DNA of 64,000 nucleotides from Halorussus halophilus (GTDB taxonomy: Archaea; Halobacteriota; Halobacteria; Halobacteriales; Haladaptataceae), in assembly GCF_008831545.1 (NCBI RefSeq), contig NZ_CP044523.1:3162001-3226000 (forward strand), read 5' to 3'. A program made the position numbers and the translations under genes. Of the stretch, positions 1 to 64,000 are shown one piece after another. Numbering within the stretch: position 1 is the first letter of the stretch; every line of letters starts with the position of its first letter. A model generated the notes under the pieces. The model made no database searches. It saw nothing but the letters and a program-made list of their open reading frames with translations, and was not told where the DNA came from.

Positions 1-77
1 CCCGCACAACCGGCGAGCGCGACGACGGCCCCAGAGCCAGCGGCCGTCAAGAACCGACGGCGGCTACGGTGGGACAT
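1..77 (-). CDS. N-terminal fragment of a Tat-exported lipoprotein
   Basis: The reverse strand starts with ATG at 77 and encodes 25 residues before leaving the window. They show a basic start, a twin-arginine stretch (RRRFLT), an Ala/Gly/Val-rich hydrophobic core and a lipobox ending LAGC with Cys24. This is the usual haloarchaeal design for a protein exported folded by Tat and lipid-anchored outside the cell. The mature domain is outside the window, so no function can be given. The gene is divergent from the one at 209. Confidence 0.7.
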   Translation of the reverse strand, partial: MSHRSRRRFLTAAGSGAVVALAGCA

Positions 78-208
78 CGTACGCCATGGTTGGTCTGGGG
101 GTTGCTTTATTACGCGCCAGATAAGCCCACTTTCGGAGACCCAAATAACTCCGGAAGGCACCGCAGTCGGAGCCGCCTCTTTTTATCCATGCGTGCGTAG
201 ACCCGACC

Positions 209-853
209 ATGGGACTGTTCGACGGACTGCGAGAGGTGCTGGGCATCCGCGCGGAAGCGGACGCGACGCGAAAGGCGGACCCCGAGGACCTCTTCGGGAT
301 GAGTACCGCCTACATCACGATGGAAGCAGAGTTGGGCTACGCGGCCGTCGGCGAGGCCGCGCTCTGTTTCTCCGAGGTAGACAACACGGACTTCCGCGAC
401 GCCGTCGAGGAAGTGCACGACATTCTGGAAGTCGGCGCGGAAGAGACGGGGACCGAAGCCGAAGGCCACACCGACGACTACGGCTACTCGTGGGTCGTTC
501 TGCGCGACGACGACTTCGAGGACCTCGTGACGAGCCTCAACTTCGCGGCGGACACGCTGATGGAGCGTGGGTACGGCTCGCGTCTCTTGGCGGCTGTTTT
601 TGCCTTCCGCGATGCTTCGGAGAACCATCGAAACGGAGGCGGTGGAACCGCCGACGGCAAGCCAGCCTACTGGGTCTACTCGTTCCGGCGCGGCGCGTAC
701 TACCCCTTCGCGCCGAAAGGCGACCACGAGCGCGATTCGAGCGTGGAGTTCAAACTGGAGAGCAACTTGGACGGCGAACTCGACGTGGAGAGCGACAAGG
801 AGTACTGGTATCCGCTGTGGCCCGACGCGCCGGGCGAACATCCGTGGGACTGA
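209..853 (+). CDS. pspAB: PspA-associated protein PspAB
   Basis: The 214-residue acidic soluble protein resembles, from memory, the conserved haloarchaeal family annotated PspAB, often found near HtpX-type proteases and thought to act with PspA-like membrane-stress proteins. Recognisable blocks are the start MGLFDGLREVLG, DPEDLFGMSTAYITME, and a C-terminal FRRGAYYPFAP followed by DKEYWYPLWP. A Gly-rich stretch (about residues 137-146) looks like a lineage-specific loop. A TATA-like CTTTTTATCC lies about 27 bp before the ATG, suggesting a leaderless transcript. No psp or htpX neighbour is visible here. The biochemical role of the family is not established. Confidence 0.75.
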   Translation: MGLFDGLREVLGIRAEADATRKADPEDLFGMSTAYITMEAELGYAAVGEAALCFSEVDNTDFRDAVEEVHDILEVGAEETGTEAEGHTDDYGYSWVVLRDDDFEDLVTSLNFAADTLMERGYGSRLLAAVFAFRDASENHRNGGGGTADGKPAYWVYSFRRGAYYPFAPKGDHERDSSVEFKLESNLDGELDVESDKEYWYPLWPDAPGEHPWD

Positions 854-874
854 ACGAGTCCCGAGAGCCGAGAG

Positions 875-1963
875 CTAATTCGCCGAATGTCGCGGCAGTT
901 CGACCTCGAAGACGGTACCGCGCGGTTCGTTGTCGGTGACAGAGAGACAGCCGTCGTAGGCAGAGACGAGAGTCTGTGAGAGGAACAGACCGAAACCGTG
1001 GTCGCCGTCCTCGGCCGGTTCGAACAGCGTCTCTTTCTCCTCTTCTGGAATTCCCGGCCCGTTGTCTGCGATGCAGACGGTCACCGTCTCGTCGTTCTCC
1101 TCGACGTGGAGCGAGACTTGGGCCACGTCTTTGTCGTTGTGCTCGACGGCGTTCGACAGCAGGTTGACGAACGCACGCGACAGCGCGTCGTTCGCAGTGA
1201 CGGTCAGGTTCGACGGCACGTCGGCGTCGAACTCCGCGTCTTCGAACGCCTGTTCGACCGTGTCGAGTTGCGACGCGAGCATCGGAGAGAGTTCGACGGA
1301 GTGTAGTTCCGCCTCGTCCATAACCGTCTCCGTGACCGTCCGAGAGGACTTGATTAGCTTCGTCGCGTCCTCGCTCTGCGTGCTGAGGGTGTCGAGCCAC
1401 GGTTCGCCTTCTTCGTCTACGTGGTCTTCGAGGATGGCCGCGTGACTCTGGATGACGGCGAGGTCGTTGAGGATGTCGTGGCGGAGCAGACGATTGAGGA
1501 ACGACATCGCGTCCCGGGTACGGCGCACCTCCGCAGTCTCACTACGGAGGCGAACGACGAGGACGCCAGAGATGAATCCGACGATAGCTCCAGCGTCTGC
1601 CGCGAAGAGCAGGCTGAACGCCGCTTCGCCAACTTGGTGTTTCTCTGCCAATCGGACGGCGATAGTGAACCCTTGGATACCGAGCATCGTGGCGAGTCCG
1701 CCCACCGTCCAGTAGAACGTCCGCCACTCCTGGTTGGGCGTCAGTTCACTTGTCGTGAGCCAGTAGCCAGCGTAGACGACTGAGCCCGACAATATGAGAC
1801 CGAAGAACAACGCGAGAATCGGGAATGCGAGAAAGTGAGTCGTTTCCAAGTCGGAGACGAGGTTCAACACTGCGCCACCCGAAAGTAGGAGACCGACGGC
1901 ACTCACCGCCCACGGAGCGACGCCAGGCCCGTCCTCGGTAGCCGGAGCAGGAGAGCGGTCCAT
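875..1963 (-). CDS. Membrane-bound sensor histidine kinase
   Basis: The 362-residue protein has about four membrane helices (roughly 16-36, 44-66, 82-102, 114-138), then a HisKA-type dimerisation segment with the candidate phospho-acceptor His162 (LLRHDILNDL). A HATPase_c domain follows, with an N box (NLLSNAVEHN, about 268-277), G1 DNGPGI (300-305) and G2 GFGLF (323-327). It should autophosphorylate and pass phosphate to a response regulator, but none is adjacent. The input signal is unknown; there is no PAS or HAMP domain. I chose ATG 1963 over an upstream in-frame ATG at 2017, because a TTTAA TATA-like element lies about 35 bp before 1963 and the upstream 18 residues are cysteine/serine-rich and poorly halophilic. 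Confidence 0.85.
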   Translation of the reverse strand: MDRSPAPATEDGPGVAPWAVSAVGLLLSGGAVLNLVSDLETTHFLAFPILALFFGLILSGSVVYAGYWLTTSELTPNQEWRTFYWTVGGLATMLGIQGFTIAVRLAEKHQVGEAAFSLLFAADAGAIVGFISGVLVVRLRSETAEVRRTRDAMSFLNRLLRHDILNDLAVIQSHAAILEDHVDEEGEPWLDTLSTQSEDATKLIKSSRTVTETVMDEAELHSVELSPMLASQLDTVEQAFEDAEFDADVPSNLTVTANDALSRAFVNLLSNAVEHNDKDVAQVSLHVEENDETVTVCIADNGPGIPEEEKETLFEPAEDGDHGFGLFLSQTLVSAYDGCLSVTDNEPRGTVFEVELPRHSAN

Positions 1964-2104
1964 GGAAGTATCTACGTCGGCCTTGTGAGAGGAGCATCTT
2001 AAATCGGGACTATTCACGGCGACAAAAATATAGGTTTTGATACACTTCTCCCCGGGTATATATACTCGGTTTCAATTCCGAATCGACGCGCCCACGTCTG
2101 CCAG

Positions 2105-2140
2105 TTTCACTTTCAGTCTGGTGTTAACGTGGGTTTATAT
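2105..2140 (+). promoter_or_regulatory. radA promoter: TTTCACTTTCA motif plus TATA box
   Basis: TTTCACTTTCAGTCTGGT begins at 2105 and the TATA box TTTATAT at 2134, about 33 bp before the radA ATG, so the transcript is probably leaderless. Nearly the same motif stands 28 bp before the TATA box of the RPA gene at 36423. A separate perfect palindrome GTATATATAC lies around 2058-2068. Confidence 0.6.
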
Positions 2141-2166
2141 GATGGGCCGCACAAGGCAAGAATACG

Positions 2167-3198
2167 ATGGCAGACGAAGACCTCGAAGAACTCCCGGGCG
2201 TCGGCCCGGCGACGGCCGAGAAGCTCCAAGACGCAGGTTTCGACTCGTATCCCAGCCTCGCAGTAGCCAGTCCCGGCGAACTCTCCAACACCGCCGACGT
2301 CGGTGAGTCCACCTCCGCGGACATCATCCAGGCCGCGCGGAAGGCCGCCGACGTGGGTGGCTTCGAAACTGGCTCCGCGGTCCTCGAACGCCGCGAGAAG
2401 ATCGGTAAACTGAGCTGGAAGATAGACGAAGTAGACGACTTGCTGGGCGGCGGCGTCGAAACGCAGTCTATCACCGAAGTGTACGGCGAGTTCGGTGCCG
2501 GTAAGTCCCAGGTCACGCACCAGCTTTCGGTCAACGTCCAACTCTCCCGCGAACACGGTGGTCTCGGCGGGAGCGCAATCTTCGTGGACAGCGAGGACAC
2601 GTTCCGCCCAGAGCGCATCGACGACATGGTTCGCGGCCTGCCGGACGAGGCACTCCAAGCGGCTATGGACGAGCGCGAAATCGAAGGGAGTCCCGACGAC
2701 GACGAGGCGATGGAGGAACTCGTCGAGGACTTCCTCGACAAGATTCACGTCGCCAAGGCGTTCAACTCTAACCACCAGATGCTGCTGGCCGAGAAGGCCC
2801 AAGAACTCGCCAGCGACACCCAAGACGACGACTTCCCAGTTCGTCTCCTCTGCGTGGACTCGCTGACTGCCCACTTCCGCGCGGAGTACGTCGGTCGTGG
2901 CGAACTCGCGGAACGACAGCAGAAACTCAACAAGCACCTCCACGACCTCGACAAGGTCGGCAACCTCCACAACGTCGCCACCGTCGTCACGAATCAGGTC
3001 GCGTCGAACCCCGACTCGTTCTTCGGCGACCCGACCCAGCCTATCGGTGGCAACATCCTCGGCCACAAGTCCACGTTCCGGATGTACCTCCGCAAGTCGA
3101 AGGGCGACAAACGCATCGTCCGCCTCGTGGACGCGCCGAACCTCGCCGACGGCGAGGCGGTCATGCGCGTCGAAGACGGCGGCCTGAAGCCCGAGTAA
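2167..3198 (+). CDS. radA: DNA repair and recombination protein RadA
   Basis: The 343-residue protein is the archaeal RecA/Rad51 recombinase, which forms ATP-dependent filaments on single-stranded DNA for strand exchange. The N-terminal helix-hairpin-helix domain (about 1-62) begins with [12 protein letters not shown]. The ATPase core has Walker A GEFGAGKS (107-114) and Walker B LLCVDS near residue 222, followed by the DNA-binding loop region around the GGNILGHKS segment. An acidic insert ([15 protein letters not shown]) sits between the motifs, as in other haloarchaeal RadA proteins. Length is normal for the family. It is monocistronic, with an upstream motif shared with the rpa operon, which suggests co-regulation of recombination genes. 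Confidence 0.97.
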
Positions 3199-3326
3199 CG
3201 CGATTTTCACGTTTTCTATTTCTGAGATAGGGCGAGAAAATAGCCGGTAGAAGCCCGAACGGCGGCGTGGTACTTGTTACCGATAGTATCCAATGACTTA
3301 ACCGTGTCTCGCTCCTACGGGAAGTA

Positions 3327-3611
3327 ATGAGTGAAGAATCTGGGCGACGAAATCTTCGGATGCCCAACGACGACGAACTCTTTGCAGTAGTAACTGAACA
3401 CAACGGCGGTAACCACGTTCGCGTGCAGTGCGAGGACGGCAAGAGCCGAATGGGCCGCATCCCCGGCCGAATGAAGTACCGCACGTGGATCAACGAGGAC
3501 GACGTAGTGCTCGTGGAACCGTGGGACTGGCAGGACGAGAAGGCTAACGTTGAGTGGCGTTACACCGAGCAGGACGCCGACCAACTGCGCCGCGAAGGCC
3601 ACATCAACTGA
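3327..3611 (+). CDS. eif1A: Translation initiation factor aIF1A
   Basis: The 94-residue protein is the archaeal homologue of eIF1A/IF1. It has a single OB fold that binds the A site of the small ribosomal subunit and promotes scanning and start selection. Family blocks are visible: [38 protein letters not shown] and [15 protein letters not shown]-like GACTTAACC lies about 30 bp upstream. The length matches the family and it stands alone. Confidence 0.95.
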
Positions 3612-3843
3612 TTCTGTAGCCGTTTTCGGTATCCGTTAGACGGTCGCGACTACTCGTGCAGTAGAAGCTTCGAAAACTGAGTCGTGACTAGTATGCGTCG
3701 GCAGTCGGCCTCATCGACCGGGAACCCGCCGATTCGTAGCGGGGACAGCCAAGCTTACCGCAGCGTCAGCCGATTCTCACTATATTGGAATTACAGTGCA
3801 ATACTATACGGTTCACTGCCAACAGATAGACAGAGGGAATCCG

Positions 3844-4089
3844 ATGACCAATTCACAGATTCAAGCCGACGAGACGGTAGACGCACGCGGTGCCACCTGT
3901 CCGGGGCCGATGATGGACCTCATCGGGAAGGTCAAGAACGTCGGACCGGGCACCGTAATCGAACTACAGAGTGAGGAGAGCGGCTCGACGACCGACGTGC
4001 CCGAGTGGGTCGAGAAGGCCGGACACGAACTCCTCGACGTCGTCGAACGAGACGGTTACTGGAGCATCTACGTGAAGAAGCATGACTGA
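3844..4089 (+). CDS. TusA-family sulfur carrier protein
   Basis: The 81-residue protein has the TusA/SirA fold signature CPGP (Cys19-Pro22) after an ARGAT strand. TusA-type proteins carry persulfide on this cysteine and pass sulfur between enzymes. ATG 3844 is preferred to a GTG at 3796, because a TATA-like ACTATACGG falls between them. The stop overlaps the start of the next gene by 8 bp, and a DUF1641 gene follows that. This order suggests a small operon that trafficks sulfane sulfur or senses sulfide. The donor and acceptor cannot be read from the sequence. Confidence 0.85.
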   Translation: MTNSQIQADETVDARGATCPGPMMDLIGKVKNVGPGTVIELQSEESGSTTDVPEWVEKAGHELLDVVERDGYWSIYVKKHD

Positions 4090-5227
4090 ACGAATCGCCA
4101 TCGTCGGTGGCGGAACCGGCGGGACCGTCCTCGCGAACCGACTCGCGGAGTCGCTCTCGACGGAAATCGACGCGGGCGAGGTTGCTGTAACACTCGTCAC
4201 CGACGACCCGAACCACACGTACAAACCGACGTACCTCTACGTCGCCTTCGGCGAGCGAGAGGTCGCGGACGCCAAGCGACCGCTCTCGGAACTGCTGGAC
4301 GACCGCGTCGAACTCCGAATCGACCGTGTCGTTGACATCGACACGGATGAGAAGCGACTGCACTGTCAGGACGGGCAGACGACGCTCTCGTACGACTACC
4401 TCACGCTGGCGACGGGAGCGACGGTCACACCGAAGGAGACGCCCGGACTCGCGGAGGGCGGCCATCACTTCTACGGCCCCGACGGCGCGGAACGACTCCG
4501 CGACGAACTCGCCGAGTTCACCGAGGGCCACCTCGTCCTCAGCGTCGTCGGCACGCCGCACATGTGTCCGGCTGCACCGCTCGAATTCGTCCTCATGGCC
4601 GACGACTGGCTCCGCAAGCGCGGACGACGCGAAGCCGTGGACATCACCTACACGTACCCCATCGGCCGGGCGCACGGACTGGAAGCCATCGCCGAGTGGG
4701 CGACGCCGAAACTCGAAGAACGCGACATCGGCGTCGAGACGTTCTTCAACGCCGAGACAGTGGACTCCGACGAGAAAGTCATCTCGACGGTCGAAGGCAC
4801 CGAGATGGACTACGACCTGCTGGTCGCTATTCCACCCCATCGCGGCGACGAACTGATAGCAGAGGCCGGTCTCGGGGACGACGGCTGGGTCGCCGTGGAC
4901 AAGCACACGCTCGAAGCCGAGGAAGCCGAGGACGTGTACGCCATCGGCGACACCGCCGACGTACCGACGAGCAAAGCGGGGAGCGTCGCCCACTTCGAAG
5001 CGGGCGTCGTCGCCGACCGCCTCGCCGACCGAGTGCGCGGTCGGACACCGACCGCGCGCTACGACGGCAAGACCGTTTGCTTCATCGAGGCCGGAATGGA
5101 CGAAGCGACGTTCGTCCGGTTCAACTACGGTGAGCAACCGACGCTGCCAGAACCGTCCCGATTCATCCACTGGGCGAAGCTCTCGTACAACGAATCGTAC
5201 TGGCTGACCGCCAAGGGGTTGCTGTGA
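4082..5227 (+). CDS. FAD-dependent oxidoreductase, sulfide:quinone reductase-like
   Basis: The 381-residue protein starts with a dinucleotide-binding GGGTGG (9-14) and has the second FAD motif VYAIGDTADVP (285-295). Cys162 (PHMCPAAP) and Cys333 (KTVCFIE) match the pair that forms the redox-active sulfide-oxidising site in SQR-type enzymes. The family transfers electrons from sulfide, or another sulfur donor, to quinone at the membrane. There is no membrane segment, as expected for a monotopic enzyme. Coupling to a TusA-like carrier upstream and DUF1641 downstream supports a sulfur role. A generic NADH:quinone role remains possible. Confidence 0.85.
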   Translation: MTERIAIVGGGTGGTVLANRLAESLSTEIDAGEVAVTLVTDDPNHTYKPTYLYVAFGEREVADAKRPLSELLDDRVELRIDRVVDIDTDEKRLHCQDGQTTLSYDYLTLATGATVTPKETPGLAEGGHHFYGPDGAERLRDELAEFTEGHLVLSVVGTPHMCPAAPLEFVLMADDWLRKRGRREAVDITYTYPIGRAHGLEAIAEWATPKLEERDIGVETFFNAETVDSDEKVISTVEGTEMDYDLLVAIPPHRGDELIAEAGLGDDGWVAVDKHTLEAEEAEDVYAIGDTADVPTSKAGSVAHFEAGVVADRLADRVRGRTPTARYDGKTVCFIEAGMDEATFVRFNYGEQPTLPEPSRFIHWAKLSYNESYWLTAKGLL

Positions 5228-5237
5228 GGTGGTCGAG

Positions 5238-5876
5238 ATGAACGAACAAGCGGAACTCGAAACTTCGGGTGCGCTCGAAGAGGCCATCGCGGAGAACCCC
5301 GAAGAGGTCGCCAGATTCGTCCGACGACTCGGACTCGTCAACGACCTCCTCGACGCGGGCGAACTCGTCAGCGAGGCTGCGGACGACGAGATGGTGACGA
5401 ACGCTGCCGCTACGAGCAGCACGCTCGCGGAGGCCGCCGATGGACTGGCGACCGACGAGACGACGCGATTGGCCGAGACAGTCGGCGAGAACGGTGACGA
5501 ACTCTCGGCCGCCGCGGAGACACTGGTCGAACTGCAAGCGAACGGAACGCTGGACGACCTCGCGGCAGTTGCCGACGTGCTACCACTGTTGTCCGGCGCG
5601 CTGGACGACGAGATGGTGACGAACCTCGCTCGCACCGGCAGTTCGTTAGGCGAGGTCGCCGACACCGCGTCGGACCCCGACACCGTCGAAGGTCTCCAGA
5701 CGATGCTCTCGGCGGTCGGCGAGGCCGCCGACTCCGAGACCCCTCCGGAACGCGTCGGCGCGGTCGGGCTGGTTCGCGCGATACGAGACCCAGACGTGCA
5801 ACGCGGACTCGGGTTCCTGCTCGATATCGCACGAGCTACCGGACGGCAGTTCGACGCGGGCGAAACGCGGCGATAG
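5238..5876 (+). CDS. DUF1641 domain protein
   Basis: The protein of about 212 residues is acidic, Ala/Glu/Leu-rich and helical, with two internal copies of a DDEMVTN motif (near residues 47 and 118) that suggest a duplicated helical unit. The C-terminal VGAVGLVRAIRDPDVQRGLGF block is typical of DUF1641 proteins, which often follow SQR-like flavoproteins. It starts 10 bp after the oxidoreductase stop. I chose ATG 5238, but GTG 5229 is also in frame. The function is not known; a structural or regulatory partner of the flavoprotein is a guess from context. Confidence 0.8.
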   Translation: MNEQAELETSGALEEAIAENPEEVARFVRRLGLVNDLLDAGELVSEAADDEMVTNAAATSSTLAEAADGLATDETTRLAETVGENGDELSAAAETLVELQANGTLDDLAAVADVLPLLSGALDDEMVTNLARTGSSLGEVADTASDPDTVEGLQTMLSAVGEAADSETPPERVGAVGLVRAIRDPDVQRGLGFLLDIARATGRQFDAGETRR

Positions 5877-5898
5877 AACAGGACAACTCCGTCTACTC

Positions 5899-6060
5899 GT
5901 CGTCTTCTTCGGTCGTCGTCTTGTCGAGGTCCTTCTGCGCCCACCTTTTACTGCGCTCGCTATTGCGCGGCCGGGGGCCGCGAAATCGCTCGCTTGCAAA
6001 ATCTGGACCAAAAACAGCCTCAGTCGTCTTCTTCGGTCGTCGTCTTGTCGAGGTCCTTCT
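5899..6060 (-). repeat. Dispersed hairpin element A flanked by a 38-bp duplication of the sufU 3' end
   Basis: Bases 5899-5936 and 6023-6060 are identical over 38 bp and encode the tail KDLDKTTTEEDD of SufU. Between them are 86 bp that, read on the minus strand, contain TTTTTGGTCCAGATTTTGC, a GC-rich hairpin and AGTAAAAGGTGGG. The same architecture recurs at about 6.5-6.8, 22.6, 29.5 and 51.9 kb. The insert supplies a TGA directly after the first tail copy, so SufU still ends almost as it would have. The distal copy ends one residue later (EEDDE, stop), probably the ancestral terminus. Confidence 0.75.
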
Positions 6061-6445
6061 CGCCCTCGTAGATGTCTGCACCGTCCTGGACAACTTTCTC
6101 GGCCAGCACCGCACACTTCACGCGCATCGGACTGATATCGACGCCGAGCATGTCGATGACGTCGTCGCGGTCCAGTTCCTGCATCTCCTCGACGCTCATG
6201 CCCTGCAACTTCTGGGAGAGCATGCTGGCACTGGCTTGGCTGATGGCACAGCCGTCGCCGCGGAACGCGACGTGTTCGATGGTCTCTTCGTCGTCGTCGA
6301 GTTTGACATCGACGGTGATTTCGTCGCCGCACATCGGGTTTTCGCCAGCGTGGGAGTAGGTGACCTCCGGCAGTTCCCCGTAGTTTCGGGGGTTCTTGTA
6401 GTGGTCGAGAATCTGCTGGCGATACATGTCCGAACCCATGGTCAT
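6020..6445 (-). CDS. sufU: Iron-sulfur cluster scaffold SufU/IscU-like
   Basis: The 141-residue protein begins MTMGSDMYRQQILDHYKNPR and carries the three scaffold cysteines in NPMCGDE, GDGCAIS and RVKCAVL. SufU-type proteins accept sulfur from the SufS cysteine desulfurase and assemble or pass on Fe-S clusters in the cytoplasm. The probable partner SufS is 7 kb away at 13027-14271. ATG 6445 and ATG 6439 are equally plausible starts; longer in-frame extensions run into repeat DNA and are unlikely. The C terminus has been duplicated downstream by an inserted element that also provides the present stop codon. Confidence 0.88.
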   Translation of the reverse strand: MTMGSDMYRQQILDHYKNPRNYGELPEVTYSHAGENPMCGDEITVDVKLDDDEETIEHVAFRGDGCAISQASASMLSQKLQGMSVEEMQELDRDDVIDMLGVDISPMRVKCAVLAEKVVQDGADIYEGEKDLDKTTTEEDD

Positions 6446-6774
6446 ATTGGAAGCACGTACGGGAGTGGCGTTGAAAAGGCTACCGACGACCTTTTCCTGC
6501 GGGGCGGGCGCGAGGCGCCCGCCCACTGGCAAAACGTCGATGAAAATCACCGGAAGACAAACCGCGTCTTCCGAGCCTTCCTTCACATCCGCTCAGGAAG
6601 ACACGTCGTCACCGCCTACGGCGCGGCTTCGCCGCGCCTTCGACGGTTCCTCGGACGCGCTCGCTCGGCGAGGCGCGCGTGGCGCGCCTCGCCTCACTCG
6701 CGGTGGGTGCGCTGGTGATTTACCGCCACCGCCTCCGCACCGCGACCGTAACGCCACCGCCTCCGCACCACAAT
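6446..6774 (-). repeat. Intergenic region holding dispersed element E (minus orientation)
   Basis: There is no convincing gene in these 329 bp. Read on the minus strand, there are two copies of a GCGGAGGCGGTGGC unit, several GC-rich hairpins, then TTTTCATCGACGTTTTGCC, a perfect 10-bp stem (6502-6511 with 6515-6524) and AGGAAAAGG. This order matches the element at 29.4-29.65 kb almost part for part. Confidence 0.65.
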
Positions 6775-7218
6775 TTAGGCCGCGTAGCCGATTGCCGCGG
6801 CGTCGAGTACGAGGAGCGTCGCGACGAGTGCGTTCGTGCGGAACGCCATCTTCAGTCGGGTCGGGAGTTCGCCGACGTTCGCTTCTCGGGCGCTCTTCGT
6901 CTCGCGCCACGCCCAGAGGCTCGTGAGTGCGAAGATGCCGTACAGGGTCATCATGGCGATGAGGACCGTGCCGCGGAGTCCCTCGGGAAGTTCGTTGTTG
7001 TAGAGTTGCGCGAGCGCGAGGCCACCAGTGCCGCCCATCAAGAGGATGCCACCGAATCCGAACCACTTCAGCGAATCCAGCACGTCCAACGCGACGGCCG
7101 GGTCGCCGTTGCGCTCTGCGGCGGGAATGACCAACATGCCAGTGACCATGTAGCCGCCCGTCCAGAGGACCGCCATCAACGTGTGGACAGCCATCACGAT
7201 TGCGAGAGTGTTCACCAT
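6775..7218 (-). CDS. CopD-like four-helix membrane protein
   Basis: The 147-residue protein has four predicted membrane segments (about 3-25, 47-68, 78-100, 125-145). Its first helix contains VHTLMAVLWTGGYM and its second WFGFGGILLMGGTGG, reminiscent of the CopD/DUF2269 group of small heme- or copper-related membrane proteins. ATG 7218 is preferred to an ATG nine codons earlier, because the extension is not hydrophobic. No copper gene is next to it. Family membership is tentative and the function unknown. Confidence 0.65.
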   Translation of the reverse strand: MVNTLAIVMAVHTLMAVLWTGGYMVTGMLVIPAAERNGDPAVALDVLDSLKWFGFGGILLMGGTGGLALAQLYNNELPEGLRGTVLIAMMTLYGIFALTSLWAWRETKSAREANVGELPTRLKMAFRTNALVATLLVLDAAAIGYAA

Positions 7219-7415
7219 GTCTACACCGTGAGACGGCGACCTCAAAATACGGCCGGTTCTCGGTGACGGCGCGGAGCGAGTGCTCGTTTCACGACACTGA
7301 AATTTATAACGTCTCGCTGTTCAGTTTTGAGGAGAATGGTCATTCCGCGCCCAATTTCGACCGAATCACCCTCCACGAACTCGACACAGCGACGGTTACG
7401 AACCGCTGGGGAACG

Positions 7416-8960
7416 ATGAATCGACGTACCTTCCTCCGTGGCGTGGGTGCCACTCCGGCGTTCGTCGCCGCTCCGAGTCTGGCCACCAACGGCACGACCG
7501 CCCAGTCGATGTCACCAACGAGCGTCTCGCTGACCGGCGCACTCGAAGCCGTGGTCGGCGACGACGGCACCACAGTGTATCTCGCCACGCACGACGGCTT
7601 CGCAGTCGCGGACGTAAGCGACCCCGATAATCCGGAGATACTCACAGAGCGACGAAACCTGCTCGGCGACCGCGAGTACGGGCCGCTGACACGCATCTAC
7701 GACGTAAAAGTCTCGGGCGACAGGCTACTCGTCGCTGGGCCGAACTACGGAGCGTTCGGCGACGAACTCGCCGGATTTCTCCTCTACGACGTAAGCGACC
7801 CCGCGAACCCCAAACAGGTCGCCTTCTTCGAAACCGACCACGGCATCCACAACGCCTTCCTCCACGGAGAGACTGCGTATCTCACCGGGACCGGGTTAGA
7901 CGACGAACCGCTGGTCGTGGTGGACGTGTCCGACGACGACCCGGAGGAAATCGCGCGGTGGTCAGTGACCGACGAGAACGATACGTGGGGACCGGTCCAG
8001 AGTTCCATCCACACCTGTCACGACGTGTACGTGCAGGACGACACGGCGTACGTCGCCAACTGGGACGCCGGAACGTGGCTACTCGACGTGAGCGACCCTG
8101 CGAACCCGACCGCCGAAGCGCAACTCGGCGGCCGAGACCCCGACACAGTTCTGGACTCGAATTTCGAGATGTTCACCGAAATTAGGGAGCGACCGGGGAA
8201 CAGCCACTACGTCGCGCCGAACGAGGACGGAACGCTCCTCGCAGTCGGCCGCGAAGCGTGGGACGACGACGCGAGCGAGCGAATGGGCGGACCGGGCGGC
8301 ATCACGCTGTGGGACGTCAGCGACCGCTCTTCGCCCGAGCGACTCGTGCGACTCGCGCCGCCGACCTTCGAAGACGCGTCTTCGTTCGTCAACCGGACCT
8401 CGCACAACTTCGCGTTCCGCGGCGACCGACTCTACACCTCGTGGTACAGCGGCGGCGTCCGAGTGTACGACGTGAGTACGCCCACCGAACCGATGCTAGT
8501 GGATGCGTGGGCGAAGCCAGCGGAGACCTCTTTCTGGACGGCCCAACCCGTAGCTGGCGGGTTCGTCGCCACCAGCCAACTCAACCCGACGAAGTACGAG
8601 CAACTGAGTCGAGAAGAGAAACGGAAGCCGAACGAGTCCGCGAAACTGTTCACCTTCCCGGAACCCTCCGCAGAGAACGCAGAACCTGCTCGGACGGGCG
8701 GCATGTTTGTCCAGTCGGGTGGAACGGCTGAGACGACTACCGACGAAACAGCCGAAACGGCCCGGACGACCGGAACGACGAGAGAGACCCCGGCCGACGC
8801 GACGGGACAGACCACCGCTGACACACCGACCGCCGACCCCGTGGAAACCACGACAGGCACCGGAACAGGGGGCGACGTGCCGGGATTCGGCGTCGTATCC
8901 TCCATGGTCGGCGGCGGTCTCGCGCTCGCGGAGTCGCTCCGACGACGAGCAGACGATTAA
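7416..8960 (+). CDS. LVIVD-repeat surface protein with Tat signal and PGF-CTERM-like anchor
   Basis: The 514-residue protein opens with the Tat motif MNRRTFLRGVG. It is followed by repeated blades containing variants of 'DVSDPANPxxV' (near residues 60, 120, 165, 220, 295 and 350), the LVIVD repeats expected to form a beta-propeller. A Thr-rich, probably glycosylated linker (about 430-485) leads to PGFGVV, a hydrophobic helix and a terminal RRR cluster. This resembles the PGF-CTERM signal cut by archaeosortase and joined to lipid. The protein is therefore probably exported folded and anchored on the cell surface. A TATA-like GAAATTTATAACG lies at about 7299, giving an 80-bp leader. The ligand is unknown. 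Confidence 0.8.
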   Translation: MNRRTFLRGVGATPAFVAAPSLATNGTTAQSMSPTSVSLTGALEAVVGDDGTTVYLATHDGFAVADVSDPDNPEILTERRNLLGDREYGPLTRIYDVKVSGDRLLVAGPNYGAFGDELAGFLLYDVSDPANPKQVAFFETDHGIHNAFLHGETAYLTGTGLDDEPLVVVDVSDDDPEEIARWSVTDENDTWGPVQSSIHTCHDVYVQDDTAYVANWDAGTWLLDVSDPANPTAEAQLGGRDPDTVLDSNFEMFTEIRERPGNSHYVAPNEDGTLLAVGREAWDDDASERMGGPGGITLWDVSDRSSPERLVRLAPPTFEDASSFVNRTSHNFAFRGDRLYTSWYSGGVRVYDVSTPTEPMLVDAWAKPAETSFWTAQPVAGGFVATSQLNPTKYEQLSREEKRKPNESAKLFTFPEPSAENAEPARTGGMFVQSGGTAETTTDETAETARTTGTTRETPADATGQTTADTPTADPVETTTGTGTGGDVPGFGVVSSMVGGGLALAESLRRRADD

Positions 8961-10321
8961 TCCGCACTGGTCTGCCGGTCGCTCGCTGAGGGTTTTTCGT
9001 CGGTGACGGACTCGCTCGCCGATTCGCTCTCTGACCCGCCCGCCGGTTCGCGCGCCAAGCCGTAGTCTCCGGGGTCGATGTCACTGAGTGCTGGCATCCC
9101 ACGAAGCGAGGGATGGACGACCCAGTAGAAGGTCAGAAACAGGAATCCGAGGCCCGTCGCGGCGACGACGAGCGTCGGAGTCCACGCATCCGCAACTGTG
9201 CCACCCAACAACGACCCGAGTGGGGCCGCCGCAGTCCCGGCGCTCACGCCCACCGACGAGACGCGTCCGAGCAGGTGGTCGGGGACGACCGACTGCTTGA
9301 ACGCAGCGAAGACGACGTTCGTCACTCCGACCGGAACCCACGCCAGCGCGAACAGCGCGACTGTTCCGAGCGTCTGGGGCACGGCGAGCGCAGCAAACCA
9401 TAGCACGCCACCGACCGCGAATCCGGTGGCCGATAGCACGTACAGCGAGCGGCGCTTGAGCGGCGAGGCGACCAGCGCGCCGACCAGCATCCCGCCCGTG
9501 ATGGCCGCGAGCAGGAGACCGTAGGTCTCCGGGCCGCCCCGCTCGGCCGCGAACGCCGGGAGGACCGCCATCGTCGCGCCGATGGTGAAGTTGACGACGA
9601 CCGACCCCGCTATCACCGGGACGAGTACCGTCCCGCGAACGTGGTCGATACCTTCCTGGAGTTTGTCGAAGTACTCGGTGAGCGGTGCCTGTTCTTCCGC
9701 CTCTTCGGTGTCGGGGTTGGCGTCGAGTTCTACTTCGTCACCGTCACCACTACTCGGAATCCGCGCGACGGCGAACAGTCCAGCGGCGAGCGCGAACGTC
9801 ACCGCGTCGAGCGTGTAGATAGCGACCGCACCGACCGCCGCGACCAGCACGCCGCCCGCCGCGTTGAACGCGAGGTCCACGCCCTGATACGCGAACGAGA
9901 ACGCGGAGTTGGCGTCCACGAGTTCCTCGTCCTCCACGACGCGAGGGAGCGCCGCAGTCTCGGCGGGGTAGACGAACTGGTTGCAGAGCGCGAGGACTGG
10001 CATCACGACCAGCACGAGGCCGACCGAGAGGTGACCAGTGAAGTGCGCTATTGGGACGACCAGAACGAGAACGGCTTGCAGGAGTTGCGTGCCGACCAGC
10101 GTCCTGCTGATTTTCCAACGGTCTACGAGCGGTCCGGCCAGAAACTGGAGTGCTTGGGGGCCGAGCGTCAGTGCGCCAGCGAGACCTGTGTAGAACGCCG
10201 ACCCGCCGAGGTCGTAGACCAGCCACATCGCCGCGACGTAGTAGAGGCTATCGCCCGCGTTCGTGACGAGTCGCCCGGCGAAGAGTCGCCGGAACGTCCG
10301 ATTCTCGAAGACAGATTGCAT
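8957..10321 (-). CDS. Major facilitator superfamily transporter
   Basis: The 454-residue protein has about 12 hydrophobic segments and an acidic central loop (EVELDANPDTEEAEEQA, about 195-211). It begins MQSVFENRTFRRLFAGRLVTNAGDSLYY, the typical start of the enterobactin-exporter/EntS-like MFS group that drives out small molecules with the proton gradient. The C-terminal tail is Ser/Glu-rich. Its stop overlaps the stop of the convergent LVIVD gene by 4 bp. The substrate cannot be predicted. Confidence 0.88.
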   Translation of the reverse strand: MQSVFENRTFRRLFAGRLVTNAGDSLYYVAAMWLVYDLGGSAFYTGLAGALTLGPQALQFLAGPLVDRWKISRTLVGTQLLQAVLVLVVPIAHFTGHLSVGLVLVVMPVLALCNQFVYPAETAALPRVVEDEELVDANSAFSFAYQGVDLAFNAAGGVLVAAVGAVAIYTLDAVTFALAAGLFAVARIPSSGDGDEVELDANPDTEEAEEQAPLTEYFDKLQEGIDHVRGTVLVPVIAGSVVVNFTIGATMAVLPAFAAERGGPETYGLLLAAITGGMLVGALVASPLKRRSLYVLSATGFAVGGVLWFAALAVPQTLGTVALFALAWVPVGVTNVVFAAFKQSVVPDHLLGRVSSVGVSAGTAAAPLGSLLGGTVADAWTPTLVVAATGLGFLFLTFYWVVHPSLRGMPALSDIDPGDYGLAREPAGGSESESASESVTDEKPSASDRQTSAD

Positions 10322-10415
10322 GGGAGAGCGGAGGCTTCCCGACCAAAAAGGTGTTCGCAGAAATACATTTCTGTGAGCGAGCTAGCCGAAACGGATTTCG
10401 GTCAAGCGATGGACA

Positions 10416-11264
10416 CTATTCGGCGGTCACGGTCAGTTCGTCGTCTATCGAGATGTCGAGCGTGTCCCCGTCGAGTTCGAGGGTCATTTCGATTTCCCAC
10501 GGCTCCTCGGAGCGAACGGTCGGCGAACCGTTGCGAAGCCACGCTAACTCCCACCACGGCGTCTCGTTGAGGTCTATTCCGTGGTCGTGGTGGAACGCGA
10601 CGACGACGGGGTGATAGAGCGCGTACGACCCGAGCGAGGAGTAGGCGCGTTCGCTACATCGCTGACAGTCGAACTCGACACCGACGTCGTCGGCGACGTG
10701 TTCCGACCCGGTGACGAATCCGGTGGTCATCGGTCCCATGCAGTTGGGGCAGATGCCACCGACCATGAGCGAGAAGACCCCGCGCATCCACCTGATGAAC
10801 GTCTCGCTAAGTTCGTCGTTCATTCGGCCCTCGACCCCGCCGGGTGGGAAGCCGAACGCGGACAGTTGGTCGTCGCAGGTCGGACACCGAACCGTCACTC
10901 GCTCCTCGCTGTAGTGCACCTCGACCTGCGACTCGCAGGCCCTGCAACGGGAGTCGATTTCGAACGGGTCGAGCGACCCCTGTTTCGTGTACGTCCCCGC
11001 AAGAATCGCGCCGACGACCCGCAAGCCGGCGAACGTCAGTTCGTAGCCAGATTCAGTCTTCCGGACGAACGTCCCCGCGAGTTTGTCGAGGTGGTAGTTG
11101 AACTGACCGCTGTCGCGCACGCCGACCCGTTCGCGCAGGTCCGAGAACGGAACCGCCTCGTCGGCCTCGTGGATGGCCCAGAGGATGGCGATTCGGGTCT
11201 CGTTGCCGAGCAAGGAGAACGCCTGCTCGGGGGACTGCTCTTCGAAGGCGTCGGCGTCGGGCAT
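10416..11264 (-). CDS. ArsR-like winged-helix regulator with two zinc ribbons
   Basis: The 282-residue protein has an N-terminal winged helix (PEQAFSLLGNETRIAILWAI, about 12-31, then FSDLRERVG). Two cysteine clusters follow: CRAC with CPTC, and CPNC with CQRC. Each cluster has four Cys, as in a zinc ribbon. The C terminus is an acidic beta-rich domain. Haloarchaea have many such regulators (DUF7347/7351 group); metal binding by the ribbons is inferred. ATG 11264 begins MPDADAFEEQ; the long upstream extension is basic and not credible. It is divergent in sense from nothing close; MFS and HTH genes are both on the minus strand, 94 bp apart, so it could regulate the exporter. Confidence 0.8.
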   Translation of the reverse strand: MPDADAFEEQSPEQAFSLLGNETRIAILWAIHEADEAVPFSDLRERVGVRDSGQFNYHLDKLAGTFVRKTESGYELTFAGLRVVGAILAGTYTKQGSLDPFEIDSRCRACESQVEVHYSEERVTVRCPTCDDQLSAFGFPPGGVEGRMNDELSETFIRWMRGVFSLMVGGICPNCMGPMTTGFVTGSEHVADDVGVEFDCQRCSERAYSSLGSYALYHPVVVAFHHDHGIDLNETPWWELAWLRNGSPTVRSEEPWEIEMTLELDGDTLDISIDDELTVTAE

Positions 11265-11302
11265 GGCAGGCAATACGAGACAGGGAACGAAGAGATTGTG
11301 GT

Positions 11303-11419
11303 CTACTCGTCGAACGCTCTGACGTAGAGGTAGAAGAGACCGAGAATCGTGGCCGGAAGCGAGACGACGAATCCGGCGACGAGGAGGAAATCGTACCACG
11401 GGGTGACTTGGGTGAGCAT
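11303..11419 (-). CDS. Small single-span membrane protein, 38 aa
   Basis: A 38-codon frame on the minus strand starts MLTQVTPWYDFLLVAG and ends LYLYVRAFDE. One hydrophobic helix covers most of its length (about 10-32). It ends 38 bp before the HTH regulator start and reads in the same direction. The clear hydrophobic/acidic organisation and halophilic codon use make it more credible than chance. I do not recognise a family. Confidence 0.55.
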   Translation of the reverse strand: MLTQVTPWYDFLLVAGFVVSLPATILGLFYLYVRAFDE

Positions 11420-11500
11420 CTCACCCTGCGAATCACGCGGCGTGATAATAGTCGTTCGGTGCCGAAGGGAGAACGTACGAGCGGCGAACGGAGACGACGT

Positions 11501-12127
11501 TCAGGCGTCGCCCGCGACTTCCCGTTCGAATCGCTCCACGAACTCGGTGACGTAGGCGGCCCGCTCAGCGGCGAGTTCGCGGCCAGCGTCGGTGTACATC
11601 CGCTCGGGGAGGTCGAGAATCTTCTTGTCGATGTGGTTCAACTGCGTCTGTCCGGCGGCGGTCTCGTCCGCCTCCGGCGGCAGGTCGGGGTCGTGGAGTC
11701 GCTGGCCGAGTTCGCCGCCGTAGGAGAAACAGCGGGCGATACCGACCGCACCGAGCGCGTCGAGGTTGTCCGCGTCGGAGAGGATTTCGGCCTCCCGCGA
11801 CTGGGGTTCCACGTCGTTCGAGTAGCGATGCGCTCGGATACAGTGCTGGACCGCCTCGATGGTCTCGGGGTCGGCGTCGAGGTCCGCGAGAATGTCTGCG
11901 GCCTCCTTCGCACCCCACTCGGCGTGGTCTTCGATTTCGCCGTCGTCCTCCTTCGCACGTCCCACGTCATGGAGCCAGACCGCCGCGAACAGGACGCGCT
12001 CGTCTGGGTCGTACTGCTCGGCGAGCGTCTCGGCCAGTCGCGCGACTCGCTGGACGTGGTGCCAATCGTGGGAGGGGTTGACGCCTCCGAAGTAGGACCG
12101 TGCCCGCTCGCGCACTTCGTCTTGCAT
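11501..12127 (-). CDS. HD-domain phosphohydrolase
   Basis: The 208-residue protein has the full metal set of an HD hydrolase: SHDWHH near 26-31, the central HD in WLHDVGR (about 57-58), HAEWG about 20 residues later, and the distal Asp in SDADNLDALG. It resembles the YedJ-like HD family; such enzymes cleave nucleotide or related phosphates in the cytoplasm. ATG 12127 begins MQDEVRERA; an upstream in-frame ATG adds only nine weak residues. The substrate is unknown. Confidence 0.85.
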   Translation of the reverse strand: MQDEVRERARSYFGGVNPSHDWHHVQRVARLAETLAEQYDPDERVLFAAVWLHDVGRAKEDDGEIEDHAEWGAKEAADILADLDADPETIEAVQHCIRAHRYSNDVEPQSREAEILSDADNLDALGAVGIARCFSYGGELGQRLHDPDLPPEADETAAGQTQLNHIDKKILDLPERMYTDAGRELAAERAAYVTEFVERFEREVAGDA

Positions 12128-12231
12128 ACGAGTGAGGAGTGCAAAACGTGTCAAAAGCGTGTCGAAGGTCGAACCAGCGCGTCGCTCCCCGCCACGTCCT
12201 CGCTTATGTACGGAGGCGGTGTAACCGCTCC

Positions 12232-12957
12232 ATGGCCGACCGAGACGACGACGATTTCGACCCTGAGGAGCCCGAGCAGCGCCAGATAGGACGAGAGATG
12301 GTCGACGAGAGCACCGGACTCGGGTCGGTGATGGCGCACTTCTATCGCGGGGAGATGAGTCGAGCGACGACGTGGCGTCAGCGACTCGACCAGACGACGA
12401 CGTGGGCCGTGACGGTGATGGCCGCGATCTTAACGTGGGCGTTTTCGAGCGCCGACAATCCCCATTACATCTTGCTCGTCGGTATCGTCGTGGTATCGGC
12501 CTTTCTCGGCATCGAAGCGCGTCGGTACCGCGACTACGACGTCTTTCGTTCGCGCGTTCGACTGCTCCAGGAGAACTTGTTTGCGAACGCCCTCGACCCC
12601 TCGCGAGATGTCGAACATCGCGACTGGCGCGTCGAACTGGCCAGAGACCTGCGCGTCCCGGCGCTCAAGGTCTCCTCGCAGGAAGCGCTCGCGAACCGCC
12701 TTCGACGCGTCTACCTCGCGCTGCTCGGCGTGCTGCTCGTCGCGTGGGGCTTTCGAATTACGGCGTTTACCCCGGCCGGACGCACGTGGATCGAAGCCGC
12801 CAGAGTGGCCTACCTTCCGGGAGTCGCCGTCGTGGCTGGCGTCGGAATCTTCTACGCGCTCCTGGTCGTCGTCGCGTTCTGGCCCCGAAAGCGTCGTGCG
12901 AAGGGCGAGTTCCGCGAAGGAGAACCGGGCGCGTGGAAGGATTCGACCGAAAAGTGA
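12232..12957 (+). CDS. DUF2270 membrane protein
   Basis: The 241-residue protein has an acidic N terminus, then hydrophobic segments near 62-78, 83-100, 160-180 and 195-218, and a basic cytosolic tail (WPRKRRAKGEF). The segment GSVMAHFYRGEMSRATTWRQRLDQTTNW-like region before the first helix is characteristic of DUF2270 proteins, which are common in haloarchaea. The start ATG 12232 (MADRDDDDFD) is chosen because upstream codons are arginine-rich and unlike the rest. No function is known. Confidence 0.75.
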   Translation: MADRDDDDFDPEEPEQRQIGREMVDESTGLGSVMAHFYRGEMSRATTWRQRLDQTTTWAVTVMAAILTWAFSSADNPHYILLVGIVVVSAFLGIEARRYRDYDVFRSRVRLLQENLFANALDPSRDVEHRDWRVELARDLRVPALKVSSQEALANRLRRVYLALLGVLLVAWGFRITAFTPAGRTWIEAARVAYLPGVAVVAGVGIFYALLVVVAFWPRKRRAKGEFREGEPGAWKDSTEK

Positions 12958-13026
12958 ACGCGCCGTCTCGAACGACGGCAACAGAGAGCGTGTCGAACGC
13001 GAAACGAGAGGCGACGAGGGCGCAGT

Positions 13027-14271
13027 CTATGCGAACAGTTCGCGAGCGTCGTCGATAGCCTCGACCAACTTGTCGATTTCCTCTGTAGTGTTGTAGATGT
13101 AGAACGACGCACGCGCAGAGGCCGCCACGCCCAGTTTGTCGTGCAGTGGCTGCGTACAGTGGTCGCCCGCGCGAATCGCCACCGCCGAGTCGTTCATGAT
13201 GGACGCGAGGTCGTGCGCGTGGACCCCCTCCAAATTGAACGCGACGAGTCCGCCGCGGTCCCGGTGGTTCATCGGCCCGTAGATGTCGATGTCTCCCAGT
13301 TCGCTCAGTTGTTCGAGGGCGTACCCGGCTAACCGTTCCTCGTGGCGTTGGACGTTCTCCATGCCGATGTCTTCGAGGTACTCGACGGCCTCGGCGAAGG
13401 CGATGCCCTGCGCGATAGACGGGGTGCCTGCCTCGAACTTCCACGGCAGGTCGTTCCACGTCGATTCCTCGTAGGTGACCTTCCGAATCATGTCGCCGCC
13501 GTAGAGGTACGGCTCCATGTCTTCGAGAATCTCCTCCTTGCCGTAGAGACCGCCAATGCCGGTCGGTCCGGCCATCTTGTGGCCCGAGAAGGCGTAGAAG
13601 TCCACATCGAGGTCCTTCACGTCCACCGGCCGGTTCGGCACCGCCTGCGCGCCGTCGCCGAAGATGAGTGCGTCGTGGTCGTGGGCGATGTCGGCGAGTT
13701 CCGAGATGGGGTTGACAGTGCCCAGCGAGTTCGAGACGTGGACTGCGCTGACCATCTCGGTGTCGTCGGTGATGAGTTCGGCGGCCGCTTCCATGTCGAG
13801 GTAGCCGTCCTCCGTAATCGGGATGTACTTGACCTCGGCGCCGGTCTTCTTGCCGACCTGTTGCCACGTGACCAGCGAGGCGTGGTGTTCCATCTCCGTG
13901 AGGACGATTTCGTCCTCGGGGCCGAGTTCGTTCAGGCCCCACGAGTAGGCGACCAGATTCTCCGCTTCTGTGGTGTTCTTCGTGAACACCATCTCCTCTC
14001 GGCCGTCGGCACCGACGAAGTCGGCCACTGTGTCGTGGGCCTCCTCGTAGGCGATGGACGCCTCTTGGCTCAACTGGTGGATACCTCGGTGGACGTTCGC
14101 GTTGTACTCGTAGTAGTACTCCGAGATGGCTTCGACGACCTGCTTTGGCGTCTGGGTCGTCGCGGCGTTGTCGAGGTAGACGACCTGTTGGCCGTCGAAC
14201 TCCCGCTGTAGTATCGGGAAGTCCTCCCGGATGCGCTCTACGTCGAGCGCGTCTGACTTCTGAATTCCCAT
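13027..14271 (-). CDS. sufS: Cysteine desulfurase SufS
   Basis: The 414-residue PLP enzyme is of class V aminotransferase fold. The PLP lysine is K232 in SGHKMAGPTG and the catalytic persulfide cysteine is C372 in RAGDHCTQPLH. The N-terminal YLDNAATTQTP and HRGIHQLS segments are diagnostic for SufS/CsdA group II. It converts cysteine to alanine and hands the sulfane sulfur to SufU-type scaffolds for Fe-S assembly. SufU lies 7 kb away on the same strand. The upstream region carries a pentanucleotide tandem repeat at 14406-14465. Confidence 0.95.
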   Translation of the reverse strand: MGIQKSDALDVERIREDFPILQREFDGQQVVYLDNAATTQTPKQVVEAISEYYYEYNANVHRGIHQLSQEASIAYEEAHDTVADFVGADGREEMVFTKNTTEAENLVAYSWGLNELGPEDEIVLTEMEHHASLVTWQQVGKKTGAEVKYIPITEDGYLDMEAAAELITDDTEMVSAVHVSNSLGTVNPISELADIAHDHDALIFGDGAQAVPNRPVDVKDLDVDFYAFSGHKMAGPTGIGGLYGKEEILEDMEPYLYGGDMIRKVTYEESTWNDLPWKFEAGTPSIAQGIAFAEAVEYLEDIGMENVQRHEERLAGYALEQLSELGDIDIYGPMNHRDRGGLVAFNLEGVHAHDLASIMNDSAVAIRAGDHCTQPLHDKLGVAASARASFYIYNTTEEIDKLVEAIDDARELFA

Positions 14272-14405
14272 TAGGCACGTCTACGGCTTCGAGGATGAAC
14301 TTTCCTTCGGTCCCGACGCTCTGCTCGAAACCACGAATGGTTACGTTTTAGCTGGACCGGCGGTGACGAAACTGGAACTCGTTGTCCGGGCGAGAGCGTG
14401 AATCG

Positions 14406-14465
14406 AAGCAAAGCAAAGCAAAGCAAAGCAAAGCAAAGCAAAGCAAAGCAGAGCAGAGCAGAACA
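14406..14465. repeat. Pentanucleotide tandem repeat (AAGCA)
   Basis: Nine perfect AAGCA units (14406-14450) are followed by three degenerate ones (GAGCA, GAGCA, GAACA). The tract lies between the divergent sufS and a small membrane-protein gene. It ends about 18 bp before a GTTAAG element that could be the TATA box of the gene at 14513. Confidence 0.95.
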
Positions 14466-14512
14466 GCGCGAACGGGGAACGCGGTTAAGACGCTCCGGTC
14501 CCTCCAACTGGT

Positions 14513-14707
14513 ATGGTCTCGAAACGGCGACTCGGTGCGAGTCTGCTCCTCCTCGGCTTGGCGTTCGTCGGCGCGTTCCACGCAGTCGCGGCCGTCGCGT
14601 TCGGCACTGGACTCGCGCAAGTCGGTGCCGGATTGGCTGGAATATCGCTGTTGAGTCTGGTCGTCGTCAACCTGCCAGCGCTCGGTGAGAGTGGAGGCGA
14701 TGAGTGA
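14513..14707 (+). CDS. Small two-span membrane protein, 64 aa
   Basis: The protein starts MVSKRRLGASLLLLG. It has two hydrophobic segments (about 8-32 and 36-56) joined by a Gly-rich turn, and an acidic tail. A TATA-like GTTAAG stands 24-30 bp upstream, directly after the AAGCA tandem repeat. No family is recognised. Confidence 0.6.
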   Translation: MVSKRRLGASLLLLGLAFVGAFHAVAAVAFGTGLAQVGAGLAGISLLSLVVVNLPALGESGGDE

Positions 14708-14728
14708 GATTGCGCCATCGGATTCGAA

Positions 14729-15931
14729 TCACGTGATTGCGTACAGGTCGCCGGGGGCCGTCGCAACGTAGACGACGCCGTCCACCACGGCCGGACCGTG
14801 GTTGATTCCGGCCCGCGTGTAATCCCCGAAGAGGACTTGGCGCGTCTGCACTCGCCAGCGTTCCTCACCGCTCGTGGCGTCGAATGCGACGACAGCGCCG
14901 TCACCCGTTCGGGAGGTGTCGCCGACGTACACGGCATCGTTCGTGACGGCCGGTGGTCCCGGCTTCAAATCGCCCGTCGATGTCTGCCACTGTACACTGC
15001 CATCCGCGGCGTCGAGTGCGCCAATCGCGTCCCGACCGGCGACGAATAGGGTGCCTGCTCCACCGGCAACTGCCCCGCCAATACCGTCCTGCTGTCGCCA
15101 GACGGTCTCGCCGCTGTTCGGGTCGATGGCGTAGACGCCGCCGTCCGCCGACCCGACGTAGAGGCGTCCCTCGATGACGGTTGGTGCAATCCCCGGGTCT
15201 GAACGGTCGAGAGAGCGTGTCCACAACTCCTCGCCGCTCTTCCCGTCCAGCGCGAACAGCGTGGGCGATTCGTCGAGCGCGAACACGATACCGGTATCAC
15301 CATCACTGAACGCGACGGGGACTCGAACGTCCGCGGTCGTCTGAAATCGCCACTTTTCGGAGCCATCGGCCGCATCGACGGCGTATATCGTCGGGTCGTC
15401 AATCGCGCCGGGAACGTACACGGTGCCACCCGCGACCGTGGGCGAGGGGAGCGCTCCGGCGTCCTCGTCGGTTTGAAACGTCCACGCGTCCGACCCGGTC
15501 TCTACGTTCTTCGCTTCGAGGTCGGACGTGCCCACGAACAGCATATTGTCATCGACCGCTGGCGTACTCATGTGGCCGCTCCAGTTGCCCTCGTTCGCGG
15601 TGCCGGTTTCGCCATCGACAGCCAACTTCCCGGCGAAGGCCCTGCCACTGCTGACGACGACACCGGCTCCGGCTTCCGTGCAAGCACTGTAGCGCCACGC
15701 GACGGACGCGTCTTCCTGCGGGCCGGTTGCTTCGGGATTGTAGCCGGAGTTCCCGGCGTCGTACTGGTACGTCGGCCACGCCGCCGTCGCGGGGAGGGAA
15801 ACGTCCGACTCGTGGCGCGTCCGCCCAGTCTGACACTCTGTCTGGTTCCCGAATCCGGCGACACAGCCAGCGATACTCGCGAGTCCCGCTGAGAGACTGC
15901 TACGGAGCAGGCGGCGTCTCGACGGAGGCAT
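14729..15931 (-). CDS. Tat lipoprotein with PQQ-like beta-propeller
   Basis: The 400-residue protein starts MPPSRRRLLRSSLSAG, a Tat signal, and has a lipobox IAGC (Cys about 24). The mature part has at least six repeats built around 'xVYVG/AxDGxxYAID' and 'GEELWT/GSEKWRF', the beta-propeller blades of PQQ-like (BamB/quinoprotein-type) repeats. No dehydrogenase-specific domain is added, so a binding or scaffold role outside the membrane is more likely than catalysis. ATG 15931 is chosen because upstream residues disrupt the signal peptide. Confidence 0.85.
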   Translation of the reverse strand: MPPSRRRLLRSSLSAGLASIAGCVAGFGNQTECQTGRTRHESDVSLPATAAWPTYQYDAGNSGYNPEATGPQEDASVAWRYSACTEAGAGVVVSSGRAFAGKLAVDGETGTANEGNWSGHMSTPAVDDNMLFVGTSDLEAKNVETGSDAWTFQTDEDAGALPSPTVAGGTVYVPGAIDDPTIYAVDAADGSEKWRFQTTADVRVPVAFSDGDTGIVFALDESPTLFALDGKSGEELWTRSLDRSDPGIAPTVIEGRLYVGSADGGVYAIDPNSGETVWRQQDGIGGAVAGGAGTLFVAGRDAIGALDAADGSVQWQTSTGDLKPGPPAVTNDAVYVGDTSRTGDGAVVAFDATSGEERWRVQTRQVLFGDYTRAGINHGPAVVDGVVYVATAPGDLYAIT

Positions 15932-16041
15932 TTTCGACAAAGACGACACTGGTCCCGTAAATGCTTTCTCCATAGCTGATACGAGACGGAAGTCAGCGAG
16001 AAATGCGGGAAATCGGTGAGAAATCGGGAATCCGCAAGAAA

Positions 16042-16332
16042 CTACATCCGCAGGAACTGCGCGTGCCGCGTCGAATCCACGTCGAGGACGTTCTCCTCGT
16101 CCACGAACCCGCGTTCGACCGCGATTTCGACCGTCTGCTCGCCGACGAGGTTGGCGACGGTGGCGCGGGCGAGACTGTCCGCAATCGCCTGCTCGTCGGC
16201 CTCCTCGCCGCCGTAGAACTCTTCGGAGACGTGCAGTGATATTTGCCCGTCCTCGAACGTCTCGCCGAGTACGTCGTCGTCACAGACTGCCACGAGCAGT
16301 CCTTCGTCGGTCTGTCGCTCGTTGAGTATCAT
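16042..16332 (-). CDS. DUF424 family protein
   Basis: The 96-residue protein matches the small archaeal DUF424 family: MILNERQTDEGLLVAVCDDDVLGETF, then the amphipathic ARATVANLVGEQTVEIAVERGFV and the final HAQFLRM. Its start directly abuts the stop of the TPR gene, so the two are probably one transcript and translationally coupled. The function of DUF424 is unknown; its wide archaeal conservation suggests an information-processing role. Confidence 0.85.
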   Translation of the reverse strand: MILNERQTDEGLLVAVCDDDVLGETFEDGQISLHVSEEFYGGEEADEQAIADSLARATVANLVGEQTVEIAVERGFVDEENVLDVDSTRHAQFLRM

Positions 16333-17100
16333 CTACAACTCCTGTTGCTTCTGTTGGTGTTCGTCCACCAGTTCCTGTTCGGCCTGCTCGCGCATCTCTT
16401 CGGCCTCTTCGGCTATCTCTTCGGCTTCGTCGTACTCGCCGAGTTCTTCGAGCGCACGGGCCTTCTCGTCTAGAATTTGGGAGTTGCGCAGGCCGAGTCG
16501 GATGGCGTTTTCGAGGCTGTTGAGCGCGTCCTCCGCGAGGCCGCGTTCGAGCAGGAAGAACCCGCGGTTGAACCACGCCTCGGCGAAGCGGTCGTCTATC
16601 TCGACCGCCTTCTCGGCGTGTTCGAGCGCCTGCTCGCTCCGGCCCGACTCCCAGAGCGCGTAGGCGAGGTTGGTCTCCGCGGTGGCGGCGTGTTCGCTCT
16701 CGTCGTCGATGTGCAGGGCTTCTTTGTAGGCTCCGATGGCTTCGTCCCACTCTTCGAGTTTCGAGTGGGCCGCGCCCTTGTTCGTCCACGCCTCCTGTTC
16801 GAGGAGACTGTCGTCGGGAGCGTACTGGGCGGTCCGCTCGAAGGTGTCTGCGGCCTGCTCGAAGCGGTTTATCTTCATGTAGTTCAGGCCCACGTCGAGC
16901 AGTTGCTCTACGTCTACCTCGTCGTCGGCGACGCTCCGCTGGTCGAGCAGGTCGGCGACGACCCGCGAGTCCACGGGGTCAACCTTCTCGGGGTCCACGT
17001 CGAGTTCCGGCGGGTCGAGGTCGAACTCCTCGTAAGGGTCGTCGAAGCCCTCGCCCTCGGAGAACTGGTGGTCTCGATTTTCGTCCGTCGGGTCGGTCAT
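16333..17100 (-). CDS. Tetratricopeptide repeat protein
   Basis: The 255-residue protein has an acidic N-terminal region (1-70), then about five TPR units. Recognisable pairs include YMKINRFEQAADTFERTAQYAPDD-type helices, WDEAIGAYKEALHID, SEQALEHAEKAVEIDDRFAEAW, and GLAEDALNSLENAIRLG. A Glu/Gln-rich coiled coil forms the C terminus. TPR arrays bind partner proteins; the partner is unknown, though coupling to DUF424 makes that protein a candidate. Confidence 0.85.
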   Translation of the reverse strand: MTDPTDENRDHQFSEGEGFDDPYEEFDLDPPELDVDPEKVDPVDSRVVADLLDQRSVADDEVDVEQLLDVGLNYMKINRFEQAADTFERTAQYAPDDSLLEQEAWTNKGAAHSKLEEWDEAIGAYKEALHIDDESEHAATAETNLAYALWESGRSEQALEHAEKAVEIDDRFAEAWFNRGFFLLERGLAEDALNSLENAIRLGLRNSQILDEKARALEELGEYDEAEEIAEEAEEMREQAEQELVDEHQQKQQEL

Positions 17101-17756
17101 GTGGACGTGTTTGGGGTCGAATGGGGTTAAGAACTGCGTCTTCGAGATTGGAAGGCGTGGAAGCGAGAGGTGTGGAATCGTAGTTCTGGTTCGCCTGGAT
17201 TGGAGACTGCAACCGCTCGTGATTCCATTGCAGTCAAGTCGAAGCTAGCTACTCCCGGTGCCGAGGAGAGACCGCACAGCACCGCGCCGCACCGTATGGG
17301 CCACATCCCTCCCCAGCCGATTCGCTCCACTCCTGCGGTCGTTTCGCTCATCCCTCGCACGTTTTAGCGCGGCCACTAACGGGCCGCGCAAGCGCGCGCC
17401 GTGTCGGTTGGTCAATTTCGCGCATTACACCGTCCAGATGGCGCGCGGGAGCGACGACAGGAGCGACTCGTGCGAGGGACGAGACTTGCGAGACGCTTCG
17501 CGTCTCGCTGATCTGCGGATGTAATCCGTAGACAACGAGCGTGGAAAGTGCGACCCGTGGTCGCGCTTTCCAGAACCGAATCGCGCAGTCGGTTGGGGAG
17601 GGTGGGTGCGGTATTCTCGGTATCGGAGTAGCTAGCTCCATCGCGTCAGCACCGTCAATCGACGAGAAGAGCGCAAAAATCCAAATACCAACCTGGAAAC
17701 CATCACGAACCCAGCGTCCCACTACCTTCAAGCCGTCATCCAACAATAGCCCACGC
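17101..17756. repeat. Long intergenic region with inverted composite repeats
   Basis: No gene is supported in these 656 bp. The arm around 17306-17324 (CCCTCCCCAGCCGATTCGC) recurs inverted near 17583-17602, and CATCCCTCGCACG near 17350 recurs inverted near 17468. Further short perfect hairpins include GCGAGACGCTTCGCGTCTCGC near 17490. The region is probably a repeat-rich, possibly mobile or decayed, segment. Confidence 0.6.
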
Positions 17757-18314
17757 ATGCGACTGTTCGTGAGCATCGACCTCCCCGACGAACTCACAGC
17801 CGAAGTACGCGCGCTCCAAGAGGAGTTCAGCGGTGCCTCCGGCCTCAACTTCACCGACCCCGCGCAAGTTCACGTCACGCTCAAATTCCTCGGTGACGTG
17901 AGTCGCGGCCAACTGCCCCGCGTGAAGAACGCCGTCAGGCGCGCACTCTCCAAGACCGACGTCGAACCGTTCGAAGCTTCCTTCGAAGGACTCGGCGTCT
18001 TTCCCGGACTGGGCTACATCAACGTCGTCTGGCTCGGCGTCGGCGACGGGAGCGAGGAGATGACCAAACTCCACGAAGCTATCGAGCCAGAAGTCACGAG
18101 ACTCGGCTTCGACCCCGAGGACCACGACTTCACGCCGCACGTGACCCTCGCGAGGATGGAACACGCTGGCGGCAAAGAGATGGTACAGGAGAACGTCGAG
18201 GAGTTAGCACCGACCGTCGGCCGGATGCAGGTGTCCGAAATCCGACTGACCGAGAGCACCCAGACCGAGGCCGGGCCCGAGTACACGACCGTCGAGTCGT
18301 TCCCGCTGGGGTAG
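17757..18314 (+). CDS. thpR: RNA 2',3'-cyclic phosphodiesterase ThpR
   Basis: The 185-residue protein belongs to the 2H phosphoesterases, with both catalytic HxTL motifs: HVTLKFLG near residues 41-48 and HVTLARM near 128-134. It starts MRLFVSIDLPDEL, like other ThpR/LigT proteins, which open 2',3'-cyclic phosphate ends of RNA. The start at 17757 is chosen because the family's N terminus begins here; the upstream extension is repeat DNA. The GNAT gene follows 13 bp later. Confidence 0.93.
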   Translation: MRLFVSIDLPDELTAEVRALQEEFSGASGLNFTDPAQVHVTLKFLGDVSRGQLPRVKNAVRRALSKTDVEPFEASFEGLGVFPGLGYINVVWLGVGDGSEEMTKLHEAIEPEVTRLGFDPEDHDFTPHVTLARMEHAGGKEMVQENVEELAPTVGRMQVSEIRLTESTQTEAGPEYTTVESFPLG

Positions 18315-18327
18315 TCGAAGATTCCAC

Positions 18328-18984
18328 ATGACTACCGCCACCATCCGCCTCGCCGAACAGGCCGACGCCACAGAAATCAGGGCTATCTACGCACCGATAG
18401 TCGAAGACACCGTGACCTCCTTCGAGGAGACGCCACCCACGACGGAGGAGATGGCCGAGCGCATCGGCGACACACTCCCGCGGTATCCGTGGCTAGTCTG
18501 TGAGCGCAGGAGCGAGGACAGCGGAGACAACGAGGAGCAAGACTCCGAGGAGCAAGACTCCGATACCGAAATCGCAGGCTACGCCTACGCGGGCCAGCAC
18601 CGCAAGCGCGACGCCTACCGCTGGTCGGTGGACGTATCGGTGTACGTCGCAGAGAACCACCGCAGGACGGGAGTCGGGCGAGGGCTGTACGAGTCGTTGT
18701 TCGCCCTCCTTCAGCTACAGGGATTCTACAACGCCTACGCGGGTATCTCGCTGCCGAACGCCGCGAGCGTCGGGCTACACGAGTCGCTCGGGTTCGAACC
18801 GGTCGGCGTCTACGAGTCAGTGGGCTACAAGCACGGCGCGTGGCACGACGTCGGGTGGTGGCAGAAACAGTTGCAGGAGCGGCCCGTAGACCCGGAAGAA
18901 CCGCGGCCCGTCGAACTGCTGGACGTCGGGTCCGAGACGTACGAGACCGTGCTGTCGGCGGGCGAGAGCGCCGTCAGGGAGTAA
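18328..18984 (+). CDS. GNAT N-acetyltransferase (phosphinothricin acetyltransferase-like)
   Basis: The 218-residue protein starts with [20 protein letters not shown] and has [38 protein letters not shown] (acetyl-CoA loop RRTGVGRG near 112-119) and a C-terminal [25 protein letters not shown]. This pattern is that of PAT/YncA-like N-acetyltransferases acting on small amines or amino-acid analogues. An acidic repeat insert ([13 protein letters not shown]) sits near residues 71-84. The natural substrate is unknown. Confidence 0.88.
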
Positions 18985-19045
18985 CTTGCGGGAACAGTCT
19001 CAAAGCAACACGATTTTAAGCCACCGTAGGGTAATGTCCGGTACC

Positions 19046-19198
19046 ATGAGCAAGAAGTCGAAGGCGAAAAAGAAGCGCCTCTCCAAGCTCGACCGGCAGA
19101 ACAGCCGTGTTCCGGCGTGGGTCATCATGAAGACCGACCGCAACACGATGCGAAACCCCAAGCGCCGTAACTGGCGTCGTAACGACACTGACGAATAA
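19046..19198 (+). CDS. rpl39e: 50S ribosomal protein L39e
   Basis: The 50-residue, strongly basic protein starts [19 protein letters not shown] and has the conserved VPAWVIMKT and [10 protein letters not shown]39e lines the exit tunnel of the large subunit. A TATA-like ATTTTAAGCC about 30 bp upstream begins the conserved archaeal L39e-L31e-aIF6-L18Ae-prefoldin-FtsY cluster. The stop overlaps the next ATG by one base. Confidence 0.97.
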
Positions 19199-19476
19199 TG
19201 AGCGCGAACGACTTCGAGGAGCGCGTCATGACGGTGCCGCTCCGAGACGCCAAAGCGGAAGCGAAGCACAAGCGCGCCGACAAGGCGATGAAGCTGGTCC
19301 GAGACCACCTCTCCCAACACTTCAAGGTCGAGGGCGAGGAGGTCCGACTCGACCCCTCCATCAACGAGGCTATCTGGTCGCAGGGCCGCAAGAACCCGCC
19401 GAGCAAGCTTCGCGTGCGCGCCGCCCGATTCGAGGAAGAGGGCGAGACCATCGTCGAAGCGGAACACGCAGAGTAG
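19198..19476 (+). CDS. rpl31e: 50S ribosomal protein L31e
   Basis: The 92-residue protein shows the family blocks [28 protein letters not shown] and [14 protein letters not shown]31e is a peripheral large-subunit protein near the exit tunnel. It is directly coupled to L39e upstream (TAATG overlap) and to aIF6 downstream (4 bp). Confidence 0.97.
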
Positions 19477-19480
19477 AGCT

Positions 19481-20152
19481 TTGCTTCGCGCCGCCTTTCT
19501 TGGGTCGTCGTACGTCGGTGTCTTCGCACGCGCTACGGACGACTACCTGCTGGTTCGCCCGGACGTGGAGGACGACCTCGTCGCGGACCTCGCCGAAGAG
19601 TTGGAAGTGCAAGCGATTCAGACAAACGTCGGCGGTTCCTCGACCGTCGGCGCGCTGGCCGTGAGCAACAGCAACGGCCTGCTCGTCAGCAGTCGAATCA
19701 CCGACCGCGAGAAAGACCGTCTCGAAGACGAACTCGACGTGCCGGTCGGCGAACTCCCCGGTCGCATCAACGCCGCCGGAAACGTCGTGCTGGCCAACGA
19801 CAGCGGCGCGTACGTTCATCCGGACCTCTCGCGCGAGGCCGTCCAAGCAGTACAGGACACCCTCGACGTGGAGGTCGAACGCGGGAAAATCGCGGGCGTC
19901 CGAACCGTCGGCACCGCCGCCGTCGCGACAGACCGCGGTGTCCTCTGTCATCCCAAGACGACCGACGCACAACTCGACCTCTTGGAGGAGGTCTTAGACG
20001 TGCCCGCCGACATCGGCACCATCAACTACGGCGCGCCGCTCGTCGGTTCCGGACTGCTCGCCAACGCCCACGACTACGTCGTCGGGCAAGACACGACCGG
20101 TCCGGAACTCGGTCGCATCGAGGACGCGCTTGGCTACATCGACGTCGAGTAA
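19481..20152 (+). CDS. eif6: Translation initiation factor aIF6
   Basis: The 223-residue protein has the five-fold repeated alpha/beta structure of IF6 (repeating [17 protein letters not shown] and [14 protein letters not shown] blocks). IF6 binds the large subunit and prevents premature joining with the small one. The start is TTG 19481, since the family N terminus ([17 protein letters not shown]) begins right there and no ATG is available. Spacing of 4 bp after L31e suggests translational coupling. Confidence 0.95.
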
Positions 20153-20228
20153 TTTTCTCGCCTTCTTCGGTCGCTTCGCGTCTTCCCGAGTAGGAAGATT
20201 CTTCCCTCCTCGTACCTCACCATGAGCC

Positions 20229-20405
20229 ATGAGTGAGTTTACTGTTCGCGGTCGCTATCAAGCCCGAGACGGGTGGGAAGAGTTCGAGACGAGCATCGAA
20301 GCCGTAAACGAGAACGTCGCAGAGGAACACACGTACACGAACTTCGGTGGTCGTCACGGTCTGAACCGTTCGCAGGTCGAGGTCGAGGAGGTCGAAGCAC
20401 AATGA
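20229..20405 (+). CDS. rpl18a: 50S ribosomal protein L18Ae (LX)
   Basis: A 58-codon frame starts MSEFTVRGRYQARDGWEEF and ends VEVEEVEAQ, the short archaeal LX/L18Ae protein of the large subunit. An ATG 7 bp upstream is out of frame and quickly closed. The last codons overlap the prefoldin start (20402) by 4 bp, as in related archaeal clusters. Confidence 0.93.
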   Translation: MSEFTVRGRYQARDGWEEFETSIEAVNENVAEEHTYTNFGGRHGLNRSQVEVEEVEAQ

Positions 20406-20866
20406 TGGGCGGTGGCGGAAATCAGGAGCTTCAGGAGCTCTCCCAGCAGCTACAGCAGATCGAAGAGGAGAAAGAAGCAGTCCAAGGCGAAGTCGAGGAC
20501 CTCCGCGACGAGAAGGGAGACATCGACGAGGCGATTCGAACCATCGAGGGCCTCGAAAGCGGTTCGACGGTGCAGGTGCCGCTCGGTGGCGGCGCGCACG
20601 TCCGCGCAGAAGTGCAGGATATGGACGAGGTCGTCGTAGACCTCGGTGGCGGCTACGCCGCAGAGCGTGAGGAAGACGACGCCATCGATACGCTGGAGAC
20701 CAAGCAGGACGTGCTCGACGAGCGTATCGACGACCTCGAAGACGAGATCGCTGAACTGGACGATGAGTCCTCGCAACTCGAAGAGAAGGCCCAGCAGCTT
20801 CAACAACAGCAGATGCAACAGCAGATGCAGCAGATGCAACAGGGCGAAGAAGGCGAGGACGAATAA
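20402..20866 (+). CDS. pfdA: Prefoldin subunit alpha
   Basis: The 154-residue protein has two long coiled-coil helices (about 8-55 and 95-140) flanking a beta-hairpin core with GLESGSTVQVPLGGGAHVRAEV. This is the alpha subunit of the hexameric chaperone that hands nascent proteins to the thermosome. The C terminus is Gln/Met-rich (QQQQMQQQMQQMQQ). Position between L18Ae and FtsY is the conserved archaeal order. Confidence 0.95.
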   Translation: MMGGGGNQELQELSQQLQQIEEEKEAVQGEVEDLRDEKGDIDEAIRTIEGLESGSTVQVPLGGGAHVRAEVQDMDEVVVDLGGGYAAEREEDDAIDTLETKQDVLDERIDDLEDEIAELDDESSQLEEKAQQLQQQQMQQQMQQMQQGEEGEDE

Positions 20867-20872
20867 CGGGCG

Positions 20873-22096
20873 ATGTTCGATAGCCTGAAGGACAAACTCG
20901 GGAGTTTCCGCAAAGACGTCGAGGAAACGACCGAAGAGAAGGCCGAGGAGGAAGCCGAGGCGGAAGCGACCGCTGAAGCGGATGCGGAAGCAGAAGCCGC
21001 TGCTGAGGCGGACGTGGAAGCGACTGCCGACGCAGCGGTCACTGCCGACGCAGGCGCGACGACCGAGGCCGAAGCGGAGTCGAGTGAAGCGGAGACAGTC
21101 GAAGCGGAGACGGCCGACGCCGATTCGACTGCCTCTAAATCCATCGTGACGGACGCTGGTTCCGAATCTGGCGAGGACGCGGAGAGCGACTCCGCCAGTT
21201 CCGGCGGGTTCGGCAAGAAGCTCACGTCGTTCGCCAAGGGCCAAATCGTCATCGAGGAGCAGGACTTAGAAGACCCGCTCTGGCAGTTGGAGATGGCACT
21301 GCTGGAGAGCGACGTGGAGATGAACGTCGCCAAGGAAATCTTGGAGAACATCCGGGAAGACCTCGTCGGCGCGACGCGTTCGTTCAGCGACGAGACCGGC
21401 GACGTCGTCCAACAGGCACTCCACGATTCGCTCGTGTCGGTCATCTCCGTCGGGCAGTTCGACTTCGACCAGCGAATCGCCGAAGCGGACAAGCCCGTCA
21501 CCATCATCTTCACCGGCGTCAACGGCGTCGGGAAGACGACGAGCATCGCGAAGCTCTCCCAATACCTCGAAACGAAGGGCTACTCGTCGGTGATGGCCAA
21601 CGGCGACACCTACCGTGCCGGGGCGAACGAGCAGATTCGAGAACACGCAGAGAATCTCGACACGAAGCTCATCGCCCACGAACAGGGTGGCGACCCCGCG
21701 GCGGTCATCTACGATGCCGTGGAGTACGCCGAGTCGAACGACGTGGACGTGGTGTTGGGCGACACGGCGGGCCGACTCCACACCAGCGACGACCTGATGG
21801 AGCAGTTGGAGAAGATAGAGCGCGTCGTCGGTCCGGACATGACCATCTTCGTAGACGAAGCGGTCGCCGGGCAGGACGCGGTCCAGCGCGCCAAGCAGTT
21901 CAACGACGCCGCGGAAATCGACGGCGCGATTCTGACGAAAGCCGACGCCGACTCACAGGGTGGCGCGGCGATTTCCATCGCGCACGTCACGGGCAAGCCC
22001 ATCCTGTTCCTCGGAACTGGACAGGGCTACGACGACATCGAGCAGTTCGTGCCAGAAGAGTTGGTCTCGGACTTGCTCGGCGAAGACGAAGAGTAG
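20873..22096 (+). CDS. ftsY: Signal recognition particle receptor FtsY
   Basis: The 407-residue protein has a long acidic N-terminal A domain (about 12-105) made of EAEA/ADAE/TAEA-like repeats, then the NG GTPase domain. G1 is GVNGVGKTTS (about 213-222), the DTYRAGANEQ block follows, G3 is DTAGRLH and G4 is TKAD. FtsY docks the SRP-ribosome complex at the membrane. The acidic repeats are low complexity and probably replace the membrane-contact region of bacterial FtsY. It is the last gene of the cluster, 6 bp after prefoldin. Confidence 0.96.
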   Translation: MFDSLKDKLGSFRKDVEETTEEKAEEEAEAEATAEADAEAEAAAEADVEATADAAVTADAGATTEAEAESSEAETVEAETADADSTASKSIVTDAGSESGEDAESDSASSGGFGKKLTSFAKGQIVIEEQDLEDPLWQLEMALLESDVEMNVAKEILENIREDLVGATRSFSDETGDVVQQALHDSLVSVISVGQFDFDQRIAEADKPVTIIFTGVNGVGKTTSIAKLSQYLETKGYSSVMANGDTYRAGANEQIREHAENLDTKLIAHEQGGDPAAVIYDAVEYAESNDVDVVLGDTAGRLHTSDDLMEQLEKIERVVGPDMTIFVDEAVAGQDAVQRAKQFNDAAEIDGAILTKADADSQGGAAISIAHVTGKPILFLGTGQGYDDIEQFVPEELVSDLLGEDEE

Positions 22097-22106
22097 TCTC
22101 TTTCTT

Positions 22107-22376
22107 TCAGTACCAGCGTTTCGCGGCCACGAGGACGTTGAGTGCGATGAGTACCGTCGCAGTCAGTCCGAGCGTGAACCACTCGACTGGGAGATTGCGA
22201 AACAGCACCCAGTACGACAGCGAGAGGATAGCGAGCGCGACGACGATGTTGTAGGCGTCGGACGCTAACTCGCTCGCCAAGTCGCGGGGCGACTGATTTC
22301 GGGGTTCACCGGTCACGTCGGACGTGTCGGGGGGTGGCGCGGTGGAGTCCCTTTTTTGACTTAAATCGCGTGCCAT
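22107..22376 (-). CDS. Small two-span membrane protein, 89 aa
   Basis: From ATG 22376 the protein has a hydrophilic N-terminal third and two hydrophobic helices (about 42-58 and 62-82), ending VLVAAKRWY. It is convergent with ftsY, with 10 bp between the stops. An upstream in-frame ATG at 22409 would add 11 residues. No family is recognised. Confidence 0.6.
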   Translation of the reverse strand: MARDLSQKRDSTAPPPDTSDVTGEPRNQSPRDLASELASDAYNIVVALAILSLSYWVLFRNLPVEWFTLGLTATVLIALNVLVAAKRWY

Positions 22377-22561
22377 GCATTGAGGTGTGCCGCGACCGTT
22401 GATTTTCAATGGGAGGTTATAATCTTATTGGCCTTCTCGCGTCGAAAGTCGTCACGGTCGGGTTGCGAGAACTCACACAGACGACAGAACTGTGCGAAGT
22501 GACACAATCCGCAGGGTACACTGAGCAGACTCCGAGCGTCTGCGACAGTGGGAAGCACGGG

Positions 22562-22775
22562 GCGTGGGGCGGTAGCGGTGCGATTGCGGTAGGTGCGGTA
22601 GCGGTACGGTTGTGGTAGCGGTGTGGTCGTCGCACCAGCACGCAGAAGACGCGTGAAATCTGGCCGCGACGCGGCCAGATTTCGTCGCGTCCCTTTTTTG
22701 ATCCACATTTTTTGCCGGAGTGGTGCCAAGCGCCTCTGGCGCGCAGGCACCCGACGGCAAAAAAGGTGGAGAAAA
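22562..22775 (+). repeat. Dispersed element B in the 403-bp gap before srp54
   Basis: Left to right: imperfect GGTAGCGGTGCG-type repeats, the block TCGCACCAGCACGCAGAAGA, a perfect 12-bp stem (22656-22667 with 22671-22682), then TTTTTTGATCCACATTTTTT, a second hairpin, and GGCAAAAAAGGTGG. The block and first hairpin are near-identical to those at 51.81-51.87 kb. The rest of the gap 22410-22561 holds no gene. A TATA-like CTTTAACG near 22788 serves srp54. Confidence 0.75.
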
Positions 22776-22812
22776 AGCCTTTAACGCGTCGGCGCGCTAA
22801 CTTCCCGTAACA

Positions 22813-24207
22813 ATGGTACTCGACGACTTGGGAAGCTCCCTCCAGAGTTCCCTCGGCAAACTCAGCGGGCAGTCCCGCGTGACCGAGGAGGACGTGGAGG
22901 AAATCGTCAAAGAGATTCAGCGCTCGCTGTTGCAGGCCGACGTCGAGGTCTCGATGGTGATGGACCTCTCCGAATCCATCAAAGAGCGTGCGCTGGAGGA
23001 AGAGGCACCGGGCGGCACGTCCGCGCGCGACCACGTCCTCAAAATCGTCTACGAGGAGATGGTCGAACTCGTCGGTGACAGCACCGAGATTCCGCTGGAG
23101 AACCAGACCATCCTGCTCGCCGGGCTTCAGGGGTCCGGTAAGACGACCACGTCCGCGAAGATGGCGAGTTGGTTCTCGAAGAAAGGGCTTCGCCCGGCGG
23201 TCATCCAGACCGACACCTTCCGCCCCGGTGCGTACGACCAAGCGAAGGAGATGACCGAGCGCGCCGAAGTGGACTTCTACGGTGACCCGGACGGTGAGGA
23301 CCCCGTCCAAATCGCCCGCGACGGACTCGAAGAAACCGCGGACGCCGACGTTCACATCGTGGACACGGCCGGTCGCCACGCGCTGGAAGGCGACCTCATC
23401 GACGAAATCGAGGACATCGACCGGGTCGTGAACCCCGACATGTCGCTGCTCGTCCTCGACGCCGCAATCGGCCAGGGCGCGAAAGACCAGGCCCGCGAGT
23501 TCGAGTCGGCCATCGGCATCGACGGCGTCGTCATCACAAAGCTCGACGGTACTGCGAAAGGTGGTGGCGCACTCACTGCCGTCAACGAGACCGATTCGTC
23601 CATCGCGTTCCTCGGTACTGGTGAGACGGTCCGAGACATCGAACGCTTCGAGCCTTCGGGATTCATCTCTCGACTGCTCGGGATGGGCGACCTCAAGCAA
23701 CTCACCGAGCGCGTCGAGCGCGCGATGCAGGAGACCCAGGAGGAAGACGAGGACTGGGACCCAGAGGACATGCTGAAAGGCGAGTTCACGCTCGTGGACA
23801 TGCGCCGCCAGATGACGGCGATGAACAACATGGGGCCGCTCGACCAGGTGATGGACATGATTCCGGGCATGGGCGGCGGCATGATGGACGAACTGCCGGA
23901 CGACGCGATGGACGTGACCCAAGACCGGATGCGGAGCTTCGAGGTCATCATGGACTCGATGACCGAGAACGAGATGGAGAACCCCCGTTCCATCGGTGCG
24001 AGTCAGGTCGAGCGCATCGCCCGCGGAAGCGGCCAGGACGAACAGACGGTCCAAGAACTGCTCGAACAGCACAAGATGATGTCCCAGACGCTCAAGCAGT
24101 TCCAAGGGATGGGCCAAGGGAACATGGAACGCATGATGAAGAAGATGCAGGGCGGCGGCGGCGGTGGCGGCGGTGGAATGGGCGGTATGGGGCCGTTCGG
24201 CGACTAA
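22813..24207 (+). CDS. srp54: Signal recognition particle 54 kDa protein
   Basis: The 464-residue GTPase binds signal peptides and 7S RNA. The N domain (1-90) is followed by G1 [10 protein letters not shown] (about 104-113), [11 protein letters not shown]3 DTAGR and G4 TKLDG. The M domain (about 295-440) is Met-rich ([22 protein letters not shown]) and the protein ends in a Gly-rich tail. A TATA-like element about 25 bp upstream implies a leaderless mRNA. It is separated from its receptor gene by the small membrane protein and a dispersed repeat element. Confidence 0.97.
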
Positions 24208-24287
24208 TACAGAACGACCTTCTTCGGGACGGCGACAGAGCGCGCGACGCGACGGCTATTTAGAACCAGTATCGAAACTCGGGAGCC

Positions 24288-24395
24288 ATGCCCGACGACA
24301 CGCCGCTGGCGCTCGACGCCTACGAAAAGATGGCCGACGAGTACGCCGAGCGCGCGCCGACGAAGCCGTTCAACGCGGAGTTGGAACGGCCGACG
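24288..24395 (+). pseudogene. N-terminal remnant of a SAM-dependent methyltransferase
   Basis: The first 35 codons (MPDDTPLALDAYEKMADEY, then ERAPTKPFNAELERP) closely resemble the start of small class I methyltransferases, before their GxGxG cofactor loop. After about 24391 the frame becomes Ser/Thr/Pro-rich nonsense, because the DNA is the antisense of another gene fragment. No cofactor motif follows, so the gene is truncated. The similarity call rests on memory of the family start only. Confidence 0.55.
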
Positions 24396-24583
24396 ACACG
24401 TTCTACGTCGTCCCGAATTCCGTCGCCGTCGGTGTCAGAAAGCAGTGGGTTCGTCCCTGCACCGAGTTCCGTGACGATGGGAACGTCGTCGCCATCGACG
24501 CTCGTCACCGTCGAGTCGAGTACGGCACCGCTGGCAACGCCGACGAGGAGGACGACGAGTAGGACACTAACGACGCGGCACAT
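24391..24583 (-). pseudogene. N-terminal remnant of a secreted Ca-binding-repeat protein
   Basis: Read from ATG 24583, the protein has a signal peptide (VVSVLLVVLLVGVASGAVL), a short domain and then GTNPLLSDTDGDGIRDDVE, a typical thrombospondin type 3-like calcium-binding motif. This should be followed by further repeats, but at about 24391 it runs into the antisense of the methyltransferase start. The gene is therefore cut at its 3' side. Confidence 0.55.
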
Positions 24584-24604
24584 CTACAAAAACGAATGTC
24601 GATT

Positions 24605-24967
24605 CTAAGGGTCTGTCGCGTCCCGGTCGCGGAGCGCCGTCCGGAGTCGCCGGGTTCGCGCGAACGACACCAGACTGTAGAGGAGCGGCGCGAGGAGCAT
24701 CCCCGGGAGCGCGACGACGAGCAACAGACCCACGAGGTCGCCGAGTGGTTCCGCGCCAACGTCCGCGGCGAACAGTCTAAGTACATGACTCGCGATGACC
24801 AGCGTGACAGTTCCGGCGGTGCTAACTGCCAACGACTTGGCGAACTGCTGGGCTTCCGGTACGTCGCCAATGGTGCCTGCAATCCACAGTGTCCCCGCGA
24901 AACAGAGGTACGCCGTAACGGCGAGGGTGAACAACGGGAGGAACACCGCTGGCACGACCGGTATCAT
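24605..24967 (-). CDS. Membrane protein, 120 aa
   Basis: From ATG 24967 (MIPVVPAVFLPLFTLAV) there are three hydrophobic segments (about 4-28, 45-63, 72-95) and a basic/acidic cytosolic tail (RTRRLRTALRDRD). An earlier ATG at 25006 adds 13 mostly basic residues. The promoter region upstream is unusually AT-rich. No family is recognised. It lies just upstream of a truncated gene on the same strand. Confidence 0.6.
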   Translation of the reverse strand: MIPVVPAVFLPLFTLAVTAYLCFAGTLWIAGTIGDVPEAQQFAKSLAVSTAGTVTLVIASHVLRLFAADVGAEPLGDLVGLLLVVALPGMLLAPLLYSLVSFARTRRLRTALRDRDATDP

Positions 24968-25094
24968 GCTCCGTACGTATAACCGGTAAATTATAAATGT
25001 TCGCATATGTAAGATTAAATATAGTAAACTGCCACGCCGTCGTCACCTACGCGCTATCGTCACCTACTTGCTTTGTCGCTCCCGAATCCCGGTA

Positions 25095-25937
25095 ATGGAT
25101 TATCCCGAGTCTCGGCGGGCGCTGGTCGAGGAGCGCCTCGAAGCAGTCCTCGACCGCGTCGAGCCGACGGAACTCTCCGAGGAGGTCCGCCACGTCGCGC
25201 TGTCGGGGGGCAAGCGCGTCCGGCCGACCGTCACGGTGCTGGCCTGCGAGGCGGCAGGTGGTGACACCGAAGACGCGGTCGATTTCGCGGTGGGTGTAGA
25301 ACTCGTCCACGATGCCTCGCTAGTCATCGACGACATTATCGACCGCTCGGACGTGCGCAGGGGGAGTGCCAGCGCGTGGGCCGAGTACGGCCACGGCCCG
25401 GCAATCATCGCCAGCGACGGCTTGCTGGGGGAAGCGTTCGGTCTCTTCTCGAAGGACCCCCGTGCGACAGAGGCAGTCGCCGAAGCAATGGTCGAACTCG
25501 GCGAAGGCGAAGCCACAGAACTCGTCGCCAAGCCGACTGACGAGGCGGAGTACATGCAACTCGCGCGCCGGAAGACCGGTGCGCTCTTTCGGGCGGCCGC
25601 CGAGTTGGGCGCAATCGCGGCCGACGCCTCGCCCGAGACGGTCGAAGCGTTCGGCGAGTACGCGGAGAGAGTCGGCATCGCCTTCCAGATTCGGGATGAC
25701 GTTCTCGACGCGACTGCCGACGCCGACGACCTCGGAAAGCCGACCGGTCAGGACGAAGAAATCGGTCGCCCCTCCGTCGTCCAAGTGACCGACTTAGACG
25801 CCGCGGAGGCCAACGAACTCGCACACGAACAGTCGGAGGCGGCTCTGTCGGCACTCGACCGCGCGGAGACGCCCGACGACGAAGCGACCGGCTATCTGCG
25901 AGACCTCGCGGAGTTCGTCGTCACACGAGAGAGATAA
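25095..25937 (+). CDS. Polyprenyl (isoprenyl) diphosphate synthase
   Basis: The 280-residue all-helical enzyme has the substrate motif GGKRVRP (about 37-43), the first Asp-rich motif DDIID (about 80-84) and the second, QIRDDVLD (about 199-206). It condenses isopentenyl diphosphate with an allylic diphosphate to make lipid or quinone chains. The first Asp-rich region is DDIIDRSD rather than DDxxxxD, which is short and compatible with geranylgeranyl or longer products; the chain length cannot be fixed. ATG 25095 (MDYPES) is preferred to a start nine codons earlier. Confidence 0.9.
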   Translation: MDYPESRRALVEERLEAVLDRVEPTELSEEVRHVALSGGKRVRPTVTVLACEAAGGDTEDAVDFAVGVELVHDASLVIDDIIDRSDVRRGSASAWAEYGHGPAIIASDGLLGEAFGLFSKDPRATEAVAEAMVELGEGEATELVAKPTDEAEYMQLARRKTGALFRAAAELGAIAADASPETVEAFGEYAERVGIAFQIRDDVLDATADADDLGKPTGQDEEIGRPSVVQVTDLDAAEANELAHEQSEAALSALDRAETPDDEATGYLRDLAEFVVTRER

Positions 25938-25940
25938 TTT

Positions 25941-27044
25941 TCAACTCGGCTTCGCTCGTTTTGCCTGTCGAGATTCTGCGATAGCGAACGCGAGCGTGCT
26001 GGCGAGTCCGAGCAAGGTACCGACGGTAAGCATGACCGCGAGGTAAGTCAGTCTGGGCAGACCAAGCGGTACTCGTTGGAGGAAGAAGGCACTAATCGCG
26101 TGCAACACGACGGCGATGGCCAGCACGTAGAACGGCGCGTTGAGGTAGCGCCACCGGAATCGGTCTGCCAGATACTCGTCGGTAATCTGGCCGAGACTGG
26201 TCGTGATACCGGCGGCGGTGAACCACGTCACCGCGCCGTAGACGAGCGAGGCTAGCACCGTGGTTGGACCGACTTCGCCTCCGACTTGGCTCTTGACCGT
26301 CTCCAACGTCTCGACGCCTTGGACGCCGCCGACGACGAGGAGGGCGGCCGCGATGACGTAGGTGATAATCGTCACGCGACCCGCGTAGAGGCTGTTTCGA
26401 GCTTTTTCGGCGGCCCGGTCGAGCAGCCGTTCGACGCCTAGTCCTCTTCCGAGGACGTAGAGACCGAGCAGTCCCGAGACCATCCCGAAGACCGCCGCGC
26501 CGGTCAGGCCCATCCACTGGGAGACGACTGCCAGCGGGTAGATGAGTAGGAGGATTCCCAGCGGGACGAGAATCGTTCCGCGCGTCTCGGGGTCGTCCAA
26601 CACCTGCTTGATGGTGTAATACATCGATTCGAGGTCCTGCGCCTGCCGGACGACCACGCGCCGGACGCCATCGACGGGCACCCGCGAGCGGATGACCGGG
26701 ATGACGCTCTCGTCCTGTGCGCCGTCGGTGCAGATGATAGCCTGCACTTCTTCGCTGGTCGAGAGACTCGCAAGCACTTCGTCCACTTCGTCACCGACTG
26801 CGCGGTTCGCCGCGATGTCGCTCCCCTCGACGCCCGTAACGACGGCGACTTCGACCGTCTCGTCGTCGATGCGGTCCGCGAGGTGGACGCCTTCGAACAT
26901 GACGTTCACGTCGCTGTCTTCGGGGTCCGCAGTCGCCAGCGCAACCGCTGCCGCTTCGACGTTGTCGCGGCCGATGACCGGGGTATCGAAGTCTGTCTTG
27001 CGTCCGAGGTCGTCGTCGAGGTCCACGCACAGGACCAGCAGCAT
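25941..27044 (-). CDS. DUF373 family membrane protein
   Basis: The 367-residue protein begins MLLVLCVDLDDDLGRK, the signature of archaeal DUF373. A soluble N-terminal domain (1-140) is followed by about seven membrane helices. Blocks such as GRDNVEAAAVALATADPEDSD-like and RVPVDGVRRVVVRQAQDLES are conserved in the family. It is convergent with the prenyl synthase (4 bp apart). No biochemical function is established. Confidence 0.85.
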   Translation of the reverse strand: MLLVLCVDLDDDLGRKTDFDTPVIGRDNVEAAAVALATADPEDSDVNVMFEGVHLADRIDDETVEVAVVTGVEGSDIAANRAVGDEVDEVLASLSTSEEVQAIICTDGAQDESVIPVIRSRVPVDGVRRVVVRQAQDLESMYYTIKQVLDDPETRGTILVPLGILLLIYPLAVVSQWMGLTGAAVFGMVSGLLGLYVLGRGLGVERLLDRAAEKARNSLYAGRVTIITYVIAAALLVVGGVQGVETLETVKSQVGGEVGPTTVLASLVYGAVTWFTAAGITTSLGQITDEYLADRFRWRYLNAPFYVLAIAVVLHAISAFFLQRVPLGLPRLTYLAVMLTVGTLLGLASTLAFAIAESRQAKRAKPS

Positions 27045-27174
27045 CGTCGGGGGCTACGAGTGCTACCTTTAACTCTTTTCGGGGACGTGGTTCCGACGGT
27101 TCGAACGACGCGTATCGCCCAGCCACCAGATTCGCACGCTTTTTGGGTCTCGGGACGATAAACGGCTGTAACGA

Positions 27175-28167
27175 ATGATTTCGAAGGGATGTGAACAGTG
27201 CGCCGAAGGGGGCAAGATGGTGCTGTTCGTCTACGGCTACTGCGACCAGCGCGATTGCTTCTACTGTCCGCTCGGCGAGAACCGAAAGAACGTCACGGAC
27301 GTGTACGCCAACGAGCGGAAAGTGGAAAGTGAGGAGGACGTGCTGACCGAGGCCAAGCGCATGGACGCCCTCGGCACGTCGATTACGGGTGGCGAACCGC
27401 AGGAGGCCATGGAGAAGACCTGTCGATACCTCTCCTTGCTCAAAGACGAGTTCGGCGAGGACCACCACACGCACCTCTACACCGGCATCACGGGCGGCCG
27501 CGAGAACATGCGCCGCCTCTCAGAGGCCGGACTGGACGAGATTCGGTTCCACCCGCCGCTCGACCTCTGGGGCGACATGCACGGCACCGAGTGGGAGGAG
27601 ATTCTGTACATCGCCCGCGAAGAGGGGCTGACGCCCGCGTTCGAGATTCCGGGCATCCGTGCCGAAGAGGAATTTTTGGAGTTCTTGGACGAGGGCGCGG
27701 CCGACTTCTGCAACATCAACGAGTTCGAGATGTCCGACGGGAACTTCCGCCGGATGCAAGAAGAGGGCTACGAGCTACAGGACGGCCACATGAGTGCCGT
27801 GGAAGGCTCGAAGGACATCCTCGACAAGATGGGCGACCACGAGCGCGTCTACTTCTGCACGTCTGTCTTCAAGGACGCCGCCCAGCACCGCAACCGGATG
27901 AAGCGCATGGCCCGGAACATCCGCCGGGAGTTCGACGACGTGACCGACGACGGCACGCTCGTCTACGGCAAGACGTGGGAACCGGAAGAACGACTCGCGG
28001 AACTCGGCGTTCCCCCAGAGTTCTATACGGTCAAGTCCGACCACGTCGAGATAGCGTGGTGGCTCTTAGAAGAGATGGTCGAGGAAGGCGACGTAGAGAC
28101 CGGCGAAATCGTCGAGCAGTATCCGACGTACGACGGGCAGGTCGTCGAGCGGACGCCGCTCGCCTGA
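27175..28167 (+). CDS. Radical SAM protein
   Basis: The 330-residue protein has N-terminal cysteines CEQC (6-9) and a cluster motif C23-DQRD-C28-FY-C31, i.e. CX4CX2C rather than the usual CX3CX2C. Then follow a GGEP motif (about 73-76) for SAM and a TIM-barrel-like body. Such enzymes cleave S-adenosylmethionine with a 4Fe-4S cluster to start radical chemistry. The substrate is not predictable, although the family is well conserved in haloarchaea. It is divergent from the DUF373 gene with 130 bp between them. Confidence 0.85.
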   Translation: MISKGCEQCAEGGKMVLFVYGYCDQRDCFYCPLGENRKNVTDVYANERKVESEEDVLTEAKRMDALGTSITGGEPQEAMEKTCRYLSLLKDEFGEDHHTHLYTGITGGRENMRRLSEAGLDEIRFHPPLDLWGDMHGTEWEEILYIAREEGLTPAFEIPGIRAEEEFLEFLDEGAADFCNINEFEMSDGNFRRMQEEGYELQDGHMSAVEGSKDILDKMGDHERVYFCTSVFKDAAQHRNRMKRMARNIRREFDDVTDDGTLVYGKTWEPEERLAELGVPPEFYTVKSDHVEIAWWLLEEMVEEGDVETGEIVEQYPTYDGQVVERTPLA

Positions 28168-28186
28168 ATTTTCTGTTCTCTTTTCC

Positions 28187-28756
28187 TCACTCCCACAGAA
28201 ATCGCGGCACGAAAAGCATCCCGACCAGCCCAGTCGTCACGCCGACCAGTGCGAGCGCGAGAATACTCGGTTTCGTACCCAGCGTTCGCACCGAGAGACC
28301 GACTACGAACAGGCCGGCCGACCCCGCGAACACGACGGCCTGCACGCACCGATTACAGGCCAGCGACCGCTCCTGTAACGACTTCAGCGTCGTCACCGCA
28401 CTGAAGAGTAGTGCCCCGGCGGCGAGTACGTAGTCGGGGACGAGGACGTACCAGTAGAGCGAGCAAGCGAGTGCGACGAGTGCGAGGAGACCCCACAGCA
28501 CTCCGCTCGTCAGCATCCGGCGTCGAATCGCTCGGACGCGGTCGGAAACGAACACTGCGACGTACAGCGCGCCGACGGCCGAGAATCCGGCGGCGGCCCA
28601 GAACTCGTTTTGCGCGTACGGTGGCGCGTCTAGCACGGAAAAGCCCGCAAATGCGACCCAGACCAAGCCGACGAGGAGCGTACGAAGTGACCGCCCGGTA
28701 TTCCTCTCGTGCCACTTGCGCCCCTCGGCGTCGTCCACGTCGCTACTCGCGGGCAC
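28187..28756 (-). CDS. Five- to six-span membrane protein
   Basis: The protein has hydrophobic segments spread over the C-terminal 155 residues and a soluble acidic N terminus. Two cysteines lie in ACNRCVQAVVF (CX2C). I chose GTG 28756 (start PASSDVDDAEG) because the ten residues after an upstream ATG at 28786 are rich in Cys and Arg. It is convergent with the radical SAM gene. No family is recognised. Confidence 0.65.
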   Translation of the reverse strand: MPASSDVDDAEGRKWHERNTGRSLRTLLVGLVWVAFAGFSVLDAPPYAQNEFWAAAGFSAVGALYVAVFVSDRVRAIRRRMLTSGVLWGLLALVALACSLYWYVLVPDYVLAAGALLFSAVTTLKSLQERSLACNRCVQAVVFAGSAGLFVVGLSVRTLGTKPSILALALVGVTTGLVGMLFVPRFLWE

Positions 28757-28849
28757 AGTCCTACTACGACGACAACGACATTTCAAGGTTATCGCCGTCG
28801 AAACTGGCCGGAGCGATTATACTGACGGCTACCGAGACTGTGATTCGTC

Positions 28850-29059
28850 ATGCCACACTCCGTGTTCAACCGAGAGACCCTGCTCGACATTACGGTGAAC
28901 ATCATCCCGCTGGTCATCCTGTTCTTCTTCATCGTGCTGTTTCTCCTGCGTTCACCGTGGCCACAGAACCTCTTCTTCGAAATCGTCGGTCTCGGTCTGA
29001 CGATAATCCCGTTCGTTCTGCTCGCTATCCTGACCTACATCGCGGCCCAGTATCTCTGA
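28850..29059 (+). CDS. Small two-span membrane protein (DUF6684-like)
   Basis: The 69-residue protein starts MPHSVFNRETLLDITVNI. Two strong hydrophobic helices (about 15-34 and 41-66) are separated by RSPWPQNLF. It resembles the small proteins found next to haloarchaeal terminal-oxidase genes, but none is present here. A TATA-like GATTATACTG lies about 35 bp upstream. Confidence 0.65.
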   Translation: MPHSVFNRETLLDITVNIIPLVILFFFIVLFLLRSPWPQNLFFEIVGLGLTIIPFVLLAILTYIAAQYL

Positions 29060-29193
29060 AATCAGTTACTTTTCGAGAGCGCATTCACGACTTGCTAGCC
29101 ACTCGCAAAATTACTACGTAGCCGCTCTGTCTATCACTTTCACTTCCGCCGCGCTAGGCTGAGGTTGATAACCTCTCCGGAGAAGAATAGGAT

Positions 29194-29376
29194 ATGATAA
29201 TTGAATTCGACCGAGTAGAACGCGACGCTCCCCAGCGCGACTCCAGTGTTTCGCTCGACGTGACCGGCGTCGAGACCGACCGAATCGCGGAGTACGTAGA
29301 CGAGTGGTTCGACGACGTAGATGACCTTCATTTCGAGTGCAAGGGCGAACAGACGTTCCTCGTCGCCGGGGAATAG
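29194..29376 (+). CDS. Small acidic protein, 60 aa
   Basis: The protein starts MIIEFDRVERDAPQRD, contains WFDDVDDLHFECKG and ends FLVAGE. It is soluble and acidic, with no recognised family. The upstream region has TATCACTTTCACTTC at about 29133, close to the motif found before radA and rpa, though the TATA box is less clear here. Confidence 0.55.
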   Translation: MIIEFDRVERDAPQRDSSVSLDVTGVETDRIAEYVDEWFDDVDDLHFECKGEQTFLVAGE

Positions 29377-29684
29377 CCGGCTACACAGAGGCAGTCAGCA
29401 GTACGGAGGCGGTAGCGGTACGGAGGCGGTAGCGGTACGGAGGCGGTAGCGGTACGGAGGCGGTAGTCGCACCACCGAGTTCCACCGCGAACTGAGGCGG
29501 CGCGCAGCGCGCCGCCGCCGAATGAGCGGGACAAGGAACCCGCAGAAGAGCGCGCTTCGCGCGCTCTGTCGCGGGTGACGCAGGCTTTTCATCAACGTTT
29601 TGCCAGCGCAGCGCCGCCTGCGGCGGCGCAAGCGCAGCAAAAGGTTGCGGAAGTGTTTAGGTAGGTGGGCAAGTAGCCTCTCGC
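29377..29684 (+). repeat. Dispersed element C with a 17-bp tandem repeat
   Basis: No gene is supported in this 308-bp gap. From 29401 to 29466 there are four near-perfect units of GGTACGGAGGCGGTAGC, then TCGCACCA, several perfect GC hairpins (e.g. GGCGGCGC near 29492 and GAGCGCGCTTCGCGCGCTC near 29548), TTTTCATCAACGTTTTGCC, another hairpin and AGCAAAAGG at about 29644. The right end matches element E in sequence and order. Confidence 0.75.
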
Positions 29685-30155
29685 ATGTCGGACTGTCCAC
29701 TTGCCGACGATTGCCCGAGTTTTCAGGAGCGAATAGAGGGTATGGGGTGTGACCACTACGGTAACCGCGGCGGTGCCGAATGGTGCCAGCACTACAACCA
29801 GCCCATCCGCGAGCTCAAGACTGCACCCGTCAAGCTAGGCGAAGAGGTCGTCATCGAAGTTAACGACATCCACGAGAGCGGTGCAGGCGTCGGCCGAACC
29901 GACGACGGGTTCATCGTCATGGTCGATGGCATTCTGCCGGAAGCTCGCGCGAAGGTGGAGATTACCAACGTCATGTCGAACCACGCACGCGCCGAGGAAA
30001 TCGAGCGCCTGCCGATGGAAGAAGAAGAGGCGGAAGACGACGACACCGACGAGACCGAAGCGGACGCTGACGCCGACGCCGACAATTCGGACGATTCCGA
30101 CGGCAGCACGAAGCGCCAGCGACTCGGCAGTCGTGACAACTTCTGGGGAAGCTAA
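29685..30155 (+). CDS. TRAM-domain protein with N-terminal cysteine cluster
   Basis: The 156-residue protein starts with four cysteines (DCPLADDCPSF, GCDHYG, WCQHY; residues 4-34), probably a metal site. A TRAM domain (about 47-105) with EVNDIHESGAGVGR and FIVMVDGILPEARAKVEI follows, then a low-complexity Asp/Glu tail (EADADADADNSDDSD). TRAM domains bind RNA, and stand-alone TRAM proteins in archaea act as RNA chaperones. It precedes the Tfx gene on the same strand. Confidence 0.88.
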   Translation: MSDCPLADDCPSFQERIEGMGCDHYGNRGGAEWCQHYNQPIRELKTAPVKLGEEVVIEVNDIHESGAGVGRTDDGFIVMVDGILPEARAKVEITNVMSNHARAEEIERLPMEEEEAEDDDTDETEADADADADNSDDSDGSTKRQRLGSRDNFWGS

Positions 30156-30305
30156 CCCGGCGCACACCCGGAAGCGTGGGGTGGACAGTCCCAACCGTGT
30201 GCGTCGCCGCGGGTTTTTTCGTGCCGAGTGCGTAGCACTGCCTATGGAACGCGCTACAGTGTCGGAACGGGCGACAGCGGAGTTGGCTCTCGCGGAGGAG
30301 TGGCC

Positions 30306-30782
30306 GTGACCGCGCCCGACCCCGACGAGTTGCTGGACCGCGCCGGGTTCGACGCCGAGTCGAGCGTCCTCACCCGCAGACAGGCGGAGGTGCTGGCGTT
30401 GCGCGAGCGCGGGGTCGCACAGGCGGCCATCGCCGACCACCTCGGCACCTCGCGTGCGAACGTCTCCAGCATCGAGGCGAGCGCCCGCGACAACGTTCGG
30501 AAAGCCCGCGAAACGGTGGCGTTCGCCGAAGCACTGCGCGCACCCGTCCGCATCGTCGTGGAGGCCGGGACCGACCTCTACGACGTGCCGTCGCGGGTCT
30601 ACGACGCCTGCGACGAGGCGGGCGTCAAGGTCAACCACGCGGCACCGGAACTGATGAAGCGCGTGAGCGACGAAGCCGGGGACGCAGTGAGCGGTCGAGA
30701 AGTGCAGGACGACCTCCTACTCGGCGTGACCACCGACGGCGCAGTCACCGTTCGTCACTCTCACGACAGCGGGCGCGAGTGA
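30306..30782 (+). CDS. Tfx-family DNA-binding regulator
   Basis: The 158-residue protein from GTG 30306 has the Tfx helix-turn-helix (SVLTRRQAEVLALRERGVAQ..DHLGTSRANVSSIE) near residues 18-60, and a C-terminal ligand-like domain (APVRIVVEAGTDLYDVPSRVYDACDEAGVKVN). Tfx proteins regulate metal- or molybdenum-related genes in archaea; the target here is unknown. GTG 30306 overlaps the stop of a 21-codon frame starting at 30244 (GTGA overlap). GTG 30300 is also possible. Confidence 0.85.
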   Translation: MTAPDPDELLDRAGFDAESSVLTRRQAEVLALRERGVAQAAIADHLGTSRANVSSIEASARDNVRKARETVAFAEALRAPVRIVVEAGTDLYDVPSRVYDACDEAGVKVNHAAPELMKRVSDEAGDAVSGREVQDDLLLGVTTDGAVTVRHSHDSGRE

Positions 30783-30863
30783 ACCGAAGCGCAACTGACG
30801 ACTGTACCAACGCTTCTGACCGCGACCCTGAGAGCTTTTACCTAGGGAGCAAACTATGCGAGC

Positions 30864-31649
30864 ATGGACCTCGGAATCGAAGGCAATTCGGCACTGGTAA
30901 CGGCGAGTTCGAGTGGATTGGGACGCGCCTCGGCGAAGGCGCTCGCGACAGAGGGCGCGAACGTTGCCATCTGCTCGCGCGGCGGCGAGAAACTCGAAGA
31001 AGCGAGAGAAGAAATCGACGAAGTCGGCGACGGCGACGTACTGGCTGTCGAGTGCGACATCACCGACCCCGACGAAATCGAAGCGCTGGTCGAGACGACA
31101 GTCTCCGAGTTCGGCGGCCTGGACCACCTCGTCACCTCGGCGGGCGGCCCGCCGAGTGGCCCCTTCCTCGACACGACCGAACGCGACTGGTACGAGGCCT
31201 ACGACCTGCTCGTGATGAGTGCCGTCTGGTTGACCAAGCAGGCACACCCGCACCTCGTGGAGAGCGACGCCGGAACCGTGGTGAACATCACTTCCACGAG
31301 CGTCCGCGAGGCTATCGACGGTCTCGTCCTCTCGAACGCGGTTCGACGCGGCGTCATCGGCCTGATGAAGACACAGGCCCGCGAGTTCGCGCCGGACGTG
31401 CGGGTCAACGCCGTTCTACCGGGCGCTCACGAGACGCCACGCATTCAGGAACTCGTGGAGGCCGCCGTCGAGCGCGGCGAGTACGACAGCTACGACGAGG
31501 GCCTAGCGGCGTGGGCCGAAGACATTCCACTGGACCGGGTCGGCGACCCACAGGAACTCGGAGACGCCATCACCTTCCTCTCCAGCGACCGCGCAAGTTT
31601 CGTCAACGGCGTGGCGATGCCCGTCGATGGCGGGCGACTACGAAGTTAG
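30864..31649 (+). CDS. SDR-family oxidoreductase
   Basis: The 261-residue Rossmann enzyme has the cofactor motif TASSSGLGRASAKA (about 12-25) and CDITDPDE for the adenine-binding Asp. NAG is replaced by TSAGGPPSG. In place of the usual YxxxK, the catalytic region reads STSVREAIDGLVLSNAVR with Ser and no tyrosine at the expected site. This deviant pattern is shared with the 3-oxoacyl-ACP reductase-like group annotated in archaea. The terminal FVNGVAMPVDGGRLRS is typical. Activity without the Tyr is uncertain. It ends 3 bp before dph6. Confidence 0.82.
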   Translation: MDLGIEGNSALVTASSSGLGRASAKALATEGANVAICSRGGEKLEEAREEIDEVGDGDVLAVECDITDPDEIEALVETTVSEFGGLDHLVTSAGGPPSGPFLDTTERDWYEAYDLLVMSAVWLTKQAHPHLVESDAGTVVNITSTSVREAIDGLVLSNAVRRGVIGLMKTQAREFAPDVRVNAVLPGAHETPRIQELVEAAVERGEYDSYDEGLAAWAEDIPLDRVGDPQELGDAITFLSSDRASFVNGVAMPVDGGRLRS

Positions 31650-31652
31650 AGT

Positions 31653-32378
31653 ATGGTGACAGACTCCACGCCGACCATCCTGTCGTGGAGCGGCGGCAAG
31701 GACGCCGCGTTCGCACTCTACGAGATGCGCCGCGGGGCGAATGGCGACGCCGAGGAAGGCGACACTGAAGAGAGCGACACCGACGTACTCGAACTGCTCA
31801 CGACCGTCTCCGAAGCGACTGACCGCTCAAGCATGCACGGCGTCCGCCGCGAGTTGTACGAGCAACAGGCCGACGCAGTCGGCCTGCCGCTTCGAGTCGT
31901 GGAACTCCCCGCAGACACCTCGAACGACGACTACGAGCGCGTCATGGCCGACGTAATGACCGACTACGAGCGTCAGGGCGTCGAGCAGGTCGCCTTTGCC
32001 GACTTGTTTCTCGAAGACGTGCGAAGCTATCGGGAGCAACGACTCGGCGACACCGAAGTCGAGGGCTACTGGCCAGTCTGGGGCCGAAACACCGACGAGT
32101 TCGCCGAACAGTTCCTCGCCGCAGGCTTCGAGGCGACGGCCGTCACCGTCGATGGCGAACTACTGGACGAATCGTTCGCGGGGCGTCGATTCGACGCCGA
32201 CTTTCTCGGGGACCTGCCAGACGACGTAGACCCCTGCGGCGAGTACGGCGAGTTCCACACCTTCGTCCACGACGGCCCGATTTTCGACCGTCCTGTCGCC
32301 GTCGAGACGGGCGAGACCGTAACCAGAGAGGTCGGCGACGGCGAGTTCCACTACTGCGACCTGCTCCCTTCGGAGTGA
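31653..32378 (+). CDS. dph6: Diphthine-ammonia ligase
   Basis: The 241-residue protein has the PP-loop ATP site SGGKD (13-17), MHGVRRELYEQQADAVGLPL (about 56-75) and the family blocks EGYWPVWGRNT and DPCGEYGEFHTFVHDGP. Dph6 amidates diphthine on translation elongation factor 2, the last step of diphthamide synthesis. An acidic insert (GDAEEGDTEESDTD) lies near residue 30-43. The start lies 3 bp after the SDR stop, so the two may be co-transcribed. Confidence 0.92.
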   Translation: MVTDSTPTILSWSGGKDAAFALYEMRRGANGDAEEGDTEESDTDVLELLTTVSEATDRSSMHGVRRELYEQQADAVGLPLRVVELPADTSNDDYERVMADVMTDYERQGVEQVAFADLFLEDVRSYREQRLGDTEVEGYWPVWGRNTDEFAEQFLAAGFEATAVTVDGELLDESFAGRRFDADFLGDLPDDVDPCGEYGEFHTFVHDGPIFDRPVAVETGETVTREVGDGEFHYCDLLPSE

Positions 32379-32381
32379 GTC

Positions 32382-32651
32382 TCAGGACTCGATCTTCTCG
32401 ACGATTTTCGTCGCCTGTTCTCTGGCTTTGTCTTCACCGACGCTCTTCTTGACGAGGACGCTCTGGACTTCCCACTCGTCGCTGTCTTTTCGTTTGCCCG
32501 TTCTGACTTCTGCACCTTCCGACACGTCGCGGGCCGCGTTCGCGGCCCAATCCGGCGTTCGAATCTCGTCGAACTCGTCGGGGTCGCGGAACCGGACGTG
32601 GATGAACTCGTCTTCTGTTTCGACCGTCTGAATGTCGGGCGTGCGAGGCAT
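32382..32651 (-). CDS. Conserved small acidic protein, 89 aa
   Basis: From ATG 32651 the protein begins MPRTPDIQTVETEDEFIHV and contains EIRTPDWAANAARDVSEGAEVRTG and SVLVKKSVGEDKAREQA. It looks like the uncharacterised haloarchaeal family of the same length with an RFRDPDEFDEIRTPDWA core. The extension to an ATG at 32738 is unlikely. It is convergent with dph6 (3 bp). Confidence 0.7.
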   Translation of the reverse strand: MPRTPDIQTVETEDEFIHVRFRDPDEFDEIRTPDWAANAARDVSEGAEVRTGKRKDSDEWEVQSVLVKKSVGEDKAREQATKIVEKIES

Positions 32652-32718
32652 GGCACACGAGGTACAACGGACTGCTGCAAAAGCAAACTGGCCGTCAGCA
32701 CCCGCCGAAGAATCGGCG

Positions 32719-33735
32719 TCAGAATTCGCCGCGCTCACGAAGCGCGGCGACTACCTCTCGTACGCGCTGGGCGTCGTCTTTCGGCACGACCAACACTCGG
32801 TCGTCGTACGCGGCGACGACCACATCCTCGACTCCGACGACGCTGACGTGCGTCTCGCCATCGCCAGCGACGACGTTGCCTTCCCCATCGATGCTGATAC
32901 CCTCACCGAGGAGGACGTTGCCGTCGTCGTCTGTCTCGACGACCCGTTCGAGCGCGTCCCACGACCCCAAGTCGTCCCAGTCGAACTCGGCCGGGACGAC
33001 GTAGGCGTCGTCTGTGCGCTCCATCACTGCGTAGTCGATGCTGACCGATTCGACCTCCGCGAAGCCTCGTTCGGGGGCGCCAGCCTCCAACGCGTCCACG
33101 AGCGGTGCGAGCGGCGAGTCGGTGGCCTCGCGAAGCAGCGCGTCGGGCGTCCACGCGAACAGTCCGGCGTTCCAGTAGAACCCCGATTCGACGAATTTCT
33201 CTGCGGTCTCCCGGTCGGGTTTCTCGCGGAACTGTTCGATTTCGGCATAGTCGGCGTTCGAATTGTTAGGCTCGATGTAGCCGTACCCCGTAGCGGGTCG
33301 GGTCGGTTCTACGCCGAAGGTGACTAGCCCCTCTGTTTCGACTGCAACGCGGGTCGCTTCGCGGGCGGTTACTTCGAAGTCGTCACCGACGACGTGGTCG
33401 CTCGGGACACAGAGGACGACGCAGTCGCCGACTTCCGCTCCGATTCGATGCGTCGCGTACGCGAGCGCCGGGCCGGTGTCCTTGGCAATCGGTTCCACGA
33501 GAACGTCTGCTTCCGGGACTTCCTCTCGCACGCGCTCGGCGTGCGAATCAGCGGTCGAGACGAAGATTTCGTCGGCGAACGAGACGCGCTCGACTGTCCG
33601 GGCGAGGAGGGATTCGTCGTCGTCAGCCCCGAGCGAGAGGAACTGCTTCGGTCGGTCGGAGCGACTCGCAGGGTACAGTCTCGTGCCGGTGCCGCCAGCC
33701 ATCACGAGTGCGACGATAGGGACGTTTTCCTGCAT
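32719..33735 (-). CDS. Mannose-1-phosphate guanylyltransferase
   Basis: The 338-residue protein starts MQENVPIVALVMAGGTGTRL and has the nucleotidyltransferase loop AGGTGTRLYPASRSDRPKQF (about 13-32), PIAKDTGPALA and VPSDHVVGDD, and the sugar-phosphate motif FREKPDRETA. The C-terminal GSWDALERVVETDDDGNVLLGE matches GDP-mannose pyrophosphorylase, which makes GDP-mannose for surface glycans and N-glycosylation. ATG 33735 fits the family N terminus; the 186 residues of open frame upstream are antisense-like. Its stop reaches into the preceding gene region without a conflict. Confidence 0.9.
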   Translation of the reverse strand: MQENVPIVALVMAGGTGTRLYPASRSDRPKQFLSLGADDDESLLARTVERVSFADEIFVSTADSHAERVREEVPEADVLVEPIAKDTGPALAYATHRIGAEVGDCVVLCVPSDHVVGDDFEVTAREATRVAVETEGLVTFGVEPTRPATGYGYIEPNNSNADYAEIEQFREKPDRETAEKFVESGFYWNAGLFAWTPDALLREATDSPLAPLVDALEAGAPERGFAEVESVSIDYAVMERTDDAYVVPAEFDWDDLGSWDALERVVETDDDGNVLLGEGISIDGEGNVVAGDGETHVSVVGVEDVVVAAYDDRVLVVPKDDAQRVREVVAALRERGEF

Positions 33736-33736
33736 C

Positions 33737-34015
33737 CTACCACGTCTCGATGCGACCTGCGCGTACGTCTTCGACACAGCCACGGCAGTCGGGGTGTTCC
33801 TCCTCGAAACACTCCGGTCGCGCCTCTGCGTCGAGCGAGACGGCCCGCCGCTCGACGTGGCGACGGCAGACGATACGGGCGCGGCCCTCCTCGTCCTGTG
33901 GGAGTTCCGAGAGCGCGCTCTGCCGAGCGTCGGCGTAGGCCCGCTTGGCGTCTTCGTACTGTCGCCCCGCCGAGCGTATCTTCGACCGGAGGAAGTTCTG
34001 AAGGCGGTCGTCCAT
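33737..34015 (-). CDS. Small cysteine-containing haloarchaeal protein, 92 aa
   Basis: From ATG 34015 the protein begins MDDRLQNFLRSKIRSAGRQY and ends CFEEEHPDCRGCVEDVRAG. The cysteines C..H..C..C at the C terminus suggest a metal site. A haloarchaeal family with the same RSxxRSAG..YxxA and ..DCRGCVED patterns is known from genomes without function (possibly DUF7091). It is directly upstream of the guanylyltransferase gene (2-bp gap) and may be in its operon. Confidence 0.7.
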   Translation of the reverse strand: MDDRLQNFLRSKIRSAGRQYEDAKRAYADARQSALSELPQDEEGRARIVCRRHVERRAVSLDAEARPECFEEEHPDCRGCVEDVRAGRIETW

Positions 34016-34157
34016 TTGTCGGTGCTTGTGCCCGCGGAAAGATAGGCTTTGTTCGTGGGGAACGGGCAACCGTGCGACAGGAGTCTGCTGTCGTGGTGGC
34101 TCGAAGGGGGCGACAAATCACGAAAGAAAGTCATGGCAGGACGATGACTACGGTCGT

Positions 34158-34547
34158 GTGAACCGCCGTGTCTTCCTCGATGCCCTCTGTACGACCGCCG
34201 TCCTCGGAAGCACGAGCGGTTGTCTCTCCGGCGGGTCTCGCTCCGACGAAGCCGACATCTCGACGCTCGAAGTGTGGAATTCAGACGATTCAAAGCGTAT
34301 ATTCACCGTTGAGCTATTCGATTCTTCGGATGAGAAGACATTTGAAAAGACAGTAGAACTCCCCAAAACGTCAAGAGGTCATTACTCAAGGGAGGTATTC
34401 TCAGAAGCTCCTGACTCAGCGGCGAAAATTTGGGCGAATGTCGGTAACAAAACCGCCGAAAGAGAGCTTAAAGGATACGAAAAGCCGGTTTTACTGAGTG
34501 TGAAGTTCAACTCCGAGCATCAATTGGCAATCGCGGACTTCGTCTGA
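34158..34547 (+). CDS. Tat-type lipoprotein, AT-rich gene
   Basis: From GTG 34158 the 129-residue protein starts MNRRVFLDALCTTAVL (GTG read as Met), a twin-arginine signal, with a lipobox ending SGC (Cys about 24). The remaining 100 residues contain EVWNSDDSKRIFTVELFDSSDEKTF-like beta-strand segments. The coding DNA after about 34260 is clearly richer in A and T than neighbouring genes, which suggests horizontal acquisition. It probably anchors an Ig-like domain outside the membrane. No family is recognised. Confidence 0.7.
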   Translation: MNRRVFLDALCTTAVLGSTSGCLSGGSRSDEADISTLEVWNSDDSKRIFTVELFDSSDEKTFEKTVELPKTSRGHYSREVFSEAPDSAAKIWANVGNKTAERELKGYEKPVLLSVKFNSEHQLAIADFV

Positions 34548-34585
34548 GCGACCGTTCGGCCGAAAGGGTTCGACGGAATGGAGCT

Positions 34586-34831
34586 TCACTGCTTCACCAA
34601 GTCGATGGTGCGGAACATCGCGTAGAGCAGTACGCCGACGAGAACTGCCAGCGCGAGCACGTCCACGAGAAGTGGCAAATCCGGCACGTGTTCGTGGACG
34701 ATTGCCGACCCGCGAAGGTAGAGGACGACCGCGCCGATGAACAGAGCAATCACGAGCGGGACACCGAGGAAGTACTCGACGGGGCCGCTCGAACGGATGT
34801 CTTCGCCCGGTGACCCAGTATCTCCCGACAT
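34586..34831 (-). CDS. Small two-span membrane protein, 81 aa
   Basis: The protein starts MSGDTGSPGEDIRSSGPVEY and has two hydrophobic segments (about 21-40 and 52-74), ending FRTIDLVKQ. It resembles the many small haloarchaeal membrane proteins with an acidic N terminus. No function is known. Confidence 0.65.
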   Translation of the reverse strand: MSGDTGSPGEDIRSSGPVEYFLGVPLVIALFIGAVVLYLRGSAIVHEHVPDLPLLVDVLALAVLVGVLLYAMFRTIDLVKQ

Positions 34832-34905
34832 TGTATCGGGGGTATTCGTGAGTCGGGTGTAAGTTTTGTGTCCGAAAACCAGTTTCTGCTCGTTTGGAAG
34901 TTCGT

Positions 34906-35337
34906 CTACGGCGCGAATGGATTCGTCGCAGTCTGGAGGCGAGAGACCGACTCCAGCGCGTCGAAGTCGTCGTCTAGACTGTAGAGGTACTCGATGTCCG
35001 TTCGGTTCATGTACGCCGCGAGGACCGCGTCTACGAACGCGATACCGTCGAACCTATAGAACAGTTCTACTGCGCGTGCAAAGTCGTCTTCCGTCGTGTG
35101 TACAAGTCGGAATCCTGTACCGTGGTCGAGTCGTTCGTAGGTGTCGAGGGCGAGTTCGTGGCTGTACCGCCCATGAAGGAGATTCAGGACTTCCGCGACG
35201 ACGTACTCCGTGACATGAGCCTCCGGTAACGTCCCATGGTCGATGCCAGAAACGATAGCATCGCTGGAGTCGTATCGTTCGTCGTCTTCGTTGTGCGACG
35301 CTATCAACACGTTCGAGTCGATGACGACAGCAGTCAT
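34906..35337 (-). CDS. PIN-domain RNase (VapC-like toxin)
   Basis: The 143-residue protein begins MTAVVIDSNVLIASHNEDDE, with the first catalytic Asp in IDSNVL. It has Glu in EYVVAEVLNLL (about 43-53) and the distal Asp pair in FVDAVLAAYMNRTDIEYLYSLDDDFD, the acidic residues of a PIN nuclease. Toxins of this group cut tRNA or mRNA. It overlaps the AbrB-type antitoxin gene by 4 bp, giving a standard antitoxin-toxin order. Confidence 0.85.
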   Translation of the reverse strand: MTAVVIDSNVLIASHNEDDERYDSSDAIVSGIDHGTLPEAHVTEYVVAEVLNLLHGRYSHELALDTYERLDHGTGFRLVHTTEDDFARAVELFYRFDGIAFVDAVLAAYMNRTDIEYLYSLDDDFDALESVSRLQTATNPFAP

Positions 35338-35591
35338 CGGGAATCTAGACCGAGCGTGTCGTCCGGAACGTCGCCCAACGAAACCGTCGGCGCGTCGTCG
35401 AAGACGCCGTACTCTCCTTCGACGACTTCCACCCGGAGGTCGCCGTCTTCGGTGAGGACCCACTCCACGCTGTCGCCAGGTTCAAGGTCGAGTCGTTCGC
35501 GCACTCGGCGCGGGATAGTGACTGCGTAGTCGTCTTCGACTCGCGTCTCGTCGCGTGTTTCGCCGTCGTCACGCGTCTCGTCGGTAGCCAT
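35334..35591 (-). CDS. AbrB/MazE-type antitoxin
   Basis: The 85-residue protein has an acidic N terminus, then the swapped-hairpin DNA-binding core DDYAVTIPRRVRERLDLEPGDSVEWVLTEDG (about 21-51) of the AbrB/SpoVT family. The tail (about 60-85) would bind the PIN toxin encoded directly after it. Such antitoxins bind their own promoter, probably in the 131 bp upstream. Confidence 0.85.
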   Translation of the reverse strand: MATDETRDDGETRDETRVEDDYAVTIPRRVRERLDLEPGDSVEWVLTEDGDLRVEVVEGEYGVFDDAPTVSLGDVPDDTLGLDSR

Positions 35592-35722
35592 GGTGTGGGC
35601 TGGTTACGTTCTGGTATAAGAACCTTCAGAGAAATAAGCGTTCGTCCGCGGAAGACGATTTACGACGAAAAGTCGCCAGTCACCCAACGCTTAATCCGCT
35701 CTCGTCCGACACCCAAACGCGA

Positions 35723-36391
35723 ATGCTCCCGCACATAGATTTGCACACTTACCTTCTGTTCGTCGGGGCCGCAGTCACGCTCATTCTGATGCCCGGCCCC
35801 GACACCGTCTTCGTCCTCACGCAGGGCGTCGGCGCAGGGAAACGAAGCGGTCTCGCCTCTGCGCTGGGAGTCAGCACCGGTATCCTCGTTCACACGACCG
35901 CCGCCGCGGTCGGTCTCGCCGCACTCCTCCGAACCTCCGCGCTGGCTTTCTCCGTCATCAAGTACGCGGGAGCGGCCTACCTCCTCTATCTCGGCGCGAA
36001 GACGCTCTGGGGCGGCGGCGAGTTGGACGACCTCGGAAGCCTCGACACTTCGACTGAAATCACTGACACCGAACTCCGACAGGGCTACCTCCGGGGCGTC
36101 ACCGTCAACGTCCTCAATCCGAAGGTCGCGCTGTTCTTCCTCGCGCTCCTCCCGCAGTTCGTCGGGTCGGGGGCAGGGTCCGCTTCGGGCGCGGGCACGA
36201 CGCTCGAAATGCTCGCGCTCGGTGGCACCTACGCAATCCTAACCGCGCTGTATCTCGGCACTGTCGGCCTGCTCTCGGGTGGCGTCCGGAGCGCGTTCCA
36301 GACGCGGCCGCGACTCGCCGACGGTCTGCGCTGGCTTTCGGGAAGCGTCCTCGTCGCACTTGGCGCGGTACTGGCGTTGGAGTCGCGCTGA
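35723..36391 (+). CDS. LysE-family translocator
   Basis: The 222-residue membrane protein has six hydrophobic segments and the RhtB/LysE signature LMPGPDTVFVLTQGVGAGKRSGLASALGVSTG near residues 24-56. The later NVLNPKVALFFLALLPQFV is also diagnostic. It probably exports amino acids or related metabolites. The substrate is unknown. Confidence 0.9.
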   Translation: MLPHIDLHTYLLFVGAAVTLILMPGPDTVFVLTQGVGAGKRSGLASALGVSTGILVHTTAAAVGLAALLRTSALAFSVIKYAGAAYLLYLGAKTLWGGGELDDLGSLDTSTEITDTELRQGYLRGVTVNVLNPKVALFFLALLPQFVGSGAGSASGAGTTLEMLALGGTYAILTALYLGTVGLLSGGVRSAFQTRPRLADGLRWLSGSVLVALGAVLALESR

Positions 36392-36422
36392 GTGGGACTG
36401 AGGGGAGTTGAAGAGCGGAGGA

Positions 36423-36457
36423 TTTCACTTTCACTCTGGTTGCGTAGACTTTTATAC
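36423..36457 (+). promoter_or_regulatory. rpa promoter: TTTCACTTTCA motif plus TATA box
   Basis: TTTCACTTTCACTCTGGT begins at 36423 and the TATA box TTTATACC at 36451. The motif differs from the radA copy by one base over 18 and has nearly the same distance to TATA (28 versus 29 bp). The start codon lies 61 bp after the TATA box, so this mRNA has a short leader. Confidence 0.6.
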
Positions 36458-36517
36458 CATGCAGCACTAACCCGTCAGGTGTCTCCCACTGAAAACGAAG
36501 CGGAGACGGAGCAAACC

Positions 36518-37453
36518 ATGAGTGAAGTGCATCAGCACGCCGAAGAGATACGCGAACAGTTCTCCGACCATTTAGATATCACAGTCGAGGAGGTCGAGGA
36601 GCGCCTCGACAACCTCGTCAACGAATACCGAGTCCCCATGGAGGAGGCCCGACGGAGCGTCGTCAGTCACTACCTCGACGAGGCAGGTCTCGAACGCGAC
36701 GAGATTCGAAGCGGTGGCGGCGGCACCGACCAAGTCAAGGTCGAAGACATCGACCAAGACGAGCAGTGGATCAGCCTCACCGCGAAAGTCGTGGACCTCT
36801 GGGACCCCCGAAGCGACGCTGTGGGCCAAGTCGGCCTGCTCGGCGACGAGACGGGCACCACCAAGTTCACCAAGTGGGCCAAATCCGACCTCCCAGAACT
36901 CGAAGAGGGCAAAGTGTACCACTTCGGGAACCTCGTCACCGACGAGTACCAGGGCAACTACTCGGTGAAGCTCAACCGCACGACCACCATCGAGGAAACC
37001 GAGGAAGACATCGAAGTCGGCGACGACACCGCCGAAATCGAAGGTGCCTTGGTGGACATTCAGAGCGGCAGCGGACTCATCAAGCGGTGTCCCATGGAGG
37101 ACTGTACGCGCGTGCTACAGAACGGCCGCTGTTCGGAACACGGCGAACAGGACGGCGAGTTCGACCTGCGAATCAAAGGCGTCCTCGACGACGGCAACGA
37201 CGTCCACGAGGTCATCTTCAACAAGGAGGCCACCGAGGAGTTCACCGGCATCGGCCTTCAGGAAGCACAGGACATGGCGATGGACGCGCTCGACACAACC
37301 GTCGTCGCTGAAGAGATGCGAGAGAAGACGCTCGGCCGCTACTACCGCGTGAGCGGTCCCACGATGGGACGCTACGTCCTCGCGAACGACGTAGAGACGC
37401 TGGCCGGGCCGACAGATGCAGAGGACGTGCTTATCAAAGCGAGGTCGATCTGA
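36518..37453 (+). CDS. rpa: Replication protein A (RPA), single-stranded DNA-binding
   Basis: The 311-residue protein contains OB folds: one around residues 70-160 (DEQWISLTAKVVDLWDPR, GLLGDETGTTKFTKW, YHFGNLVTDEYQGNYSVKLNR) and a second near 180-290 with an embedded zinc-finger CPMEDCTRVLQNGRCSEHG. This matches archaeal RPA with a C-terminal zinc motif, and in length the Haloferax Rpa3 type. It binds ssDNA during replication and repair. Start ATG 36518 fits the family N terminus (MSEVHQHAEEI). A partner gene begins 2 bp downstream. Confidence 0.92.
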   Translation: MSEVHQHAEEIREQFSDHLDITVEEVEERLDNLVNEYRVPMEEARRSVVSHYLDEAGLERDEIRSGGGGTDQVKVEDIDQDEQWISLTAKVVDLWDPRSDAVGQVGLLGDETGTTKFTKWAKSDLPELEEGKVYHFGNLVTDEYQGNYSVKLNRTTTIEETEEDIEVGDDTAEIEGALVDIQSGSGLIKRCPMEDCTRVLQNGRCSEHGEQDGEFDLRIKGVLDDGNDVHEVIFNKEATEEFTGIGLQEAQDMAMDALDTTVVAEEMREKTLGRYYRVSGPTMGRYVLANDVETLAGPTDAEDVLIKARSI

Positions 37454-37454
37454 C

Positions 37455-38138
37455 ATGAGTGGAACCCCAATGCGAGAAGTCGCCCGCCGCGTGTTCGCGG
37501 GCGAGTTCAACGATTCGACGCACACGTTCAAGGAGTCAGACGAGGAGCGCGCCCCGGTGTACGCTCTCCTACCGACGGGCGAGCGGGCCAACCGCATCTT
37601 CTTCGTCGGCACGCTGACCGAGACCGAAGACATCGGCGACGACAGCGAGTACTGGCAGGGCCGCGTCGTAGACCCGAACGGCGACCCGTTCTTCGTCTAC
37701 GCCGGGCAGTACCAGCCGGAAGCCGCGAGCATGCTTCGGGAACTCGAACCGCCAGCGTACGTCGCCATCACCGGCAAGCCACGGACCTACGAGACCGACG
37801 ACGGCAACACCAACGTCTCCGTCCGACCGGAGTCCATCACCGAAGTCGATGCGGCCACGCGCGACCGCTGGGTCGCCGAGACCGCAGAGCGCACGCTCGA
37901 ACGCATCGAAGCGTTCAGCGACGGAGAGACGTCGGAGACGTCTCCCGAAGGCGGCACCGCCGCCGTAGGCAACGAGTACGCCCGGATGGCCGAACAGGAG
38001 TACGACCTGCCGCCCGAGCAGTACAAGACGCTGGTCATCTCGGCACTGGAGAGTCTCGAAGACGAGCAGGCCGACGGTGGCACCGACGACTCGGCGTCGG
38101 AGACAGACACCGAATCAGAACCTGAACCGCAGGTGTAA
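37455..38138 (+). CDS. RPA-associated protein
   Basis: The 227-residue protein starts MSGTPMREVARRVFAGEFND and has an OB-fold-like core (YALLPTGERANRIFFVGTLTETEDIGDDSEYWQGRVVD), followed by an acidic Ser/Glu tail. This is the COG3390 family that is co-encoded with RPA in haloarchaea and forms a complex with it. The start is 2 bp after the rpa stop. A 12-bp stem follows 10 bp after the stop. Confidence 0.9.
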   Translation: MSGTPMREVARRVFAGEFNDSTHTFKESDEERAPVYALLPTGERANRIFFVGTLTETEDIGDDSEYWQGRVVDPNGDPFFVYAGQYQPEAASMLRELEPPAYVAITGKPRTYETDDGNTNVSVRPESITEVDAATRDRWVAETAERTLERIEAFSDGETSETSPEGGTAAVGNEYARMAEQEYDLPPEQYKTLVISALESLEDEQADGGTDDSASETDTESEPEPQV

Positions 38139-38147
38139 GCCTGTGAC

Positions 38148-38174
38148 GACGCGCGAGTCGGAGACTCGCGCGTC
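38148..38174 (+). terminator. Perfect 12-bp hairpin after the rpa operon
   Basis: GACGCGCGAGTC (38148-38159) pairs with GACTCGCGCGTC (38163-38174) around a 3-nt loop, 10 bp after the RPA-partner stop codon. No T-tract follows. A second 9-bp stem (38442-38450 with 38462-38470) stands in the same intergenic region. Bases 38139-38521 contain no supported gene. Confidence 0.5.
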
Positions 38175-38521
38175 TCGTATCTCGGGTCGTCCCGCGGCGA
38201 GACGAACCGAGACGTGTACGAAATCGACCGCGTTCTGCCGGGGGCAGAACGAGACGGAAACCATCTTTCGGGGGTGAGTGGGACGAGGAGGAACCTACGC
38301 AGTAGCGAGCGAACAGAAATACGAGTAGCCCAGCGACCACGACGCGAAACGTCCGGGTGGGCCAGCACCCGCACGCTGGGCATACCTGCGAGGAAGCCCA
38401 ATGACACACCACACGGCATACCTACAAGAAGCTACGGGGGTGAGTGCGGGCGCGAGACGCACCCGCACTCGACGTGACCGCGCTCGGCGAGCGTGCCCGA
38501 CGTGTCGCCGAGCATGCCACC

Positions 38522-38812
38522 ATGCCCGACGAGCGTGAGTCGCCCAGCGGCGGGTGGCACGAAGTCTACGACGAGATGGCCGCCGAAACGAGGATAGAAG
38601 ACGCGACTCGCCGCTGTCCCACCTGCGGGCGCGACTGCGATAACGTCGTTAGAGACGTGTACGACTGCGCAGAACACGGGTTATTTCGGCCCACTGCGAG
38701 CGAGCGCGCTGGTCAGTGCCCGGCGCGCAGCGACGAGCGCGAAGGAAGCGAAGAGTGCGACGACGAGGAGCACGAAGAATCAGAAAATAGACCGCCGTGG
38801 GCAGACGACTGA
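38522..38812 (+). CDS. Zinc-finger-like acidic protein, 96 aa
   Basis: From ATG 38522 the protein begins MPDERESPSGGWHEVYDEMA. It has a CPTCGRDC..C..H cluster (CPTCGRDCDNVVRDVYDCAEHG) near residues 31-52, and an acidic tail with PPWADD. It reads like a haloarchaeal zinc-ribbon protein of unknown role. The frame is open further upstream to 38444, but that part covers a hairpin. It is convergent with hutH, whose stop touches it. Confidence 0.6.
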   Translation: MPDERESPSGGWHEVYDEMAAETRIEDATRRCPTCGRDCDNVVRDVYDCAEHGLFRPTASERAGQCPARSDEREGSEECDDEEHEESENRPPWADD

Positions 38813-40393
38813 CTACGCCAACTGTCCGCCGAGCGCGTCTTCGACGCGCTCTTCCAGCAGGCCCGACCAGACGAGTGCGTCGGCGTCTTCGATGTCGTGG
38901 TGAATCGCCCGGTCGTCCCCGAGGTGGGGTACTACGTTCCGAACCGTCTCGTAGGCGGCGGCCGTGCCGACGCCGTGGTCGAGGTCTTCCTGGATGAAAT
39001 CCGCCGCCTGCGCACCGCAGAGCAGTTCGATTCCAACTATCGTGATGGCGTTCGAGACCGCAGAGCGCGCGTCGTAGGCACTCTGGGCGCTCATGCTCAC
39101 GTGGTCTTCCTGATTGCCGCTGACCGGCGTGTTGTCCATCGAGGGTCGCCCAGTCGCGCGATTCTCGTTGAGGAGCGCCGCGGCGGTGTACTGTGCGATC
39201 ATGTAGCCCGAGCGCAGGCCGCTCTTCTCGGTCAGGAACGCCGGGAGGTACTCTTCCTGAATGTTCGGGTTGACCATCCTGTCCACCCGGCGTTCGGAAA
39301 TCGCGGCGAGTTCGGTAATCGCGTTCGTCAGGTAGTCCAACGGGAGCGCGAGCGGGTCGCCGTGGAAGTTGCCGCCCGAGAGGACCGCCGCGTTCTCGGT
39401 GCCGCTGGCGCGTGGGTCCGTCTCGTCGGCGTCGAAGATGAGCGGGTTGTCCGTCGCGCTGTTCAACTCGACTTCGACCGCTTCGCGGAGATGTCGAACC
39501 GCGTCCCGGACTGCGCCGTGGACCTGCGGCAGACACCGGAGCGAGTAGGCGTCCTGCACGCGGTCGCAGTTGCGATGGGACTCCACGATTTCGGAGTCTT
39601 CGGTGAGTCGCTTGACGTTACGCGCGCTCTCGGCGTGGCCCTGATGCGGCCGAATCGCGGCGATGGACTGGTCAGAGGACGCCGTGGTGCCCATCGTCAC
39701 TTCGGTCGTGAGCGCGCCTGCCACGTCTGCGGCCCGAATGGCACGCTCTGCGTCCACGACGGCGAGCGCGGCCAGTCCGGCAGACAACTGGGTGCCGTTG
39801 ATGAGCGCGATGCCTTCCTTGGCTTTCAGCGTGAGCGGGTCGAGTTCGGCGGCGGCGAGTGCTTCGTCGCCGGGCAGTCGTCTGTTCTCGTCGCCACTCT
39901 CCACGTCGGCTTGCCCCTCGCCAATCAACACGAGCGCGAGGTGTGCCAGCGGCGCGAGGTCGCCGCTCGCACCGAGACTACCACGGGACTTGACGACTGG
40001 GTGAATTCCGTCGTTCAGCATCGAGACGAGTTGGTCGATGACGGCTTCTCTGACGCCCGAATAGCCCTTCACGAGCGCGTTGACTCGCCCGAGCATCATC
40101 GCTCGGACTTCTTCGCGGCCCAACTCGCGGCCCGCGCCAGCGGCGTGGCTTCGCACGAGGTTCAACTGAAGGCGTTCGATGTCCTCGCGCGGAATGCGTT
40201 CGTCCACGAGTTCGCCGAAGCCCGTATTAACCCCGTACACTGGTTCGCCGCTCTCGACTACTTCTTCGACCCGCTCGCGGGCAGTTCGGACCTTCTCGCG
40301 CGCCTCGTCCGGGACGGCGACCGGTTCGTCGTCGCGAGCGACCGCCGCGACGTCTTCTGGCGTCAGAGACTCGCCGTCGAGGCGGACCGTCAT
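38813..40393 (-). CDS. hutH: Histidine ammonia-lyase HutH
   Basis: The 526-residue enzyme converts histidine to urocanate and ammonia. All catalytic residues are present: Tyr53 (PVYGVNTGFG), His83 (RSHA), the MIO-forming Ala142-Ser143-Gly144 in GSLGASGDL, Asn199 (ALINGTQ), Tyr283 and Arg286 (DAYSLR), Phe343 and Glu429 (NQEDH). It is the last gene of a four-gene minus-strand operon hutU-hutG-hutI-hutH with 4-bp overlaps. It also serves as the reference for the MIO-less paralogue at 49360. Confidence 0.97.
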   Translation of the reverse strand: MTVRLDGESLTPEDVAAVARDDEPVAVPDEAREKVRTARERVEEVVESGEPVYGVNTGFGELVDERIPREDIERLQLNLVRSHAAGAGRELGREEVRAMMLGRVNALVKGYSGVREAVIDQLVSMLNDGIHPVVKSRGSLGASGDLAPLAHLALVLIGEGQADVESGDENRRLPGDEALAAAELDPLTLKAKEGIALINGTQLSAGLAALAVVDAERAIRAADVAGALTTEVTMGTTASSDQSIAAIRPHQGHAESARNVKRLTEDSEIVESHRNCDRVQDAYSLRCLPQVHGAVRDAVRHLREAVEVELNSATDNPLIFDADETDPRASGTENAAVLSGGNFHGDPLALPLDYLTNAITELAAISERRVDRMVNPNIQEEYLPAFLTEKSGLRSGYMIAQYTAAALLNENRATGRPSMDNTPVSGNQEDHVSMSAQSAYDARSAVSNAITIVGIELLCGAQAADFIQEDLDHGVGTAAAYETVRNVVPHLGDDRAIHHDIEDADALVWSGLLEERVEDALGGQLA

Positions 40394-41685
40394 CGGGTCA
40401 CCTCCGCTTCTCCTGACTCGTCGTGAACCACTTTCCCGTCTTTCAGCACCGTCTCGACGGCGTTCACGCCGAAGTTGTACGGCACGTGGACGTAGCTTGG
40501 CGCGTCCAGAATCGCCATGTCTGCCGGTGAGCTTTCCCGGAGGGTACCGACCGACTCCGGCAAGTCGAGGGCCTTCGCGGCGTTGCTGGTCGAAGCGACC
40601 AGTGCCTCCGCCGGGGTCATCCCCATCTCGACGCAGGAGAGCGAGTTTGCAAAGCCCATGCTCTGACTGTAGCAGTTCGGATTGAAGTCCGTGGCAACTG
40701 CGACCGGTGCGCCCGCGTCGAGGAACGCACGGGCGTCAGCGTACTCCGCGCCAAGGCCGAACGCCGTGCCGGGCAGAAGGACCGGGACTACGTCGTTCTC
40801 CACGAGCGCGGCGATGTCGTCCTCGTCAGAGTACAATAGGTGGTCGGCACTCGTTGCGCCGATTTCGGCGGCTAGTTGCGTGCCGCCGATGTGCGCGAGT
40901 TCTTCGGCGTGGACTTTAGGCGTCATGCCTGCTTCCTCGCCTGTTTTCAATACTCGTCGGGACTGCTCGACGCTGAAGACGCCCTCCTCGCAGAACACGT
41001 CGCAGAACTCCGCGATTCCTTGGTCGGCGACGGCCGGAATCTGCTCGTTGACGACTTCCGCGACGTATTCGTCGGTGTCCATCTCCTGTGGTACCGCGTG
41101 GGCACCCATGAACGTCGGCACCACGTCTACGGGATGGCGAGTGTCGGCCCGGTCGATTACGTCGAGCATCCGGAGTTCCGTCTCGGTGTCGAGTCCGTAG
41201 CCTGACTTCACCTCGACGGTAGTCGTCCCGTGGGCCAGCATCGTGTCGAGGTGGTCGAGCAGGTTGTCGAGCAACTGCTGGTTGGTGGCCTCTCTGGTGG
41301 CTTTGACGGTTCGGAGAATTCCGCCGCCGTCTTCCAGAATCTCTTGGTACGTCTTGCCCTGCAACTTCGCTTCGAACTCGTCGGAGCGGTCGCCCGCGAA
41401 GAGGGCGTGCGTGTGCGGGTCCACGAAACCGGGGAGGACGGCTTTGCCGCTGGCGTCGATAGCGTTCTCAGCGTTCTCCGGGGGGAACTCGCGGGTAACG
41501 GGACCACTGGGGCCGACCCGCGCAACCTCGCCGTCTTCGACGGCGATGGCCGCGTCGGTGTAGACGCCGAGCGGGCCGTCACGCTCGTCAGACTCGCGCG
41601 ACTCGCCTGACCCGGTTTCTGTTTCGGCCTTTCCTTCCACAGTCACGACTTCCGCGGCGTCGTAGACGACGGTCGTGAGCGTCAT
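40390..41685 (-). CDS. hutI: Imidazolonepropionase HutI
   Basis: The 431-residue amidohydrolase has the metal motif [16 protein letters not shown] and [19 protein letters not shown], and it hydrolyses imidazolone propionate to formiminoglutamate. ATG 41685 ([16 protein letters not shown]) matches the family start; the extension to 41781 is not credible. A Glu/Ser insert ([18 protein letters not shown]) follows the first strand. It overlaps hutH and hutG by 4 bp on both sides. Confidence 0.96.
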
Positions 41686-42617
41686 CGATTTCCTCGCTTC
41701 GGTCGGGCACTCAGCAGGTGTGCGATTGCTCGCGCCCCGACTGTTGCTGTGCGACCGCCTTCGTCCAACGGCGGCGAACACTCGACGACTTCGAAGCCAG
41801 CGAGTCGGTTCTCGCTTCCGAGGAGGCGGAGCATCCGGAACAACTCACGAGACGTGATTCCGCCGGGCGTCGGCGCGCTGACTCCCGGTGCGGCCGGAGC
41901 GTCCAGCACGTCTAAATCGACGCTGACGTAGATGCGATCCACGCCACCCAGTGCATCGAGTGTGCGGTCCACGGCCTCGATGTCGTCGTCACCGACTTCT
42001 TCGGCAGTGATAACGTCGCCGCCCTGCTCGCGGACGTACTCGGCGTACTTCGTGGACGTCTCGAAGTGGCGCGCGCCGACGCAGGCGTAGGCGTCGAGTC
42101 CGGCCTCGTACAGTTGCCGGTAGGGCGTCCCGCTGGTCGGGTCGTCCCGGACCTCGCGCACGTCGAGATGTGCGTCGAAGTTGACGACGCCCACGGTGCC
42201 CTCGTCCAAGAGCGGCGCGACGTTCGGGAAACTCATCGAGTTGTCGCCGCCCAAGAAGACGGGGAACGCGTCGGTGTCGTGGACCTGCTCGGTGATGCTT
42301 CTGACTTGCTCTTGGAGGTCCGCGACTGTCGGCGACTCCGTGTCGCCGAACGTCACGTCGCCCAAGTCGGCAATCGAGCTAACGGGACCCGCGTCGAAGT
42401 GGTGGGTCTTCGTGCCCGCGAGTCGCTGGCGGAGTGCCTTCGGCCCGTCAGCGGCCCCCCTGCGGCCGATGACCGCCTTGTCGAACGGCTCGCCGACCAG
42501 CACGGTGTCGTAGTCGTCCGCTTCGTCGATGCTCGCCAGCTCGACGACGTGGCCGAACTGCTCGTCGTTGGAGTCGCTGGAGGTGCCCATCCAGTCGAAC
42601 GTACGTTCTCCCATCAT
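41682..42617 (-). CDS. hutG: Formimidoylglutamase HutG
   Basis: The 311-residue ureohydrolase (arginase fold) has the metal-binding blocks [20 protein letters not shown] and [10 protein letters not shown], and hydrolyses N-formimidoylglutamate to glutamate and formamide. This fixes the pathway variant: one-step hydrolysis, not the folate-dependent route. The start overlaps the hutU stop by 4 bp. Two consecutive ATGs are possible (42617 and 42614). Confidence 0.95.
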
Positions 42618-44371
42618 TTACCGTCTCGCATCGGTACGACAACGTTTGACTCACTCGCTTCCGCTAGTGCTTCCTCGTAGCCGGCGTCCGCGTGGCGAAC
42701 CACGCCCATGCCAGGGTCGGTGGTGTAGACGCGCTTGGCCTTCTCTGCGGCCAGCTCGGAACCGTCAAGCACGACGTGGTTGTTCGTGTGCAGCGAGTTG
42801 CCGATGCCGACCCCGCCGCCGTCGTGGACGCTCACGATGTCAGCGCCAGACGCGCAGTTCAGCAGGGCGTTCAGAATCGGCCAGTCGGCGATGGCGTCCG
42901 AACCGTCTTTCATGGCTTCCGTCTCGCGGTTGGGCGAAGCGACCGAACCTGCGTCGAGGTGGTCGCGCGTGACGACTATGGGAGCAGAAATCTCGCCTTC
43001 AGCGACGAGTTCGTTGATTCGGAGTGCGAAGCGCGCGCGTTCGGTGAGGTCGTCTTCGTCTTCACTATCTCCGGATTGATACCCCAACCAGCACACTCTG
43101 GAAGGAAGTCCCTGAAACTCGACCTGCTCCTGGGCCAGGTCTATCCAGCGATGCAGGTGGTCTTTCTCGGGGAACAACTCCTTGATGGCCTCGTCGGTGC
43201 GGTGGATGTCGGCCTCCTCGCCCGACAGCGCGGCCCAGCGGAACGGTCCCTTGCCGCGGCAGAACAGGGGTCGGATGTACGCTGGGACGAACCCGGGGAA
43301 GTCGAACGCATTTTCGAAGTTGCGGTGTTCCTCCACCTGCCCGCGGATGTTGTTGCCGTACTCGACGGCGATTGCTCCCTCGTCTTGGAGGTCTAAGATG
43401 CCCTGCACGTGACGTGCCATCGTGTCGAGGCTCTCTTCGACGTAGGTTTCGGGGTCTTCGTCTCGAAGTTGGTCGGCTTCTGCGACGGTGTATCCCGAGG
43501 GGTAGTACCCCTCTAACTCGTCGTGGGCACTCGTCTGGTCGGTGATTACGTCCGGGACGAAGCCGCGTTCGAGCATTCCTTCGAGCATGTCGGCGGCGTT
43601 CATGTGAACCCCGATGCTGTAGGGTTCGCCGTTCTCGGCGGCTTGCTGTGCCTTCTCGATGGCTTCGTCCAAGTCGTCGGTCTTCTCTTGGCAGTAGCCA
43701 GTCTCTATTCGGCGGTCGATGCGCGCTTCGTCCACTTCGGCGGCGATGCAGACGCCATGGTTCATCGTCACCGCGAGCGGTTGCGCGCCTCCCATGCCAC
43801 CGAGGCCGCCCGTGACGGTTATCTTGCCGCGGAGGCCGTCGTTCTCGGGGTAGTGCTGGTCAGCCAGTTCGGCCAGCGTCTCGTAGGTGCCTTGGATGAT
43901 GCCCTGCGTGCCGATGTAGGCCCACGACCCCGCGGTCATCTGGCCGTACATGATGAGACCCTTCGATTCGAGTTCGTGGAAGTGGTCCCAGTCGTCCCAC
44001 TTGCCGACGAGGTTCGAGTTGGCGATGAGAACGCGCGGTGCGCGTTCGTGGGTCTGGAATCGGCCGACTGGCTTGCCGGATTGAACGAGTAGGGTCTCGT
44101 CGTCGGCCAAGGTCCGGAGTTCGCCCAGAATCGAGTCGTAGGCGTCCCAGCTACGGGCCGCGCGCCCGGTGCCGCCGTACACCACGAGGTCCTCTGGTTT
44201 CTCCGCGACTTCCGGGTCCAAGTTGTTGTTCAGCATCCGGAGCGCGGCCTCCTGTCGCCAGCCTTCGCACTCGATGTCGGTGCCGGTCGGTGCGCCCTGG
44301 TACTCTCGCCACTGCTCGCTCGGGTCGCCGACGCCGTGGGAGTCGGCTTCACCTGTGGACTGTTCACTCAT
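42614..44371 (-). CDS. hutU: Urocanate hydratase HutU
   Basis: The 585-residue NAD-dependent urocanase hydrates urocanate to imidazolone propionate. The family blocks are the N-terminal [17 protein letters not shown] and [18 protein letters not shown], the Gly-rich [16 protein letters not shown], and the NAD-associated cysteine region [15 protein letters not shown]. The C-terminal [17 protein letters not shown] is typical. It is the first gene of the hut operon, which is unusual since hutH comes last. A TATA-like CTATTT on the minus strand lies about 30 bp before ATG 44371. Confidence 0.96.
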
Positions 44372-44461
44372 TCTACTGTGACAATGCGTGCCGAGAGCCA
44401 AATAGCTCGGTACCGCCACACGGAGGGTAGTTTAAATACTCTCGGCCGAAAGGTCCGCTCG
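44372..44461. promoter_or_regulatory. Divergent promoter between hutU and a Bat-type regulator
   Basis: This 90-bp gap has TTTAAATAC at about 44431-44439, 23-31 bp before the regulator ATG (44462), and on the other strand a CTATTTGG element about 30 bp before hutU. The inverted pairs CCGAGAGCC/GGCTCTCGG and CTCGG/CCGAG between the two TATA boxes are candidate operators. Divergence suggests the regulator controls hut. Confidence 0.5.
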
Positions 44462-45187
44462 ATGCACGAGGCCGTTCTCGGTATCGAGCAACCCGGCGCG
44501 TACGCCGACGCCACCGCAGGCACCGACACGACTGTCGAACTGTGGTGCAACGACCACTGCGATTTGCTCCACGTCAGCGGCGGTTCGGGTGGGAGCGAGG
44601 GAGCAGCCACGGGGGCCGAAGCAGTCGTCGCGCACGTCGAAGACGCGGTGGGAATCCGCGAGCGAATCGTCGAGGACGACGAGCGACTGCTCATCACCGA
44701 CGCCTGCCTAAAAGAACAGGACGACCGAGGAAGACGAGATGGTCAGAACGAAGAGCGAAGCGGCCACGGTGACGACACAATCGAAGCGATTCTGGCCGAA
44801 CACGACTGCTTGCTCGTGCCACCACTCAGATACGCCGACGGCGCGAAGTGGTGTCGCGTGCTGGCGCTCGCCCCCGAAAATCTGACCGCGTTCTACCGCG
44901 ACGTGGCCGCCGAATTCTCCGTGACCGTCGAGAGCAAGCGCGAAGTCGGGTCCGTCACCGGCGACCGGCCGCTTCTCACCCTCGATTCGGCACTGCCGGA
45001 CCTCTCGGTGCGCCAGCGCGAGGCGTTCGAACTCGCGATGGAGATGGGCTACTACGAGATTCCACGCGAGACGACGACTGCCGAGATTGCAGGTGAGATG
45101 GGCGTCGAGCGTCGGACTTGCGAGGAGCATCTGCGGCGCGCGGAGAACAAACTTCTCGGGGTGTTAGCGAATCGGACAGAGTATTGA
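44462..45187 (+). CDS. Bat-type HTH regulator (HTH_10), probable hut regulator
   Basis: The 241-residue protein has a C-terminal HTH_10 domain (about 185-238): LSVRQREAFELAMEMGYYEIP, then TTTAEIAGEMGVERRTCEEHLRRAENK, as in bacterio-opsin activator regulators. The N-terminal half is a sensor-like domain with a Cys/His pair (CNDHCDLLHV) and an insert rich in Asp/Glu. Its divergence from hutU makes it the likely hut regulator; the inducer could be histidine or urocanate. That role is inferred. Confidence 0.85.
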   Translation: MHEAVLGIEQPGAYADATAGTDTTVELWCNDHCDLLHVSGGSGGSEGAATGAEAVVAHVEDAVGIRERIVEDDERLLITDACLKEQDDRGRRDGQNEERSGHGDDTIEAILAEHDCLLVPPLRYADGAKWCRVLALAPENLTAFYRDVAAEFSVTVESKREVGSVTGDRPLLTLDSALPDLSVRQREAFELAMEMGYYEIPRETTTAEIAGEMGVERRTCEEHLRRAENKLLGVLANRTEY

Positions 45188-45251
45188 GGGTTCTGCAAGT
45201 TCTGACAGTATTAGCCGAACTCTTTTCACTGTCTGTTGGAAAGCGTTGGCA

Positions 45252-45959
45252 ATGCTCACCGTGCGGCTCAGTGTCCGGTATCCAGACGATTGGACCGAGA
45301 AAATCGGCCGCCTCGGAGTGAGTGGTGACATCTACACTGCGACGCTTCACGACCGGGAGTACATGGGGCTGATTCGTCTGCAGGGAGAAGACTTAGACGA
45401 ATCGCTCGACCTGATCCGAGCGACCCCGTATCACGAGAAGGTCGAAGTAGTCGAACACACGAGTGGGGAGTACGGGGAACGAACTGCGACCAACTCGTCG
45501 AAACGGACCGAACAAGCGACGATACTCGTCACCGCCCAACTGCAGGACGAGACGCCCTTCCTCCTGATGCTCGAACACGGGTTCATGCCGCTGGACCCAA
45601 CGACGCTGAAACACGGCCGAGAGTACTTCGATCTCATCATCCGGGACCGCGACCGACTCATCGAATTGGTGGAGTTGCTAGAGCAGGTCAGTGACGTAGA
45701 GATCGAGCGCGCTCGCCCACAAGTCGAAACGGCGACGCTACCGAGCCAGGTCGCGTGGAACATCCTGCTCGGAGATTTGACCGACCGACAGTTCGAAGCA
45801 CTGGCACTGGCCGTCGAGTCTGGCTACTTCTCGGTCCCCCGCGAAGCGACGCTCGAAGACGTTGCCGATGCGATGAACGTGGGAAAATCGACCGCTGGCG
45901 AGCATCTCCGGCGTGCACTCGCGCACGTCGCGGGGTTCGTCGTCGAACATCGCTCGTGA
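45252..45959 (+). CDS. Second Bat-type HTH regulator
   Basis: The 235-residue protein has an N-terminal domain of the MLTVRLSVRYPDDWTEKIG type, a middle helical region, and a C-terminal HTH_10 domain (LTDRQFEALALAVESGYFSVP, then TLEDVADAMNVGKSTAGEHLRRALAH). ATG 45252 is preferred to TTG 45246. It lies between the first regulator and the ABC transporter operon, 82 bp before it, on the same strand, so it may control that operon. Confidence 0.85.
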   Translation: MLTVRLSVRYPDDWTEKIGRLGVSGDIYTATLHDREYMGLIRLQGEDLDESLDLIRATPYHEKVEVVEHTSGEYGERTATNSSKRTEQATILVTAQLQDETPFLLMLEHGFMPLDPTTLKHGREYFDLIIRDRDRLIELVELLEQVSDVEIERARPQVETATLPSQVAWNILLGDLTDRQFEALALAVESGYFSVPREATLEDVADAMNVGKSTAGEHLRRALAHVAGFVVEHRS

Positions 45960-45974
45960 ACAATCGCCATAGAC

Positions 45975-45999
45975 AACTTAAAAAACCGCACAAATGCGG
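45975..45999 (+). promoter_or_regulatory. Promoter of the quaternary-amine transporter operon with palindrome
   Basis: ACTTAAAAAACC at 45975-45986 is a TATA-like box, followed at once by the perfect palindrome CCGCA-CAAA-TGCGG (45986-45999). The palindrome sits where the transcript should begin, so a bound regulator would block it. The ATG at 46042 is about 60 bp downstream of the box. Confidence 0.5.
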
Positions 46000-46041
46000 A
46001 GTCACGGTTACACTCGAACCATGAGGTAGAACAACATAGGC

Positions 46042-46980
46042 ATGACAGGGAATATCAACCGCCGGTCGCTGCTCAAGGGAGCGGGCGCGGCCGCTGCGGG
46101 AACGGCGACAGGAACGGCTGGCTGTCTGAGCCTCGTCGGTGGCGGCAGCGGGAAGTCGCTGACCGTCTCCTCGAAGAACTTCACCGAACAGTTCATCCTC
46201 AGCCAGATCAGCATTCAGATGCTACAGTCGGCGGGCCACGAGGTGGAAAGTAAGACTGGCCTCGGCGGTTCGCCAGCGAACTTCAAGGCGGTCAAGAACG
46301 GCGACTCCGCGATGTACTGGGAGTACACCGGCACTGCGTGGTCGTCGATTCTCGGCAAGGACAAGGTCATCAGCGACCCGAAGAAGCTCTACGACAAGGT
46401 CGATAGCGCGTACAACGAGCAGTACAGCATCGACTGGCTACAGAAAGCGCCGTTCAACAACACCTACGTCATCATGGCCAACCCCTCGTGGGCCAAGGAG
46501 AACGGTATCAAGAATTTGAACGACCTCGCGAAGCACGCCAAGTCCGGCAACACCGACTTCTCGGTGGCGATGAACCCCGAAATCAAGCGCCGCGAGGACG
46601 GGTGGGGAGGTCTGCCCGACACCTACGGATTCGCAAAGGAAGCCAAGAAGGTCGAGACGGTCAGCATGAAACTCGGGTTGGCGTACAAGGCCGTCAAGAA
46701 CGGCGAGGCGGACCTCGGATTCGGCTTCAACACGAATCCGAAGATCAAGAAGTTCGGTCTCGAGGTCCTCGAAGACCCGAAGAACCACTTCATCATCTAC
46801 AATCCCGCACCGAACGTAAACAAGGACGTGTTGGACGACTCGATGAAGAAGACGCTGAACGAGCCGACATCGAAACTCACCACCGAGAAGATGCGTTCGT
46901 TGAACGCGAAAGTGAGCATCGACGGCAAAGATCCGAAACAGGTAGCGAAGACGTTCCTCAAAGACAACGGCTTCCTCTAA
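46042..46980 (+). CDS. Glycine-betaine/quaternary-amine ABC transporter substrate-binding protein
   Basis: The 312-residue protein starts with a Tat signal (NRRSLLKG) and a lipobox ending TAGC (Cys28). The mature OpuAC-type domain has LTVSSKNFTEQFILSQIS (about 40-57) and an aromatic patch Y92-W93-x-Y95 and W100, which in this family builds the cation-pi cage for trimethylammonium groups. The ligand may be glycine betaine, choline or, given the lyase at the end of the operon, a trimethylated histidine. It is first of five genes with tight spacing. Confidence 0.9.
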   Translation: MTGNINRRSLLKGAGAAAAGTATGTAGCLSLVGGGSGKSLTVSSKNFTEQFILSQISIQMLQSAGHEVESKTGLGGSPANFKAVKNGDSAMYWEYTGTAWSSILGKDKVISDPKKLYDKVDSAYNEQYSIDWLQKAPFNNTYVIMANPSWAKENGIKNLNDLAKHAKSGNTDFSVAMNPEIKRREDGWGGLPDTYGFAKEAKKVETVSMKLGLAYKAVKNGEADLGFGFNTNPKIKKFGLEVLEDPKNHFIIYNPAPNVNKDVLDDSMKKTLNEPTSKLTTEKMRSLNAKVSIDGKDPKQVAKTFLKDNGFL

Positions 46981-46982
46981 CG

Positions 46983-47636
46983 ATGGTTTCGATTGGGAGT
47001 ATCATCTCGTGGATGGCCGCAAACAGCGAGACGCTGGTCTCGCAGGCAATCCAGCATCTGAACATCTCGTTGACGGCACTCTTGTTCGGTGTCCTGCTCT
47101 GGATTCCGGCGGCGATAGCCGTTCGGAACCACGACCGGGCCGCCGACGTGCTCATCGGCACAGCGGGCATCGTGCTGACGATTCCGAGTCTGGCGCTCCT
47201 GTCGTTGCTCATTCCCATCATGGGTATCGGCGTCGCTCCGGCGGTGACCGCACTCGTGCTGTACTCGGCACTGCCCATCGCCCGAAATACGTACACCGGA
47301 ATCGAAGGCGTGGACCCTGCCAAGATAGAGGCCGGTCGTGGACTCGGCATGACCGACCGACAACTACTCGTGCGAGTCCAACTCCCGATGGCCCTCTCGG
47401 TCATCATGGCTGGAGTCCGGCAGGCAGCGGTCCTGCTCATCGCAATCACGACCGTCGCAGCGTTCTTCGGCGCGGGTGGTCTGGGCAACTCCATCTTCGC
47501 TGGAATCCGACTCAGCAACGCCAACCAGATACTCGCCGCGACGGCCGTCATCTCGGGCATCGCCATCTCGCTCGATTACGGCCTCTACGCGGTCCAGCGG
47601 TTCCTCCCCGGTGGCGCGGAGGTGCAAGAAACATGA
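46983..47636 (+). CDS. ABC transporter permease (OpuCB/ProW-like)
   Basis: The 217-residue protein has about six membrane segments and the EAA-like ATPase contact loop (GVDPAKIEAGRGLGMTDRQ, about 101-119). It starts 2 bp after the stop of the binding protein and overlaps the ATPase gene by 4 bp. With the second permease at 48597 it would form a heterodimeric channel of the OpuC/OpuB type. Confidence 0.9.
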   Translation: MVSIGSIISWMAANSETLVSQAIQHLNISLTALLFGVLLWIPAAIAVRNHDRAADVLIGTAGIVLTIPSLALLSLLIPIMGIGVAPAVTALVLYSALPIARNTYTGIEGVDPAKIEAGRGLGMTDRQLLVRVQLPMALSVIMAGVRQAAVLLIAITTVAAFFGAGGLGNSIFAGIRLSNANQILAATAVISGIAISLDYGLYAVQRFLPGGAEVQET

Positions 47637-48604
47637 TAGAACTACGGAACGTCTCGAAAGTCTACGGTGACGGCACGAAAGCAGTCGATAGCGTGAGTCT
47701 CGAAGTCCCGCGTGGCGACGTCGCTACGCTGGTCGGTCCCTCTGGCTGTGGGAAGACGACGACGATGAAGATGATAAACGCGCTCATCGAACCCACCGAG
47801 GGAACCCTCTCTATCGATGGGACGTCCATCGATCAACTCGACTCGATAGAGTTGCGGCGGAACGTCGGTTACGTCATCCAAGAGATTGGGCTGTTCAGCC
47901 ACATGACCGTCGAGGAGAACATCGGCATCGTTCCGGACATCGTCGGCTGGGACGACGACCGCACCGAGCAACGAGTCACCGAACTCCTCGAACTCATCCA
48001 ACTACCGGCCAACGTGCGCGAGAAGTACCCTGCAGAACTATCGGGCGGCCAGCGCCAACGCGTCGGGGTCGCTCGGGCACTGGCGGCTAACCCCGAGGTC
48101 GTACTCATGGACGAACCGTTCGGCGCGCTCGACCCGATTACCCGCGACGAACTCCAAGATGAGTTCCTCCGAATTCAGGACGAACTGGACGTGACTATCG
48201 CGTTCGTCACCCACTCTATCGACGAGGCCATCAAGATGGGCGACCGGGTGGCTGTCCTCAACGAGGGCCGACTCGTCCAGTACGACACCCCCCGCGAACT
48301 ACTGGCGAACCCGGAAAACGAGTTCGTCGAGAGTTTCATCGGCGAGGACCGATTGCTCAAACAGTTACAGACGATACCGGTTCGAGAGGCGATGCGAGAG
48401 CGGCCAGACTCCGTCGAGAAGACTTCTCGGACCGTCACGCCAGACGATTCGCTGAAGACTGCCTTGCAGCGACTGTTCACCGACAACCGACCGGAGATAT
48501 CGGTCGTGTCGAACCACGAAGTCGTCGGCCTTCTCTCGGAGGACGACGTGCGCCGAGCGGTTGGCGGCGACCCATCAACCGTACTGGAGGGCCACCATGC
48601 TTGA
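47633..48604 (+). CDS. ABC transporter ATP-binding protein with CBS domain
   Basis: The 323-residue ATPase has Walker A GPSGCGKTT (36-44), the Q-loop VIQEIG, signature ELSGGQRQR and Walker B VVLMDEPFGALD. A single CBS-like motif at the C terminus (VREAMRERPD, TALQRLFTDNRPEISVVSNHEVVGLLSEDDV) follows, as in OpuA/OpuC-type ATPases that respond to ionic strength or nucleotide state. This regulation is inferred from the family. Confidence 0.93.
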   Translation: MIELRNVSKVYGDGTKAVDSVSLEVPRGDVATLVGPSGCGKTTTMKMINALIEPTEGTLSIDGTSIDQLDSIELRRNVGYVIQEIGLFSHMTVEENIGIVPDIVGWDDDRTEQRVTELLELIQLPANVREKYPAELSGGQRQRVGVARALAANPEVVLMDEPFGALDPITRDELQDEFLRIQDELDVTIAFVTHSIDEAIKMGDRVAVLNEGRLVQYDTPRELLANPENEFVESFIGEDRLLKQLQTIPVREAMRERPDSVEKTSRTVTPDDSLKTALQRLFTDNRPEISVVSNHEVVGLLSEDDVRRAVGGDPSTVLEGHHA

Positions 48605-49283
48605 GTTGCCGCTCGGTATCTTCACTGGCTGGTTAGAGTACATCGGACAGAACCCCGGCGAGTTCGCCGAGATGGCCCGCCAACACATGACGATGGTGCT
48701 CGTTGGCGAGTTCGCGGCTATCCTCGTCGCGGTGCCCGCCGGAATCGCGGCGACCCGCAACGAGAAAGTCGGCTGGCTAGTGATGAATCTCGGTGCAGTC
48801 TCTCAGACAGTGCCACCGCTCGCAGTGCTCGCGCTGTCGTTTACAGCACTCGGACTCGGCTACAAACCCGCCGTGTTAGCGTTGTTCTTGTATGCGCTCC
48901 TCCCGATTCTGAAGAACACCGTCGCCGGAATCCGGGACGTGGACGACGCACAGAAGGAGGCCGGACGCGGGATGGGAATGACTGAACTGCAACGACTGCG
49001 CCGCATCGAACTGCCGCTGGCGGTGCCAGTCGTCTTCGCGGGTATCCGAACTTCGACGGTGCTGTCCATCGGCGTAGCGTACCTCGGTGCGTTCATCGGG
49101 GCGGGCGGACTCGGCCAGTGGGTCATCCTCGGTCAACAGCAGTTCAACACCAACATCCTGCTCGCCGGAGCGATTCCAGGCGCACTGCTCGTCATCGCGC
49201 TCGACAGGACCTTCGAGTGGCTAGAGGGACGAGTCACCCCGGCAGGCGTCTCCGCGACGGACACAGACGGAGCGGCCGCCTAA
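48597..49283 (+). CDS. ABC transporter permease (OpuCD/ProW-like)
   Basis: The 228-residue protein has about six membrane segments, an EAA loop (DDAQKEAGRGMGMTELQ, about 117-133) and a short hydrophilic tail. It overlaps the ATPase gene by 8 bp. It is the second, distinct permease of the operon. The lyase gene follows 76 bp downstream. Confidence 0.9.
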   Translation: MLELPLGIFTGWLEYIGQNPGEFAEMARQHMTMVLVGEFAAILVAVPAGIAATRNEKVGWLVMNLGAVSQTVPPLAVLALSFTALGLGYKPAVLALFLYALLPILKNTVAGIRDVDDAQKEAGRGMGMTELQRLRRIELPLAVPVVFAGIRTSTVLSIGVAYLGAFIGAGGLGQWVILGQQQFNTNILLAGAIPGALLVIALDRTFEWLEGRVTPAGVSATDTDGAAA

Positions 49284-49359
49284 CCATGCTACGTCGAGGT
49301 TCACCCCCACCAGCGAGAGGCATCGCGCGCGAACCGACGGCCGCCAACAAGAATTTAGA

Positions 49360-50853
49360 ATGATACGAATCACCGGCGAACTGACGATAGACGAACTCGT
49401 CGCAGTCGCCCGCGAACGCGAACCCGTCGAACTGTCCCCCCAAGCACGAGACCGAATCGAAGACAGCCGTGACGCCGTCGAAGACATTATCGACGGCGAC
49501 AACCGCGTCTACGGCGTCAACACCGGGTTCGGCGACCTACAGTCCGTCTCCATCTCGCGAGACGACCTCGACAGTCTGCAAGAGAATCTCCTTCGAAGTC
49601 ACGCCACTGCCGTCGGCGACCCGTTGCCGACCGACGTAGTCCGGGCGGCGATGCTCGTCCGCGCGAACGCCCTCTCAGTCGGCGTCTCCGGCGTGCGCGT
49701 CGAACTGGTCGAACAGTTTCTCGCGCTTCTCAACGAGGGCGTGCACCCAGTCGTTCCCGCGACGGGGAGCACCGACGACCTCGGGGCGGCCGCACACATC
49801 GGTCTCGTGCTGATGGGTGAAGGCGAGGCTGAAATGGGTGGGGAAACGTTCGACGGTAGCGTCGCCCTCGCAGAAGCGAACGTCGAACCGCTTGACCCAC
49901 GCGCGAAAGAGGGCCTCTCTGCCGTGAGTGGCACGCCAATCATGACTGCACTGCTGGCACTCGCAGTCGAGGACACCGAGCGACTGGTCCGAACTGCCGA
50001 CCTCGCTGGTGCGTGGACGTTCGAACTGCTCGGCGAGGCCCCGACAGCGTTCGCAGAGCGAGTCTCGGGGGTCCGACCCTACGACGGCCACGCGGCCTCT
50101 GCGGCCAACGTTCGCCGACTCGTCTCGGCGACGCCAGAGGGAGACCACCAGATGACTCAGGATCCGCTGTCGCTGCGCTGTATCCCACAGATTCACGGCG
50201 CGGTTCGCGAGCAACTCGACTTCGCACGGCACGTGGTCGAGACCGAACTCCGGAGTGCGACCGACAATCCACTCGTGTTTCCCGATGGCGAGACGTTCTC
50301 CTGTGGCAACTTCAACGGCCAGCAGGTAGCCGCTGCCGCCGACATGCTGACGACTGCCATCCAGAAGGTCGGTCGGGTGAGCGAGCGTCGCGCGGACAAA
50401 CTGGTCAGCGACGTCGGGAGCGAAGGAGTTGCGGACTTCCTCGCCGCCGACCCCGGCTTGGAATCCGGACTGATGATAGCCCACTACACGGCGACAGGGT
50501 TGGTCACGGAACTCGAAACAACCGCTCCGGCGAGTGGCCGGTCAGTCACCGTCTCGGGTGGGCAAGAAGACATCCACAGCCTTGGAACTATCGCGGCACG
50601 TGAACTCACAGACACAGTAGAAACAGTCCAGCAGGTGCTGGCCGTCGAACTGCTTTGTGCCGCGCGGCGTAGCGAACTGGTCGATAGCGACCTCTCGCCA
50701 CCACTCGACGCCGTCGCGACGGAACTCGACGACGCGGTCGGCCTCCCACTCGCGGACGTGTCGCTCCACGAGGAAATCCGCGAGACCGCCGCGCTCGCCG
50801 ACGAAGGGCGGTTCGCCCGGATTGCCGAGGGAACGGGCACAGAACTCGCATAG
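49360..50853 (+). CDS. HAL-family lyase lacking the MIO cofactor triplet; possible ergothionase/hercynine lyase
   Basis: The 497-residue protein aligns with HutH over its length. It keeps Tyr51 (RVYGVNTGFG), His81 (RSHA), Arg273 (DPLSLR), Phe318 and Glu403 (GQEDI). The MIO-forming loop is changed: GSLGASGDLAPLAH in HutH becomes GSTDDLGAAAH, three residues shorter with Ala-Ser-Gly absent. The MIO-contacting Asn is Ser190 and the catalytic Tyr is Leu270. It therefore cannot form MIO and is unlikely to be an ammonia lyase. MIO-less members of this superfamily include ergothionase, which eliminates trimethylamine from ergothioneine. It follows a betaine-type importer by 76 bp and lies 10 kb from hutH. 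Hercynine or ergothioneine are candidate substrates by inference. Confidence 0.7.
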   Translation: MIRITGELTIDELVAVAREREPVELSPQARDRIEDSRDAVEDIIDGDNRVYGVNTGFGDLQSVSISRDDLDSLQENLLRSHATAVGDPLPTDVVRAAMLVRANALSVGVSGVRVELVEQFLALLNEGVHPVVPATGSTDDLGAAAHIGLVLMGEGEAEMGGETFDGSVALAEANVEPLDPRAKEGLSAVSGTPIMTALLALAVEDTERLVRTADLAGAWTFELLGEAPTAFAERVSGVRPYDGHAASAANVRRLVSATPEGDHQMTQDPLSLRCIPQIHGAVREQLDFARHVVETELRSATDNPLVFPDGETFSCGNFNGQQVAAAADMLTTAIQKVGRVSERRADKLVSDVGSEGVADFLAADPGLESGLMIAHYTATGLVTELETTAPASGRSVTVSGGQEDIHSLGTIAARELTDTVETVQQVLAVELLCAARRSELVDSDLSPPLDAVATELDDAVGLPLADVSLHEEIRETAALADEGRFARIAEGTGTELA

Positions 50854-50883
50854 TGCTACCCCTGGTAGGCACCTCGATACTCG

Positions 50884-51726
50884 TCAACCCGGCGGTAACT
50901 CGATTCCTTCCGCCCCAAACTGCTCGGTGACGCGCCGCAGATACGCGGAGCGAATCTCCACCACCTGCTCGCGGGTCGGATTCGAAACCCAGTAGCGCGC
51001 TTCGACCGTCGCCCGGCCCTCGTCCAACTCCGTCACTTCGACGGTGGGCGTCGGCGCGTCGAGAATCCGATCGTCGGCATCTGCGGCCGCGACCAGAATA
51101 CTGCCGACGCGACCCAAATCCTCGTCGTCCGCCACGTGAAAGGAGTGACGCACGCGGAGGCGATTCTTCGCCACGAGGTTCGTCACGGCGTTGGTTGCCA
51201 ACTCGGAGTTCGGCACCGTCACCAACTCGTTGTCGAAGGTTCGGACCCGCGTCACGCGAAAGCTGATGTCCTCGATGACGCCCTCGCGGTTCTTCCACTG
51301 TATCCAGTCGCCGATATTGAACTTCGGGTCCGTGACGATGAACGCGCCGCTGACGAGGTTCGAGGCGATGTCTCGGCTTGCGAAACCAATTGCGACCGTC
51401 AGCGCGGCGGCCAACGTCGGCGGTATCGACAGCAGATAGCCGTAGTCGGCCACGTCGAGCGCGATTCGGAGCGCGACCACGACGACGCCGAGGCGGACGA
51501 TTTTCAGCGCCGTGTTCGCGGCCGTGCGCTGGATTCGCTTGCTGGCGAGCGTTCGGCGAGCGACGGGTTCCACGACGCGCCGTCCGAGGACGTAGAGGAC
51601 GGCGAATACGCCGAGAAACACCGCGACACTCCAGAGTGCGTCGAGATAGCCGCCGACTTCGGGCGGCAACTCTGGCACACCTGTCTGTAGGACGACTCCT
51701 GCCACGGGGAAACCGACGACGGACAA
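50884..51726 (-). CDS. Small-conductance mechanosensitive channel (MscS family)
   Basis: The 280-residue protein has three membrane segments (about 28-50, 78-100, 106-130), the pore-lining TM3 with ALTVAIGFASRDIASNLVSG, and the beta-domain GDWIQWKNREGVIEDISFRVTRVRTFDNE. MscS channels release osmolytes on hypo-osmotic shock. It is convergent with the MIO-less lyase operon (30 bp apart), but this may be coincidence. Confidence 0.92.
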   Translation of the reverse strand: MSVVGFPVAGVVLQTGVPELPPEVGGYLDALWSVAVFLGVFAVLYVLGRRVVEPVARRTLASKRIQRTAANTALKIVRLGVVVVALRIALDVADYGYLLSIPPTLAAALTVAIGFASRDIASNLVSGAFIVTDPKFNIGDWIQWKNREGVIEDISFRVTRVRTFDNELVTVPNSELATNAVTNLVAKNRLRVRHSFHVADDEDLGRVGSILVAAADADDRILDAPTPTVEVTELDEGRATVEARYWVSNPTREQVVEIRSAYLRRVTEQFGAEGIELPPG

Positions 51727-51789
51727 ATCCCTGAAAATTCCGGTCGTTCACTGATTAGGGCGGTGCTATGCAGTCTGCTGATTACGGCG

Positions 51790-52009
51790 TTGTGCGGTCT
51801 GCGGGCCGGTAGTCGCACCAGCACACAGAAGACGAGAGAAATCTGGCCGCTCAGGCGGCCAGATTTTTCTCCGTCCGTTTTTTGGGCCAGATTTTTTCTC
51901 GGAGTAGTTCCGAGCGCCGAGAAGCGGCGTCTGCGTGAGCGAAGCGAACGCAGGCTTGGACGACGCGGTTTCTCTTCCAGCGCGTCGGAACTCGACGAGA
52001 ATAAGGTGG
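51790..52009 (+). repeat. Dispersed element D between mscS and cydB
   Basis: The 284-bp gap 51727-52010 holds no gene. It contains GGTAGTCGCACCAGCACACA, a perfect 12-bp stem (51839-51850 with 51855-51866), TTTTTTGGGCCAGATTTTTT, several hairpins, and AATAAGGTGG near 52001. The first two parts match element B at 22.6 kb closely. Confidence 0.75.
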
Positions 52010-52010
52010 T

Positions 52011-52967
52011 TTAATAGGCTTCTTCAGGGTCTATCGGGCCGCTAAACGCCGAGTACAGCACGACGAAGTAGGTCAGCACGAGCGGCAACAGCAGCGCCGC
52101 CGAACCGGTCAGCAATTCGATAGACGGCGACCCGACGGCGGCCTCAGCGACCGTCAGCCCTCGTACGGGTTCCACGACGGGATACATGAGCGTGCCGACG
52201 AGCGCGACGAACGACCCGGTCATGCCCCCTGCCGTGACGAAGGAGACGTAGCGATACCCCTGCTTCGTGGCGAGGACGTATCCGACTCCCGAGGCAACCG
52301 TCAGCGCGACGAGTGCCGCGCTCGTCACGTCGTAGGAGACACGGGAGGCGAGCAGAACGAGCGTCACCACCGCGAACGCGAGAAACGCGAGCGTTGCTTT
52401 CGGCCCGTATGCGACCATCTCTTCGCGTAGTTCGCCACGCAGTTTGAGGCCGAGGAACGCCGCACCAGACGCAATCGTCATGCAGACGACTGCGAGGCCG
52501 ACGACGAGCGAGGTGAGCGTCGGCCCCGCCGTGCCCAACAGCCAGTTCGCGGCGAAGACGCCGAGCAGGAAGGGCGCGCCGACGCTCCCGACGACGAAGG
52601 CTCGGCCCCACCAGCGTTGCCACGACTCGTCGTGGCGCTGTTCGTAGAACTCTGGGGCAAGACCGCGGAGGATGAGCGTCCCGAGGACGCCGAACAGGAG
52701 CAAGTAGTGGCGACTGAACAGCGCGGCGTACACCGGCGGGAACGCCGCGAATAGTGCACCGCCGAAGACGACCAGCCACACTTCGTTACCGTCCCAGAAC
52801 GGCCCGATTGCGGCCAGCAGTCGTTCTTTCTCTTCTGGGTCGCCCCTCGTCGCGAAGAGCGCGCCGACCCCGAAGTCGAAGCCGTCCAGAAACAGGAAGA
52901 CGGCGAGGAAGGCGAACACGACAGCGAACCAGAGCGTCGGCAAGTCGAAGTTCGATAGTTCAATCAT
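52011..52967 (-). CDS. cydB: Cytochrome bd-type ubiquinol oxidase subunit II
   Basis: The 318-residue integral membrane protein has about eight helices and the CydB blocks FDFGVGALF, GPFWDGNEVWLV and AFPPVYAALFSRHYL. CydB partners CydA in the terminal oxidase that reduces oxygen to water without proton pumping. It overlaps cydA by 8 bp. Confidence 0.94.
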   Translation of the reverse strand: MIELSNFDLPTLWFAVVFAFLAVFLFLDGFDFGVGALFATRGDPEEKERLLAAIGPFWDGNEVWLVVFGGALFAAFPPVYAALFSRHYLLLFGVLGTLILRGLAPEFYEQRHDESWQRWWGRAFVVGSVGAPFLLGVFAANWLLGTAGPTLTSLVVGLAVVCMTIASGAAFLGLKLRGELREEMVAYGPKATLAFLAFAVVTLVLLASRVSYDVTSAALVALTVASGVGYVLATKQGYRYVSFVTAGGMTGSFVALVGTLMYPVVEPVRGLTVAEAAVGSPSIELLTGSAALLLPLVLTYFVVLYSAFSGPIDPEEAY

Positions 52968-54402
52968 CCGCTGGCACCTCCCGCGTAGGTGTCGGCGACT
53001 CGGGGTCGCGTGGTTGGTCGTAGTCGTCCGGAACCGGTCCTGCTGGTCCCGTCCGAATGATGCGAGCGACGACGTAGCTGTAGACGGAAAGTAGGGCGAA
53101 GTAGACGACCGCGAATCCGACGAGGGTGGCGAGTGCCTCCGTCGAACCGAGGTTCTGGGAGACGCTATCGCTCGTCTTCATCACGCCCTGAATCACCCAC
53201 GGTTGGCGGCCGACTTCGGTGACTATCCAACCGAGTTCGACCCCCAGAATTCCGAGCAGCGACGAGGCCATGAGCGCCTTGTGGAGCAGGTGGTCCTCCA
53301 GCAGTTCGCCCGTCCGCCAGCGGTACGCCGCCCAGAACGCGAGCGCGATGAACCAGAAGCCGAGCGCGACCATCGCCCGGAACGACCAGAAGACGACGGC
53401 GACCGGGGGCGAACTCTCGAACTCGTTCAGGCCCGTGATTTCGGCGGACGGGTCCCCGCCGCTAGCGAGCCACGAGGCTCCGCCTGGGATGCCGATGCCG
53501 AAGATGTCCTTCGCGCGCGGGTTCGTCAGGTCCTCGACGCTGGTCGGGAACGCGATGATGTACTCGGGAACGTAGCTATCGGTCTCCCAGACAGCCTCCA
53601 TCGCGGCGAACTTCTGTGGCTGTGTCTCGGCAACGTGGCGACCGTAGGCGTCACCGTGAATCGCTTGGAACGGCGCGCTGATGACCAGCGCGACGATGGC
53701 GACTTTGAGGGTGGTCTGCCAGAATGTTGCGTCGAGATTCCCCGTATCGACGACGTTCAGGTGTCGCCGACGGTAGAGGTGGTACGCCGCCACGCCAGCC
53801 ATGAACAGCGCCACGGAGAGGACGGCGGCGTTCTGCATGTGGACGAACATCCACGGAAACCGGGGGTTGGCGTAGGCCGCCACGGGGTCGGTCAGCAGGA
53901 CGACCGGGTGGCCGTTTTTCGTCGCCATCTCGAACCCACGGGGCGTCTGCATCCACGAGTTGGCGACCAGAATCCAGACCGCAGAGAGCCACGTTCCGAG
54001 ACCGACCATGACGCTCGACAGGAAGTAGAGGCGGTCGGAGACGCGTTCGCGCCCGAAGACGAACACGCCGAGGAACGTCGCTTCGAGGAAGAACGCCATC
54101 ATGCCCTCGGCGGCGAGGGGGCCACCGAACAGCGCGCCCGCCGTCTCGGAGAACGCCGCGAAGTTCGTCCCGAACTCGAATTCGAGGACGAGTCCGGTGA
54201 CGGTACCGACCGCGAAACTCACCGCGAAAATCTTCGTCCAGAACCGACGGAGTCGCTCGTAGAGCACTTCGCCGGTCCGAATCTCTTTCCACGTGAAGTA
54301 GACGAGGAAGGGCGCGAGTCCCATACTCATGACGGGGAAGACGATGTGGACGATGGTCGTCAGCGCGAACTGAAGTCGGCTAGCGACGACGGGGTCTACC
54401 AT
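52960..54402 (-). CDS. cydA: Cytochrome bd-type ubiquinol oxidase subunit I
   Basis: The 480-residue protein has about nine helices. The N terminus VASRLQFALTTIVHIVFPVMSMG carries the His ligand of heme b595, and the quinol-binding Q loop lies around residues 245-310. GRQPWVIQGVMKTSDSVS (about 397-414) is also a diagnostic block. It forms the heme-bearing subunit of the oxidase. ATG 54402 (MVDPVVAS) is preferred to an ATG 48 codons upstream. The C terminus is rich in Asp/Pro. Confidence 0.95.
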   Translation of the reverse strand: MVDPVVASRLQFALTTIVHIVFPVMSMGLAPFLVYFTWKEIRTGEVLYERLRRFWTKIFAVSFAVGTVTGLVLEFEFGTNFAAFSETAGALFGGPLAAEGMMAFFLEATFLGVFVFGRERVSDRLYFLSSVMVGLGTWLSAVWILVANSWMQTPRGFEMATKNGHPVVLLTDPVAAYANPRFPWMFVHMQNAAVLSVALFMAGVAAYHLYRRRHLNVVDTGNLDATFWQTTLKVAIVALVISAPFQAIHGDAYGRHVAETQPQKFAAMEAVWETDSYVPEYIIAFPTSVEDLTNPRAKDIFGIGIPGGASWLASGGDPSAEITGLNEFESSPPVAVVFWSFRAMVALGFWFIALAFWAAYRWRTGELLEDHLLHKALMASSLLGILGVELGWIVTEVGRQPWVIQGVMKTSDSVSQNLGSTEALATLVGFAVVYFALLSVYSYVVARIIRTGPAGPVPDDYDQPRDPESPTPTREVPADD

Positions 54403-54596
54403 CCGACCACCGCGAAGTTTGCTCCGCTCGATTGGCTGGGAACCATCACAGGCGGAGCTACGAATCGAGCGACTATCAGGGGGAAGCCGATTCTCAACTG
54501 ATGAGAATCTACCAGTCGAGAAGTGCGACAGACCGACACACGGCACTCTCGTCTGACGAACGCTTAAGTACCCGGACCCTGTCAGTTATTGGCAAG

Positions 54597-55007
54597 ATGG
54601 GCAACAAGAACAAGACGATCTCCTTCCGCGTCAACGAGGACTCCTTCGAGACGCTCCGGGAGATCGCCGAGGAGCGCGATATCTCGCTCTCGGCAGTGTT
54701 CCGCGACTACGTAGACTTGCTCGTCTCCCACGACGGTCGCGTGAAGGTCGTCCCCGAGGCGGAACTCGGCGAAGGCGTCGAGACCGACGAGTTCCCGCCG
54801 AAAGTCGAGGTGCCCAAGAGCTTCATCCGCGAACACGAGCGACTGGAGTTAGAAGCAGACCACCTCCGCGAACAGTTACAGGAGTACAAGCAGTTCGCCA
54901 GCCACCTCCAAGAGAAGTTAGAGCAAGAGGACGACGTAGAGGAAGTCATCCAGTTAGAGGAACTGGACGAAGAGTTAGACACGGACGAGACGTATCGGAT
55001 TGGGTAG
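54597..55007 (+). CDS. Ribbon-helix-helix protein with C-terminal coiled coil
   Basis: The 136-residue protein has an N-terminal CopG/Arc-type RHH (KTISFRVNEDSFETLREIAEERDISLSAVFRDYV, about 5-38). A linker with a conserved VPKSFIREHERLELE block follows, then a coiled coil (about 80-125, LREQLQEYKQFASHLQEKLEQ) and an acidic end. Both halves suggest DNA binding plus dimerisation. A CTTAAGTA TATA-like box lies about 34 bp upstream. It is divergent from cydA. The targets are unknown. Confidence 0.82.
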   Translation: MGNKNKTISFRVNEDSFETLREIAEERDISLSAVFRDYVDLLVSHDGRVKVVPEAELGEGVETDEFPPKVEVPKSFIREHERLELEADHLREQLQEYKQFASHLQEKLEQEDDVEEVIQLEELDEELDTDETYRIG

Positions 55008-55110
55008 TGCTTCTGAGTGGTCTCTCCCTACGGTAGTACCACGGTTTCGTTATATAGAATCGACCTCGAAACCGAGTTGCCTGTTTTGCTACGTTCGTGG
55101 TGGGAATTGT

Positions 55111-55515
55111 TCATTCCACTTCCTTGTGTTGGGCATGTTCGACCCATTCGTCGAGTGCAGCATCACCGGTGAACCGGATGGTTCCTTGTCGCGGGTCGTA
55201 CTCGATTACTTCTGCGTCTTCCAGTTTCGGCAATAAGGAGTGATGGAGTTCGATTCGGACGTTCTCCCGGTTGACCTGAATGTCCGTTTCTTTTCCTGCC
55301 ACTTTGTACTTGCTTACGCCTTTCACAGCGTCCTCGATTTCGGCGACCTCTCCGTCCATCGTAGACAGATAGTACAGAAGATAGCGACAATGTGCGTTAC
55401 TCAGCAGGCTAAAGACCGTATCGAGGTTGTCGGTTACGTTTGCAGAGCGATTTACCACCTTGTCACCCACCCATGTTAATTCCCGAGTGTCTTCCGAGAA
55501 ACCATCGTCAGACAT
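55111..55515 (-). CDS. DUF7344-type winged-helix protein
   Basis: The 134-residue protein has VFSLLSNAHCRYLLYYLSTMDGEVAEIEDAV (about 33-63), then IELHHSLLPKLEDAEVIEYDPRQGTIRF, the pattern of the small haloarchaeal HTH domain that resembles DUF7344. It is probably a transcriptional regulator. The gene lies in a lower-GC region with other accessory genes and its stop is convergent with the RHH gene. Confidence 0.75.
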   Translation of the reverse strand: MSDDGFSEDTRELTWVGDKVVNRSANVTDNLDTVFSLLSNAHCRYLLYYLSTMDGEVAEIEDAVKGVSKYKVAGKETDIQVNRENVRIELHHSLLPKLEDAEVIEYDPRQGTIRFTGDAALDEWVEHAQHKEVE

Positions 55516-55842
55516 CTGTCTATGTTTCTACTATCCATCAACTAAACCTTGGTGCCTAAACACTTAGGCCCCCCGTCAACGGGACGACGAGAGCCACCCG
55601 GCAGTCGGTAACTTCGTTACACGACTACGACAGAGCCGACACTCCTACCGGTCGTTTTCTCTCATTGTCGCTCCACCAGGTACGGACAGATACCACTGTT
55701 GTCTCTGACGGGGTAGTAGCGGGGTTGAATCGATACGTACACGCGCTAATGCTCTCAGCAATGTCAGTCTCGACGGTGAATACAGAACTCGTACCACCGG
55801 CTAGTGAGAAACAGAAACAGAAACAGAAAGAAAACCAGAAAT
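55516..55842. other. Non-coding accessory stretch with a short hexamer repeat
   Basis: No gene is supported in these 327 bp. Three tandem GAAACA units (55808-55825) lie near the right end, and CCTAAACACTTAGG is an imperfect palindrome near 55553. A frame on the minus strand with VFTVETDIAESISACTYRF could be a gene remnant but has no start. Confidence 0.5.
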
Positions 55843-56298
55843 CTATCCGGAGAGATTCTGCTTCTTCCGACTCGCTTCCTGTTGAGCTTCGCGATTGCCA
55901 TCGACTTCGGCGAGTTCTTCGACTGCTTCGAGGGTCCGCACCGAGTCGTCGAGGAACGACAGCACGTCGCCCTCGTAAGCGTACACCATGTAGTCGTCGC
56001 TCATCACGTCCACGATGGCCTGGGGGCCGAGACCACCCTCTCGCAGTTCGAGCAGGTACTGCATGAACTTCTTCTCCGGGCAACCACAGTACGGATTGGA
56101 CTCACAGTTGCAGTCCAGAAAGTCCTCGGCGAAGTCCAGCACCCGCTCTTGGGTCGCGTCGTCCAGTTGCGCGAGGTTGTTCCCCTGAAACAGCAGGTCG
56201 AGCGTCGCGCCCTTGAACGCGCCCTTCGGGATGTTCGTCTCCAACTGAGAGCCGATTTGCCGATGGTTCTTGACGTAGATTTTGTCCGTGATAGCCAC
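55843..56298 (-). CDS. Conserved haloarchaeal protein with cysteine cluster, 151 aa
   Basis: From GTG 56298 the protein begins VAITDKIYVKNHRQIGSQLE and has LETNIPKGAFKGATLDLLFQG, the cluster FLDCNCESNPYCGCPEKKF (four Cys, about 65-75), and GLGPQAIVDVMSDDYMVYAYEGDVLSFLDDSVR. The pattern is recognised from a widely conserved haloarchaeal family, which I associate with DUF5814. No function is established. The cysteines could bind metal or Fe-S. The C-terminal end (RKKQNLSG) touches a hexamer repeat. Confidence 0.7.
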   Translation of the reverse strand: MAITDKIYVKNHRQIGSQLETNIPKGAFKGATLDLLFQGNNLAQLDDATQERVLDFAEDFLDCNCESNPYCGCPEKKFMQYLLELREGGLGPQAIVDVMSDDYMVYAYEGDVLSFLDDSVRTLEAVEELAEVDGNREAQQEASRKKQNLSG

Positions 56299-56525
56299 TG
56301 TTGAGCGTCGGTAGGGGCGGTCCGCTGAAAAGCGTGTCGTCGCTCGCGTCGGGGTCGGTCGCAGAAACGAGATGGGAACTCGTCCCAAACCCCCTCGTTT
56401 CCAGTGCAGAGACCTCGTCAAAAACCCACTTATTGGCAGAATTGAATCCCCTATGCGCAATTTAGAGCGTGTATCTTGCAACGGAAATCCTTTCGGCTGG
56501 GTGAGAGACTGTTACTGAAACGCCA

Positions 56526-56747
56526 TCAGCCTACATAGTAGAAAAACACAAACGCGAGAATCAGACCCGAAACTGTCGCAATGAACAGTGCTTCTAACAA
56601 CGAAAGTGCCACTCCTGCTACAGCGAGTAGCCCTACAATGAGCGTTCCAATGAGGACTCCGACACCAATGATGTGCTTTGCGACCTCAAACTCGAACTCG
56701 TCGGTGATTGGCAACGTGGTACTCCAGTCTACACGAGTACCAATCAA
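56526..56747 (-). CDS. Small two-span membrane protein, 73 aa
   Basis: The protein starts MIGTRVDWSTTLPITDEF and has two hydrophobic segments (about 27-47 and 51-72), ending VFFYYVG. The gene lies in a low-GC stretch between the DUF5814-like gene and tRNA-His. No family is recognised. Confidence 0.55.
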   Translation of the reverse strand: MIGTRVDWSTTLPITDEFEFEVAKHIIGVGVLIGTLIVGLLAVAGVALSLLEALFIATVSGLILAFVFFYYVG

Positions 56748-56900
56748 TTTACCGACTGTTAAGTCCGCACCACGGATTGCTCACACCACCCCCTGTCAGG
56801 CCTGAACGATTCAACAGAACCAATCCAGACTGTCACGCAGACACACCGAGCGAGTGAGTCGTAACGTATTTTAATTCCAAGGAACTACCATCAGTTGCGT

Positions 56901-56974
56901 GTCCGGGTTGGGGTAGTGGACTATCCTTCAGCCTTGTGGAGGCTGAGACGCGGGTTCGATTCTCGCACCTGGAC
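56901..56974 (+). tRNA. tRNA-His (GTG)
   Basis: The acceptor stem TCCGGGT (56902-56908) pairs with ACCTGGA, and the encoded G at 56901 pairs with C73 at 56974, which is the special -1 nucleotide of tRNA-His. The anticodon arm CAGCC-TTGTGGA-GGCTG has anticodon GTG. The T arm is GCGGG-TTCGATT-CTCGC. CCA is not encoded, as expected in haloarchaea. A TATTTTAATTCC box is about 35 bp upstream. There is no intron. Confidence 0.95.
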
Positions 56975-56987
56975 CTACCATTCTTGG

Positions 56988-57011
56988 AAAATCGTTCAAA
57001 ACGAACGGTTT
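56988..57011. terminator. Hairpin between tRNA-His and the HNH gene
   Basis: AAAATCGTTC and GAACGGTTTT form a 10-bp stem (one G-U pair) around AAAA, between the tRNA 3' end and the convergent HNH stop (57024). The A/T flanks on both sides fit a bidirectional terminator. Confidence 0.5.
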
Positions 57012-57023
57012 TGGTTTATGGAT

Positions 57024-57881
57024 TCACTTTTCGATGAGTGTTCGGAGTTTTTCCGGCGGTATCTTCTCGAACTCGGCTTTCCGATGACAACTCGGACAGA
57101 GACAAGCGACGTTGTCGAGGAAGTGAGCGTCTTCGCGGGTGTGGTGGTCTGAATCGATGAACCACCGTACGGGGATGATGTGGTGGACGTCTGGATGACG
57201 ACCGAGTTCTTCTCGCGTAATGCCACAGACGACACATTCGTCCTCGTCGCGCTTGCGCGCTTTCTTTCGGGTTTCGTTCCAGCCTGTGCCGTAAGCGCCG
57301 TTCCCCCCGCCGTTCCAGTTTGGATGTCCTGAACCAGTGAATGCCTCGGAGAGCCATGTTTTTCGGCAGGGTTCGCTACAGACGGTGGTGTCTCCGATGT
57401 TGCTGGGGTATCGTTCGACAGTGTCGCCACAGACGTCACATTCGACTATCTGCTTTCCTCCGTTCCATCGAGGATTCTTTTCCCCGACGATCTCTGGTGG
57501 GGTCTGCCAGGATTCGTTCTGGACACAGTCGGGACAGTACAGGCCGCGTTTGCTTGAAGAGTAGTATTCGAATTCACTCTCACAGATTTTGCAGGTTCCA
57601 GTGGTCTTTCCACGTCGGTAGTTTGAGTTGGTCGTTCCTGAGTGAGTTCGGGTGGTTTTTCGACGCTTGTCGTTTGAGGTGGTCGTTCCCGATTGAAAGT
57701 CGCTCTTCCGACAGCACGAACGAGAGCAGAACCGTTTCGCGTAATCGACGTAGAATTCGTTCGTGCAGTAATCACACTCTTGGGTCAGAAGTTGTCCGCC
57801 GTGTCGTTCGGAAAAATGGATTTTGAGATTCTGCTCTGTTTCGAATCCGCGCTCGCATGTCGGGCAGACGTGAGTGGTCAT
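57024..57881 (-). CDS. HNH endonuclease with N-terminal zinc finger
   Basis: The 285-residue protein starts with a C2H2 finger (HVCPTCERGFETEQNLKIHF, about 4-23). Several further CX2C pairs follow (CDYC, CKICESEF, CPDC, CDVCGD), then a C-terminal HNH nuclease: CVVCG, DVHHIIPVRW and ACLCPSCHRKAE (about 208-272). The middle has duplicated SGTTTSNDKRRKTT / SGTTNSNYRRGKTT. This finger-plus-HNH design is that of mobile (homing-like) nucleases of haloarchaea and their viruses. It lies 50 bp from tRNA-His and beside the trailer end of the CRISPR array. Confidence 0.85.
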   Translation of the reverse strand: MTTHVCPTCERGFETEQNLKIHFSERHGGQLLTQECDYCTNEFYVDYAKRFCSRSCCRKSDFQSGTTTSNDKRRKTTRTHSGTTNSNYRRGKTTGTCKICESEFEYYSSSKRGLYCPDCVQNESWQTPPEIVGEKNPRWNGGKQIVECDVCGDTVERYPSNIGDTTVCSEPCRKTWLSEAFTGSGHPNWNGGGNGAYGTGWNETRKKARKRDEDECVVCGITREELGRHPDVHHIIPVRWFIDSDHHTREDAHFLDNVACLCPSCHRKAEFEKIPPEKLRTLIEK

Positions 57882-57992
57882 TCGCTGCCCTCACGTGTGG
57901 TCATCTGCGTGGTCGTTTCGCGTGCCTGTTCACCAGTCAACGAGTTGGAGTTGGTTGCTCGTTCGTTCATGGGGTCTCGCAGGCCCAATTGT

Positions 57993-58018
57993 GCGCGCCT
58001 GCACCCCTGCAGGCGCGC
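57993..58018 (-). terminator. Perfect 11-bp hairpin at the CRISPR trailer end
   Basis: GCGCGCCTGCA (57993-58003), loop CCCC, and TGCAGGCGCGC (58008-58018) form a perfect stem. Array transcription runs right to left (minus strand), so this hairpin lies just beyond the oldest repeat (58127) and may end the precursor crRNA. It could also end nothing more than the HNH leader region. Confidence 0.45.
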
Positions 58019-58126
58019 GTGAAAACTGCTGGGCGCGTGAGGCGAGGCTCACAGCGGTGGTTCAGACGTCTCTCTTCGTACTTACTTCTCAATAAACGAA
58101 TGCACAGACGAGCAGCAGTGACTCGA

Positions 58127-58163
58127 GTGTCGATGCCTTCTCAGTGTTTCTAGCTTCTGTGTC
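58127..58163 (-). repeat. Degenerate CRISPR repeat outside the array
   Basis: These 37 bp match the array repeat at 25 of 37 positions (GTGTCGATGCC at one end, TAGCTTCTGTGTC at the other). A 36-bp spacer-sized gap separates it from the first recognised repeat at 58200. It marks the old, decaying trailer end. Confidence 0.65.
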
Positions 58164-58199
58164 GTTCGCTTGAGAAATTGGGTTGCCAGATGAATCAGT

Positions 58200-60637
58200 G
58201 TTTCAATCCCGTTCTGGGTTTTCTTGCTTCTGCGACCACAACACCGGGAACATCCCCGCACACTCGAACGGGTTTCAATGCCGTAGTGGCTTTTCTGGCT
58301 TCTGCGACGTCCCGTTTACGTCGCCACGTCGCTCCAGAACAAGGTTTCAATGCCGTAGTGGCTTTTCTGGCTTCTGCGACGGTGTTTCTGGATTCCATGT
58401 GTCGTAAAGGTAGCAGAGTTTCAATGCCGTAGTGGCTTTTCTGGCTTCTGCGACATGGTCACGTCTTGCTCGAAGGTCGAGACGTACTGTTTCAATGCCG
58501 TAGTGGCTTTTCTGGCTTCTGCGACGGACGACGAGCGTCCCGGTGGGTGAATGTCATACGGTTTCAATGCCGTAGTGGCTTTTCTGGCTTCTGCGACCCA
58601 CTTGAAGACGACATCATAGATGGTGTCGATAAGTTTCAATGCCGTAGTGGCTTTTCTGGCTTCTGCGACTCGGTCGTACACCCACGGCCATGCAGTGACG
58701 ATTACAGTTTCAATGCCGTAGTGGCTTTTCTGGCTTCTGCGACATGTTGTAAATCACATCGTATATGTTGACCGAGAAGTTTCAATGCCGTAGTGGCTTT
58801 TCTGGCTTCTGCGACCCGCAAGGCCATGCTACCGAAGGCGTCGGCCACCCAGAGTTTCAATGCCGTAGTGGCTTTTCTGGCTTCTGCGACTCGACAGTAT
58901 GCTAATCTCGCTCGGCTCCTACGCTGTGTTTCAATGCCGTAGTGGCTTTTCTGGCTTCTGCGACGAGATGTTCGGCACCGTCGATTTGTACCCAATCGAG
59001 TTTCAATGCCGTAGTGGCTTTTCTGGCTTCTGCGACACTGCGTAATCTGCCGCCACCACATCCACGGCCAGCGTTTCAATGCCGTAGTGGCTTTTCTGGC
59101 TTCTGCGACCGTTCGACTACACGGACGGCGGCGCTCAGGAGTACCTGTTTCAATGCCGTAGTGGCTTTTCTGGCTTCTGCGACATTATCGGCACCGCGTT
59201 CACAGTGCTGTTTCTGCTGTTTCAATGCCGTAGTGGCTTTTCTGGCTTCTGCGACAGCCCCGACGTCACTGCTCGCGCGTGTTCTGCCTCTGTTTCAATG
59301 CCGTAGTGGCTTTTCTGGCTTCTGCGACCGGACATCACGAATCCTCCCAGCACTCTTGATGAAAGTTTCAATGCCGTAGTGGCTTTTCTGGCTTCTGCGA
59401 CGAGACGTTTTCGGGGACGTGTCCAGACTGCAACGGTTTCAATGCCGTAGTGGCTTTTCTGGCTTCTGCGACACGAGGTGATTAAACGGTGATTTACGGC
59501 GATATTTGTTTCAATGCCGTAGTGGCTTTTCTGGCTTCTGCGACGTCGCCGTTCTCCGAGACGGCCGTGATCGAGACGTACCGTTTCAATGCCGTAGTGG
59601 CTTTTCTGGCTTCTGCGACGTTCTCTCTCGTACCCTCATTTCGTACACGCTCGGCGAGTTTCAATGCCGTAGTGGCTTTTCTGGCTTCTGCGACGGCACG
59701 AACCAGCCACCCGCTCTCTCCAATCCCTGTTTCAATGCCGTAGTGGCTTTTCTGGCTTCTGCGACGGCACGAACCAGCCACCCGCTCTCTCCAATCCCTG
59801 TTTCAATGCCGTAGTGGCTTTTCTGGCTTCTGCGACGACCTTGATCCGGACCTTAATCCTGACCCCGACACTGTTTCAATGCCGTAGTGGCTTTTCTGGC
59901 TTCTGCGACCGTTACATTAGATTTCCGTGTCGGTACAGAATCTGTTTCAATGCCGTAGTGGCTTTTCTGGCTTCTGCGACGTAGTCGAGTATGCGGCCAC
60001 GGTGGGTGCGGTAGTCTTGTTTCAATGCCGTAGTGGCTTTTCTGGCTTCTGCGACGTAGTCGAGTATGCGGCCACGGTGGGTGCGGTAGTCTTGTTTCAA
60101 TGCCGTAGTGGCTTTTCTGGCTTCTGCGACACCGAGCGCGTCCAATCTTGATGGGCGTGAATTGAGTTTCAATGCCGTAGTGGCTTTTCTGGCTTCTGCG
60201 ACCGTGGGTGTCGCGTTCCAGCAAGGCGTCCGAAGCGTTTCAATGCCGTAGTGGCTTTTCTGGCTTCTGCGACCTCTGCTGGTTCGGTCGGGTCTTGCTT
60301 GGTCTGTTTCAATGCCGTAGTGGCTTTTCTGGCTTCTGCGACGAATGCTCGACCAGCGTCAGCGTATCTCCTTAGTCAAGTTTCAATGCCGTAGTGGCTT
60401 TTCTGGCTTCTGCGACGCAGGCGACGAAATGAGTCAAGCCGGACGCAAAGGCACGTTTCAATGCCGTAGTGGCTTTTCTGGCTTCTGCGACCGGAATCGA
60501 GGTCACCCGAACCGGCGAAGCGGCGGAGTTTCAATGCCGTAGTGGCTTTTCTGGCTTCTGCGACAGGCTTCACGAAGGATTTCGAGGAGGTCGTCTTTGC
60601 GTTTCAATGCCGTAGTGGCTTTTCTGGCTTCTGCGAC
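58200..60637 (-). CRISPR. CRISPR array, 34 repeats of 37 bp (type I-D)
   Basis: Repeats begin at 58200 and 58272 and then every 69-75 bp up to 60601; the repeat reads GTTTCAATGCC...CTGCGAC on the plus strand. Read on the minus strand, it starts GTCGCAG and ends ATTGAAAC, the usual archaeal repeat 3' end, so the transcript runs right to left with the 5' tag AUUGAAAC. Thirty-three repeats are identical; the one at 58200 is degenerate. There are 33 spacers of 32-38 bp. Two are duplicated in tandem: 59695-59728 equals 59766-59799, and 59981-60018 equals 60056-60093. Degeneracy at the left confirms the leader is on the right, next to csa3. The neighbouring cas6-cas10d genes make the system type I-D. 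Confidence 0.98.
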
Positions 60638-60753
60638 AGGGGGTGAAAATACAGTCATAGGGCCAATAAAGCTTGCTCCACCGCTCGTTCACGCACCGCT
60701 CTTCGTGGATCGGGGCTGTACACAGAGGTTAAAAAGGTCGATGAAGACTTCGG
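60638..60753 (-). promoter_or_regulatory. CRISPR leader
   Basis: The 116 bp between the newest repeat (60601-60637) and the csa3 stop are the expected leader, read right to left. AT-rich boxes on the minus strand (TTTTTAACC near 60733 and CTTTATTGG near 60667) are candidate TATA boxes. The leader may extend into the 3' end of csa3. No open frame lies here. Confidence 0.65.
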
Positions 60754-61413
60754 TCACCGAGCAGAATCGGGGGTTCGCTGGAGCAGTAGTTTTCCGGTGA
60801 GTGTAAGCTCGACCTGCTTCGTTTTGCCTTCGGTTTCAGTTCGTACGGCATCAACGGTGGCGAGTTTGTCGATGTGGCGACCGACCGTACTTTTTGCGAC
60901 TGTGCTGTGGCTCGATAGCTCGGAAATCGAAATTGGTTGGGTGACGTTTGCAAGCACCTGCAACGTTTCGAGCGACTTCGTGGGTGGGTTCGCGGTGACG
61001 TTCGGCAGTGACCACTCCTGATGTGAGCGGTCGAGGTCGCTGAAGAACAACACCGTCTCGACGCGGTCTAGGTGGACGAGCGTCGCTATCGTCAGCGGGA
61101 GAAGAATATCGCGTGCGCCACCGCCGAGGTTGACGATAATAGAGCCTTCCGCTGCTCGGATGATGTCACTGCAGGCGATGACGCTCGCCTCGAACTCCTC
61201 GTGCGGTACGCGCTCGCAGTCGAATGACACGGCTGGCTCGATTTCACTGACGAACTGCTCGACGCCGGTGAGTGCTTCCTCGGCGCGCTTGTCGTCGCTG
61301 TCATGTTGTGGGCGCACAATGACGACTTCGTCGCCTTCGTCGATTCCGCGCTTGAGTACGGGCCGCGTCACGCGGGCCTCGTCGAATCCGAGTGTCGAGA
61401 TGTACGTTCGCAT
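60754..61413 (-). CDS. csa3: Csa3-type CARF winged-helix regulator
   Basis: The 219-residue protein from ATG 61413 has an N-terminal CARF domain (MRTYISTLGFDEARVTRPV; INLGGGARDIL-like NLGGGARDILLPL near 108-120), then a winged helix (ETLQVLANVTQPISISELSSHSTVAKSTVGRHIDKL, about 154-190). Csa3 proteins bind cyclic oligoadenylate or similar ligands and regulate adaptation or array transcription. It lies between the leader and the divergent cas6 operon, with the array and csa3 on the same strand, so it could control both. Confidence 0.85.
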   Translation of the reverse strand: MRTYISTLGFDEARVTRPVLKRGIDEGDEVVIVRPQHDSDDKRAEEALTGVEQFVSEIEPAVSFDCERVPHEEFEASVIACSDIIRAAEGSIIVNLGGGARDILLPLTIATLVHLDRVETVLFFSDLDRSHQEWSLPNVTANPPTKSLETLQVLANVTQPISISELSSHSTVAKSTVGRHIDKLATVDAVRTETEGKTKQVELTLTGKLLLQRTPDSAR

Positions 61414-61595
61414 TGGAGCGTATTCGTCTCGCAACTGGAATAATACCACCGTTGCAACTGAGCGCAACTATTGCGCCTGTGTGTCATTCTTGTCGATTCG
61501 TGTCACATAGTCGTGGGTTTTAATGTATCAACCACTCAAATCAGCAACAGCGACCACACGAAAACGTATGCACGACGATAGTGAGACCACATAGA

Positions 61596-62429
61596 ATGCG
61601 CCAAATCACTCTCACCGTCCGACCAGAAGCTCGGTTCCCAGTGCCAATTTCGGACGGCTACAGCGTCTACAGTTCGCTCCTCTCTGCACTCGATTCAGTG
61701 GACGATGCAGTCAGCGAGCGTATCCACGATTCAGAGCTTGGGAGTCTGCACTGTAGCGGCTTGCTCGGTAACTTCGGACACAGCGACCGAAGCCATCACA
61801 AGTCGGTCCACGCCGACCGGACCTACGAACTCACGCTCGGTGTCGTGGACCCGGGTGACGAGGAAATCTTTCAGGCACTAGTCCAAGCGTTGGTCTTCGA
61901 CGACGATGAGCTGGAACTGACGAATGGGACGTTGCGCGTCGAGAGTTTCGAGAGTACGAACACGACCCACGAGGAACTGCTCGCACGCGCGAACGACTAC
62001 GACGACCCGACCATCGAGATAGAATTTCGCACGCCAACTTGCATTGAGGAAGCAGGGGACGTGACGACGATGTTCCCCACGAGGACGGCGGTGTTCCAGA
62101 GTCTCCTCGGTAAGTGGAATCGGACGGCTCCGAGCGATTACGAGTTCGACCTGTCGCACGACGACCTCGCATCCAGCATTATCGAGAAACCCGACGCGCG
62201 CTCGTACCAGACTCACAGCGTGTTAGTGAATCGGATTACCAACGACGACGGTGAGACGCGACCACTGTTCCGGCAGGGGTTCACCGGTAACTGTGAGTAC
62301 GATTTCAAGGGAGCTTCTGAGAGTCTGCGGAATGCGGTGACGGCGCTTGCGGTGTTTGCTCGGTACTCGGGTGTCGGGAGTGCCGTAGCTCGGGGTTGTG
62401 GAGCAGTCAATGTGGAGGTAAAAGAATGA
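61596..62429 (+). CDS. cas6: CRISPR endoribonuclease Cas6
   Basis: The 277-residue protein starts MRQITLTVRPEARFPVPIS and ends with the Gly-rich loop GVGSAVARGCGAVNVEV typical of Cas6 (about 258-274). Two RAMP-like ferredoxin folds are expected. It cuts the precursor crRNA in the repeat, leaving the 8-nt ATTGAAAC tag. Catalytic residues are not certain. cas10d follows 25 bp downstream. Its divergence from csa3 leaves about 180 bp for regulation. Confidence 0.85.
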   Translation: MRQITLTVRPEARFPVPISDGYSVYSSLLSALDSVDDAVSERIHDSELGSLHCSGLLGNFGHSDRSHHKSVHADRTYELTLGVVDPGDEEIFQALVQALVFDDDELELTNGTLRVESFESTNTTHEELLARANDYDDPTIEIEFRTPTCIEEAGDVTTMFPTRTAVFQSLLGKWNRTAPSDYEFDLSHDDLASSIIEKPDARSYQTHSVLVNRITNDDGETRPLFRQGFTGNCEYDFKGASESLRNAVTALAVFARYSGVGSAVARGCGAVNVEVKE

Positions 62430-62454
62430 AAATCCAGAGGAGATACTTGATAGC

Positions 62455-64000
62455 ATGACAGAAAACGAAAGACCGCTATCTGGCGGACCATTCGGTAAAC
62501 AAGAGTCTGAGAAAGAGGCTACCACAACCCAGCGAGTCCTCAATTCCTACCTCAACGAAATCGACCCGAAACTGCTCGACGTAGGCTGGGGGTTCGTCCC
62601 AGCAAAGAGTGTCGAGTATGGGAAGACGGACCAGCCGATGGTGAACCATGTCCGAAACGGCGTGTTCGTTCTTGGCCAGTTGAACGAAGTCATTCCCAAG
62701 CTCGGTGGGCGAGAGTTAGATGAGAAGGAGTTCCGTGAGGCTGTCGCGCTGTTCGTGATGCACGATCTCCACAAACTTCGAGGCGAACGAGCCCGCGAAG
62801 ACGAGTACGAAATCGAGACAAAGGAAGTCGAACTGCTCGTGGACCGTCTCGAACTTCGAGAGTTTACGCAGGGTTCAGACGCTGACCCACTCGAAATCGA
62901 GGACTTCCACGCGTGTGCGGTGGACCACGAGAACTCAGAGCGGTCGAAGTCTGGCAACGCAACTCGTCGGTACAACAGGCTTCGTCCCTTCATCCGTCTG
63001 GCCGACGCGCTGGCTTCCAGTGACTCACCGGAAGCGGCAGTCGAACAGCGAAATCAGGATGCGCTCGCCGAAGCGTATCCGGGGCTTCCAAACGTCTCGC
63101 TCCGGTATCACGCGCTGGACGACGTGAAAGGCGTGTTCACGAACATGCTGAACGGCGTTGTTTCGAAGACACTCGCCGAGGGGTACAACTACCAACTACT
63201 CTCCATCTATCAGGACGGCTGTGTTTACGTCACCACGAACGAGGAGGACGTTGCTTTAGATGACGAACTCGTCGGGACGTTGTACGACCGACTGAAAGAC
63301 GACATCAACGAGTCGCACGAGGCCTACGGAGACGAAACCAAGCTAGCCGAGAACTTGGCGACTCAGTCACAGGGTTTCTACACGATAAACGAGCAGGATT
63401 TCTTCTATGCCGGAACCGGAACCGTTCTTTCGGCTATTGTGGTGAAGGCGACGCAGGACGCCGACCCGGATTCTGACCCAACAGCGACTATGGAAGAGAC
63501 GATGGAGGAACTCTCCGAGTTTCTCCCCTTCGACATCGACAGTTCGAGCCGAGTCGCACCGGGCTACGCCCGTCTCGTCTACACCGTCAAGCGTGCGTTC
63601 GTAGACCCCGTCGTCGCAAAGAGTGAGTCGAGCGACGACCCGCTCGTGGCGACCTGCGAAGTCTTCGACCTCTCTCAAGAGGCGACAGACGCGCTCGTCT
63701 CAGTCCGTGAGGAGAGCGAACTAACTCTCACTGCAGGTGGCAAGTGGGACTACGGATACGCCATCGGTCAGCACGTCGCGGAGCGAGTTCGGAGTAACTC
63801 ACTGTCACCGGGCGACGTAGCAAGGTGGGTCATCGACGGTCTCCTCGAACTCAACGAAGAGTGGCCCGACATCGTGATGGAAGCTCACACCGGGGAACTC
63901 GCCGACGAACTGCGAACATACATCGCGGACGTAGTTCGAGTCGAAGGAGGGTCGCTTCCGCCGACCGAGACCGAACCATCCGACGCCTTCGAGGAACACC
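62455..64000 (+). CDS. cas10d: Cas10d (Csc3), type I-D large subunit, N-terminal part
   Basis: The frame from ATG 62455 is open to the window end (515 codons seen) and starts MTENERPLSGGPFGKQESEK. His65 (NHVRN), His103-Asp104 and His106 (VMHDLHK) make up an HD nuclease motif, which in type I-D sits on Cas10d instead of Cas3. The residues after 110 resemble Csc3 large subunits rather than Cas8b. The polymerase-like palm and the rest of the operon (csc2, csc1, cas3) lie outside the window. The exact family is based on HD placement and gene context. Confidence 0.78.
   Translation, partial: MTENERPLSGGPFGKQESEKEATTTQRVLNSYLNEIDPKLLDVGWGFVPAKSVEYGKTDQPMVNHVRNGVFVLGQLNEVIPKLGGRELDEKEFREAVALFVMHDLHKLRGERAREDEYEIETKEVELLVDRLELREFTQGSDADPLEIEDFHACAVDHENSERSKSGNATRRYNRLRPFIRLADALASSDSPEAAVEQRNQDALAEAYPGLPNVSLRYHALDDVKGVFTNMLNGVVSKTLAEGYNYQLLSIYQDGCVYVTTNEEDVALDDELVGTLYDRLKDDINESHEAYGDETKLAENLATQSQGFYTINEQDFFYAGTGTVLSAIVVKATQDADPDSDPTATMEETMEELSEFLPFDIDSSSRVAPGYARLVYTVKRAFVDPVVAKSESSDDPLVATCEVFDLSQEATDALVSVREESELTLTAGGKWDYGYAIGQHVAERVRSNSLSPGDVARWVIDGLLELNEEWPDIVMEAHTGELADELRTYIADVVRVEGGSLPPTETEPSDAFEEH

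Follow-up and report, generated by a model that had tools for sequence, protein, structure and literature searches.

The 3' end of sufU in Halorussus halophilus is present twice, on either side of a short hairpin element (E) that belongs to a family dispersed across the haloarchaea. On the basis of sequence comparison, we propose, with a probability of about 0.6, that E is a non-coding, class-wide hairpin of haloarchaea and that it propagates by inserting at the 3' ends of genes, where it leaves a long and variable target duplication. Members of this dispersed family have paired ends that covary, sit in sense orientation behind stop codons and end at a precise 3' boundary, while the distal gene tail is the resident one and the tail-element unit can grow in tandem. 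An insertion process of this kind at gene tails appears to have gone undescribed so far.

Results

The sufU tail is duplicated around a hairpin element

The window analyzed is the 64,000-nt stretch G000:C1:3162001-3226000, which lies inside a 4.45-Mb genome; the congeners referred to below are other Halorussus species. As summarized in Table 1, two copies of an exact 38-nt direct repeat, offset by 124 nt from start to start, bracket a spacer of 86 nt, confirming the initial annotation, which had described tail copies identical at 38/38 positions around an 86-bp hairpin element. The window contains no other exact spaced local repeat that reaches 25 bp once simple tandem repeats and the CRISPR array are set aside. 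The CRISPR array itself (58271-60640; 37-nt repeat GTTTCAATGCCGTAGTGGCTTTTCTGGCTTCTGCGAC) holds exact repeats of 113 bp (59943/60018) and 109 bp (59658/59729) that contain repeat-spacer-repeat and represent duplicated spacers.

On the minus strand the SufU C-terminus reads ..YEGEKDLDKTTTEEDD-TGA (..TTTEEDD*), and the insert opens with this TGA (6020-6022), so that the element does give sufU its stop codon, as had been claimed. The distal copy reads on into GAG TAG, yielding ..EEDDE*. If one indel is allowed, the sufU tail homology gains five bases upstream (GGGCG-AGAAGG / GGGCGCAGAAGG). RNA folding of the sufU copy as a single sequence gave -38.2 kcal/mol (z -1.45), only mildly better than shuffled sequences, and the structural claim therefore rests on covariation (see below) rather than on energy. 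The hairpin element upstream of sufU (6483-6720, with its long GC-rich palindromic module) is of the CATCGACG type, and no flanking duplication was found at its core (6483..6546).

Table 1. Features of the sufU locus (window coordinates).
Feature	Position	Strand	Evidence
sufU CDS, NifU_N scaffold protein; stop is the TGA of the element	6020..6439	-	Pfam NifU_N 2e-29
T1, proximal tail copy, within intact sufU	6023..6060	-	exact 38-nt repeat
Element E, 86 nt: TGAGGCTGT (5' part), TTTTGGTCCAGATTTTGC..hairpin..GTAAAAGGTGG + GCGC	5937..6022	-	family member
5' arm of E core, TTTTGGTCCAGATTTTGC	5996..6013	-	18-nt pattern; reversed-control matches 0 in G000
3' arm AAAAGGTGG + 4-nt spacer GCGC ahead of distal tail	5937..5949	-	GGTNN gap = 4
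T2, distal tail copy (resident, now fossil)	5899..5936	-	exact repeat; GAGTAG on its right agrees with how SufU ends in congeners
Old SufU ending GAG TAG (..DDE*)	5893..5898	-	sequence; congeners
Second element, same superfamily, TTTTCATCGACGTTTTGC..AAAAGGTCG, upstream of sufU	6483..6546	-	upstream module shares 96% identity with another locus
DUF1641 gene, convergent, other side of E	5229..5876	+	Pfam DUF1641

We compared sufU with its homologs in 17 congeners, to which it is 84-88% identical in nucleotide sequence. SufU is single-tailed in 17/17, and several of these proteins finish ..DDE* as the distal copy does. The left flank of T1 and the right flank of T2 are thus the natural ones, which is the mark of an insertion accompanied by duplication. 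The initial annotation had read the downstream duplicate as a fossil tail, and the passage of T2 into GAGTAG, the ending of the congeners' SufU, agrees with this. It had also called for an empty site in relatives: these supplied the single tail and, in several cases, the ..DDE* ending, but no genuinely empty allele at sufU was found among the 17 congeners. The sufU-DUF1641 neighborhood is common only to H. salinisoli (G013) among them, where there is one tail and an unrelated spacer. In Haloarchaeobius iranensis (L335, ~1500-2100) the tail of sufU is separately duplicated, over 36 bp, around another insert that does not belong to the family; since that insert is not E, the locus was left out of the counts given below.

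E belongs to a class-wide family with covarying ends

No near-identical copy or donor of the 86-mer was found in its own genome (G000), and we rejected a recent copy from elsewhere in that genome. The search for other copies advocated at the outset therefore failed for the 86-mer itself, but it did uncover a dispersed family, together with tail duplications at other genes. In G000 we counted 21 occurrences of the 5' arm TTTTGGTCCAGATTTT when up to 1 mismatch was tolerated, and 37 of the related TTTTCATCGACGTTTTGC with up to 2 mismatches; the reversed controls gave none for either. The pattern is present in 18/18 Halorussus genomes and, in a class-wide draw with no reversed-control matches, the family was found in 75/146 Halobacteria genomes representing 41/58 genera. 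Core elements measure 44-189 bp, and near-identical cores are dispersed in G000, with 74/74 bases matching at loci ~2.6 Mb apart and 97% identity over 172 bases also seen between distant copies.

The dinucleotides that follow the 5' GGT/CAT and the 3' GGT are complementary in 187/194 copies, compared to a mean of 101 and a maximum of 117 after shuffling, and four end-pair types (CC/GG, CG/CG, CA/TG and GC/GC) are kept across copies. Inner TTTT-NN/NN-AAAA pairing was likewise observed 106 times versus at most 45 in shuffles. Rfam covariance models returned no relevant match to E. Two further features of its surroundings were seen: an upstream module of 60-80 bp is near-identical at other loci whose core hairpins differ, as though modules had been reshuffled, and back-to-back opposite pairs of E lie ~340-395 bp apart in G000 (C1 1824153/1824491, 2882881/2883251 and 1207974/1208369), as if they were parts of a larger symmetric element.

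Tail duplications recur at unrelated genes

Tail-element-tail arrangements (T-E-T) were detected by local alignment of the left and right flanks of E copies; random-pair controls reached scores of ~19, plus outliers of 57 and 30 that we ascribed to paired homologous loci. T-E-T characterizes some 20 unrelated genes, spread over at least 6 families, although many of the scored cases represent one gene, that of aminopeptidase AmpS, in several species. The Halorussus genes, defined as open frames and named, beyond SufU and DUF1641, by sequence recognition rather than family search, are those for AmpS (many species), Spt5, a methyltransferase, a protein ending VVERTPLA and SufU. Tandem (T-E)n arrays occur in several families, among them a T-E-T-E-T-E-T array at AmpS in a single species from a different genus of the same family, in which tails 1-3 are identical and the last differs. 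Together with the ancestral distal ending, the single-tailed congeners and the empty AmpS sites described below, this recurrence bears out the original suggestion of an insertion with a long duplication.

The fairest estimate of frequency is 9/30 unselected class-wide loci (L355-L384), the figure of 25/64 sites including regions picked for closely spaced elements; the overall sample was partly selected for AmpS, Spt5 and such regions. At the same score, the background was 5/1504 for gene ends taken regardless of E and 30/4000 for random positions, and exact spaced repeats of at least 25 bp numbered 8 in 800 kb sampled in stretches from two Halorussus genomes. Local repeats of this size are thus rare without E, and we rejected a chance origin of T-E-T. 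Roughly 70% of unselected E copies lack a detectable duplication, reflecting either decay or another route.

Boundaries were measured in 37 cases. The distance from the 3' GGTNN to T2 was 3-9 nt (mode 4, SD 1.6), equaling 4 at sufU and in 15-17 of 35-37 cases and 3-5 in most others. The left boundary had an SD of 28 nt, an overstatement of its variability since in tandem arrays the next element sets it, and the duplications were about 26-105 bp long. A right end this constant favors a process specific to the element; a simple stagger of fixed size is hard to reconcile with the variable duplication length. In 36/37 cases E was sense-oriented at a gene 3' end, where an open frame on the same strand, 80 codons or longer, ended at the element; T2 began 20-79 nt ahead of the stop codon.

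Empty and filled sites at AmpS, and differing tails at Spt5

AmpS has one tail and no E in G004 and G009, while E is present in G006 and G014. From the distal tail to ~200 bp past it, G006/G014 align collinearly with G004/G009, whose single tail and the sequence following it occupy the matching positions; this indicates that the resident tail is the distal one and that tail 1 and E were added. Several species have related elements in common at AmpS. Within species, the tail pairs match at 46/46 (G010, G002) or 45/46 (G016) positions, compared to an average of ~37/46 between species; thus, the AmpS tail copies have been homogenised, or the unit has been re-made. Tails that are identical within species yet differ between species at a shared insertion do not support a recent date for the sufU duplication, and as copies are homogenised or units re-made, the 38/38 identity gives no date for the sufU event.

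At Spt5 of G015 (L230) the two tails differ: the distal tail and its flank resemble other Halorussus Spt5 ends and the proximal tail does not, which suggests allele exchange. Separately, the Spt5 ends of G004, G000 and G016 (L236, L239, L240) bear a different short hairpin, TTCCTCGGACCACGCGAACGGCGGAGCCGTGAGC, behind the stop codon, followed by a second short tail-like stretch, GGACTCCGAAGAGCG; this is possibly a further type of tail duplication.

Discussion

Three other routes to a duplicated tail were weighed against insertion. During replication, a polymerase might leave the copied gene tail, copy a distant element and re-enter further upstream in the tail, a template switch that needs no dedicated mobility enzyme and for which the hairpin would be the hot spot. 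Long, variable duplications and variable left junctions are as it predicts, and some right junctions have short G-rich matches between element end and gene (GGGCG at sufU, GGTGG at a PGP-like gene in G003). Random switching would not, however, be expected to produce a near-constant 4-nt distance between GGTNN and T2, nor sense orientation in 36/37 cases, and we consider this route unlikely. If a pre-existing tail-element unit had duplicated in tandem and its second element had then been lost, the (T-E)n arrays would be accounted for, but the sufU distal copy enters the ancestral GAGTAG and AmpS is collinear with empty sites. Given this continuity, the tandem route requires exact removal of the second element every time; it is contradicted at sufU and AmpS and seems very improbable as the origin of T-E-T, although tandem duplication may be the source of array growth.

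Alternatively, an incoming related gene with its downstream element could have replaced part of the resident allele, recombining by homology on the left and joining at the element end on the right, with the resident tail left in place. T1 and T2 are clearly different alleles at Spt5 of G015, in the distal tail of AmpS in G027 and at AmpS of G006, and Spt5 genes that carry the element without a second tail (G008, G010) are possible donors. For the identical copies at sufU and in G010 and G002, by contrast, a near-identical donor is required; moreover, the start of T2 is confined to the stretch 20-79 nt ahead of the stop codon instead of being spread over the gene, and the right junction is still precise. 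Partial allele replacement is thus quite improbable for the family as a whole, while it is favored at a few loci with differing tail alleles, such as Spt5 of G015.

Insertion at the gene 3' end could proceed as follows. The target would be opened around the stop codon by one break in each strand, the two lying far apart and at no fixed distance; E would be inserted into the opening, and fill-in would create both tails. A mobilising factor would recognize the pairing between the ends of E and, more speculatively, single-stranded DNA exposed where transcription ends might set both the 3'-end site and the fixed orientation. Tail-element units can amplify in tandem, and tail copies can be homogenised. 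The duplicated tail rebuilds the gene and E brings a stop codon, so that insertions would be nearly harmless and survive. In its most specific form, which we advance tentatively and at somewhat less than even odds, E would be a class-wide archaeal mobile hairpin with its own insertion mechanism, characterized by recognition of mutually pairing ends, a boundary 4 nt past GGTNN, sense-only placement at transcribed gene 3' ends and a long, variable tail duplication, possibly coupled to termination.

The open-access literature yielded no description of the E motif, or of gene-tail duplication around E, in haloarchaea. The initial annotation's statement that duplications of this length far exceed what known insertion sequences produce was wrong, as insertions of IS1549/IS1634 (IS1634 family) are flanked by direct repeats of 8-514 bp, for which no mechanistic model was proposed (PMC2266710). 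E shares these long, variable direct repeats; however, IS1549 and IS1634 are autonomous elements of 1.5-2 kb with a transposase, whereas E is a non-coding hairpin of ~45-190 bp, sense-oriented at gene 3' ends, with one boundary precise and the other variable. An 86-bp insert and cores of 44-189 bp leave no room for an IS4-like DDE transposase of that type. As in MITEs, similar copies are dispersed (at least 45 bp at 90% identity or more between distinct G000 elements), but the duplications are long and variable rather than short and fixed. The two ends of E pair imperfectly (CCAGATTTT/AAAAGGTGG). A precise 3' end, a variable 5' end (inflated by tandem arrays) and variable duplications are also what SINE-like, target-primed reverse transcription would give; although the boundaries fit, we rejected it, since the reverse transcriptase family RVT_1 (PF00078) had no match in 18 haloarchaeal genomes while controls were positive.

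Transposase-free mobile repeats are known from Haloquadratum walsbyi as SMRs and PATEs, and the mobilisation of SMRs was termed enigmatic (PMC3119063). SMRs have inverted repeats and no target duplication, unlike E with its long duplications, PATEs have palindromes related to IS605-type ends, and duplication of gene tails is not described there for either (PMC3119063). REPs are short palindromes dispersed near coding regions, and GTAG REPs often give flanking ORFs a TAG stop (PMC3733652); their tags are GTAG/CGTC, whereas the ends of E are GGTNN and N'N' complements and its hallmark is the long gene-tail duplication. Haloferax terminators comprise a T-stretch, some with an upstream hairpin (PMC7237163), and E similarly places a T-tract and hairpin behind a stop codon, so that its T-tracts make a terminator function plausible. 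A terminator need be neither a dispersed repeat with covarying ends nor flanked by two tails, however.

Taken together, these findings point to a repeated, orientation-fixed route by which small non-coding elements would settle at gene ends class-wide in archaea while leaving the genes unbroken. They make testable the origin of very long, variable target duplications, left unexplained for IS1549/IS1634 (PMC2266710), as well as the means by which transposase-free haloarchaeal repeats move. They also serve as a warning that genes in these genomes can bear fossil tail copies and altered last residues.
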